This document shows, one piece after another, positions 1-38,517 of a stretch of DNA of 38,517 bases (positions within the stretch are counted from its first letter, which is position 1; the number at the start of each line of letters is the position of its first letter). The stretch spans positions 1 through 38,517 of the forward strand of contig JAGHTW010000155.1 in the NCBI GenBank assembly GCA_018065145.1. The letters are read 5' to 3'. The translations under genes were made by a program, and so were the position numbers. The notes below the pieces were generated by a model. That model did no database searches, had not been told where the DNA came from, and was given only the letters and a program-made list of their open reading frames with translations. Source of the DNA: Candidatus Prevotella equi. Its GTDB lineage: Bacteria > Bacteroidota > Bacteroidia > Bacteroidales > Bacteroidaceae.

Positions 1-101
1 CAGACAGAAAAAGGGATCAGGACGTATGGGCAGACGCTTGAACAAAACACAAGCTTAAACGAGACGCAGCGTCTTGAATACTTAGAGGAAGAGCTTATTG
101 A
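1..101. repeat. Terminal direct repeat, exact copy of 38417-38517 (circular-contig overlap)
   Basis: Both ends read cagacagaaaaagggatcagg...gaggaagagcttattga; 101 bp identical by eye; an ORF continues in frame across the junction. Confidence 0.95.
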
Positions 102-165
102 TGCGCTTATGTATATTGAGCATATCAAGGCAGGATTGAAAAGTCAGACTGATGACGGAAAGTAA
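1..165 (+). CDS. MazG-like / phage nucleotide pyrophosphohydrolase-like protein, 3' part (5' part at 38378-38517)
   Basis: In-frame continuation of MGYWENICEMQKKQTEKGIRTYGQTLEQNTSLNETQRLEYLEEELIDALMYIEHIKAGLKSQTDDGK*; YLEEELIDALMYIEHIK resembles the MazG-like helix motif. Confidence 0.6.
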   Translation, partial: QTEKGIRTYGQTLEQNTSLNETQRLEYLEEELIDALMYIEHIKAGLKSQTDDGK

Positions 166-181
166 TATATGAGGTGCAGCC

Positions 182-472
182 GTGAGGACTAGATATAAAA
201 AATATACTGACTACGGATTGACACAAGATGAAGTACGAGAGACATATGACTGGTTAAATACGCTTGCTGGAAGCGATTTAGAGATAGTTAAAGATATCAT
301 GGTGAACGAATTACCACCAAGCATCGGAGAGTACGTATTTATGGCCTTAACGCAGCGTAAAGGGTATTACAAACTGTACCACTTAGGTCTTGACTACTGC
401 AAAAGCGATTTCTACGGGTACAAGCGCAAAGGATTGTCTATAGCAAACACCTATATGAAAGGCGCTGAATAA
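182..472 (+). CDS. Hypothetical phage protein
   Basis: 96-aa ORF, GTG start after a gaggtg RBS-like sequence, followed by a terminator. Confidence 0.7.
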   Translation: MRTRYKKYTDYGLTQDEVRETYDWLNTLAGSDLEIVKDIMVNELPPSIGEYVFMALTQRKGYYKLYHLGLDYCKSDFYGYKRKGLSIANTYMKGAE

Positions 473-480
473 ACACACGA

Positions 481-511
481 AAAAGCACGGAAACAAACGC
501 CGTGCTTTTTT
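481..511 (+). terminator. Rho-independent terminator
   Basis: AAAAGCACGG-aaacaaacg-CCGTGCTTTTTT. Confidence 0.85.
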
Positions 512-523
512 GCTGAAAAAGTA

Positions 524-552
524 TTGACATTATGTATATACTGGTATATAAA
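524..552 (+). promoter_or_regulatory. Sigma-A-type promoter
   Basis: TTGACA (524-529), 17-bp spacer, TATAAA (547-552), then an AAAGGAGG RBS and ATG at 583. Confidence 0.7.
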
Positions 553-582
553 TATATTATAATATTAAAGGAGGTACATGAT

Positions 583-945
583 ATGAAGTACTATTACAAC
601 GGAAAACTCGTAAGAACAAGTGAAAAACATATTTACACAAATGCAGTAATTGACAAGAGCAATGGAAAATGCATGGGATGCAGAAAAAACTATGAGCTGT
701 GCGTTGCTTACATTGAAAGCGAAATAAGTCGTTATAATGGATACATCAAATTCGTGAATGAAGCAATACATGCTATAAACGAAGGGAAAAGCGGATACTA
801 TTACAGATTCAGCGGACAGAAAAAATATCATGTATTCAAAGAGGGCGATACATTAGAGCACTATGAGGATCTTATGAACATGTACAGATCAAATCTGGAT
901 CACATAATAAACAATTACGAAGTTGTTGAACTGGAGAGCAAATAA
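583..945 (+). CDS. Hypothetical protein
   Basis: ATG 583 preceded by aaaggaggtacatgat; the track's 532 start lies in the promoter region. Confidence 0.7.
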   Translation: MKYYYNGKLVRTSEKHIYTNAVIDKSNGKCMGCRKNYELCVAYIESEISRYNGYIKFVNEAIHAINEGKSGYYYRFSGQKKYHVFKEGDTLEHYEDLMNMYRSNLDHIINNYEVVELESK

Positions 946-955
946 CTTTAAACCT

Positions 956-980
956 TGCTGGTGGAAAGGTAAAACCAGCA
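956..980 (+). promoter_or_regulatory. Intergenic hairpin just upstream of an RBS
   Basis: TGCTGGT-ggaaaggtaaa-ACCAGCA, followed by gaaggagacaatATG; no T-tract. Confidence 0.4.
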
Positions 981-992
981 GAAGGAGACAAT

Positions 993-1169
993 ATGAGAGT
1001 TACAGCAGATATTATCTATAAGCAGTACATTGATGCGCTTACAGACGACGCGTGGGAGGCTATTCCTGAAGAACTTAAAACAAGATTAGATAGTGCAAAG
1101 AACATTGATGAAATGATTGATGCACTGGCAGAAATTGAGAAATATTTTGACGAAATGTGGGAGGGTTAA
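993..1169 (+). CDS. Hypothetical 58-aa protein
   Basis: MRVTADIIYKQYIDALTDDAWEAIPEELKTRLDSAKNIDEMIDALAEIEKYFDEMWEG*, RBS gaaggag. Confidence 0.65.
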   Translation: MRVTADIIYKQYIDALTDDAWEAIPEELKTRLDSAKNIDEMIDALAEIEKYFDEMWEG

Positions 1170-1170
1170 T

Positions 1171-1350
1171 ATGGCAAAGGTTTACAGAAAACGCATTGAG
1201 ATCTGTTTGAACGAGAGGGAGTACAAATTTCTTGAATGGCTGGCAGATAGAGACGACGAAACATTCCAGCAAGAGCTGCAGCAGTTGTTCTATCTGCAGT
1301 TGCGTGAGGAAATGGATCTGTATGAGGATGAGATGAAGGAAGGTTTGTAA
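1171..1350 (+). CDS. Hypothetical 59-aa protein
   Basis: ATG 1171 after gggagggtt; overlaps the next ORF by one base. Confidence 0.65.
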   Translation: MAKVYRKRIEICLNEREYKFLEWLADRDDETFQQELQQLFYLQLREEMDLYEDEMKEGL

Positions 1351-1535
1351 TGGGGGCAAAGTACACAGATGCGCAGCACGCGGCAACAAACGCGTACAGA
1401 AGCGCCAGAGCACAGATCACTATATCTGTGACAAAGGAAGAAAAAGAGCTTATAGATCAGAATGCGAGGGATGCAGGAAAGAGTGTAAAGCAGTATCTCG
1501 TTGATCTGGCAAAAGCAGATGTGGAGCACGTGTAG
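1350..1535 (+). CDS. Ribbon-helix-helix / Arc-like small DNA-binding protein
   Basis: ARAQITISVTKEEKELIDQNARDAGKSVKQYLVDLAKA has an RHH-like pattern. Confidence 0.6.
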   Translation: MGAKYTDAQHAATNAYRSARAQITISVTKEEKELIDQNARDAGKSVKQYLVDLAKADVEHV

Positions 1536-1552
1536 GTACGTGCTCCTTTTTT
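1523..1552 (+). terminator. Rho-independent terminator
   Basis: GGAGCACGT-gtaggt-ACGTGCTCC-TTTTTT; the RHH stop codon is in the loop. Confidence 0.9.
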
Positions 1553-1560
1553 GTTGCATA

Positions 1561-1599
1561 AAAGGTGCGTACTTTTTGGATTTTTAACTGTTCTATAAT
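1561..1599 (+). promoter_or_regulatory. Putative phage promoter, copy 1 (25-bp box + 8 nt + TATAAT)
   Basis: AAAGGTGCGTACTTTTTGGATTTTT-aactgttc-TATAAT; 24/25 identical to 12008-12032 with the same spacing to a -10 box. Confidence 0.7.
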
Positions 1600-1632
1600 G
1601 GAATATGACGGAGTATATCCGAAGGAGACAAG

Positions 1633-2670
1633 ATGCAGATTATCGAGAAAAAGCTAACAGATATTATACCATATGAGAAAAATCCGAGAAAAAATGATGC
1701 TGCTGTGCAGTACGTTGCAAACAGCATTAAGCAGTTCGGATTTAAAGTACCTATAGTGATTGATAAAAACGGCGTGATTGTTGCAGGACATACGCGCCAT
1801 AAAGCCGCAAATAAGCTTGGAATGGAAACAGTGCCATGCATTATAGCGGACGATTTATCAGAAGAACAAATAAAGGCTTTTAGAATCGCTGACAACAAAG
1901 TATCAGAGCAGGCAGAGTGGGATGAAGCTTTATTGATGGACGAAATTGAGGATCTGATTGAGTTTGATATGACTGATTACGGATTCGATTTTGTTGACAT
2001 TTTTGATATTGAGGAAGAGCACAAGAAAAACGCTGACGATACACAAAACAGGGTTGAAAACATAGAAAACCTTGCACTCGGTCAATTTGATGGCGAGGGT
2101 TATTACGATATTCCAAAGCTAAAACCAGTTTATGAGCTTCCAGAAATAAAGGAATGGATAGGTTTTAACTATGTATTGTCAGACGAAGATCCAACTGGAA
2201 AAGGTGTGCATTTCTTTATAGATGATTACCAGTTTGAACGTATATGGTCAAATCCTGAAAAATACGTTGAAAAACTCAAACAGTACGCTGCAGTTGCTAC
2301 ACCAGACTTTTCCCCGTATGGAGATATGCCAAACGCGCTGCAGATCTACAATCATTACCGAAAACACTGGGTAGGCGCTTTTTTACAAGAGCGTGGGGTT
2401 AAAGTAATCCCCACTATCCGCTGCAGTTCAGACAGAAGAAGCCTTGACTGGTATTTAGACGGAGAACCGCATGGCGGAATAGTAATAATTAGCTCCATGT
2501 GGGTAAATGATGAAAAGAAAGACAGGGTACTGGAAGAATACACAAAGATGTATGAGACATTAAAGCCTGCAAAGGTAATTATTTACGGCAAAAAAGTAGA
2601 CTGGCTGTATGGCAATGTTGAGTATATACCAAACTTTACGCAAAAAAGGTGGGGCGAAAACAATGGATAA
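1633..2670 (+). CDS. ParB/Srx N-terminal domain protein with a C-terminal DUF4417-like region
   Basis: N-term DIIPYEKNPRKNDAAVQYVANSIKQFGFKVPIVIDKNGVIVAGHTRHKAA is ParB-like; C-terminal half is a separate domain. Confidence 0.75.
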   Translation: MQIIEKKLTDIIPYEKNPRKNDAAVQYVANSIKQFGFKVPIVIDKNGVIVAGHTRHKAANKLGMETVPCIIADDLSEEQIKAFRIADNKVSEQAEWDEALLMDEIEDLIEFDMTDYGFDFVDIFDIEEEHKKNADDTQNRVENIENLALGQFDGEGYYDIPKLKPVYELPEIKEWIGFNYVLSDEDPTGKGVHFFIDDYQFERIWSNPEKYVEKLKQYAAVATPDFSPYGDMPNALQIYNHYRKHWVGAFLQERGVKVIPTIRCSSDRRSLDWYLDGEPHGGIVIISSMWVNDEKKDRVLEEYTKMYETLKPAKVIIYGKKVDWLYGNVEYIPNFTQKRWGENNG

Positions 2671-3040
2671 GGAAACACGCGGCGGCAGAAGAGTTAGAAA
2701 AAGAAAAAATGAGATTGTAAGAGCAATAATAACACTTGACAGTGGACATGTGATTGAATACGAAATCAAAAATGGATCAATTTACAGAGTTGATGGTTTA
2801 GAGATTGAAGAGGTTGAAACTACACTAAGCATTGATCAGATATTGCAAAATGCAAGATCAATGGGAAGTACAGTTGAAACATTTAACGCAAAGCAAGATA
2901 AGGAACTTCAAGAAAAAAGAAAGAAAGACCGTGAAGAAACTAATGAGTTTTTAAATGCGCACGATGTACAGAATAAAACAATGAAGCGCGGCACAAAAAT
3001 GAACAAAATCGCAAACAGACGAAGAAATAGGAGGCGATAA
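2663..3040 (+). CDS. Hypothetical basic phage protein
   Basis: Start at ATG 2663 (MDKETRGGRRVRKRK...), overlapping the upstream stop; C-term KMNKIANRRRNRRR. Confidence 0.6.
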   Translation: MDKETRGGRRVRKRKNEIVRAIITLDSGHVIEYEIKNGSIYRVDGLEIEEVETTLSIDQILQNARSMGSTVETFNAKQDKELQEKRKKDREETNEFLNAHDVQNKTMKRGTKMNKIANRRRNRRR

Positions 3041-3042
3041 TC

Positions 3043-3711
3043 GTGGATAAAGATAAAAGAAAAGGCAAGAGAAAACTTAAGAACTCACAGGGCGAAGACG
3101 TAAAGATCAGAAAAGAACAGGATGTCTGGTCTGAAAGACATAATCCGAGCCAAGAAGCAGCGGTTGATCAGATCCTGACTGGTACGCGTGACATGAACGA
3201 CGAATACGGAATAATGGATAATGTTGACACTGTAAGTATTGCAGATATGGATAAAATCAATGTAATTGCATTTTACGACAACGAAGCAAACAAAATGGTA
3301 GTAAACAGAGCATTTACAGACATTGACGGAATTGAAGCTGCATACGCAGATTGCGTGGAAAAAGGATACCATCCTGCGCTTGGAGACAAGAGCGCTCTCT
3401 CTGCAGTTACGGCGCACGAGCTGGGGCATGCACTTGCTGACAAGATCAACGAAGCAAGAATGGCAAAAGGCGGCGGTGCAGAGGCAAATGAGCAGATCGT
3501 AAGAGATGCCTTCAATTCAATGGGAAGAAAAGATAAGTCACAGAGGGCACTGGATAAGGCGCGCGCTGGTATTAGTGGTTATGCAACAGAAAACTATCAC
3601 GAAACAGTCGCCGAATCAGTTGCTGACGTATACTGCAATGGCAAAAAAGCAAACAAATTTAGTCAGGCAGTAGTTAAGAGATTAAAAGAAGTAATGCAGG
3701 CCGAGTTATAA
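3043..3711 (+). CDS. Putative zinc metallopeptidase (HExxH)
   Basis: AVTAHELGHALADKINEAR plus downstream YATENYHETVAESVADVY. Confidence 0.6.
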   Translation: MDKDKRKGKRKLKNSQGEDVKIRKEQDVWSERHNPSQEAAVDQILTGTRDMNDEYGIMDNVDTVSIADMDKINVIAFYDNEANKMVVNRAFTDIDGIEAAYADCVEKGYHPALGDKSALSAVTAHELGHALADKINEARMAKGGGAEANEQIVRDAFNSMGRKDKSQRALDKARAGISGYATENYHETVAESVADVYCNGKKANKFSQAVVKRLKEVMQAEL

Positions 3712-3732
3712 AAAATAAAGGAGGACAAAAAA

Positions 3733-3873
3733 ATGGCAACAAAGAACACAGGAAGCAAGTCTAAGGGCGGATACGTAGAACCGACAAGTTATTTCTCAAA
3801 GGATCAGAGAAAGAAATATGGCCTCGGTGAATACGCAAAGAAAACCACAACAAAGAAAAGCGGCAAAAAATAA
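3733..3873 (+). CDS. Small basic phage protein, 46 aa
   Basis: MATKNTGSKSKGGYVEPTSYFSKDQRKKYGLGEYAKKTTTKKSGKK*, RBS aaaggagg. Confidence 0.6.
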   Translation: MATKNTGSKSKGGYVEPTSYFSKDQRKKYGLGEYAKKTTTKKSGKK

Positions 3874-3885
3874 GGTGGTGATATA

Positions 3886-5469
3886 TTGGCAAACGAAGCG
3901 AATTTGATACCACAGGCGCATAAAATAACCGTAGAAGAGGCGTCGAAAGGCGGCAAAGCTTCGGTTGAAGCGCGCAGAAAGAAAAAAACAATGTCAGCGC
4001 TTGCCAGTATGATGATCAATGCAAGCCTAGAAGGAAAAGCAAAAGAATCAATACGGGATCAGTACGGAATAGCAGACGATGATATAACAGTCGCGTCTGC
4101 TATGATGGCTGGACAGATTAAGGCGGCCATGAAGGGCGATTCAAGGGCTTTTGGAATTATTGGCGCACTTGCACAGCAGGAAGAAGAGAAGAAAGCCAGA
4201 GAAGAGGCTGCGCAGGCTGCATTGTTAAAAAAGACATATCACATGGATTTAGACATGATTCCTGACAATTTCCATGCGCTTATACGTGATATAAGAGGGA
4301 AAAAACATCAGGAATATGTGTTTGAGGGTGGGCGTGGTAGCACTAAGTCATCAGACATATCACAGATAATTATTGAACTGATGCGGAATTATCACGACAT
4401 TCATTGTGTAGTTGTTCGTAAGGTGGGAAACACGCTGAAAGACTCAGTGTATTCTAAGCTAAAATGGGCGATAGGAATGCAGAATTTCACAGAGGAATTT
4501 GACGCGCATAAATCTCCTTTGGAAATTACTCTAAAGGCAACAGGCCAGAAAATATACTTCAGAGGCGCAGACGAACCAGAAAAGATAAAATCAATTTCAC
4601 CTGAATTTGGCTATATTGCAATTATATGGTTCGAAGAATTGGATCAGTTTAACGGGGAAGAGGAAGTGCGAAATATTACGCAGTCAGCTATTCGAGGTGG
4701 CGAACTTGCGTGGATATTTAAGTCATTTAATCCGCCAAAAACTGCAAACAACTGGGCGAATAGGTATGTGCAGATACCAAAAGCAAACATGGTTGTGCAT
4801 CATTCGACATATCTGGAAGTCCCTCCTGAATGGCTGGGCAAGCCTTTTATCGAAGAAGCAGAACACCTTAAAGAGGTAAATCCAGAGGCATATGAGCACG
4901 AATATTTAGGCATACCAAACGGAAACGGCGGAAACGTATTTGAATATCTGGAGATCAGAGAAATTACGGACGATGAAATAAAAGGCTTTGATAGAATTTA
5001 TCAAGGCCAAGACTGGGGATGGTTTCCTGATCCTGCAGCTTTTATCAGGTTGGCATACATGCCAGCGCAGGACATGATAGTTTTGATAGACGAGCATTAC
5101 GTAAACAAGACGCCGAACAAAGAAAACGCCGAGTGGATTTTGCAGCAGGGGTACAATGACTATGATATCATATGCGACTCTGCAGAAAAGAAATCTGTAA
5201 ACGACTATAGAGATTTAGGACTGCCTGCAAAAGCGGCCATAAAAGGCGCAGGAAGCGTTGAATATGGCATGAAATGGCTTCAGGGCAGGAGAATTGTTAT
5301 TGATCCGAACAGGACGCCGCATGCATATCAAGAGTTTACGCAGTATGAGTATGAACGCGACAAAGAAGGTAATCCTATAAGCGGTTATCCAGACGCAAAC
5401 AATCATTTGATAGATGCCACAAGATATGCTCTTGAAAGATTCTGCAACAAGAGAGGAAATATTGCATAA
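3886..5469 (+). CDS. Terminase large subunit with N-terminal small-subunit-like extension
   Basis: Walker A-like FEGGRGSTKSSDIS, IIWFEELDQF acidic motif, C-terminal nuclease-like YDIICDSAEKKS; N-terminal KGGKASVEARRKKK region. TTG start with aaggtggtg RBS. Confidence 0.9.
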   Translation: MANEANLIPQAHKITVEEASKGGKASVEARRKKKTMSALASMMINASLEGKAKESIRDQYGIADDDITVASAMMAGQIKAAMKGDSRAFGIIGALAQQEEEKKAREEAAQAALLKKTYHMDLDMIPDNFHALIRDIRGKKHQEYVFEGGRGSTKSSDISQIIIELMRNYHDIHCVVVRKVGNTLKDSVYSKLKWAIGMQNFTEEFDAHKSPLEITLKATGQKIYFRGADEPEKIKSISPEFGYIAIIWFEELDQFNGEEEVRNITQSAIRGGELAWIFKSFNPPKTANNWANRYVQIPKANMVVHHSTYLEVPPEWLGKPFIEEAEHLKEVNPEAYEHEYLGIPNGNGGNVFEYLEIREITDDEIKGFDRIYQGQDWGWFPDPAAFIRLAYMPAQDMIVLIDEHYVNKTPNKENAEWILQQGYNDYDIICDSAEKKSVNDYRDLGLPAKAAIKGAGSVEYGMKWLQGRRIVIDPNRTPHAYQEFTQYEYERDKEGNPISGYPDANNHLIDATRYALERFCNKRGNIA

Positions 5470-6881
5470 TGAGTATTCTGAAGACAATAAAAGGATGGAT
5501 AGCAGGTATGTTCAAAGGAAAAGCAAAAGAACTATTTGACATTGAAACAATAACAACTGCAAAAATGGATAGTTTTGTCAGACAGTGTGTGAGAATATAT
5601 CAAGGCACTCCTGACTGGCTGGATGATGACGACGAAATAAAAACGATCAATTTTGCAGAGGTAATCTGCGCAGAGACGGCACGGCTTGCGACGTTGGCAA
5701 TCGGCGTAAGAGTTGACGGTAGCAGCCGAGCAGAGTATCTGCAGAAGCAGATTGACAAAGTATATTACAGCCTGCGCACGTGGGTTGAGTACGGCCTCGC
5801 ATACGGTACAATTGTATTAAAACCATCAACAGATGGAGTTGAGTTGTTCACAAATGAAAGATGTATTTTGACAGACAGAGACGGCGACAATGTAACGGGC
5901 GCTGTATTTGTTTTTAATGAAGAAGCAAATGACGTATATTATACGCGCTTAGAGTATCACAGATTCGCTGAAGATGGCGCATACCTGATTGATAATAAGT
6001 GCTTCAAAGGAAAAGCAGAAAACGACATGCGCGAAGCGGTAGGAATTGATCAAACACCGTGGGCAGGTCTTTTAGAGTCAGCAAGAATTGACAATCTTGA
6101 AAAGCCTTTGTTTGCGGTATTCAGAACGCCAAACGCAAACAATATTGAGCTTGACAGTGTGCAGGGAATGCCTATATTTGCAACAGCAATTGAGGAACTA
6201 AAAGATCTTGATATCGCATACAGCAGAAACGCAACAGAAATAAACGACTCAAAAAGAACCGTGCTTATGGATGCGGATAAGCTTTTCCCGTTTGGCAGGA
6301 TGTCAGATATTGCAGCGCTTGACAAAACAATCGCTACTGATCGCATGCGTGATAAGATGGGAATGCCAAAATATGTCAGAATGGTTGAGGGTGACGGAAA
6401 CACTGGATTCTATCAAGAAATCAATCCTACACTCAACACCGTAACAAGAGAAGAGGGCATAAATTTCCTGCTATCAGTAATTGGATTCAAATGCGGATTC
6501 AGTAATGGTTATTTTGTATTAGATCAGAAGACTGGCATGGTTACTGCAACTCAGGTTGAAAGTGACGACAGAAGAACAATTCAGACAATCAAAGACGTAA
6601 GAGACAAACTGCAGAAATGTATTGAGGATCTTGTTTATGGTATGGATATCATGGCGGATCTGTATTTCTTAGCACCAGTCGGCGAGTATGAACTTATATT
6701 CGACTTCGGAGACATTACGTATAACAGAGAAGAAGATCGAAGCAGATGGTGGAGCTATGTAATGAGCAACAAAGTTCCTGCGTGGATGTTCTTTGTAAAA
6801 TTCGAGGGAATGACAGAGGAAGACGCGAAAGCAATGGTATCGGAAGCGACTCCCAAAGAAGAGGGATTATTTCCTGAATAA
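5469..6881 (+). CDS. Portal protein (SPP1-type)
   Basis: 470-aa protein directly after terminase; portal-like sequence and position. Confidence 0.85.
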   Translation: MSILKTIKGWIAGMFKGKAKELFDIETITTAKMDSFVRQCVRIYQGTPDWLDDDDEIKTINFAEVICAETARLATLAIGVRVDGSSRAEYLQKQIDKVYYSLRTWVEYGLAYGTIVLKPSTDGVELFTNERCILTDRDGDNVTGAVFVFNEEANDVYYTRLEYHRFAEDGAYLIDNKCFKGKAENDMREAVGIDQTPWAGLLESARIDNLEKPLFAVFRTPNANNIELDSVQGMPIFATAIEELKDLDIAYSRNATEINDSKRTVLMDADKLFPFGRMSDIAALDKTIATDRMRDKMGMPKYVRMVEGDGNTGFYQEINPTLNTVTREEGINFLLSVIGFKCGFSNGYFVLDQKTGMVTATQVESDDRRTIQTIKDVRDKLQKCIEDLVYGMDIMADLYFLAPVGEYELIFDFGDITYNREEDRSRWWSYVMSNKVPAWMFFVKFEGMTEEDAKAMVSEATPKEEGLFPE

Positions 6882-7024
6882 GTGAATATGGCCATTTTAT
6901 ACTTTCTTTCATAATGTATGACTTCAAATAACCTATCAATCACTTGATTTTGCGCCGCCAGAGGTGTGAGTTGTTCCAGCAACGAGAATAGGCTGGCTGG
7001 TCTCCTTTCTAAAAGAGGTGAAAT

Positions 7025-7519
7025 ATGGGAAGAGTACACAGTTTTTTTGATAAGATTTTTCATAAGTACAATTTCAAACGGACGGGAAATGGCTTCAATA
7101 TAGTTATGAACTATACGCCGCTGGGAATCGCACTGGATCGCGCCCAGCTTGCTCTTGATTCGCAAGTATGGGCAGATATGCAGCAGTACATGCCATTTGC
7201 AACAGGCAACCTGATCAGGCAGACAAATACACTCAATCAGACAGTTTTGGGCACTGGTAAAGTGTACAAATATGATCCAAACGTAGAATATGCGCATTAC
7301 ATGTATGAAGGAATTCTGTACGTCGATCCAGTTTATAGAATCGGCGGATTTTACTCACCTGATTACGGTTTCTGGTCTCGCGCAGGCGTTACAAAAGTAC
7401 CGTCTTCAAGAGGCCTAAATTATACGAATCCTAAAGCAAAACCGCACTGGGATGAAGAGGCAATCAAGAACCATTCAAATGAATGGCTGGCGATTGTAAA
7501 AAAGGAGCTTAATAAATGA
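7025..7519 (+). CDS. Minor capsid protein
   Basis: 164 aa, between portal and minor capsid 2; RBS agaggtgaaat. Confidence 0.65.
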   Translation: MGRVHSFFDKIFHKYNFKRTGNGFNIVMNYTPLGIALDRAQLALDSQVWADMQQYMPFATGNLIRQTNTLNQTVLGTGKVYKYDPNVEYAHYMYEGILYVDPVYRIGGFYSPDYGFWSRAGVTKVPSSRGLNYTNPKAKPHWDEEAIKNHSNEWLAIVKKELNK

Positions 7520-8799
7520 TTACTCCTAAATTCTTAGATGAGATAATCGAAGCGACACGGGCAGCAGTCAATAAAATGAACAATCTGTTTATCGTTTTGA
7601 TTGTAAAGAGCATTTGCGCAGCGTTTAAGGCTGGAGAAGATAGACTTCTGACGCCCAGCACAATAAAAAACATAGGCAAACTGCTTAAAAGCGGCATGAA
7701 TGTTGATGATGTGCAAAAGATCATAGAAAAGCAAATGCCGTCCATAAAAAAAGAGATCAGAAAAGCATTCATGCAGTCAGCAAAGGAAATATCAGCGCAT
7801 AACAGCGAGATAGAAGAGCAGATGGTGCAGAATGCAAGGCTGGATGTTAAGCTGCCAAATACAACAGTGGAGGGTATTCCGACAAACCCTGCAGCGCTTA
7901 ACATGACAGTGCATGAAATAAGGGTGCTAGAGGCCGCGTACAGGCGTACAAACGGCACAGTCAATAATATATCCAATTCCATTGCTCCTGCTGTATATGA
8001 GGCTTATACGCAAGCGTGCGATACAGCTATTTTGTCTATACAGAGTGGCAGATCACCTGCACAGGCAATAATGGACGCAGTAGAGGAAGCAACAAAGAAC
8101 GGAATAAAGGTTATCGAGTACAATTCAGGCCGCAAAGACAGTGTAGATGTCGCAATTGCCAGAGCAGTAAGAACTGGAGTGAATCAGGCAAACAGTGAGA
8201 TTATACTTACCAGATGCGCTGAGCTGGGCATTCAGTACGTCAAAGTAAGTCAACACAGAGGCGCAAGAGTTACCCACAAAAACGATTTTACAGATCATTC
8301 TTGGTGGCAGGGCAAAGTTTACAGCCTGAACTGGAACAGTCCTGAGATTTCTGGATTTGTGCACGATGTTCCTGCAGATGATCCGAAATTCGGATACATG
8401 CAGGAGATAAAAACAAAGTATCTGCAAGCACCAAAGGAATTTGATTTTCCTGACTTTGTAAAGACTTGCGGATATGGGCGCATAGAAGGAATTATAGGTA
8501 TAAATTGCCGTCACACTTTTCAGGCGTGGCTTCCAGAATACAATAAAATCACTGCAGAACCGATTGATCCAGAGGACAACGAAAAGCGGTTCAAACTGGA
8601 ACAGAAGCAGCGATCAATGGAAAGAGCAATGCGCGCTTTAAGGCGTGAAATAGAGGCATTTGAAGCGATAGAACCGCAAACAAAGGATACAAAAGATAAA
8701 ATCTCCGAAAGAAAGAGGAAACTGAAACAGATGGGCGCTGAGTTGATGCAATTCTGCAAAGAAAACTCATTGCCGTACTTTTCTGAAAGAATAAGATAA
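7516..8799 (+). CDS. Phage minor capsid protein 2 family
   Basis: 427 aa; AIARAVRTGVNQANSEI...VSQHRGAR...YGRIEGIIGINCRHTFQAW is typical of phage minor capsid/head morphogenesis proteins. Confidence 0.85.
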   Translation: MITPKFLDEIIEATRAAVNKMNNLFIVLIVKSICAAFKAGEDRLLTPSTIKNIGKLLKSGMNVDDVQKIIEKQMPSIKKEIRKAFMQSAKEISAHNSEIEEQMVQNARLDVKLPNTTVEGIPTNPAALNMTVHEIRVLEAAYRRTNGTVNNISNSIAPAVYEAYTQACDTAILSIQSGRSPAQAIMDAVEEATKNGIKVIEYNSGRKDSVDVAIARAVRTGVNQANSEIILTRCAELGIQYVKVSQHRGARVTHKNDFTDHSWWQGKVYSLNWNSPEISGFVHDVPADDPKFGYMQEIKTKYLQAPKEFDFPDFVKTCGYGRIEGIIGINCRHTFQAWLPEYNKITAEPIDPEDNEKRFKLEQKQRSMERAMRALRREIEAFEAIEPQTKDTKDKISERKRKLKQMGAELMQFCKENSLPYFSERIR

Positions 8800-8813
8800 A
8801 GGAGGTGCTTCTT

Positions 8814-9173
8814 TTGTATGTAAATTTCAATCCAAACCCTGCACTCAATAAAGTGGGTGATTGTGTAATCAGGGCGTTATGCAAAGCACTGTCGAAACCG
8901 TGGGACGAGGTTTTCTGTGAATTGTGCGCCTATGGGTACAGCGCAAAAGACATGCCGTCAGCTAACCATGTATGGGGCAAATATCTGTCTGATAAGGGCT
9001 TTAAACGCCGCATAATTGATTGCGATTGCACAGTTGATGAATTTTGCGACAAGCACAAAGAAGGGCTTTATATACTTGCTATACAAGGCCATGTGGTGTG
9101 CTGCGTAAATGGTTGCTACTATGACTCATGGGATTCTGGGAAAGAAATTCCTTTGTATTACTGGGAGAGATAA
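8814..9173 (+). CDS. Cysteine-peptidase-like small protein
   Basis: TTG start after AAAGGAGG; GDCVIRAL Cys, HVVCCVNGCYYDSWDSG His/Asp arrangement. Confidence 0.55.
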   Translation: MYVNFNPNPALNKVGDCVIRALCKALSKPWDEVFCELCAYGYSAKDMPSANHVWGKYLSDKGFKRRIIDCDCTVDEFCDKHKEGLYILAIQGHVVCCVNGCYYDSWDSGKEIPLYYWER

Positions 9174-9176
9174 AAA

Positions 9177-9377
9177 ATGAAAATCTGTGAATACACCATG
9201 CCAGAGATCAGATACCTGCTGGCAGAGGCAAATTTCACAGAAGATGAGCGCACACTGTTTGAAATGCGGTGTGTGAATGTACCACTGGAAGAATGCGCAG
9301 AGCGAATGAATGTAAGCAACTCAACAGTAAACAGGTTGAGCAAGCGCGTAAAAAATAAAATTGATAAAATTATGTGA
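9177..9377 (+). CDS. Sigma-70 region 4-like HTH protein
   Basis: LTEDERTLFEMRCVNVPLEECAERMNVSNSTVNRLSKRVKNKI-like pattern (actual FTEDERTLFEMRC...), 66 aa. Confidence 0.65.
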   Translation: MKICEYTMPEIRYLLAEANFTEDERTLFEMRCVNVPLEECAERMNVSNSTVNRLSKRVKNKIDKIM

Positions 9378-9386
9378 TAGTTTTTA

Positions 9387-9419
9387 GGCAGTAAACTGAA
9401 ATGGTTTGCTGCCTTTTTT
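9387..9419 (+). terminator. Rho-independent terminator
   Basis: GGCAGTAAAC-tgaaatg-GTTTGCTGCC-TTTTTT. Confidence 0.85.
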
Positions 9420-9521
9420 GCTGCCATAATTAAAACATGATAACACAGTACAACAATCTCTATTTATCCATTGATGATAGAGACATAATTGACGAATTGA
9501 ATAGATTGGAGGCAATAAAGG

Positions 9522-9914
9522 ATGACGACATATCCGTATCAGCAGAATTACTATCCGTACCAGCAGCCGCAGTTCTCACAACCGACGGCAAATACGGGGA
9601 TCAATTGGGTGTCTGGAGAAGGGGCTGCGAAATCTTGGATGGTATCGCGTGGAGAAACTGTACTTTTAATGGACAGTGAAAATCAGTGTTTTTATATCAA
9701 ATCTGCAGATGCAAGCGGTATGCCGTTACCTTTACGCATATTTGATTACACAGAACGCTCCCAGAACGCGCTACAAGGCGCAAATACGGCTTTGATTCAG
9801 AGCAATGATGAATTTGTTACCCGTGCAGAATTTGACGGTTTACGGGCTAAATACGAAGAGCTTGAAAAGCAGATAAAAAGACCAGTAAAGAGGGAGGCAA
9901 AAGCTGATGAGTAA
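9522..9914 (+). CDS. Phage protein of the structural accessory block
   Basis: MTTYPYQQNYYPYQQPQFSQP...; RBS ggaggcaataaagg. Confidence 0.75.
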   Translation: MTTYPYQQNYYPYQQPQFSQPTANTGINWVSGEGAAKSWMVSRGETVLLMDSENQCFYIKSADASGMPLPLRIFDYTERSQNALQGANTALIQSNDEFVTRAEFDGLRAKYEELEKQIKRPVKREAKADE

Positions 9915-10119
9915 TCCTTTGTACAATTCACTGGCTGGAAGCATGCCACAAAATAACAACATGATGCAGATGATACAGCAATTTCAGCAATTTAAGCAGA
10001 ACCTGCAAGGAGATCCAAAGCAAATTGTGATGAATATGTTATCAAATGGCCAGATCTCACAGGCACAGCTTAATCAGGCGCAGCAGATGGCAAACCAGTT
10101 GCGCGGCATTCTCAAATAG
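9907..10119 (+). CDS. Small Gln/Met/Asn-rich phage protein
   Basis: 70-aa ORF overlapping the upstream stop. Confidence 0.7.
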   Translation: MSNPLYNSLAGSMPQNNNMMQMIQQFQQFKQNLQGDPKQIVMNMLSNGQISQAQLNQAQQMANQLRGILK

Positions 10120-10170
10120 TATGTAAGGTGCACACTTATATAAATATCATAATCGAAGGAGATTATTACA

Positions 10171-11010
10171 ATGACAGACGGATTATCAGCAAGTGATGTT
10201 GCTCTGATTCAGGGCAATGGAAGAAGCGGCATGGGTGGCTTTGGTGACGGCGAAGGCTGGTGGGTAATCATTCTCTTTGCACTCATTTTCGGATGGGGCA
10301 GAGGCGGCTGGGGCGGCAACGACTGCGGCAGCAATGGCGGCACATACCTTGGCGAGAATTACGCACTTATCACAGACAATGCAACACTGGAGCGCAAGAT
10401 TGATGGAGTATATGCAGGCATTTGTGACAGCACATTTGCACTGAACAATACCATCAACAACGGTTTTGCGTCAGCACAGAACACAATGACGCAGGGATTT
10501 GCAGGCCTTAACACTGCACTGGTAACACAGGGCTATGAGACAAGAAATGCAGTTACTCAGGATACTATCGGTAACATGCAGAACACAAACCTGCTTCAGG
10601 GTGCTATCAAAGATTGCTGCTGCCAGACTCAGCAGAACCTTGCAGACGTTAAGTATACTATCGGATCTACTGGCGCAGGCATTCAGTCACAGATCCAGCA
10701 GTGCTGCTGCGATGTATCAAGACAGATCGAAAGAGGATTTGCTGATACAAATTACGCAATGGCTACACAGAATTGCGCGACTCTGCAGGCAATTGATAAG
10801 GTTGGCGACAGAATACTTGAAAGACTCACTCAGGACAAGCTTGACGCATTGCGCGATGAAAATGCATCTTTGCGTTTGACTGCTTCACAGACTGCACAGA
10901 ATCAGTATTTGATCAACCAGCTCAAACCTTTGCCCGTTCCCAGCTTCAATGTTCCGAACCCTTGGGGATGTAACTGCAACTGCAATTACGGCGGCACTAC
11001 AATCGCATAG
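10171..11010 (+). CDS. Phage protein with Gly/Trp-rich hydrophobic N-terminus and CCC motifs
   Basis: GWWVIILFALIFGWGRGGWGG; DCCCQTQ, QCCCDVS, GCNCNCNYGG; RBS gaaggag. Confidence 0.75.
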   Translation: MTDGLSASDVALIQGNGRSGMGGFGDGEGWWVIILFALIFGWGRGGWGGNDCGSNGGTYLGENYALITDNATLERKIDGVYAGICDSTFALNNTINNGFASAQNTMTQGFAGLNTALVTQGYETRNAVTQDTIGNMQNTNLLQGAIKDCCCQTQQNLADVKYTIGSTGAGIQSQIQQCCCDVSRQIERGFADTNYAMATQNCATLQAIDKVGDRILERLTQDKLDALRDENASLRLTASQTAQNQYLINQLKPLPVPSFNVPNPWGCNCNCNYGGTTIA

Positions 11011-11038
11011 GTAACTTGGAGCATTAGGCTTAGTTGAA

Positions 11039-11072
11039 AGGGTGTTTCATGTTACGTGGGACGCCCTTTTTT
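11039..11072 (+). terminator. Rho-independent terminator
   Basis: AGGGTGT...ACGCCCT-TTTTT. Confidence 0.75.
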
Positions 11073-11086
11073 ATGGAGGTGTAAAT

Positions 11087-11494
11087 ATGTTTTTAGGACA
11101 GATTGATAATTATTTTGTCCCTTCAGGAGAAGCAAACAACGTGATCCCTATTCGGACAAAATCAAACACAAACGAAAAGATCATCAATAGACGCGGTATC
11201 ATTTATTTTCCGCAGAACGGGAATTTTGACGTTGATGCAACAATATCTGTAAGCGCAACAGCAGCGCAAAATGTTACTGTGAGCATTTACGCAGAAGATG
11301 GCGCAAGAGCGTCAGTTGTTGCAACAATTCCTGCTCCTCCTGACGGGGAGACGGTTGGCGTTGCAAATGTTTCTCTGGTGGATGCCATTAAAGTAATTCT
11401 GACAAAATACAGAAATATTGCGAATATTTATATCACTGTTGATCAATCAGAAGTAACTGTAAACGGCTATATCAGAATAGAGTATGTGCGATAG
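11087..11494 (+). CDS. Phage protein, beta-rich, possibly decoration-like
   Basis: ATG 11087 with ggaggtgtaaat RBS; the track's 11042 start overlaps the terminator. Confidence 0.6.
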   Translation: MFLGQIDNYFVPSGEANNVIPIRTKSNTNEKIINRRGIIYFPQNGNFDVDATISVSATAAQNVTVSIYAEDGARASVVATIPAPPDGETVGVANVSLVDAIKVILTKYRNIANIYITVDQSEVTVNGYIRIEYVR

Positions 11495-11505
11495 GAGGTG
11501 TTGAT

Positions 11506-11961
11506 ATGGCAAACATGGAAAAAATGATGGATATTGTCTGCGCAGAGATCGAAAAGATTGCAGAAAAAGGACTGACTACACAGAATCTGGAGACAGCATA
11601 TAAACTCATCGACATGATGAAAGATCTGAAGACTGTTGAAGGAATGGAGGAATATTCTGACGGCGAAAGCGGAGCAAGAGGAAGATACGCAAGACGCGAT
11701 GCTATGGGCAGATATGCGAGAAGATACGACGGCGGAAATTCTTATAATGACGGAATGAACGGATACGAGCAGAGATACATGCAGTCAAAGAGAGCATACA
11801 GAAATGATCACAGCATGGCTGCAAAACAGGATATGCTGCAGGATCTGGATGACTTTATGCAGGATATGCACGGCAAGCTGAAAGAACTGAAGCGTGATGC
11901 AGATACACCTGAGGAACGCGAGACCATTGAAAGATACATGAAGATGCTTGAAAGAGTATAA
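11506..11961 (+). CDS. Phage protein with RYARR repeats
   Basis: GARGRYARRDAMGRYARRYDGG between two helical segments. Confidence 0.7.
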   Translation: MANMEKMMDIVCAEIEKIAEKGLTTQNLETAYKLIDMMKDLKTVEGMEEYSDGESGARGRYARRDAMGRYARRYDGGNSYNDGMNGYEQRYMQSKRAYRNDHSMAAKQDMLQDLDDFMQDMHGKLKELKRDADTPEERETIERYMKMLERV

Positions 11962-11974
11962 TATTCGTGTATCT

Positions 11975-12002
11975 AGGGGCAGTGTAAAAACTGCCCTTTT
12001 TT
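11975..12002 (+). terminator. Rho-independent terminator
   Basis: AGGGGCAG-tgtaaaaa-CTGCCCTTTTTT. Confidence 0.85.
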
Positions 12003-12007
12003 GCGTT

Positions 12008-12046
12008 AAAGGTGCATACTTTTTGGATTTTTGCTTGATGTAAAAT
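12008..12046 (+). promoter_or_regulatory. Putative phage promoter, copy 2 (25-bp box + 8 nt + TAAAAT)
   Basis: AAAGGTGCATACTTTTTGGATTTTT-gcttgatg-TAAAAT; matches copy 1 at 1561. Confidence 0.7.
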
Positions 12047-12128
12047 AAAAGGGTGGAGCAATCCACATCATCTTGTGTCCTTCTTTCGGATTGGATTGTT
12101 ATTTCTGTACTCGGCGGAAATAGCATGA

Positions 12129-12207
12129 CGCAGTTTAGTTTAGGCTGGTTAAGAGCGCTGTAATCAAAAGATATGCAGAGACGCATGTTCAAATCATGCA
12201 ACTGCGC
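12129..12207 (+). ncRNA. tRNA-like cloverleaf in the leader of the scaffold/capsid genes
   Basis: Acceptor CGCAGTT/AACTGCG (7 bp), D-arm GTTT-AGGCTGGTTAA-GAGC, anticodon stem CTGTA/TGCAG with 11-nt loop ATCAAAAGATA, T-arm GCATG-TTCAAAT-CATGC (5 bp, TTCAAAT loop). No encoded CCA. Confidence 0.55.
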
Positions 12208-12295
12208 TTTGGCAGATATGCCTTAAATATCAAATCATAAACAATTCATGGTGGACGCGGTTACACACCTAAAACAACCTAAAATGGAGGAAATT

Positions 12296-12892
12296 ATGAA
12301 AACAGACGAACTGAAAGAAAAAGGACTCACAGAGGAACAGATTGCATTTGTAATGGCAGAAAACGGCAAGGATATCGGAAAAGTGCAGAAAAAGCTTGAC
12401 GATATGACTGCTGAAAGAGACAAGGAAGCAACCAGAGCAACGACTGCAGAGGAAACTTTGAAGAAGTTTGAGGGTGTGGACGTTGAGGCCATTAAAAAAG
12501 ATCTTGCAGACTGGAAGACAAAGGCAGAAAAGGCCGAAAGCGATTATGCAGCTAAGATTGCAGAGAGAGACTTTGACGACATGATCAAAGATGCAATTTC
12601 CAGTGCAAACGGACTTAATGCAAAGGCAATCAAAGCACTTTTGGATACAGATGCGCTGAAGGCATCCAAGAACCAGAAGGAAGATGTAGCAGCGGCAATT
12701 AAAGCCCTGAGCGAAGCTGAAGACAGTAAAATGTTGTTTAAGCAGCCTGAGGCAAAAGCGCCTGCGAAATTCACATCTACCAGCACAGGAAGTGCAACAG
12801 GTGGAAATGTAACAAAGGAATCTATTATGGCTATTAAGGATCGCGGTGAGAGACTTCAGGCAATCTCACAGCATAAAGATCTTTTCCAGTAA
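12296..12892 (+). CDS. Scaffold protein (Phage minor structural GP20-like)
   Basis: Coiled-coil protein immediately before MCP; ATG 12296 with atggagga RBS. Confidence 0.8.
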   Translation: MKTDELKEKGLTEEQIAFVMAENGKDIGKVQKKLDDMTAERDKEATRATTAEETLKKFEGVDVEAIKKDLADWKTKAEKAESDYAAKIAERDFDDMIKDAISSANGLNAKAIKALLDTDALKASKNQKEDVAAAIKALSEAEDSKMLFKQPEAKAPAKFTSTSTGSATGGNVTKESIMAIKDRGERLQAISQHKDLFQ

Positions 12893-12964
12893 TGATTTCA
12901 CACCGACCATGCAGCATCACGAGTATGGCCGCTAACCAAAAACAAATATTGGAGGATAAAAACT

Positions 12965-13858
12965 ATGGCAAATGAAGTTTTAAAGACAGCAGAAAACAAC
13001 CTTATCAAAAATGCCGATCTTGCAACCGTAAGACAGATTGATTTTGTATCAAGATTCGGATATTCAACCAAGAAACTCATGGAGCTTCTGGGTGTAACCA
13101 GAATGATCCCCAAGCAGGCAGGCACTGTACTTAAGAGACATACCGTAACTGGTTCTCTTGTAAGTGGCGCAGTTGCAGAGGGTGATATCATTCCTCTTTC
13201 AAAGTACAGCACCGCTGATGTTCCTATTGGTGAAATCACCCTGAACAAGTGGCGCAAGGCTACATCTGCAGAGGCAATTCTTGACAAGGGATTCGATCAG
13301 GCAGTAGGCGAGACCACTGACAAGATGCTTCAGGATATCCAGAATGGAATTAAGGCAGATCTTATTTCCTCACTTACCATCTCTGGCCAGCCTACAGCAA
13401 CTGGTGAAGGTACTCAGGCAGCACTTGCAAACGCATGGGGCAAGCTTGCAAATATCTTTGAGAATGATTCAGTAGAACTTGTATTCTTTATGAATCCTCT
13501 TGATATCGCTGATTATCTTGGCAAGGCAGCAATCACTGTACAGAATGCATTCGGATTCCAGTACGTTGAGAACTTCCTCGGCCTTGGCACTGTTGTTATG
13601 AACAGCGCAATTACTGCTGGTACTTTCTTTGCAACTGCAAAGGAAAACATTGTTGCTTACTATGTTCCTGCAAATGAGAGCGATCTTGCAAAGGCATTTG
13701 ACTTCACATCTGATGAGACTGGCCTTATTGCTATCCATGAGTATGCAGACTACGACAGACTGACTGCAGATGATACCGTTCTTTCTGGTATCAAGGTATT
13801 TGCAGACATGACTGCAGGCGTTATCAAGGGTACAATCACTGCTCCTCTGGGGGAATAG
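12965..13858 (+). CDS. Major capsid protein
   Basis: 297 aa after scaffold; sequence and position typical of HK97-fold MCPs; RBS ggaggataaaaact. Confidence 0.85.
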   Translation: MANEVLKTAENNLIKNADLATVRQIDFVSRFGYSTKKLMELLGVTRMIPKQAGTVLKRHTVTGSLVSGAVAEGDIIPLSKYSTADVPIGEITLNKWRKATSAEAILDKGFDQAVGETTDKMLQDIQNGIKADLISSLTISGQPTATGEGTQAALANAWGKLANIFENDSVELVFFMNPLDIADYLGKAAITVQNAFGFQYVENFLGLGTVVMNSAITAGTFFATAKENIVAYYVPANESDLAKAFDFTSDETGLIAIHEYADYDRLTADDTVLSGIKVFADMTAGVIKGTITAPLGE

Positions 13859-13902
13859 CAGGGTATAGTTTAACTGGTTATTCAGCAAGCGAGCTTGATA
13901 AT

Positions 13903-14007
13903 ATGACAATCTCAGAAATCAAGGCGCTTGCTGCAGAGTTAGGCTATACCATTACCAAGACAAGAAAAGCAGAAATCATTGAAGAGTTTATCGCAGAACA
14001 GGGGTGA
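13903..14007 (+). CDS. HeH/LEM-like domain, probably a C-terminal MCP extension made by -1 frameshift
   Basis: Open in the -1 frame from before the MCP stop: GIAGYSLTGYSASELDNMTISEIKALAAELGYTITKTRKAEIIEEFIAEQG*; no clear RBS before the ATG. Confidence 0.6.
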   Translation: MTISEIKALAAELGYTITKTRKAEIIEEFIAEQG

Positions 14008-14011
14008 TTGG

Positions 14012-14458
14012 ATGAAGTACACATATAGTGATTACGCGCTGCTGTATGGAGCAAATAGCGAAGTGGAAAAATCATTTAATCGAATCCTCTGGGATGCTGA
14101 AAAAATCGTAAATGATTTAACAACTGGAGTTGATGGAATTTGCAAACTCAGGGTGGCGTTTCCAAATGATGAATACAGTAAAGAAGCTGTAAAGCGTGCG
14201 ATCCTTGCTGTGGTTGATAAAATCGCAAAGGTTGAAGAAATGAATCGAAAGATCGCCAGCGGCGGCGTTGTGAAATCAATGTCTGCAGGTAATGAAAGCG
14301 TTTCATATGAGACTGGAAGCGAGATTGCATCAGTTGCAGCCAGTGACAGCGAGCAGCGAATGTACTATTCACGAATTGCGGAACATTACCTGAGTGGTGT
14401 GGGCGACAGCAACGGTGTAAATCTTCTATATCGAGGAATGTATCCGTATAGAGTATGA
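14012..14458 (+). CDS. Head-tail connector/adaptor
   Basis: Position after MCP; ATG 14012. Confidence 0.65.
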   Translation: MKYTYSDYALLYGANSEVEKSFNRILWDAEKIVNDLTTGVDGICKLRVAFPNDEYSKEAVKRAILAVVDKIAKVEEMNRKIASGGVVKSMSAGNESVSYETGSEIASVAASDSEQRMYYSRIAEHYLSGVGDSNGVNLLYRGMYPYRV

Positions 14459-14478
14459 CTTAAAAGGTGGTGGGAACT

Positions 14479-14925
14479 ATGTATCAAGACACGATAACGG
14501 TATTCAATAGAATGCCAAGCAGACTGGGGGATATGTGGTATCCCACCATTTTGCGTAATGTGAATTTAAATGAGGACAGAGCAGTAATTGTAAATAGTTA
14601 CGGTGAATCATCCGCAGACAATGCCGTTTTAAACGTGCATTACAGCGTTGTAGACGACGTAAAATACATTAGTGGTAAAAAGTACGTATTGCCAAAAGAA
14701 TACCGAAATTTAACGAATGACGAGCTTGTAAAGTATATCACTTTTACCAGCGGACAGGACTTTGATTTCTTTGTTTATGGATCGTATGACACTGGTGTAG
14801 TAAATGACGATGATTACATCAATGGCTTTTATGATTACATGCGTGATAAATACGACAAAGTGTATGCAATAACATCAGTCGCAGATTTCTCAGTAATTCC
14901 ACATTTGCAGATTACTGGAAAGTAG
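14479..14925 (+). CDS. Neck/head-closure-like phage protein
   Basis: Position; ATG 14479 with ggtggtgg RBS. Confidence 0.6.
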   Translation: MYQDTITVFNRMPSRLGDMWYPTILRNVNLNEDRAVIVNSYGESSADNAVLNVHYSVVDDVKYISGKKYVLPKEYRNLTNDELVKYITFTSGQDFDFFVYGSYDTGVVNDDDYINGFYDYMRDKYDKVYAITSVADFSVIPHLQITGK

Positions 14926-14932
14926 GTGAAGC

Positions 14933-15427
14933 ATGGCAGATAAGGTTTTATATGACATTGACGGCCAAGAGGTTGTAACAAACGCGCTGCTTGATCTGCT
15001 TAATGATTGCCCAGCACTGAATGGAATTGAGGTTAAATATTCCACGTTGGGATCTACCAGCGGCATGGCAATGTTTCCGACCAGCGGAAGCGCAATTGCA
15101 CGTGAAGACGTAAATATCTTAGGACGAGTTAAACAGATATGCGAATATCCTTTTATCTTGGTTTTTAGAGCAAGCGGACTTACACAAAGCAGAAAAGTAA
15201 ACGCCAAGGAGCTTTTGGACAATATCGGAAAATGGCTGGAAAAGCAGCCCATTGTTGTGGGTACGCAGGAATACAAACTGGAGTCTTATCCAGATCTTTC
15301 AAGGGGAAGGAAATTTGATGAGATCAGGCGCAGCTCAGTATCGTATTTAGACAGCGAAAACGAATCCAAAGCAGAAAACTGGGTAATCAATATAACAGCA
15401 ACTTATATCAATGAATTTGAGAGGTAG
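14933..15427 (+). CDS. Tail completion / minor capsid-like protein
   Basis: 164 aa upstream of major tail protein. Confidence 0.65.
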   Translation: MADKVLYDIDGQEVVTNALLDLLNDCPALNGIEVKYSTLGSTSGMAMFPTSGSAIAREDVNILGRVKQICEYPFILVFRASGLTQSRKVNAKELLDNIGKWLEKQPIVVGTQEYKLESYPDLSRGRKFDEIRRSSVSYLDSENESKAENWVINITATYINEFER

Positions 15428-15432
15428 AAAAC

Positions 15433-15903
15433 ATGAAGCTTAAGAGAGAAGCACACGCACTGTTTGTACAGGGCACAGGTACATCATGGCAGATTGTTGG
15501 TGAAGATATCGACGATATGTCCGTTGAGATGAACGGTTCATTCGACAGCAGCAAGAACATCCTCGGCGAGGATCGTGTTACTGACACTGGATACGCTCCC
15601 AGCATCGGTGTAGACACATATTATGCAAATCCTGATGACAATATTTATGAGTTCCTTAAGGATATTGCCATGAATAGAAAATCAGGCGATGAAGCAAAAG
15701 GCAAGTACTTAGAGGTACTTATCGAGAAGACCACTGGCAGCAATGACGCATGGCAGGAAGACTGCATTTTTGAAGTAACCAGCTACGGCGGCGCAGCAGG
15801 CGGCAGCCTTAATATTGCTTATACAGTTCACCCTTGCGGAAACCGTAAGAAGGGTACAGCAACAATCGAGAACAAGCAGCCCACTTTTGTGGAAGGGCTG
15901 TAA
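15433..15903 (+). CDS. Major tail protein
   Basis: 156 aa, position before chaperones and tape measure. Confidence 0.75.
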   Translation: MKLKREAHALFVQGTGTSWQIVGEDIDDMSVEMNGSFDSSKNILGEDRVTDTGYAPSIGVDTYYANPDDNIYEFLKDIAMNRKSGDEAKGKYLEVLIEKTTGSNDAWQEDCIFEVTSYGGAAGGSLNIAYTVHPCGNRKKGTATIENKQPTFVEGL

Positions 15904-15926
15904 TATGACGAAAGAAGGACAAAAAG

Positions 15927-16337
15927 ATGGGTAAAATTGTAATCGAGGAACATTTAGAAGAGTTTGAGGTTGTTACTTCAAGCGGAAGAACCGCTGGTGT
16001 AGTGTGTTTTAATCCTGCAGATACAGGACTGGCAAAGCGCTATGGGGAAGTAGCAGAGAAATTCGAAAACATGCGGAAATTATCTGATGAGACAGACGAA
16101 GAATGCGCAAACAGACTGAATCAGGAAATCAGAGACATTTTCGATTATCTTTTAGGGCAGCCCTGCTCTGACGTATTTTTTGCGGAAGCAGAACCTTTGG
16201 CAATCCTGCAGAGTGGTGATCTTTACTGCGAAGGCGTTTTAAATGGTATCGCAAAGGCAGTAGAAGAGGCCACAAACACCAGAATCAAGCGCGTTAGAAC
16301 AAAGGTAGACAAGTATGCAAAGAAGTACCACAAATAA
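15927..16337 (+). CDS. Tail assembly chaperone
   Basis: Position between major tail protein and Gp15-like ORF. Confidence 0.65.
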   Translation: MGKIVIEEHLEEFEVVTSSGRTAGVVCFNPADTGLAKRYGEVAEKFENMRKLSDETDEECANRLNQEIRDIFDYLLGQPCSDVFFAEAEPLAILQSGDLYCEGVLNGIAKAVEEATNTRIKRVRTKVDKYAKKYHK

Positions 16338-16905
16338 TGTTTGGTACTTGCCTGAAACAATATTTGTGGATGGTAAAGAGTACGCTATAAGAACCGATTT
16401 CCGTGTAGTTCTTGATCTGTTCACTGCTCTTTCTGATCCTGAAATGGTAGGGGAGACAGAATCTGAAACAAACGAAATCCGCGCCAGATTGATGCTTGAA
16501 ATAATGATTCCTGAATATGACAAGATAGAGGACAAAACAGAAGCAATCAATCAGATTTGTGAGTTTGTCGATATGGGTGAAGGCGATTCAAAACCGCATC
16601 CAAAAGTGATGGACTGGCAGCAGGATGCAAAGTTGATAATACCTGCAGTAAATAAGGTAATAGGACACGATATCAGAATGGAAAAGCACATGCACTGGTG
16701 GACGTTCTTGTCAGCTTACATGGAAATAGGCGAAAGCACTTTTTCACACGTTCTGCATTTGAGACAGAAAAAGGCCAAAGGTAAAAAACTGGAAAAATGG
16801 GAGCAGGAATTTATCCGAGAAAATAAAGATCTTGTTATTTTGAAGGACGCAAGCAACGAAAGAGATGAAGAAGAAAAAGAAGAACTGAGAAAATTACTCT
16901 ATTGA
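16315..16905 (+). CDS. Gp15-like tail assembly protein
   Basis: Overlaps upstream ORF by 23 bp; HWWTFLSAYMEIGESTFSHVLHLRQKKAKGKKL is Gp15-like. Confidence 0.75.
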   Translation: MQRSTTNNVWYLPETIFVDGKEYAIRTDFRVVLDLFTALSDPEMVGETESETNEIRARLMLEIMIPEYDKIEDKTEAINQICEFVDMGEGDSKPHPKVMDWQQDAKLIIPAVNKVIGHDIRMEKHMHWWTFLSAYMEIGESTFSHVLHLRQKKAKGKKLEKWEQEFIRENKDLVILKDASNERDEEEKEELRKLLY

Positions 16906-16915
16906 GGTGTAAGCA

Positions 16916-18454
16916 ATGGGTAAGATAGAAATTGATACAAGAATAACTGTTGATAATGCAATTACAGGAATAAAGAAAATCAATAGCGCGCTGGGTAAAA
17001 CTGCAAAAGCTGCAGGCAAGACTGCGTTGAGTATTGCAAAGCTTAATGGAAAAATGCTCAAAATGATTGCAGGCAGCGCATTGAATGGCTTTTCAAAGCT
17101 TGCATCCACTGCGTTAAAAGCATTGCCAAAGATTGCAGGAGCGATTTCTTTGTTTTTGGTAAAGGCGCTACACGATGGACTGCAGAACCTTGCAAAGTTC
17201 AATGATGGCATGAATCCATTTAATGAAGCAGTAACTATGATGAGATCGTCACTGCTGACGCTTAAAAACTCAATAGGTGCAGCATTTGCGCCTTTGATTC
17301 AGGCAGCAGCGCCTGCGATTTCAACTGTGATCAACCTGCTTGCAGAGGCAACAAACAAAGTAGGAATGTTTTTTGCTGCGCTCACAGGGGCAAAAACATT
17401 TACAAAAGCTATTAGTTATACAGACGACTATGCAAAGTCGCTTAAAAAGGCTGGAGGTGCGGCAAAGCAGGCCAAAACATATTTAAGCGGACTTGATGAA
17501 GTCAGAACATTTCAGGATGAGTCGTCTGGCGGCGGAGGCGGCGGAGCGTCTCTGAATCCAAACGAAATGTTTGAGACAGTAGAGATTGAAAGTAAAATTG
17601 CAATGCTTGCTGAAAAAGTAAGGAGCTTTGTTGATGGCGCGAAGGCTACACTCGCAGAACTGTGGGCATCATTTAAAAACAGCGAATTTGTGCAGGACTT
17701 TATGGCCAGATTTGAGACTTTAAAGGTTGCTTTTACAAACATGAAAAACAAGCTTGTTGAAGTATGGTCTGGATTTGTTTCTGGCCTTGGTGATAGAAGC
17801 GGAAAGATCCAGAACATTTTAAACGCTGTCGGTAGATTCTTTACATTTTTTGCAATTCAGATTCAGGCAATTATACAGCTCATAATCGGTGCGTTTGCTC
17901 CTTTGGTAAAAGGAATCACAGACGCTGTACTGCATATTATTGACGCTCTTGATGGCGTTATAGAGTTTGTTGCTGGAGTGTTTACAGGAAACTGGGAAAG
18001 AGCATGGAAGGGTATCAAGGACATTGTTGCAGGAATAGCAAATGCAATTCTTGACATTTATGAAGGTATTGTAAATGGCCTTATTGGAGCGTTGAACGCG
18101 ATAAGTATTGACGTACCAGACTGGATGCCTTTTGGATTGGGTGGAAAGCATATTGGTTTTGGCGATAAGCTTGTTGAGCTACATCTTCCCAGACTTGCAA
18201 GCGGCACAGTTGTCCCCAGATCAAGCGGAGAATTTGCTGCGATCCTTGGCGACAATAACAGAGAAACAGAGGTTGTATCGCCTTTGTCTACCATGAAGCA
18301 GGCATTTTTGGAAGCACTTGCGGAATCAAAGCAGGGCGTCGGCACTTACAACTTCAGCGCATCTATCAATAGACGCGTACTGTTTGAGGAAATGATTGAA
18401 GAGGCAAAACTTCGACAGACTATTAACGGAAACAATCCTTTTAATCTGGCATAG
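16916..18454 (+). CDS. Tape measure protein (short, 512 aa)
   Basis: Helical/hydrophobic protein between chaperones and distal tail; Gly-rich linker SSGGGGGGASL. Confidence 0.8.
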   Translation: MGKIEIDTRITVDNAITGIKKINSALGKTAKAAGKTALSIAKLNGKMLKMIAGSALNGFSKLASTALKALPKIAGAISLFLVKALHDGLQNLAKFNDGMNPFNEAVTMMRSSLLTLKNSIGAAFAPLIQAAAPAISTVINLLAEATNKVGMFFAALTGAKTFTKAISYTDDYAKSLKKAGGAAKQAKTYLSGLDEVRTFQDESSGGGGGGASLNPNEMFETVEIESKIAMLAEKVRSFVDGAKATLAELWASFKNSEFVQDFMARFETLKVAFTNMKNKLVEVWSGFVSGLGDRSGKIQNILNAVGRFFTFFAIQIQAIIQLIIGAFAPLVKGITDAVLHIIDALDGVIEFVAGVFTGNWERAWKGIKDIVAGIANAILDIYEGIVNGLIGALNAISIDVPDWMPFGLGGKHIGFGDKLVELHLPRLASGTVVPRSSGEFAAILGDNNRETEVVSPLSTMKQAFLEALAESKQGVGTYNFSASINRRVLFEEMIEEAKLRQTINGNNPFNLA

Positions 18455-18462
18455 GAGGAAAC

Positions 18463-18837
18463 ATGCAGAGAAAAATACTTATAAACGATATTGAAATCTT
18501 CCAGCCAGAAAAGGATCTGGGATATAACCTTGAAACAACATTCTCCAGCGATTCTACACGAACAATGGACGGACGCGGATTCTTTACGCCTTTGTTTACA
18601 GTAGAACAGTTGAGCTATTCAGCATCACACGTTCCTGCAGACAAGGCGGCAGAACTGCTGCAGCTTGTAGCGCTTGGCGAATCATTCAACCTTACTTATT
18701 TTTCTCCATATTATGGAGCGTGGAGGACTGGCGAGTTTTATGTTGGAAAGGGTAGTTTGAGTATTGGAACGATGGAAGAAGATAAGGAATATATGACATC
18801 TATTTCATTCAACATGACTGGAGTTGACCACTTATGA
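18463..18837 (+). CDS. Distal tail/baseplate-like small protein
   Basis: Position after tape measure; ATGA overlap with next ORF. Confidence 0.6.
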   Translation: MQRKILINDIEIFQPEKDLGYNLETTFSSDSTRTMDGRGFFTPLFTVEQLSYSASHVPADKAAELLQLVALGESFNLTYFSPYYGAWRTGEFYVGKGSLSIGTMEEDKEYMTSISFNMTGVDHL

Positions 18838-20888
18838 TTAATGTTTCAACAGATTATAGAAAAGCGATGCTAAAATCTAGGAAGTTCAAAAGACGGGCAG
18901 TGTTTACGCTTGCTGACGGAACTGTTCTTGAACTTGGAGACCATGATTTTACAGTGCGAAACAACACTTTAGTAGATAGTGCGGATGCAAATGGAATCCC
19001 TTTGGGAGCAGCAATTTGTCGGTCTGTACAGCTTGAAATTCAGAACTTCAATGATGAATATTCCAAGTATGATTTCTATGGTGCAAGGCTACACGTTTAC
19101 TGCGTTTTTGAGAACGATTCAATTGTAGATGAGTTTACCGAGGGATTGTTCACAGTATTGCAGCCAGAAACAGAAGGAACAACAATCACAATCACAGCGC
19201 TGGACGATATGTATAAGGCAGATATAGATTACAAGCCTTTATGGTTTCACACTCCGTGCACACTTTATCAGTTGTTGCAGAATGTTTGTGATTTTGCTGG
19301 CATTCTTCTTGCAACATCATCATTTTATAACAGCGATTTTGTGATTGAGGGAGATATTAACAATAAGACTTGTCGAGAAATGATTGGCCTTATTGCAATG
19401 CTGGCTGTTGGAAACGCAAGAATATCAAGAACTGGACAGCTTGAAATTATTTCTTATACAAATGATTACTTTGATTTTGCACCAGAAAAAGATGGTGGCT
19501 CTTTCAAGTATACAGATGGCGCAAATCTTGATGGAGGTAGTTTTTCTTTTACAGATGGAGACAATGAGGATTGCGGAGATTTTGAGTACAGAGATATAAA
19601 CTATCACATTTTGGATTCATGGAAGAACTTAAGAGTCGAAACAGACGATGTTGTTATTACTGGTGTGAGAATGGGAAGTGCCTTTATGGGATATCAAGGT
19701 TACATCCTAGAACTTACAAATCCACTTGCAGAGAAGCATTATAACGATGCAGTTTTTGACCATTTAGCACCGATTCTCGTTGGCGCAAGGTTCAGACCTT
19801 TTACTGGAGACAGTGTAGCTTATCCGCTGGCAGAGTTTATGGATAGAGTTTTGATTGTTGACAGAAAAGGCAACACGTATAAATCGTTCTTAACAAATAT
19901 AAATTTTGTATACAACGGATTTACTACTTTTTCAAACAGTGCGGAACCTGCATTGCGTAATGCATTAAAGCCTATTTCCAATTATACAAAGGTATTGCAG
20001 GACACAAAGGCTATTGTAGAAGAAGAAAGAACAATGCGACAACTTGCAGAGCAAAGATTGCAGAACGAAATAAACGATAAGTCTGGATTATATCAAACTG
20101 TAGATGTTGGCGATTCTGGATTTATATATTACATGCACGATAAGGAAGAACTTGAAGAATCCACAGTGATTTGGAAACTAACAGCAAATGCTTTTGCAAT
20201 TTCTAACAATGGCGGCCAGTCTTACGATTTCGGACTAGATAAAATGGGCATGGCAATTGTAAATAGTTTGTTTGCCAATGATGCAGTATTAAAGCGTGCT
20301 TTGATTGATGATTTAGAGGCGCTACGTATTAAAGCTGGAAGCGTTGATGCTGAAAATATTACTGGAGATACAATCAAAGGTAAAACAATGGAAGGTGGAA
20401 AGATTACTGGTGTTGAAGTAAATGCAGACGGTATTGAGTTGTATGGTAACAAAAGCATATCAGAACCATATATCGACTTCCATTACAACAGATCTTCTGC
20501 CGACTACACTGGCAGAATATGGCAGACGTCAGCAACTGGAAATCTGATTGCGATTCCTGCAATCAGTAGTACATCTGATAGGCGCTTAAAGGAAGATATC
20601 AAGGATTTAGATGACAAATATTTAACATTATTTGATAGTATAAATCCCAAATCTTTTAGGCTGAAAAAATATCCATCTCTTAGACTTGGTTTTATTGCGC
20701 AGGATGTTGATGAGGCACTTGATAATGCTGGATTTGAAGAAAAGCCATTGATTGAACCAATGAAGGGTGATGATGGCAATGATTATCTTGGCATTACATA
20801 TGATGATATGATCGCTGTTCTTTGGAAAAAGGTGCAGTCATTGCAAGAGCAGATAAATGCGTTAAAGGAGGCTAAACATGGCGATTAG
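18834..20888 (+). CDS. Tail protein with C-terminal S74-type intramolecular chaperone
   Basis: C-term STSDRRLKEDIKDLDDKYLTLFDSINPKSFRLKKYPSLRLGFIAQDVDEAL is S74-like. Confidence 0.8.
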   Translation: MINVSTDYRKAMLKSRKFKRRAVFTLADGTVLELGDHDFTVRNNTLVDSADANGIPLGAAICRSVQLEIQNFNDEYSKYDFYGARLHVYCVFENDSIVDEFTEGLFTVLQPETEGTTITITALDDMYKADIDYKPLWFHTPCTLYQLLQNVCDFAGILLATSSFYNSDFVIEGDINNKTCREMIGLIAMLAVGNARISRTGQLEIISYTNDYFDFAPEKDGGSFKYTDGANLDGGSFSFTDGDNEDCGDFEYRDINYHILDSWKNLRVETDDVVITGVRMGSAFMGYQGYILELTNPLAEKHYNDAVFDHLAPILVGARFRPFTGDSVAYPLAEFMDRVLIVDRKGNTYKSFLTNINFVYNGFTTFSNSAEPALRNALKPISNYTKVLQDTKAIVEEERTMRQLAEQRLQNEINDKSGLYQTVDVGDSGFIYYMHDKEELEESTVIWKLTANAFAISNNGGQSYDFGLDKMGMAIVNSLFANDAVLKRALIDDLEALRIKAGSVDAENITGDTIKGKTMEGGKITGVEVNADGIELYGNKSISEPYIDFHYNRSSADYTGRIWQTSATGNLIAIPAISSTSDRRLKEDIKDLDDKYLTLFDSINPKSFRLKKYPSLRLGFIAQDVDEALDNAGFEEKPLIEPMKGDDGNDYLGITYDDMIAVLWKKVQSLQEQINALKEAKHGD

Positions 20889-21522
20889 AATGCGAAGAGG
20901 ATTGGACAAGGATTTTGATCCCACAAGATTACTTGCTGGAGAGTTTGCGGTAAGCACAGATGCTGATACTAGAAAGCAATCTGTGTACATGTGCTTCCAG
21001 AGTGGTGTAGTCAAAAAGCTTGTCACAGAAGATAAACTATCTGATGTAAATTCAAGAATCGATGTAACAGAAATGCGAATCAGTTTGCATGATGAGATAT
21101 TAGACAATGTCGAATCAAACATGATTAATTTAAATTCTTCAATTGATGAGATTTGGGCAGATTACGCTCCTTTTAAAGCGGCAACAGAAGCGGCTCTTCC
21201 AGATGCAGTTATGCAAAAGCGCTATTACAGCACATCATGGAAGTTTTACGAACCAAACGTAATGCTTACAGTATCTACAGACCCTTATCCTGCGAATGCT
21301 ACAGTTAAAATTGCAATCAAAGAAGGGATGAATGGTATTTTGAGACCTTTAAGTTATTATGGCTATGAAGGTGGAATCATTCACTCAAAACCAGCAGGAG
21401 CAGGAAAGATGTACAGCAATGTCGAGGTTGTGGTTACAAAGAGTTCAACCATTCCGCCAACACCAGTTCCGTCAAACAGTTTGCTCTTTGTTGAGATTTC
21501 TTATAAATATGATATGCCTTAA
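20878..21522 (+). CDS. Tail/baseplate-associated protein
   Basis: MAIRMRRGLDKDFDPTRLLAGEFAVSTDADTRK pattern common in tail fibre-associated proteins. Confidence 0.65.
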   Translation: MAIRMRRGLDKDFDPTRLLAGEFAVSTDADTRKQSVYMCFQSGVVKKLVTEDKLSDVNSRIDVTEMRISLHDEILDNVESNMINLNSSIDEIWADYAPFKAATEAALPDAVMQKRYYSTSWKFYEPNVMLTVSTDPYPANATVKIAIKEGMNGILRPLSYYGYEGGIIHSKPAGAGKMYSNVEVVVTKSSTIPPTPVPSNSLLFVEISYKYDMP

Positions 21523-21533
21523 GGAGGTAAAAC

Positions 21534-24500
21534 ATGAAAAGTGGATCAACACTTATGATCGTTATTGCAAGCGATATCCAGAATATCGAAGCAGTAGACG
21601 AAGCTATCTTCACTTTAAAGGGCAATGAGCGCCTTACAAAGCGCTTCCCTTCTTCCAGTGTAGGATTCAGCAATGGCCTTTTTTCCATTGCGCTGACGCA
21701 GGAAGAGACATTGCAGCTTGCGACAGAAAATGGACACATGATCGACATTGAAGCGCAGGTAAATTTTACTGACAAATCTGTCGCAAAAACAGAAACGGCA
21801 AATGTGTTTATTAGTGGAACACTTGCAACTGAGTTGGTAGATGGTAACTATCCCAGCGCTTACACTGCTGCAGAAATCAAAATGCGATTCCTTGACGGTG
21901 TGATTGTCGCACAAGTGGATAATGAAAAGGTTGATGAGGCAGTTGAGCGTGCTGATAAGGCCGCAGAAGATGCTACAAATGCAGCTAGAGAAACCATTTC
22001 TGCAACCAATGCTGCTAAGGATGCAACGGCAAAGGCAAAGAGTGCAACAGACAATGCAAAGAACGCAACAGACAATGCAAAGAATGCGACCATGATTGTC
22101 GAGCGTGAAATTGAAAACGCACGCCTTGCAATTGATGCGGTTAAGGCCGCTACTGAAGAGGCAGAGGAAGTAATTGCCGAGACAGAAAAAGCAATTGACA
22201 ATGTAGAAGATGCTATCATTGACGCCGCACTTGCAACCGACAGAGCAAATAATGCTACTATTTCTGCAAACAATGCTGCAAGTGGCGCAAACAAAGCAAA
22301 GACGGATGCAGAGAATGCCGCCGCTGGTGCTGAAAAGCTGGATATTTCTGGCGTATATAATTCACAAGGTGAACTTGTCGTAACTATCACCAGACGTAAC
22401 GGCAAATATACATACGTTGTTAAGAATGGTGTCGATGGTCAAGATTATGTAATCACCGAAGCGGATTACGAGGAAATCGGAAGAGTAGTCGAAGAATCAT
22501 ATATACCACACCTGAACAACACCGACAGAAGTGTTGATGCGTTGTACGAACTGAACGTGAACCAGACCTACACCAAAGACCGCAAGGTAGAACATGGTGC
22601 AAGTGATATTCCAACAGATGCGAAATTCATGTCATTGATGAGTGTTGATGGCATGGCTGAACAAGAGACCACTAATGGGTATCAGATGTTGAATGTTGAA
22701 AACAAGAGTATTACATCATACGGAATTACTGTTGATGTTGAAGACGGTGAATTTTCTGTGAATGGAACAGCTAATTCTCTTGCTATCATTCAGTTTCCAT
22801 TGATTGCCGATATCCCTAGTGGAACATATACCATGTATGGCTTTAATAGCAAGTCTGGAGATGTATCAATCAGATTGCTCAATAGTAATGGTAGTGCAAT
22901 TAGTGGAACAGATATGCCACTTAATTCTGCTAACAAAAAATTGACATTTACAACAGCAGAAACCGCAAGATATATAGCAATTAGAGTTCCTAGCGGTTCT
23001 ACTGTGACCAACATTGTAGCAAAGCCTATGCTTTCTTCTAGGAGTGATTTGACGGAATGGGAGAAATACACGAATGGAGCATCACCTAATCCTTCATATC
23101 CACAGCCTATTGTTGGAATCGAGAGAATGGACTTTTCCTATGTTGGCAAGAACTTAATGGACTTCTATGGTTCATTTACAGCTATTTCTGCAAAGCGATT
23201 AGTTGGTGGAGATACAGTTTATGGTGTGCCTTGCAAAGCAAACAAGACATACACAGCATCTTTTGATGTGACGGCACTTCCTACATCCGATTACAGAATT
23301 GCATTTGCCGTATCGAAAGAAGCATCTATGCAGAATGGAACAAGAGTAATTGGCGCTGTTTCTGATGCGGTTGTGAGTGTAAAAACCTTGGGAAGAGCAA
23401 GTGTAAGCATTACTCCTACAGCAGATGGTTATTTGTATATCAGATGTATTCCTACTGGCTTTACATTAAACAACATTCAGATTGCAGAAGGTACTGATAC
23501 CGATTACGAGCCGTACAGCGGTAATGCATTCTCAATCACACCACCCAGACCTTTATATTCCATCGGTGAGTATAAGGATGTGTGCGATGTAGAGAATGGT
23601 GTGTGGAAGTGGAATTTTGTTACCGAAACATATTCTGCTTCAGATAGTTGGAGCAAAGAAGTAATTAACAATCATTCGAATTTCTATACAGCAAAGAAGA
23701 GCATTCCTTCTGGAACAAAAGCAAACGCACTTTGTACGCATGGTCTTTTCCACACTACATTAAGAGAAGTGGGTGAAGTTACTGTAACTGTTGGTTCTTT
23801 TAACATTATTGCTTTTGCAGATGCTAGTAAGTCTGTAAGTGATTTCCTTGCTATTATTGATAATAAACCTATTACAGTAGTTGCAAAAAATGAAAATACA
23901 ATTACAGAACCCATCTCAACCGAAGACCTTGCTACACTCCGCACATTGTCACATCTTGCAACCGACAAGATCTTGACAGTCACAGACCAGAATGGCAGAG
24001 ATTGTTCGTACATCCTTGAATACATCTTCGGTATCGACTTGGCACAGAAGGTTGATGACAATGCCGACAAGATTGAATCTGTTGATGACAAGCTGACAGA
24101 GCGTATCGACAGCACAGACAAGAAATTGGATATTCTCTGGAAACTGTCACAAGGTCAGGTATATGACTTTGAGCAGAAGACCGAATCTGGAATGAGTGTT
24201 GCTCCTAGTGGTGCAAAGTACATGAGTTTGGAAGAGGTGTACGGCAAAGCAGATCAAGAGACTACTAATGGGTATCAGTTGTTATCATTAAAAGAAAGAC
24301 ATTTTACTGTAAGTGGTATTGAAATAGACATTGATAACGAAGGAAAGCTTGTCGCTGGTGGAACACCAATCAATGCCACACTTGTATTTATTATTGGTTC
24401 ATACAATGGAACAACGCCAATAATGGAAATTCCCGCAGGGCAATATTACTTTACAAGAACAGCAAGGCTTCAACTATATGATACTGTTTTGGAAAGTCGC

Positions 24501-25664
24501 AGAGCTGCAACTGGTGCGATAACTATAGGCGAGAATGAGATTGTATCTGGTGTTTATCTATTGAACCCTACTGACAATAACGGAACGTGGCAAAAAGACG
24601 TTTCTTATCCAAAAACCGCATACAATCTTATGCTTGAAAAAGGAACAGTAGAGCATACCTACGAACCCTACACGGGCGGTCTTCCCATGCCTAACCCTTC
24701 ATTCCCTTCTGATATTCATGGGGTTGAGAGATTGGACTTTAAGGTGGTAGGTCGTAATCTGTTAGACCACAAAAATGCAAATGTTCCTAGTTCTGGAGTA
24801 ACAACATTTACAGATGATTCTGTTGTGTGTAAGAACAACCAAGGTTTTGCGATTAGTGGAATCTCATTTAATTTGAGAAGTATTGAAAACAGAAAATACA
24901 CTTTCACGAACCTTTCAAGTGCAGCTTGTTATGTAATGCTTGCTGGTGGTGATTATTCTCACCTTGTTGCTGTTGGTGGTAAATTCACTTTCGATAAAAC
25001 TGATGTGTTGACATTGCAGATGGGAAATATTGCGAGTGGAGTTACACAAACATTCAAGGGAATGTTGGAAGTTGGCAATGGTACTTCTGATGAGTTTACA
25101 CCTTACGAAGAACCTACCAATATTTATTCCATCACTCCACCTCGCACGATGTATGCCATCGGTGATGTAAAAGATACCTTGGACGTTGAACGTGGTGTGT
25201 GGGAATGGTTTTTTAATGATAAGCAAGCAAAAGAAATTCCTAATTGGCAAATGGGAGGTAGTAGCAGAGCATATACGAGAGATACTTCTGTATTTAGACA
25301 AGGTGAGAATGATATTCCTAACGTGATGTGCAATGTGTACTCAAAAACTTCAAGGTATTCAATTACAAGTGGTGATAATAAGATTACCACTTATCCAACG
25401 TCCGATAGTGCTGGTTTTATGGTACGTGATAAGGCACACACCAACAGCCTTGAAGAATGGAATGCTTTTATCAATAGCAACGATGTTCTAATTGTTTATC
25501 AGTTGGCAGAACCGACAACTACACCCATCTCCGAAGAAGACCTTACCTTCCTTCGCAGCTTGTCTACTCTTGATGCATCAAAGCATATCATCATAACAGA
25601 CCAACGTGGTGAGGATGTAAGCTATCTTTTGGAATACATTATCAAGTTGAGTGAGGTGAACTAA
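21534..25664 (+). CDS. Large tail fibre/receptor-binding-like protein with duplicated module
   Basis: 1376 aa; BppU-like N-term, Ala-rich coiled coil, two related ~500-aa modules. Confidence 0.75.
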   Translation: MKSGSTLMIVIASDIQNIEAVDEAIFTLKGNERLTKRFPSSSVGFSNGLFSIALTQEETLQLATENGHMIDIEAQVNFTDKSVAKTETANVFISGTLATELVDGNYPSAYTAAEIKMRFLDGVIVAQVDNEKVDEAVERADKAAEDATNAARETISATNAAKDATAKAKSATDNAKNATDNAKNATMIVEREIENARLAIDAVKAATEEAEEVIAETEKAIDNVEDAIIDAALATDRANNATISANNAASGANKAKTDAENAAAGAEKLDISGVYNSQGELVVTITRRNGKYTYVVKNGVDGQDYVITEADYEEIGRVVEESYIPHLNNTDRSVDALYELNVNQTYTKDRKVEHGASDIPTDAKFMSLMSVDGMAEQETTNGYQMLNVENKSITSYGITVDVEDGEFSVNGTANSLAIIQFPLIADIPSGTYTMYGFNSKSGDVSIRLLNSNGSAISGTDMPLNSANKKLTFTTAETARYIAIRVPSGSTVTNIVAKPMLSSRSDLTEWEKYTNGASPNPSYPQPIVGIERMDFSYVGKNLMDFYGSFTAISAKRLVGGDTVYGVPCKANKTYTASFDVTALPTSDYRIAFAVSKEASMQNGTRVIGAVSDAVVSVKTLGRASVSITPTADGYLYIRCIPTGFTLNNIQIAEGTDTDYEPYSGNAFSITPPRPLYSIGEYKDVCDVENGVWKWNFVTETYSASDSWSKEVINNHSNFYTAKKSIPSGTKANALCTHGLFHTTLREVGEVTVTVGSFNIIAFADASKSVSDFLAIIDNKPITVVAKNENTITEPISTEDLATLRTLSHLATDKILTVTDQNGRDCSYILEYIFGIDLAQKVDDNADKIESVDDKLTERIDSTDKKLDILWKLSQGQVYDFEQKTESGMSVAPSGAKYMSLEEVYGKADQETTNGYQLLSLKERHFTVSGIEIDIDNEGKLVAGGTPINATLVFIIGSYNGTTPIMEIPAGQYYFTRTARLQLYDTVLESRRAATGAITIGENEIVSGVYLLNPTDNNGTWQKDVSYPKTAYNLMLEKGTVEHTYEPYTGGLPMPNPSFPSDIHGVERLDFKVVGRNLLDHKNANVPSSGVTTFTDDSVVCKNNQGFAISGISFNLRSIENRKYTFTNLSSAACYVMLAGGDYSHLVAVGGKFTFDKTDVLTLQMGNIASGVTQTFKGMLEVGNGTSDEFTPYEEPTNIYSITPPRTMYAIGDVKDTLDVERGVWEWFFNDKQAKEIPNWQMGGSSRAYTRDTSVFRQGENDIPNVMCNVYSKTSRYSITSGDNKITTYPTSDSAGFMVRDKAHTNSLEEWNAFINSNDVLIVYQLAEPTTTPISEEDLTFLRSLSTLDASKHIIITDQRGEDVSYLLEYIIKLSEVN

Positions 25665-25665
25665 T

Positions 25666-25809
25666 ATGACGGATGCACAGAGAGAAAGAATCAAGAAACT
25701 TGGTTTGAAAGAATCAGACTTTGAGAAAGATGCAGAGCAGACCACAATCGAAGACTTGGTTGAAGCACTCGATATTCTGACAAGCATTGTACTTGGAGGT
25801 GACGAATAA
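25666..25809 (+). CDS. Small phage tail-module protein
   Basis: MTDAQRERIKKLGLKESDFEKDAEQTTIEDLVEALDILTSIVLGGDE*. Confidence 0.6.
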   Translation: MTDAQRERIKKLGLKESDFEKDAEQTTIEDLVEALDILTSIVLGGDE

Positions 25810-25913
25810 TGGTAGATTTCTATTTCAAACTGGTTAAGGCTGGCAAGATGGATATTGAGGATGTTCCGTCCAAATATCGTGAGAAAGTCAGAGAGCGTAT
25901 CAACGAGGTGTAA
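25809..25913 (+). CDS. XkdX-like small protein
   Basis: MVDFYFKLVKAGKMDIEDVPSKYREKVRERINEV*. Confidence 0.6.
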   Translation: MVDFYFKLVKAGKMDIEDVPSKYREKVRERINEV

Positions 25914-25914
25914 T

Positions 25915-26016
25915 ATGCAGATTAAGAAATGCTCAAATTGCATTTATTGGAAGAACTGTCCTTGCAACAACAGGAAAGACTCAAAAGAATGCAAGAGGAT
26001 TAAAAAGCATTATTAA
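25915..26016 (+). CDS. Cys-rich 33-aa microprotein
   Basis: MQIKKCSNCIYWKNCPCNNRKDSKECKRIKKHY*. Confidence 0.45.
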   Translation: MQIKKCSNCIYWKNCPCNNRKDSKECKRIKKHY

Positions 26017-26047
26017 GCAGACATAATCGTAACTAATGCCCTTGGAA

Positions 26048-26085
26048 CTCTGCGGAGTGACCATGAAAGCTTAATCTCTGCGGAG
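26048..26085 (+). repeat. Two copies of CTCTGCGGAG (26048-26057, 26076-26085)
   Basis: Exact 10-bp repeats, each able to form CTC-TGCG-GAG. Confidence 0.7.
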
Positions 26086-26310
26086 ACATAAGAAAGGCGC
26101 AATCAAGTTACAAGCAAGTTAAAATCAACATTTAAAGTGCCATTTTTGCCGATTTTTTGCAAAAAACACGTTTAAATTGTTGTTTTTGGCAAGTTAAGAT
26201 GTAAGATGCCCACACTTGAAATATAGTGGAAGATTCTGTAGGATGCGTCCTTATGATGAGAAGACGGCTGGGATTGCAAGGGCTTGCCTAGTCTACAAAT
26301 GAGGTGGAAA

Positions 26311-26769
26311 ATGGAAAAATTTAAAGTAATTGTTGTTGCTGCTGTAGGCGCTCTTACAAGCTTTCTTGGTGTGCTTGCCATTCCAGTTTATTTGCTTGTT
26401 GGATGCAATGTGATTGATTATATTACTGGCTTAATTGCCAGCAAGTATAGAGGAGAAAAACTTTCTTCTTACAAAGGAATTAAAGGGATCGCAAAAAAGG
26501 TATGCCAATGGCTTTTGATAATTGTGGGATCATGGATTGATATTTTGATCCAGTACGCAGTAGAAAGCGCAGGGATTCCTTTGGAATTTCCTTTTATTGT
26601 TGCAATCGTTGTTGCGATCTGGCTGGTATTGAATGAGATGATCTCAATTCTGGAAAACATGGTTGATATCGGTGTAGATATGCCGCCTTTTCTGATGCCT
26701 ATTGTAAAGAGGATCAAGCACGTAACAGAAGAGCAGATCAAGGAGGAAGAAGATGAAGATAGCAATTGA
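26311..26769 (+). CDS. Phage holin (toxin-secretion/lysis holin family)
   Basis: ATG 26311 with gaggtggaaa RBS; hydrophobic segments; precedes amidase. Confidence 0.8.
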   Translation: MEKFKVIVVAAVGALTSFLGVLAIPVYLLVGCNVIDYITGLIASKYRGEKLSSYKGIKGIAKKVCQWLLIIVGSWIDILIQYAVESAGIPLEFPFIVAIVVAIWLVLNEMISILENMVDIGVDMPPFLMPIVKRIKHVTEEQIKEEEDEDSN

Positions 26770-27523
26770 TGCAGGACATGGAGATATAAAATACACTGCA
26801 GGCAAGCGCACTCCAGACGGTTATGCAGAGCACTGGGCAAATGTAATGGTAGCGTCTTATTTTGCGCAGGCTATGGATCGCTGCGGCGTGCCTTATATTA
26901 AAACAGGCTGGAACGATGACAATGCAACAGATGATGTAGACACTGCACTTTCAACAAGACAGAAACAGATCAAAGCAGCAAAGTGTGATTATTCAATCTC
27001 TTTTCATTTTAACGCTTACGGCGACGGGAAGACATACAACGGCGCGCAGGGAATTGAAACACTGATCTCAAACAAGTACCCTGCAGATTCAAAGAGACTT
27101 GCAGAATGTATCCAGAAATATCTTATTAAAGGTACAAAGCAGACAAACAGAGGCGTCAAAACGCAGTCTTTGGCTATGTGCAATTGTTCCGTAATGGGAA
27201 CAAAGGCCAGTGTGCTGATTGAGTGCGGATTTATGACAAACGAGTATGAAGCAAAGCTGATGCAGTCGCATGCATTCTGCAAAGAGTGCGCTGAAGAGGC
27301 CGCACAGGGCTTTTGCGAATACGCAGGCATAAAATATGTACCTGCAGGAAATACCGCTGTAATTGCGCCTGCAACGCAGTCACAGACATATGTGGTGCAG
27401 AAGGGTGACACACTTTCAGGCATTGGCCGCAAGTTTAATGTAAAGTGGCAGGATATTGCTTTGAAAAACAACATTAAATCACCGTATACAATCCGTGTAG
27501 GACAGAAGATTATTATTAAATAA
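26753..27523 (+). CDS. N-acetylmuramoyl-L-alanine amidase with C-terminal LysM (endolysin)
   Basis: IAIDAGHGD...FHFNA...LIECGFMTN Amidase_3 motifs; YVVQKGDTLSGIGRKFNVKWQDIALKNNI LysM. Confidence 0.95.
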   Translation: MKIAIDAGHGDIKYTAGKRTPDGYAEHWANVMVASYFAQAMDRCGVPYIKTGWNDDNATDDVDTALSTRQKQIKAAKCDYSISFHFNAYGDGKTYNGAQGIETLISNKYPADSKRLAECIQKYLIKGTKQTNRGVKTQSLAMCNCSVMGTKASVLIECGFMTNEYEAKLMQSHAFCKECAEEAAQGFCEYAGIKYVPAGNTAVIAPATQSQTYVVQKGDTLSGIGRKFNVKWQDIALKNNIKSPYTIRVGQKIIIK

Positions 27524-27533
27524 GGAAAGAAAA

Positions 27534-27566
27534 GGGGAGGCATAAAAAGCCTCCCCACTTTGTTTT
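27534..27566 (+). terminator. Terminator after the lysis module
   Basis: GGGGAGGC-ataaaaa-GCCTCCCC then actttgtttt. Confidence 0.8.
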
Positions 27567-27656
27567 GTACTAAAATAACATTCGCATTGGCAAATGTATA
27601 AATAGTACAAATATGTACTAAAATAACATAACCACTGGTCTATGTATGGTTAGTAC
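27567..27656. repeat. Two tandem attP-like imperfect palindromes (27567-27608 and 27615-27656)
   Basis: GTACTAAAATAACAT-N12-ATGTATAAATAGTAC and GTACTAAAATAACAT-N12-ATGTATGGTTAGTAC, 48-bp period, abutting the recombinase stop codon. Confidence 0.75.
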
Positions 27657-27660
27657 AAAA

Positions 27661-28989
27661 TTAGACAAATTTAATTCCATCAATCTCGCCGCTGGCATTT
27701 ACGTCGATTTCCCTTACAATGTTCTGCCAGAATAGTTTTCTGTTTTCTTTTGTAAGCTCATCGTATATCTCTTTCCAGTTTCCAAACACAACACTGGTAG
27801 CTGCAACTTTTCTTTCCACAAGCTGATCAGACAGAGAAGCAATTTCTTTTTGAATTGCTCTGATCTTTTTGTCGTATTCGTCAATGTCAAGTCTTCCCAT
27901 TTCATACAGGTGATCCAGACGTTTCATTGCTTGCTCCAGATCCTCTATGCTTTTAGTTTTCTTTTTCTTTTCGCTGGTTGTTAATGAAGATATTTTCGCT
28001 GTGTAGGAATCCAGATACAGCCTGATGTTGCTGATCATTGTTTCCTCCAGATACTGTTCACCAACTGCAAAATGTTTGTGGAGTCCCTTTGTGCCACTAG
28101 GGCAGCGGTAATAAATATACGTCTTGCCTCGCATGGTGTTTTTGTTTGCAGCAAGCCTAGATCCGCAAATAGGGCACTTGATCATGCCAGTATACAGATA
28201 ATGTAGTCCAGACGGCGCAGCCTTTATGCAGTTTAAGGATCTCACCCTCTGCATGTATTCTTCAGTGAAATATGGTTCACAAAAGCTGTCGTTTTCTCTG
28301 ACGCGGCCTATGTATAAATCAGAGTTGATCATTGCCTGCAGCATTCTGAGAGTAAAATCAGGATCGTAAGTTTCCCTTACCCATTTTGCAGTGCCATTTT
28401 TGTTTTTGCTAAGTAGGAGATGCTCAAAGATTGCGCGCGTTTCCTCTTCCTTGTCGTGGACAATTCTTTTGTATCCATCAATCTTTTCGATTTTGAATCC
28501 AAAGCGCGGCAGTTTCCCAGTGTAGGCCAGTCCGTGAGATATTTTGAAGCGGTGCATATCTTTGTATCGCTCAGATGTGAGCGCCCATTCAAGCTCCGCC
28601 ATTGCGGCCATTTGATACATAAAATTCCTGCCGTATGGTGTTGATGTATCAATCTGCTGACTGACAGAGACAAGACTGCTGCCAGATTCCTCGATATCGT
28701 GGAATATATTGCAAAAGTCCCTCATATTACGCGCTATTCTGTCATAACGCATAATTACAACCAGATCAATCTTGTGTAACTTCACATCATTCATCATGCG
28801 CAGGAAATCTTTTCTATATTTCATAGAATGGCCTGTGAATCCATAATCTGCATCATAGAGTGTAAGCTCATAATTCCCTGCGCCATATTTTCCATCCAGA
28901 TATGAAGTGCAGTTATAAACCTGCGCCTCCATACTGTCTGAGTCTTTTTTCTCTTTCGATTTTCTAGGATAAATCGCTGCTCTTATCAT
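27661..28989 (-). CDS. Serine recombinase (integrase)
   Basis: MIRAAIYPRKSKEKKDSDSMEAQ... resolvase catalytic domain, Zn-ribbon CPICGSRL, coiled coil; start at 28989 is the likely one. Confidence 0.9.
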   Translation of the reverse strand: MIRAAIYPRKSKEKKDSDSMEAQVYNCTSYLDGKYGAGNYELTLYDADYGFTGHSMKYRKDFLRMMNDVKLHKIDLVVIMRYDRIARNMRDFCNIFHDIEESGSSLVSVSQQIDTSTPYGRNFMYQMAAMAELEWALTSERYKDMHRFKISHGLAYTGKLPRFGFKIEKIDGYKRIVHDKEEETRAIFEHLLLSKNKNGTAKWVRETYDPDFTLRMLQAMINSDLYIGRVRENDSFCEPYFTEEYMQRVRSLNCIKAAPSGLHYLYTGMIKCPICGSRLAANKNTMRGKTYIYYRCPSGTKGLHKHFAVGEQYLEETMISNIRLYLDSYTAKISSLTTSEKKKKTKSIEDLEQAMKRLDHLYEMGRLDIDEYDKKIRAIQKEIASLSDQLVERKVAATSVVFGNWKEIYDELTKENRKLFWQNIVREIDVNASGEIDGIKFV

Positions 28990-29204
28990 CTTTTCACTTC
29001 CCAAGATCTTCCGCAATCGTTGCATGTAGCAGTAGTAATCATTATAACTTTTTCTTTTCTACGGCGTACAAGCATCCACAAAAGCCAGAGGCCTCCAGTA
29101 ATACAGATCATAAAAAGATTCCACAAAAAGGATCTTCTCACGCTCTTTACAACAGCACTGGTTGTACAGTTTACATTCTCACTTCCACATTTTACACATT
29201 TCAT
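28986..29204 (-). CDS. Zinc-ribbon plus transmembrane small protein
   Basis: CVKCGS...FLWNLFMICITGGLWLLWMLV...CNDCGRSW; 4-bp overlap with recombinase start. Confidence 0.65.
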   Translation of the reverse strand: MKCVKCGSENVNCTTSAVVKSVRRSFLWNLFMICITGGLWLLWMLVRRRKEKVIMITTATCNDCGRSWEVKR

Positions 29205-29298
29205 ATTTTTATCCTCCTTTTTCTTAACACTTTCTTATCACTTAATGATATAGAAATGTGATATGGTTTTTTTGTTTAGTTTTGCCAATGTACAAAAT

Positions 29299-29312
29299 CG
29301 AACAAGTGTTCT
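29299..29312. promoter_or_regulatory. LexA/SOS-box-like palindrome
   Basis: CGAAC-aagt-GTTCT, 2 bp upstream of TATAAT at 29315-29320. Confidence 0.55.
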
Positions 29313-29354
29313 AATATAATTATATCCCACTTATAAACGAAAGGGGGCATACAA

Positions 29355-29462
29355 ATGGGATACAAAGATGAAATCATACAGATGATAACTAAAATTGATA
29401 ATATAAAGATACTTGAATACATTTACGCTTTTTTAAATGAATATATTTTTAACCAAGCATAG
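29355..29462 (+). CDS. 35-aa small protein
   Basis: MGYKDEIIQMITKIDNIKILEYIYAFLNEYIFNQA*, RBS aaaggggg; converges on repressor stop. Confidence 0.55.
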   Translation: MGYKDEIIQMITKIDNIKILEYIYAFLNEYIFNQA

Positions 29463-29781
29463 AAGCAATCATATTTTCAATTATCAATTTGTCACGATCC
29501 GAAAGTCTTTCAAAATTCTTTACAAGCTTTGCTGATCTCGCAGCGGTTGCACTCACTGCAGTTTGCTCTTCTACGAGATCGGCCTTGCTTATACCAAAAT
29601 AATTTGCCATCATTTCGATTTTGTCCATTCTTGGATAAGTATTAGCATTTACCCAGTTACTCAGTGTAGTTGCAGGAACGCCGATTTCTTCCGCAAGTCT
29701 TGCACAGCTTATTCCTTTGATCTCAACATAACGCAAAATATTCTTTGCTAACGTCTCTTTATTTCCTAAATTGTTGCTCAT
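29449..29781 (-). CDS. XRE/cI-like repressor
   Basis: ISCARLAEEIGVPATTLSNWVNANTYPRMDKIEMMANYFGISKADLVEE HTH; divergent from Cro-like ORF. Confidence 0.8.
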   Translation of the reverse strand: MSNNLGNKETLAKNILRYVEIKGISCARLAEEIGVPATTLSNWVNANTYPRMDKIEMMANYFGISKADLVEEQTAVSATAARSAKLVKNFERLSDRDKLIIENMIASMLG

Positions 29782-29818
29782 TTAATCACTTCCTTTTCTT
29801 TTGTGTTTAACAATATAC

Positions 29819-29928
29819 TACCTTTATTCGGCAATAAAATCAATATTTTCATTAAAAAAATACCGAAAAAAGGTTGACACATACCGACATTAGGTATATA
29901 TTACATTATGTAATACCGAAAAACGGTA
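29819..29928. promoter_or_regulatory. Operator cluster O1-O4 between divergent repressor and Cro-like genes
   Basis: 29819 TACCTTTATTCGGCA, 29861 TACCGAAAAAAGGTT, 29882 TACCGACATTAGGTA, 29914 TACCGAAAAACGGTA. Confidence 0.8.
29874..29902 (+). promoter_or_regulatory. Early rightward promoter
   Basis: TTGACA (29874-29879), 17-bp spacer, TATATT (29897-29902). Confidence 0.8.
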
Positions 29929-29950
29929 GATGAAGAAAGGAGACGGTTAA

Positions 29951-30154
29951 ATGGGTATCACACTTAAGGCTGCAAGAGTTAATGTCGGAATGTCTCGGAC
30001 TGTTGCCGCAGAAAAATTAGAGGTTGCTGTAAGCACACTTCGTAATTACGAAATTGGCAAAACATATCCACCTGTGGATGTTGTTAAGCGAATGGAGAAT
30101 GTATACGGGGTATCTTATAGCGATCTTATTTTTTTACCTATGTATACCGAATAA
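29951..30154 (+). CDS. Cro-like XRE HTH protein
   Basis: MSRTVAAEKLEVAVSTLRNYEIGKTYPPVDVVKRMENVYGVSYSDLIF HTH. Confidence 0.8.
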   Translation: MGITLKAARVNVGMSRTVAAEKLEVAVSTLRNYEIGKTYPPVDVVKRMENVYGVSYSDLIFLPMYTE

Positions 30155-30185
30155 CGGTACATAGAAACCGAAGGAAGGTATATAA

Positions 30186-30338
30186 ATGAATGAGCTTCAG
30201 GCGGACAACGCAATTAAATTACTGGCCAGACTGTACTGCCAGCAAAACGGAATTGAAAAATTCGAAATTTTAATGAAGAAGGAGAAGAGAGATGAAAAAG
30301 AATTTTGTAATCGGAATACTGGCAGGGCTGATTGTTAA
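30186..30338 (+). CDS. Small hypothetical protein, 50 aa
   Basis: MNELQADNAIKLLARLYCQQNGIEKFEILMKKEKRDEKEFCNRNTGRADC*; RBS gaaggaaggt. Confidence 0.5.
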   Translation: MNELQADNAIKLLARLYCQQNGIEKFEILMKKEKRDEKEFCNRNTGRADC

Positions 30339-30516
30339 TAGAGAAATTTATTCTCAAAACTCAATATGGCTTCAGATTGGTTTTGTAATTACAATCGCAT
30401 TTTTTGTGCTTGTGGTGATTTCAGAAGTCGAGTGTGTATTGGAAGAAAGAGCAAAGAAGCGCAGAAAAACCGAGAGAATGCGCAGACAGTTGGAAAGAAT
30501 AACAGGAGGCAGATGA
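30292..30516 (+). CDS. Small membrane protein
   Basis: Two hydrophobic stretches; RBS gaaggagaagag. Confidence 0.55.
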   Translation: MKKNFVIGILAGLIVNREIYSQNSIWLQIGFVITIAFFVLVVISEVECVLEERAKKRRKTERMRRQLERITGGR

Positions 30517-30809
30517 TGGAAGACGAAAGAAGGAACAATTTACTTGATTTGATGCGAAAACTATCCTTATCCGCTACAGCATATCAGGAAGTGAGAGAAG
30601 ACGGATTTGATTTAGGTGTTCATGTAAGTGACACATTTATGGGCATTGACACAAAGACAGTAGTGCCCATTTACAAAGGCATTCAGGTTCTTGCAGAGGC
30701 TGCAGAAAAAGAGCTGAAAGAAGAGATCAAATGCGGAAGTTTGTTTCTGAGTTTTGACGCGTTTGGTGTGACTTTTATGCAGGTTGATTTCAAAGGAGAG
30801 GAAAGATGA
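30513..30809 (+). CDS. Hypothetical early protein
   Basis: ATG 30513 after aacaggaggcag; overlaps upstream stop. Confidence 0.6.
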   Translation: MMEDERRNNLLDLMRKLSLSATAYQEVREDGFDLGVHVSDTFMGIDTKTVVPIYKGIQVLAEAAEKELKEEIKCGSLFLSFDAFGVTFMQVDFKGEER

Positions 30810-31315
30810 GCAATTTATATGAACTTACAGCAGAGTACAGAGAGCTGCTGATGATGCTGGAAGACAGCGAGACTGCAGATGAGGTAATTATTGACACCCT
30901 TGAAGCAGTAGAGGGTGAGCTTGAAATTAAAGCGGAAGGATATGTAAAAGTTATACGCAGCATGGAGGCAGACGCAAAGGCACTTATGGAAGAGGCCGAC
31001 AGACTCGCAGAAAAAGCTGCAGTTGTTAAGAACAGAATCGAAAAGCTGAAGCTTGCTTTGCAGATGGCACTTATTGCGACGGGGCACGACGACAGGGAAG
31101 GCGTTCAGGCTGGACTTTACAGGATCAAACTTGTGAACAACGGCGGCCAGCGTCCTTTGATCATTGACGGAGAAGTCCCCAACAGATTTGTCAAGATGAT
31201 TCCCCAGAACGATAATCACGCGATCAGGCAGCATCTTGAAGAGCTTGCAACTGCAGGAATCGAATGTACATGGGCGCACCTTGGTGAGCGCGGTAAGCAT
31301 ATAACAATCAAATAG
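30806..31315 (+). CDS. Siphovirus Gp157-like protein
   Basis: MSNLYELTAEYRELLMMLED...EADRLAEKAAVVKNRIEKLK pattern. Confidence 0.75.
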   Translation: MSNLYELTAEYRELLMMLEDSETADEVIIDTLEAVEGELEIKAEGYVKVIRSMEADAKALMEEADRLAEKAAVVKNRIEKLKLALQMALIATGHDDREGVQAGLYRIKLVNNGGQRPLIIDGEVPNRFVKMIPQNDNHAIRQHLEELATAGIECTWAHLGERGKHITIK

Positions 31316-31331
31316 TAAAGGAGGACATGAG

Positions 31332-32030
31332 ATGAAATTTAGAGATCTTACAGCTAGTGAGGTAGAGTGCCGAGTTGCTACTGCCAGCGAAAAAGGAGTA
31401 AGTTTGCTGCTTTACAAAGACGCAAGATGTGACATGCGTATTTTGGATGAGACTGTTGGCGCTGAGTACTGGCAGAGAAAGCACGAATTGATCAACGGTA
31501 ATTTGTTCTGCAGCGTTGGAATTTACAACAAGGAATTGCAGCAGTGGATCTGGAAGCAGGACGTGGGAACAGAATCCTACACAGAGAAAGAGAAAGGGCA
31601 GTCAAGTGACTCATTCAAAAGGAGTTGCTTTTGCTGGGGCATCGGACGCGAACTCTATACAGCGCCTTTTATCTGGGTAAAAGCTGAAATGAAACAGAAC
31701 AATGGACGCTGGACAACTTACGACAAGTTTGATGTATCGGAGATGGTTGTCGAAGACGGAACAATCACAAAGCTGCAGATTGTAAATTCTAATACAAAAA
31801 AGGTTGTTTTCACTTACGGAACTGCAGAAAAGGACAAAGTTACTACTCAGATCCCTGCACGGTACATGGATAAGCTTGTAAGCACGCTGAAGGACAACGA
31901 GATCGAACTTACAACCATTTACAAGCTTTACAAAGTAAGCGACTTATCAGAGCTGAATCTTTCAAGCCTTAATAACATCATGGAACACATACCGAACATT
32001 ATGGAATGGCAGGCGGCTCATGGAAACTAA
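31332..32030 (+). CDS. Rad52-like single-strand annealing protein
   Basis: SVGIYNKELQQWIWKQDVGTES...SDSFKRSCFCWGIGRELY resembles Rad52/Sak family; next to NinB-like and SSB. Confidence 0.7.
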   Translation: MKFRDLTASEVECRVATASEKGVSLLLYKDARCDMRILDETVGAEYWQRKHELINGNLFCSVGIYNKELQQWIWKQDVGTESYTEKEKGQSSDSFKRSCFCWGIGRELYTAPFIWVKAEMKQNNGRWTTYDKFDVSEMVVEDGTITKLQIVNSNTKKVVFTYGTAEKDKVTTQIPARYMDKLVSTLKDNEIELTTIYKLYKVSDLSELNLSSLNNIMEHIPNIMEWQAAHGN

Positions 32031-32565
32031 AGGACGATTGGCGACAATCACGCGCAATGTGATGAATGGAAAATTGATGATCACATTTGAGATCGACGCC
32101 GTGAGTACGGAAGAAATAAACGACCTGAATGGTATTGAACTGGATGTTATAGCACACAAGCACAGAGAAAAACGCAGCCTAGATGCAAATGCATATTTTC
32201 ATGTCCTTGTGGGAAAGATCGCAGACAAGAGAAATCTATCAAAGCAGTATGTAAAAAATATGCTCATATGCAGTTATGGGCAGCAGCTTTTAAATCTTGA
32301 CGGCGCGCCAGTGGTGTTTAAGGCGAATGTGCAACCTGAAGAAATGTTCGAAAACATGACACTTCACTGCGCGCCCTGCAGATCATCTATTGAGAATGGC
32401 AAAGAGATTGTATTTTACAAGGTTTTCAGAGGATCGCACACATACGACACGCACGAAATGCATGTATTGATTTCAGGGACGGTGGACGAGGCAAAACAGC
32501 AGGGCATTGAGGTTCTACCGCCAAGAGAACTTGAAAGGATGGTGAACGCATGGCACGAAGCATAA
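32020..32565 (+). CDS. NinB-like recombination protein
   Basis: KRSLDANAYFHVLVGKIADKRNLSKQYVKNML pattern and neighbourhood. Confidence 0.6.
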   Translation: METKGRLATITRNVMNGKLMITFEIDAVSTEEINDLNGIELDVIAHKHREKRSLDANAYFHVLVGKIADKRNLSKQYVKNMLICSYGQQLLNLDGAPVVFKANVQPEEMFENMTLHCAPCRSSIENGKEIVFYKVFRGSHTYDTHEMHVLISGTVDEAKQQGIEVLPPRELERMVNAWHEA

Positions 32566-32837
32566 TGCAGACAGAAAAAGAATGTTATGTTTGCGGATCG
32601 ACTTACGGACTGGAAGAGCATCACGTGATTTATGGAACAGCAAACAGAAAACTATCTGAGAAGTACGGCCTTAAGGTTTGGCTATGCCATGCACACCACA
32701 CTGGAAGCGCTGGCGTCCATTTTAACCGCGATTTAGACATGCAGCTAAAGAAATATGCACAGGAGTGTTTTGAATTGAAATACGGGGCAAATATGAGCTT
32801 CAGAGAGGTATTCGGAAAGAATTATAAGGAGGAATAA
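32550..32837 (+). CDS. HNH-like small protein
   Basis: CYVCGSTYGLEEHHVIYGTANR...WLCHAHHTG. Confidence 0.65.
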   Translation: MARSIMQTEKECYVCGSTYGLEEHHVIYGTANRKLSEKYGLKVWLCHAHHTGSAGVHFNRDLDMQLKKYAQECFELKYGANMSFREVFGKNYKEE

Positions 32838-32842
32838 AACAA

Positions 32843-33259
32843 ATGAATAAATTTATTGCAATGGGACGTCTTACAAAAGATCCTGAGGTGAGATATTCAC
32901 AGGGAGCAACACCTACTGCAGTTGCAAACTTTTCTATCGCAGTAGACAGAAGATTCAAGAGAGAAGGAGAACCTGACGCGGATTTTTTCAACTGTACCGC
33001 ATTCGGAAAGCAGGGCGAGTTCGTTGAAAAGTACTTGAAAAAGGGAATCAAGGTTGTTGTTTGCGGAAGAGTCCAGAATGAAACCTACACGAACAAGGAA
33101 GGCCAGAAAGTAACACAGACAAAAGTTATGGTTGAGGAAATTGAGTTTGCAGAGAGCAAGAACGCAGGCGAACAGAAAACAGAGCAAAAGCCCATGACTG
33201 GCAATGATGGTTTTATGTCTATACCTGACGGAATTGCCGAAGAACTGCCTTTTAACTAG
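32843..33259 (+). CDS. ssb: Single-stranded DNA-binding protein
   Basis: MNKFIAMGRLTKDPEVRYSQGATPTAVANFSIAVDRRF...FNCTAFGKQGEF; C-term EELPFN. Confidence 0.95.
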   Translation: MNKFIAMGRLTKDPEVRYSQGATPTAVANFSIAVDRRFKREGEPDADFFNCTAFGKQGEFVEKYLKKGIKVVVCGRVQNETYTNKEGQKVTQTKVMVEEIEFAESKNAGEQKTEQKPMTGNDGFMSIPDGIAEELPFN

Positions 33260-33269
33260 GAGGAAAGTT

Positions 33270-33629
33270 ATGAATAGATTTCATGTTTATGTTAAACAGT
33301 CCGAGGGGGAATCTATAAATAATCTTACTATTGTTGACTTAATCCCTGAAGGAAGAGAAAACGCGATCAGCAGAGAGATGCTGCTGGCAAAATGCATTGA
33401 GCTTGATATTTGTTACAACGACAGAGCAATGCGACAGCTCATTGAGAGAGAAAAGAAGGAATTTGTAATTCTTGCACGTGAAGGCGGCGGATATTACAGA
33501 CCTACACACGATGACATGCTGGATCTGAACAGATACATTCGGCAGGAAACACACAGAGCGATATCTGTATTCCGAAACATCAAAAGAGCAAAGGCTCTTT
33601 ATGAGGATTTCAGGAGGGGGATCATGTAA
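33270..33629 (+). CDS. Hypothetical early protein
   Basis: ATG 33270 with aggaggaaagtt RBS. Confidence 0.6.
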   Translation: MNRFHVYVKQSEGESINNLTIVDLIPEGRENAISREMLLAKCIELDICYNDRAMRQLIEREKKEFVILAREGGGYYRPTHDDMLDLNRYIRQETHRAISVFRNIKRAKALYEDFRRGIM

Positions 33630-34046
33630 ATGGGAAGTAGAAGAATGCTAACACGGCAGATTACGGACGATGACAATTTTTTATCGCTCAGCTCCGCGCA
33701 GCAAGCTCTTTTTCTGCATCTTACAATGATTTCCGACGATGATGGATTCACAAACAAAACTTCACTTTGCATGTTCAAAGCACATGCGACGCAAGAAGAC
33801 ATGAATGAACTGATCAACAAAAGATATATCATCAGATTCCCTTCTGGTGTTGTCTGTATTAAGCATTGGTTTATGGCAAATGCAATTAGAAAAGATAGAT
33901 ATACTCCGACATTGCACCAAGATGAGAGATCACAGCTCTATTTGCACAAAAACAATGTTTATTCATTCACACCAGAAGATGAAGAAGATGAGGAAGATGA
34001 GGAAGAAAAGCCACAAAATAAGCCTTTAAAAATAACTTTTAAGTAA
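33630..34046 (+). CDS. Replisome-organizer/replication-initiator N-terminal-like protein
   Basis: RRMLTRQITDDDNFLSLSSAQQALFLHLTMISDDDGF...IKHWFMANAIRKDRYTPTLHQDE; acidic tail EDEEDEEDEEE. Confidence 0.65.
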   Translation: MGSRRMLTRQITDDDNFLSLSSAQQALFLHLTMISDDDGFTNKTSLCMFKAHATQEDMNELINKRYIIRFPSGVVCIKHWFMANAIRKDRYTPTLHQDERSQLYLHKNNVYSFTPEDEEDEEDEEEKPQNKPLKITFK

Positions 34047-34137
34047 TGGTTGCCAAGTGGTTGCCAGATGGTTGCCGCTTGGTTGCCTCAATATAAGTTA
34101 AGTTAATATAAGTTAAGTTAATATAAGTTAAAGTAAG
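34047..34137. repeat. Iteron array and AT-rich repeats (putative replication origin)
   Basis: TGGTTGCC at 34047, 34058, 34069, 34080; ATATAAGTTAAGTTA at 34091 and 34106, partial at 34121. Confidence 0.8.
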
Positions 34138-34183
34138 TACAAGAAGGGATCTTGCACTGTCTTTCTTGTATTCTGGAGGATCA

Positions 34184-34552
34184 ATGAACAAATACAAAGC
34201 AGTAAAAGTACTTGTTGACGGTATTAAGTTTGACAGCAAAAAAGAAGCTGCTAGATATTCAGAGCTTAAGATCTTAGAAAAAGCAGGAATTATAACAGAC
34301 TTAAATTTGCAGCAGAAATTTGTATTGATACCATCACAATATGCAGAGGTTACTGGTTACGGAAAACCGAAAAGAAAATGCATTGAGAAAGAGTGTTCTT
34401 ACATTGCAGATTTCACGTATATGCAAGACGGGAAACTGGTTGTAGAGGATGTAAAGGGATACCGAGATCCCAGCTCTGCAGCATATGCAAAATTTACTAT
34501 TAAGAGAAAGTTGATGCTATATGTTCACCACATAAGGATCAAGGAGATTTAG
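34184..34552 (+). CDS. DUF1064-like protein
   Basis: NKYKAVKVLVDGIKFDSKKEAARYSELKILEKAGII...YIADFTYMQDGKLVVEDVKGY. Confidence 0.8.
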   Translation: MNKYKAVKVLVDGIKFDSKKEAARYSELKILEKAGIITDLNLQQKFVLIPSQYAEVTGYGKPKRKCIEKECSYIADFTYMQDGKLVVEDVKGYRDPSSAAYAKFTIKRKLMLYVHHIRIKEI

Positions 34553-34560
34553 GAGGAGAA

Positions 34561-35154
34561 ATGCGAAAGAAGCACTACACAAGAGATGAAATTATAAAAA
34601 TCTGTAATCAGGTTGCAAGGGAGAGAAGAATGGCACATTTGACTCCTTGGACTGCAATGTCAATCATATGCGGATATACATTGCTGAAAGAAAAAGATTT
34701 CAAGGGTAAAAGGATTCATGCAGTAAGCAAGGCTGTTGATGCATACGAAACAAAATATTTGAACGGCGAGATTGATCTGCAGGAGATGCGAAGAGCAGTA
34801 ATTGAAAAGTGTGATTTCCTCGTGCTGGAATACAATGCCTACACAGAGCAGGATATCGCATTCAGAAAGGGAACATTTAACCACTGGATCGACGAGAAGC
34901 AGCTCCAGCCGCAGAACGCTATAAATGAATTTGCTATTCGGTACATGATATTTTTCTTCACTGTTCTGGGCGAAATGCACGGTTACGGCGAGAAGCGCAT
35001 TAAAGACATATACACAGAGCTTAATAAAAATTTAAACATGTATGCTGATAACAAAATATCGTTGAAGCAATGGCAAAAAGAACTGATGGAAGACGCAGGC
35101 ATTTGGTTTGATGTTCCTGAAGATCCGATCACTAAAACGAAAGGGAATAAGTGA
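34561..35154 (+). CDS. Hypothetical early phage protein
   Basis: 197-aa ORF, RBS taggaggagaa. Confidence 0.65.
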   Translation: MRKKHYTRDEIIKICNQVARERRMAHLTPWTAMSIICGYTLLKEKDFKGKRIHAVSKAVDAYETKYLNGEIDLQEMRRAVIEKCDFLVLEYNAYTEQDIAFRKGTFNHWIDEKQLQPQNAINEFAIRYMIFFFTVLGEMHGYGEKRIKDIYTELNKNLNMYADNKISLKQWQKELMEDAGIWFDVPEDPITKTKGNK

Positions 35155-35855
35155 TGCTAGATTTTGGGTTTTACAATATGGACTGTATGGAAGGAATGAA
35201 GGAATTTCCTGACAACTATTTTGATCTTGCTATAGTTGATCCGCCGTATGGGATAGGCGTTGGGAGCATGGCATATACAAACGGCGTTGCAATTGTTGGA
35301 GGCAAATGCAAAGCAAGAAGAAAAGACTATTCTGGACATAAATTATGGGACACGCAGCCGCCCAGTAAAGAATACTTTACAGAACTATTCAGGGTGAGCA
35401 AAAGGCAAATAATATGGGGTGGAAATTATTTTACAGATAACTTGCCGCCTACAAAAAGCTGGATAGTTTGGGATAAAAGATGCGAAGAAAAAATGAGCAA
35501 CGATTTTGCTGATTGCGAACTTGCATGGTGCTCAAATGGTGTGGCAAGAGTGTTCAGATACCTGTACAACGGTATGCTGCAGGGAGACATGAAAAACAAA
35601 GAGGCAAGATTTCACCCTACACAGAAACCAGTTCAACTATACGAGTGGTTATTGAATAAATATGCAAAGGACGGGGATATTATCTTGGATACACACGTCG
35701 GCAGCGCAAGCAGCTTGGTTGCATGCCATAAAACAAGGCATAAATTTGTGGGGTTCGAATTAGATCCAGAATACTATGAAAGAGCAAAGGAAAGGCTGGA
35801 TGCTGAAATGGCTCAGATAAGTATTTTTGATTTTATGGAGGGTGACAATGATTAG
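35154..35855 (+). CDS. DNA methyltransferase (N4/N6 type)
   Basis: VDPPYGIG catalytic motif; FHPTQKP, ILDTHVGSASSL and GFELDPEYYERAKER. Confidence 0.9.
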   Translation: MLDFGFYNMDCMEGMKEFPDNYFDLAIVDPPYGIGVGSMAYTNGVAIVGGKCKARRKDYSGHKLWDTQPPSKEYFTELFRVSKRQIIWGGNYFTDNLPPTKSWIVWDKRCEEKMSNDFADCELAWCSNGVARVFRYLYNGMLQGDMKNKEARFHPTQKPVQLYEWLLNKYAKDGDIILDTHVGSASSLVACHKTRHKFVGFELDPEYYERAKERLDAEMAQISIFDFMEGDND

Positions 35856-36153
35856 GTCAGAAAAAGTTAGTGAATGCGAAAAATGTTCAACATGTGCAAG
35901 ATGCGGAAAAAACAAAATGCGTGCTGCTTTGTATGTGGCATGCGATAAATGTGGATGCGATTGCGCGGCAGCAGGTGGGGAGTACTACACATACAATGAC
36001 AAACAGTATTGCGTTTCTTGCATAAACAAAATATGCATGCAGGATCTTAGCAAAGAAGAGTTGATTGATCTGCTGGAGGATTTTGTTGATTCAGATGATC
36101 TGCTGGATTATTTTATGTCAACTAATTTTATTGAGAGGATAAGTGAATGGTAA
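35848..36153 (+). CDS. Cys-rich, probable zinc-binding protein
   Basis: CEKCSTCARCGKN...CDKCGCDCAAA...CVSCINKIC. Confidence 0.6.
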   Translation: MIRSEKVSECEKCSTCARCGKNKMRAALYVACDKCGCDCAAAGGEYYTYNDKQYCVSCINKICMQDLSKEELIDLLEDFVDSDDLLDYFMSTNFIERISEW

Positions 36154-36242
36154 TTATTTCTTTTTTGGTTGGTGCAGTAATTGGATGTTTTTGTGGGATG
36201 GTTATTATGGCGATATGTGCAGCGCAGAGGGAGGACGATTGA
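36147..36242 (+). CDS. Small transmembrane protein (DUF3789-like)
   Basis: MVIISFLVGAVIGCFCGMVIMAICAAQREDD*. Confidence 0.5.
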   Translation: MVIISFLVGAVIGCFCGMVIMAICAAQREDD

Positions 36243-36467
36243 TTGCGTGTACTTGATACGAAAGCTACGGGAGCAAACTTAAGAAATATGCTCAAAGAAC
36301 GAAACATACCAGTAAAAGATCTTGCGGCATACATGAACATGGAAAACCTAGTAAGTGCATATTGTTGGTTTAGGGGCGATCACATGCCGACAATAGACAA
36401 CCTAGTAATTATGACAGAGTTTTTTGACTGCAAACTGGATGACATTGTAAGAACAAAAGAGGTGTGA
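36243..36467 (+). CDS. HTH XRE-like protein
   Basis: LRNMLKERNIPVKDLAAYMNMENLVSAYCWFRGDHMPTIDNLVIMTEFFDCKLDDIV; TTG start after gggagg. Confidence 0.6.
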   Translation: MRVLDTKATGANLRNMLKERNIPVKDLAAYMNMENLVSAYCWFRGDHMPTIDNLVIMTEFFDCKLDDIVRTKEV

Positions 36468-36470
36468 CGA

Positions 36471-37175
36471 ATGATAAAAATTGAAAATGTGGTACTGCCT
36501 AGCGCTGCACAATGGGATGCGGTTATCAGAGGGATGAGAAATCCGATGAATAGTTGGGAGAAAAGTGATAGCTACATCACTTATGTTGAGGACTGCGACA
36601 CAGCAGAAACAGCAGATTATGAGTTCTTTGTTGGAGAAAATGATTTGAAGCTTATGAATAGTTTGGCAGATGCAGGATCAGCGCACGCGAAGTACAAAAG
36701 AATGTTGTGTGTGCTTTGCGATATCGTTGCCCCCATGTACTGGTGGAAGGAATGGGACACATATCTACACACGGTAAGAAATTCTTGCTCAACCATGCAT
36801 AAAATTCAGGCAAAAAAATTTGATCTTAATGACTTCAGCACAGAGCACTTAGAGTGGCGCGAGGAAAACATGACATGGGGGCAGAGGATTCCATTGAGAA
36901 ACATGGAAAACACTATTGTTTGCCTTAACCAGTGCAGAGAGAAGTATCTTGAAACCAAAGAAAAAATGTGGTGGTGGCAGATGATCCAGCTATTGCCAAG
37001 TAGTTACAACCAGAGATCTACTGTAATGATGAATTACGAGACACTCACAGCTATTTACAGATGGCGAAGAAATCACAAGCTTGATGAGTGGCAGGCCTTC
37101 TGTGATTGGATCGAGACACTACCTTATAGTGAACTGATAACAGGGAAAGGGGTTCGTAATGAAGACAAACATTAA
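36471..37175 (+). CDS. ThyX-like (remote) phage protein
   Basis: APMYWWKEWDTYLHTVRNSCSTMHKI...LPSSYNQRSTVMMNYETLTAIYRWRRNHKLDEW. Confidence 0.4.
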   Translation: MIKIENVVLPSAAQWDAVIRGMRNPMNSWEKSDSYITYVEDCDTAETADYEFFVGENDLKLMNSLADAGSAHAKYKRMLCVLCDIVAPMYWWKEWDTYLHTVRNSCSTMHKIQAKKFDLNDFSTEHLEWREENMTWGQRIPLRNMENTIVCLNQCREKYLETKEKMWWWQMIQLLPSSYNQRSTVMMNYETLTAIYRWRRNHKLDEWQAFCDWIETLPYSELITGKGVRNEDKH

Positions 37176-37368
37176 GCAATTGGTAGACAATGCATACAAA
37201 CAAGGTCGGAAAGATGCTCTTGAAGATCTTACAGAGTATATTAGAGAAAACCAGTTCAATTCAGTTATTGTAGAATCGTGGTGTTCTAATATCGGAATGT
37301 GCGACTTTGGGAAAGTAGTTGAACTGTTTTTGAGATACACAGAAGAAGGAGAACAGAATGATTACTAG
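37159..37368 (+). CDS. Hypothetical protein
   Basis: 69-aa ORF overlapping neighbours. Confidence 0.5.
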   Translation: MKTNIKQLVDNAYKQGRKDALEDLTEYIRENQFNSVIVESWCSNIGMCDFGKVVELFLRYTEEGEQNDY

Positions 37369-37657
37369 ATATAATCTTATACAGGCTATATATGACAATG
37401 TTGACACGTGGAGTTGTCAGTCACCTTGTCCACACAGAATGGAAGAAGAAAAGCCAGAATGTATGTGCTATACATGTGCAGAACAGAAACTGAAGGAGTA
37501 TGAGAATAGTATTCGCAGACAGATGATTGATGAGTTTGCACAAAGAATAGCGAATCAATGTATGTGTGGTAGTAAATGTAGAAAAGAATGTTCGAAATTA
37601 GACTGCTGTTTAATTTGGGATATTGCGGAGCAGATGAAAGGAGAAACGGATGGCTAA
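37358..37657 (+). CDS. Cys-rich hypothetical protein
   Basis: CQSPCPHRMEEEKPECMCYTCAEQK...CMCGSKCRKECSKLDCC. Confidence 0.5.
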   Translation: MITRYNLIQAIYDNVDTWSCQSPCPHRMEEEKPECMCYTCAEQKLKEYENSIRRQMIDEFAQRIANQCMCGSKCRKECSKLDCCLIWDIAEQMKGETDG

Positions 37658-37949
37658 ATTTGGTGAATGGATAGAGGTTAAATGGAGAGATTTGACAGAA
37701 GAAGAACGGGAATATTATGACGATGATGACATAACGAAGATGGCAGATTTTGAAACTCCTGATGACGGTGATGAAATTCTTATTTCGCAAGGAAATGGTA
37801 AATGGGTGTCCGTAGTTGTTTTTTGTAACGATGATTATGGAATAGGAGATGAGGATGGAAACGATTGGCTGGATGAGGTTGATGCTTGGATGCCATTGCC
37901 TAAAGGTTTTGTGAAAGAGCAGACTGCAGGAGAACCCAATGAAGATTGA
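37650..37949 (+). CDS. DUF551-like protein
   Basis: ILISQGNGKWVSVVVF...DAWMPLPKGF. Confidence 0.6.
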   Translation: MAKFGEWIEVKWRDLTEEEREYYDDDDITKMADFETPDDGDEILISQGNGKWVSVVVFCNDDYGIGDEDGNDWLDEVDAWMPLPKGFVKEQTAGEPNED

Positions 37950-38205
37950 TGAACAAATATTTGTATACAAGGAATTGCTGGATAACGGGAAAGCATTCCT
38001 TGTTGATAGTTATGAAGATGCTGAAAGAATTATTGAAGCACTTGAAAAGTATATACCGAAAAAGCCAAATATAAAAGTTCTAAAAAGCGGTCAAAAAACA
38101 TACAATTGTCCTTCATGCGATTGCGATTACAACAGATTCTACATTGGCAAGCCATACTGTATGTATTGCGGACAGAAGATTGATTGGGAAGGAGTGGAAG
38201 AATGA
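37939..38205 (+). CDS. Zinc-ribbon hypothetical protein
   Basis: YNCPSCDCDYNRFYIGKPYCMYCGQKIDW. Confidence 0.6.
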   Translation: MKIDEQIFVYKELLDNGKAFLVDSYEDAERIIEALEKYIPKKPNIKVLKSGQKTYNCPSCDCDYNRFYIGKPYCMYCGQKIDWEGVEE

Positions 38206-38375
38206 TATTTGCATTGATTGCAACTTGTGGACTATGTTACTTCCTTGGAATATTCACAGCTAATCATTTTACTTATCTGGATTATGCTGATGGGTATTCG
38301 AATGGATATAAGCAGGGCTACACAAACGGATATGATGATGGATATAACTGCGATGATTACAACGAGGAGGAATAA
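38202..38375 (+). CDS. Small membrane protein with GY repeats
   Basis: MIFALIATCGLCYFLGIF...DGYSNGYKQGYTNGYDDGYN; ATGA overlap. Confidence 0.5.
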   Translation: MIFALIATCGLCYFLGIFTANHFTYLDYADGYSNGYKQGYTNGYDDGYNCDDYNEEE

Positions 38376-38377
38376 TA

Positions 38378-38517
38378 ATGGGGTACTGGGAAAATATCTG
38401 TGAGATGCAGAAAAAGCAGACAGAAAAAGGGATCAGGACGTATGGGCAGACGCTTGAACAAAACACAAGCTTAAACGAGACGCAGCGTCTTGAATACTTA
38501 GAGGAAGAGCTTATTGA
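38378..38517 (+). CDS. MazG-like protein, 5' part (continues at 1-165)
   Basis: ATG 38378 after aacgaggagg; same frame as window base 1. Confidence 0.6.
   Translation, partial: MGYWENICEMQKKQTEKGIRTYGQTLEQNTSLNETQRLEYLEEELI
38417..38517. repeat. Terminal direct repeat, exact copy of 1-101
   Basis: 101-bp identity by eye. Confidence 0.95.

Follow-up and report, generated by a model that had tools for sequence, protein, structure and literature searches.

The window, that is, the whole stretch of 38,517 nucleotides analysed here, carries a tRNA-like element in the leader of a phage capsid operon. The features at this locus are:

11975-11998, + strand: terminator-like hairpin and T-run that closes the upstream operon (consensus scan; 2 found versus 0.3 expected in shuffles)
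11997-12046, + strand: copy 2 of a promoter-like repeat, a 50-nt direct repeat of 1550-1599, 80% identical
12129-12207, + strand: tRNA-like element with acceptor, D-arm, extended anticodon hairpin, T-arm and discriminator C12207 (ARAGORN, RF00005, covarying relatives)
12208-12210, + strand: UUU where CCA would stand, directly 3' of the discriminator
12211-12279, + strand: GP20-b-like leader with hairpin GGCA-GATA-TGCC at 12211-12222 and hairpin GGTG...CACC at 12250-12269
12286-12290, + strand: Shine-Dalgarno sequence GGAGG of the scaffold gene, read from the sequence
12296-12892, + strand: capsid scaffold gene, PF06810, 198 aa (Pfam 105.9 bits, cut-off 35)
12965-13858, + strand: probable major capsid protein gene, 297 aa (position after the scaffold gene; relatives in viral contigs; no Pfam match)

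The element lies, as the earlier note had placed it, between putative promoter copy 2 and the scaffold gene, with the repeat at 11997-12046 before it and the PF06810 gene starting at 12296. Both copies of the repeat end in TAtAAT/TAaAAT-like letters (a TAWAAT end) and share the block GGTGCRTACTTTTTGGATTTTT. With one copy before the structural operon and one before the scaffold gene, the repeat is probably a phage late promoter, and the scaffold/capsid transcript probably starts just after 11997-12046. A phage integration site (attP) was set aside as an account of the element, given that the recombinase gene at 27661-29025 lies 15 kb off. No relative of the window's capsid protein turns up among 100 kin genomes of the bin, and the relatives that it does have belong to phages of Clostridia; the contig (G000:C236) may therefore be misbinned or a recent arrival, and its bacterial host is uncertain.

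By reading the sequence, every arm of a cloverleaf could be located within the 79 nt at 12129-12207 (+):

12129-12135, + strand: acceptor 5' strand CGCAGTT, paired with AACTGCG at 12200-12206 in 7 Watson-Crick pairs
12158-12178, + strand: anticodon arm, extended hairpin CTGTA-ATC-AAAA-GAT-A-TGCAG with no usable anticodon (constrained fold, window and L132)
12183-12199, + strand: T-arm GCATG-TTCAAAT-CATGC, perfect, with a consensus T-loop (sequence; RF00005 alignment)

The D-arm (GTTT 12138-12141 / GAGC 12153-12156) is weak, with two G-U pairs and GG in its loop; the anticodon stem CTGTA 12158-12162 / TGCAG 12174-12178 encloses 11 nt; and the discriminator C12207 is followed by TTTGG, so that CCA is not encoded. 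The acceptor, the D-arm with GG, the anticodon stem with its 11-nt loop, the T-arm and the missing CCA are all found where the earlier note had them. The extended stem with an AAAA loop that it offered as an alternative gains support from constrained folds of the window and of a relative, L132, which has AATC-AAAA-GATT plus A at the same site; on these folds the '11-nt loop' is better read as an extended hairpin ATC-AAAA-GAT with a bulged A. On either reading, 11 nt or a 4-nt AAAA on an extended stem, the loop is not the 7-nt anticodon loop of a decoding tRNA gene.

ARAGORN reports the element as the sole tRNA of the window. The tRNA covariance model RF00005, proposed earlier as a check, recognizes a tRNA fold with 39.2 bits (E 6e-7), over its gathering score of 29, in a local scan with permissive filters; a fast Rfam scan of the whole window misses the element. 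Its folding energy is unremarkable (z -1.46) and, since thermodynamic stability alone is ordinary, the evidence for the element lies in the tRNA-specific pattern and its conservation. In total, the structure is well supported.

Given that only 2/393 genomes of the window's own order contain PF06810 above cut-off, recurrence was analysed in metagenomic viral contigs. These were sampled by their scaffold gene, and coverage of other loci is confined to the flanks of the fetched loci and three long sequences (the window, FP_Lugh and Montmirail). The closest relatives by major capsid protein identity, L003 (80%) and L004 (78%), have a cloverleaf at the matching position with largely different sequence (in L004 by eye and scan), and ARAGORN finds no element in the capsid protein relatives L005-L021. 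For 35 of 138 distinct leaders of PF06810-type genes, ARAGORN predicts a tRNA on the sense strand no more than 300 nt from the scaffold start; in the 541 kb of those same loci it predicts just 1 other. A custom score for a T-arm directly adjoining a 7-bp acceptor is at or above its threshold of 34 in 39/138 leaders, versus 0/690 dinucleotide shuffles, 0/138 antisense leaders and 0/138 downstream coding stretches. The distances from element to start codon fall mainly around 50-58 or 80-94 nt. When 29 members are used to build a covariance model, 387 kb of sequence yields 24 matches. Each is on the sense strand and precedes the scaffold gene, and a few (e.g. one in L236 and one in L098) lie farther upstream than the main slot; the window, itself in the training set, scores 44.8 bits.

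Grouping scaffold proteins at 70% similarity, the element is present in 30/86 clusters and, because about two thirds of the sampled PF06810-type clusters are without a recognised one, it is not essential to the operon. It is present in the named Faecalibacterium phage FP_Lugh and Blautia phage Montmirail, unannotated in both, and, in a RAGATH-21 form, in Dulem virus 35; it is absent from Listeria A118, Clostridioides AR1075-1 and Ruminococcus RG-TP1. The window element belongs to a family that occurs ahead of PF06810-type scaffold genes in many phages, whose hosts are apparently gut and rumen Clostridia.

The arms of these elements are kept by compensatory changes. When the 29 elements are aligned, 94.0% of pair cells are standard-paired, versus 65.0% with partners shuffled (0 of 500) and 39-45% when slid, and 20/21 pairs have double-sided changes. 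The D helix (98.3% paired) and the anticodon helix (92.1%) are conserved in this way and neither is used by the acceptor/T-arm scan. Part of this signal is expected for any set of tRNAs, and the key is its persistence in members that are unable to decode. The compensatory changes that the earlier note had asked for are thus found, in related as well as distant phages and at the same pre-scaffold site, and with an anticodon arm that is not in decoding form they bear out its claim that the element is a mimic and not a decoding tRNA. The conserved position, the compensatory changes and an anticodon arm that has left the decoding form together rule out a lone decayed tRNA as a general explanation.

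The anticodon arm is the most variable part of the element and is expendable. Its loop has 4 nt in L250 and L255, which are otherwise perfect tRNAs, 5 nt in MT839772 and 8 nt in L003, L024 and L037; L239 has no anticodon arm, and the slot of Montmirail, a phage with two ordinary tRNAs elsewhere in its genome, contains a 51-nt form with one internal hairpin. Other members (FP_Lugh, L103, L267, L310) look intact. L103 is 88% identical to a Lachnospiraceae tRNA-Met with initiator marks (C1:A72, GGG:CCC), the nearest host tRNA of L236/L244 is tRNA-Gln, and the element in the FP_Lugh scaffold leader (L313:586-661, phage positions 20075-20150), the only ARAGORN tRNA of that genome, is tRNA-Trp-like and encodes CCA. 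Because these nearest host tRNAs differ, the slot was probably filled more than once, by repeated capture of host tRNAs. The elements with 7-nt loops (L029-L031, L078-L106, L116, L126) mostly have CAU or CCU, complementary to AUG or to the Shine-Dalgarno sequence, and the L029 loop UUCAUAC is the full complement of its scaffold start GUAUGAA; this complementarity may be no more than a legacy of tRNA-Arg or initiator tRNA ancestry, from which it is inseparable.

Directly downstream of the element in several relatives lies GP20-b (RF03003), a cis-regulatory RNA before the same scaffold gene that differs from the tRNA-like fold in being a separate pair of hairpins; the GP20 motifs were reportedly described in a 2017 paper. 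Many relatives pass the RF03003 model, with up to 62.9 bits, between element and Shine-Dalgarno sequence. GP20-b is weak in the window, where 12210-12281 scores 18.4 bits, below the gathering score of 36.2 and hence outside the family. By eye, GP20-b in the window and in group C relatives resembles tandem H-type pseudoknots with loops that pair just downstream; in the window possible pairings are with 12228-12231 and 12276-12279 (GATA:TATC, GGTT:AACC), and relatives have apparent compensatory loop changes (GCCA:TGGC, CCCAC:GTGGG, TGCAC:GTGCA). A crude pseudoknot test of the downstream hairpins gave 0.72 versus 0.62 for shuffled loops, which is not clearly better.

RAGATH-21 (RF03097) is found in or just upstream of the slot:

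L316:645-721, RAGATH-21
L237:1322-1408, RAGATH-21
L243:1334-1407, RAGATH-21
L236:832-918, RAGATH-21
L309:371-459, RAGATH-21

It fills the slot in Dulem virus 35, L237 and L243, and its threshold of 70.3 bits is passed by L316, L237, L236 and L309; L236 and MT839772 have a tRNA-like element in the slot and RAGATH-21 farther upstream. RAGATH-21 has a long closing stem, a T-arm-like hairpin against the 3' strand of this stem and U's after it. It shares the slot and the combination of T-arm-like hairpin and long stem with the element and differs in its interior, and the window has no match to it in a fast or a permissive Rfam scan. Because of the T-arm-like hairpin and the U-rich 3' flank, RAGATH-21 may be a derived tRNA mimic. 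Forty loci with leaders lacking an ARAGORN tRNA contain no other Rfam structure (e.g. self-cleaving ribozymes) besides GP20-b and RAGATH-21. In leaders without the element (e.g. L118, L158, L043) a terminator-like hairpin with a T-run often sits at the slot position.

The 3' flank was analysed in 52 elements, a set from which the doubtful or low-scoring L265, L281, L283, L301 and L307 had been removed by eye and which includes the RAGATH-21 occupants L237 and L316 and a few weak members (e.g. L263). A U is present at +1 or +2 after the discriminator in 51/52 elements (46 at +1), versus a frequency of 0.38 at adjacent positions further downstream, and this U-rich flank is partly shared ancestry within groups; counted once per element cluster, the proportion is 29/30 (p about 1e-11). 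CCA is absent in 51/52, and FP_Lugh is both the sole CCA-encoding element and the sole exception to the U. The next hairpin starts 0-10 nt past the discriminator across elements and 3 nt past it in the window.

Bacillus subtilis RNase Z accepts precursors that lack CCA, and a U no more than 2 nt from the discriminator stimulates it about 200-fold (PMC10100781); CCA is an anti-determinant for RNase Z (PMC4919913). The window element has the features described there for a Bacillus-type substrate: an acceptor/T-arm, no CCA and C12207-UUU (PMC10100781, PMC4919913). RNase Z is encoded in the window's bin, and most tRNAs of this bin and of a Lachnospiraceae genome are without CCA. On the 5' side, the window has the acceptor/T-arm stack and an unpaired -1 (A-1, C73), and cutting by RNase P would be plausible; across the family, -1 and 73 are pairable in 28/52 elements versus 22.9 expected, slightly above expectation, so that the unpaired -1 preferred by RNase P is not enriched, which does not favour precise cutting by this enzyme. 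RNase P was the enzyme named first in the earlier note; because the elements lack CCA and have a U within 2 nt of the discriminator, RNase Z fits the 3' flank better. The note's idea that the element sets the 5' end of the mRNA agrees with the anatomy of the locus.

Combining these data, we consider it reasonably probable that the element is a tRNA mimic in the 5' leader that is cut by host RNase Z, and perhaps by RNase P, and in that way defines the 5' end of the scaffold/capsid mRNA. In this model, (i) the part that is kept is the top half of a tRNA, the acceptor stacked on the T-arm, usually with the D-arm, which is the half that tRNA end-trimming enzymes recognise, and the anticodon is dispensable, (ii) host RNase Z is predicted to cut past the discriminator at 12207/12208, with a possible RNase P cut predicted at 12128/12129, (iii) the resulting capsid mRNA would begin with UUU followed by the GP20-type hairpin leader, and (iv) this structured 5'-phosphate end would slow 5'-to-3' decay and give a uniform, well translated mRNA. 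The data directly support the structure, its covariation and fixed position, the lost decoding features, the missing CCA, a 3' flank rich in U and a closely spaced next hairpin. From these features of the sequence we infer cleavage, the identity of the enzyme and the effect on stability or translation. The CCA encoded by FP_Lugh speaks against the RNase Z model. More tentatively, and at slightly less than an even chance in our judgement, phages of Clostridia would have repeatedly captured host tRNA genes into this slot, where decoding was lost and cutting by RNase Z, perhaps with RNase P, became the sole role, and RAGATH-21 would be another occupant doing the same job.

Alternatively, the mimic may act uncut, as a landing pad or roadblock in the mRNA that alters translation or stability by way of a tRNA-binding protein, a T-loop modification enzyme, the ribosome or a block to the 5' exonuclease RNase J. 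The same conservation data and the close coupling to GP20-type hairpins before the Shine-Dalgarno sequence would fit; but this idea, which we consider unlikely, explains neither the U after the discriminator and the absent CCA nor why intact tRNAs of different origin should serve equally well. The intact-looking members, that is, the FP_Lugh tRNA-Trp with its CCA, L103, L267 and L310, are what would be expected if the elements were phage tRNA genes supplementing host decoding, with a decayed or divergent copy in the window. We regard this as less likely still, given that many members have loops of 4, 5, 8 or 11 nt or no anticodon arm and yet keep the acceptor and T-arm with compensatory changes, and that Montmirail has its ordinary tRNAs elsewhere and the 51-nt mimic in the slot.

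Terminator-like hairpins with a T-run occur in 71/94 leaders that lack the element and in 19/44 that have it (p 0.0005, scored by a simple home-made scan). The element could then stand in for such a hairpin and serve chiefly to keep the upstream and capsid mRNAs apart, through cutting or structure, rather than to tune the capsid mRNA. This is in our view very improbable, as the terminator-like hairpin and the promoter-like repeat upstream of the element in the window already provide the separation, and the home-made scan is itself a weak point of the argument. The ordinary folding energy would be compatible with a chance fold without function; against the RF00005 score, the recurrence in leaders, the absence of control matches, the covariation and model matches that are all sense and all upstream, its probability is negligible.

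Mimicry of tRNA by viruses is known. The tRNA-like structures at the 3' ends of plant RNA viruses (e.g. TYMV), many of which are aminoacylated, recruit tRNA enzymes; they form the 3' terminus, whereas the phage element is internal, without CCA and part of a dsDNA phage mRNA leader. The tRNA-miRNA-encoding RNAs of murine gammaherpesvirus 68 have a tRNA-like part with hairpins close behind it and are cut by tRNase Z; they differ in being noncoding polymerase III transcripts of an animal virus that release pre-miRNAs, whereas the phage element lies at the 5' end of an mRNA. Non-tRNA RNAs are also cut by RNase P, among them E. coli polycistronic operons, T4 gene 32 and phage C4 RNA (PMC11143913), but these substrates are isolated and mostly without a full cloverleaf, in contrast to a full tRNA fold that recurs at one gene position. 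With tRNA itself (RF00005) the window element shares the cloverleaf, the T-loop consensus, the 7-bp acceptor and a score over the gathering threshold, and it differs in having neither a usable anticodon loop nor CCA and in lying inside an mRNA leader. A literature search, with most subscription papers outside its reach, found no description of GP20-a/b, RAGATH-21 or tRNA-like phage mRNA leaders, and what appears new is a tRNA mimic that is conserved as a module of capsid mRNAs in dsDNA phages.

The element is a caution against taking every tRNA predicted in a phage genome for a tRNA, and it suggests a role for the orphan RNA RAGATH-21. If the model is true, a tRNA fold at one site of the capsid operon would be a general, unannotated phage strategy across dozens of lineages, and it would explain, in a form open to test, how these phages fix the amount and the 5' end of their most abundant structural mRNA. 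The isolated phages FP_Lugh and Montmirail make this model directly testable.
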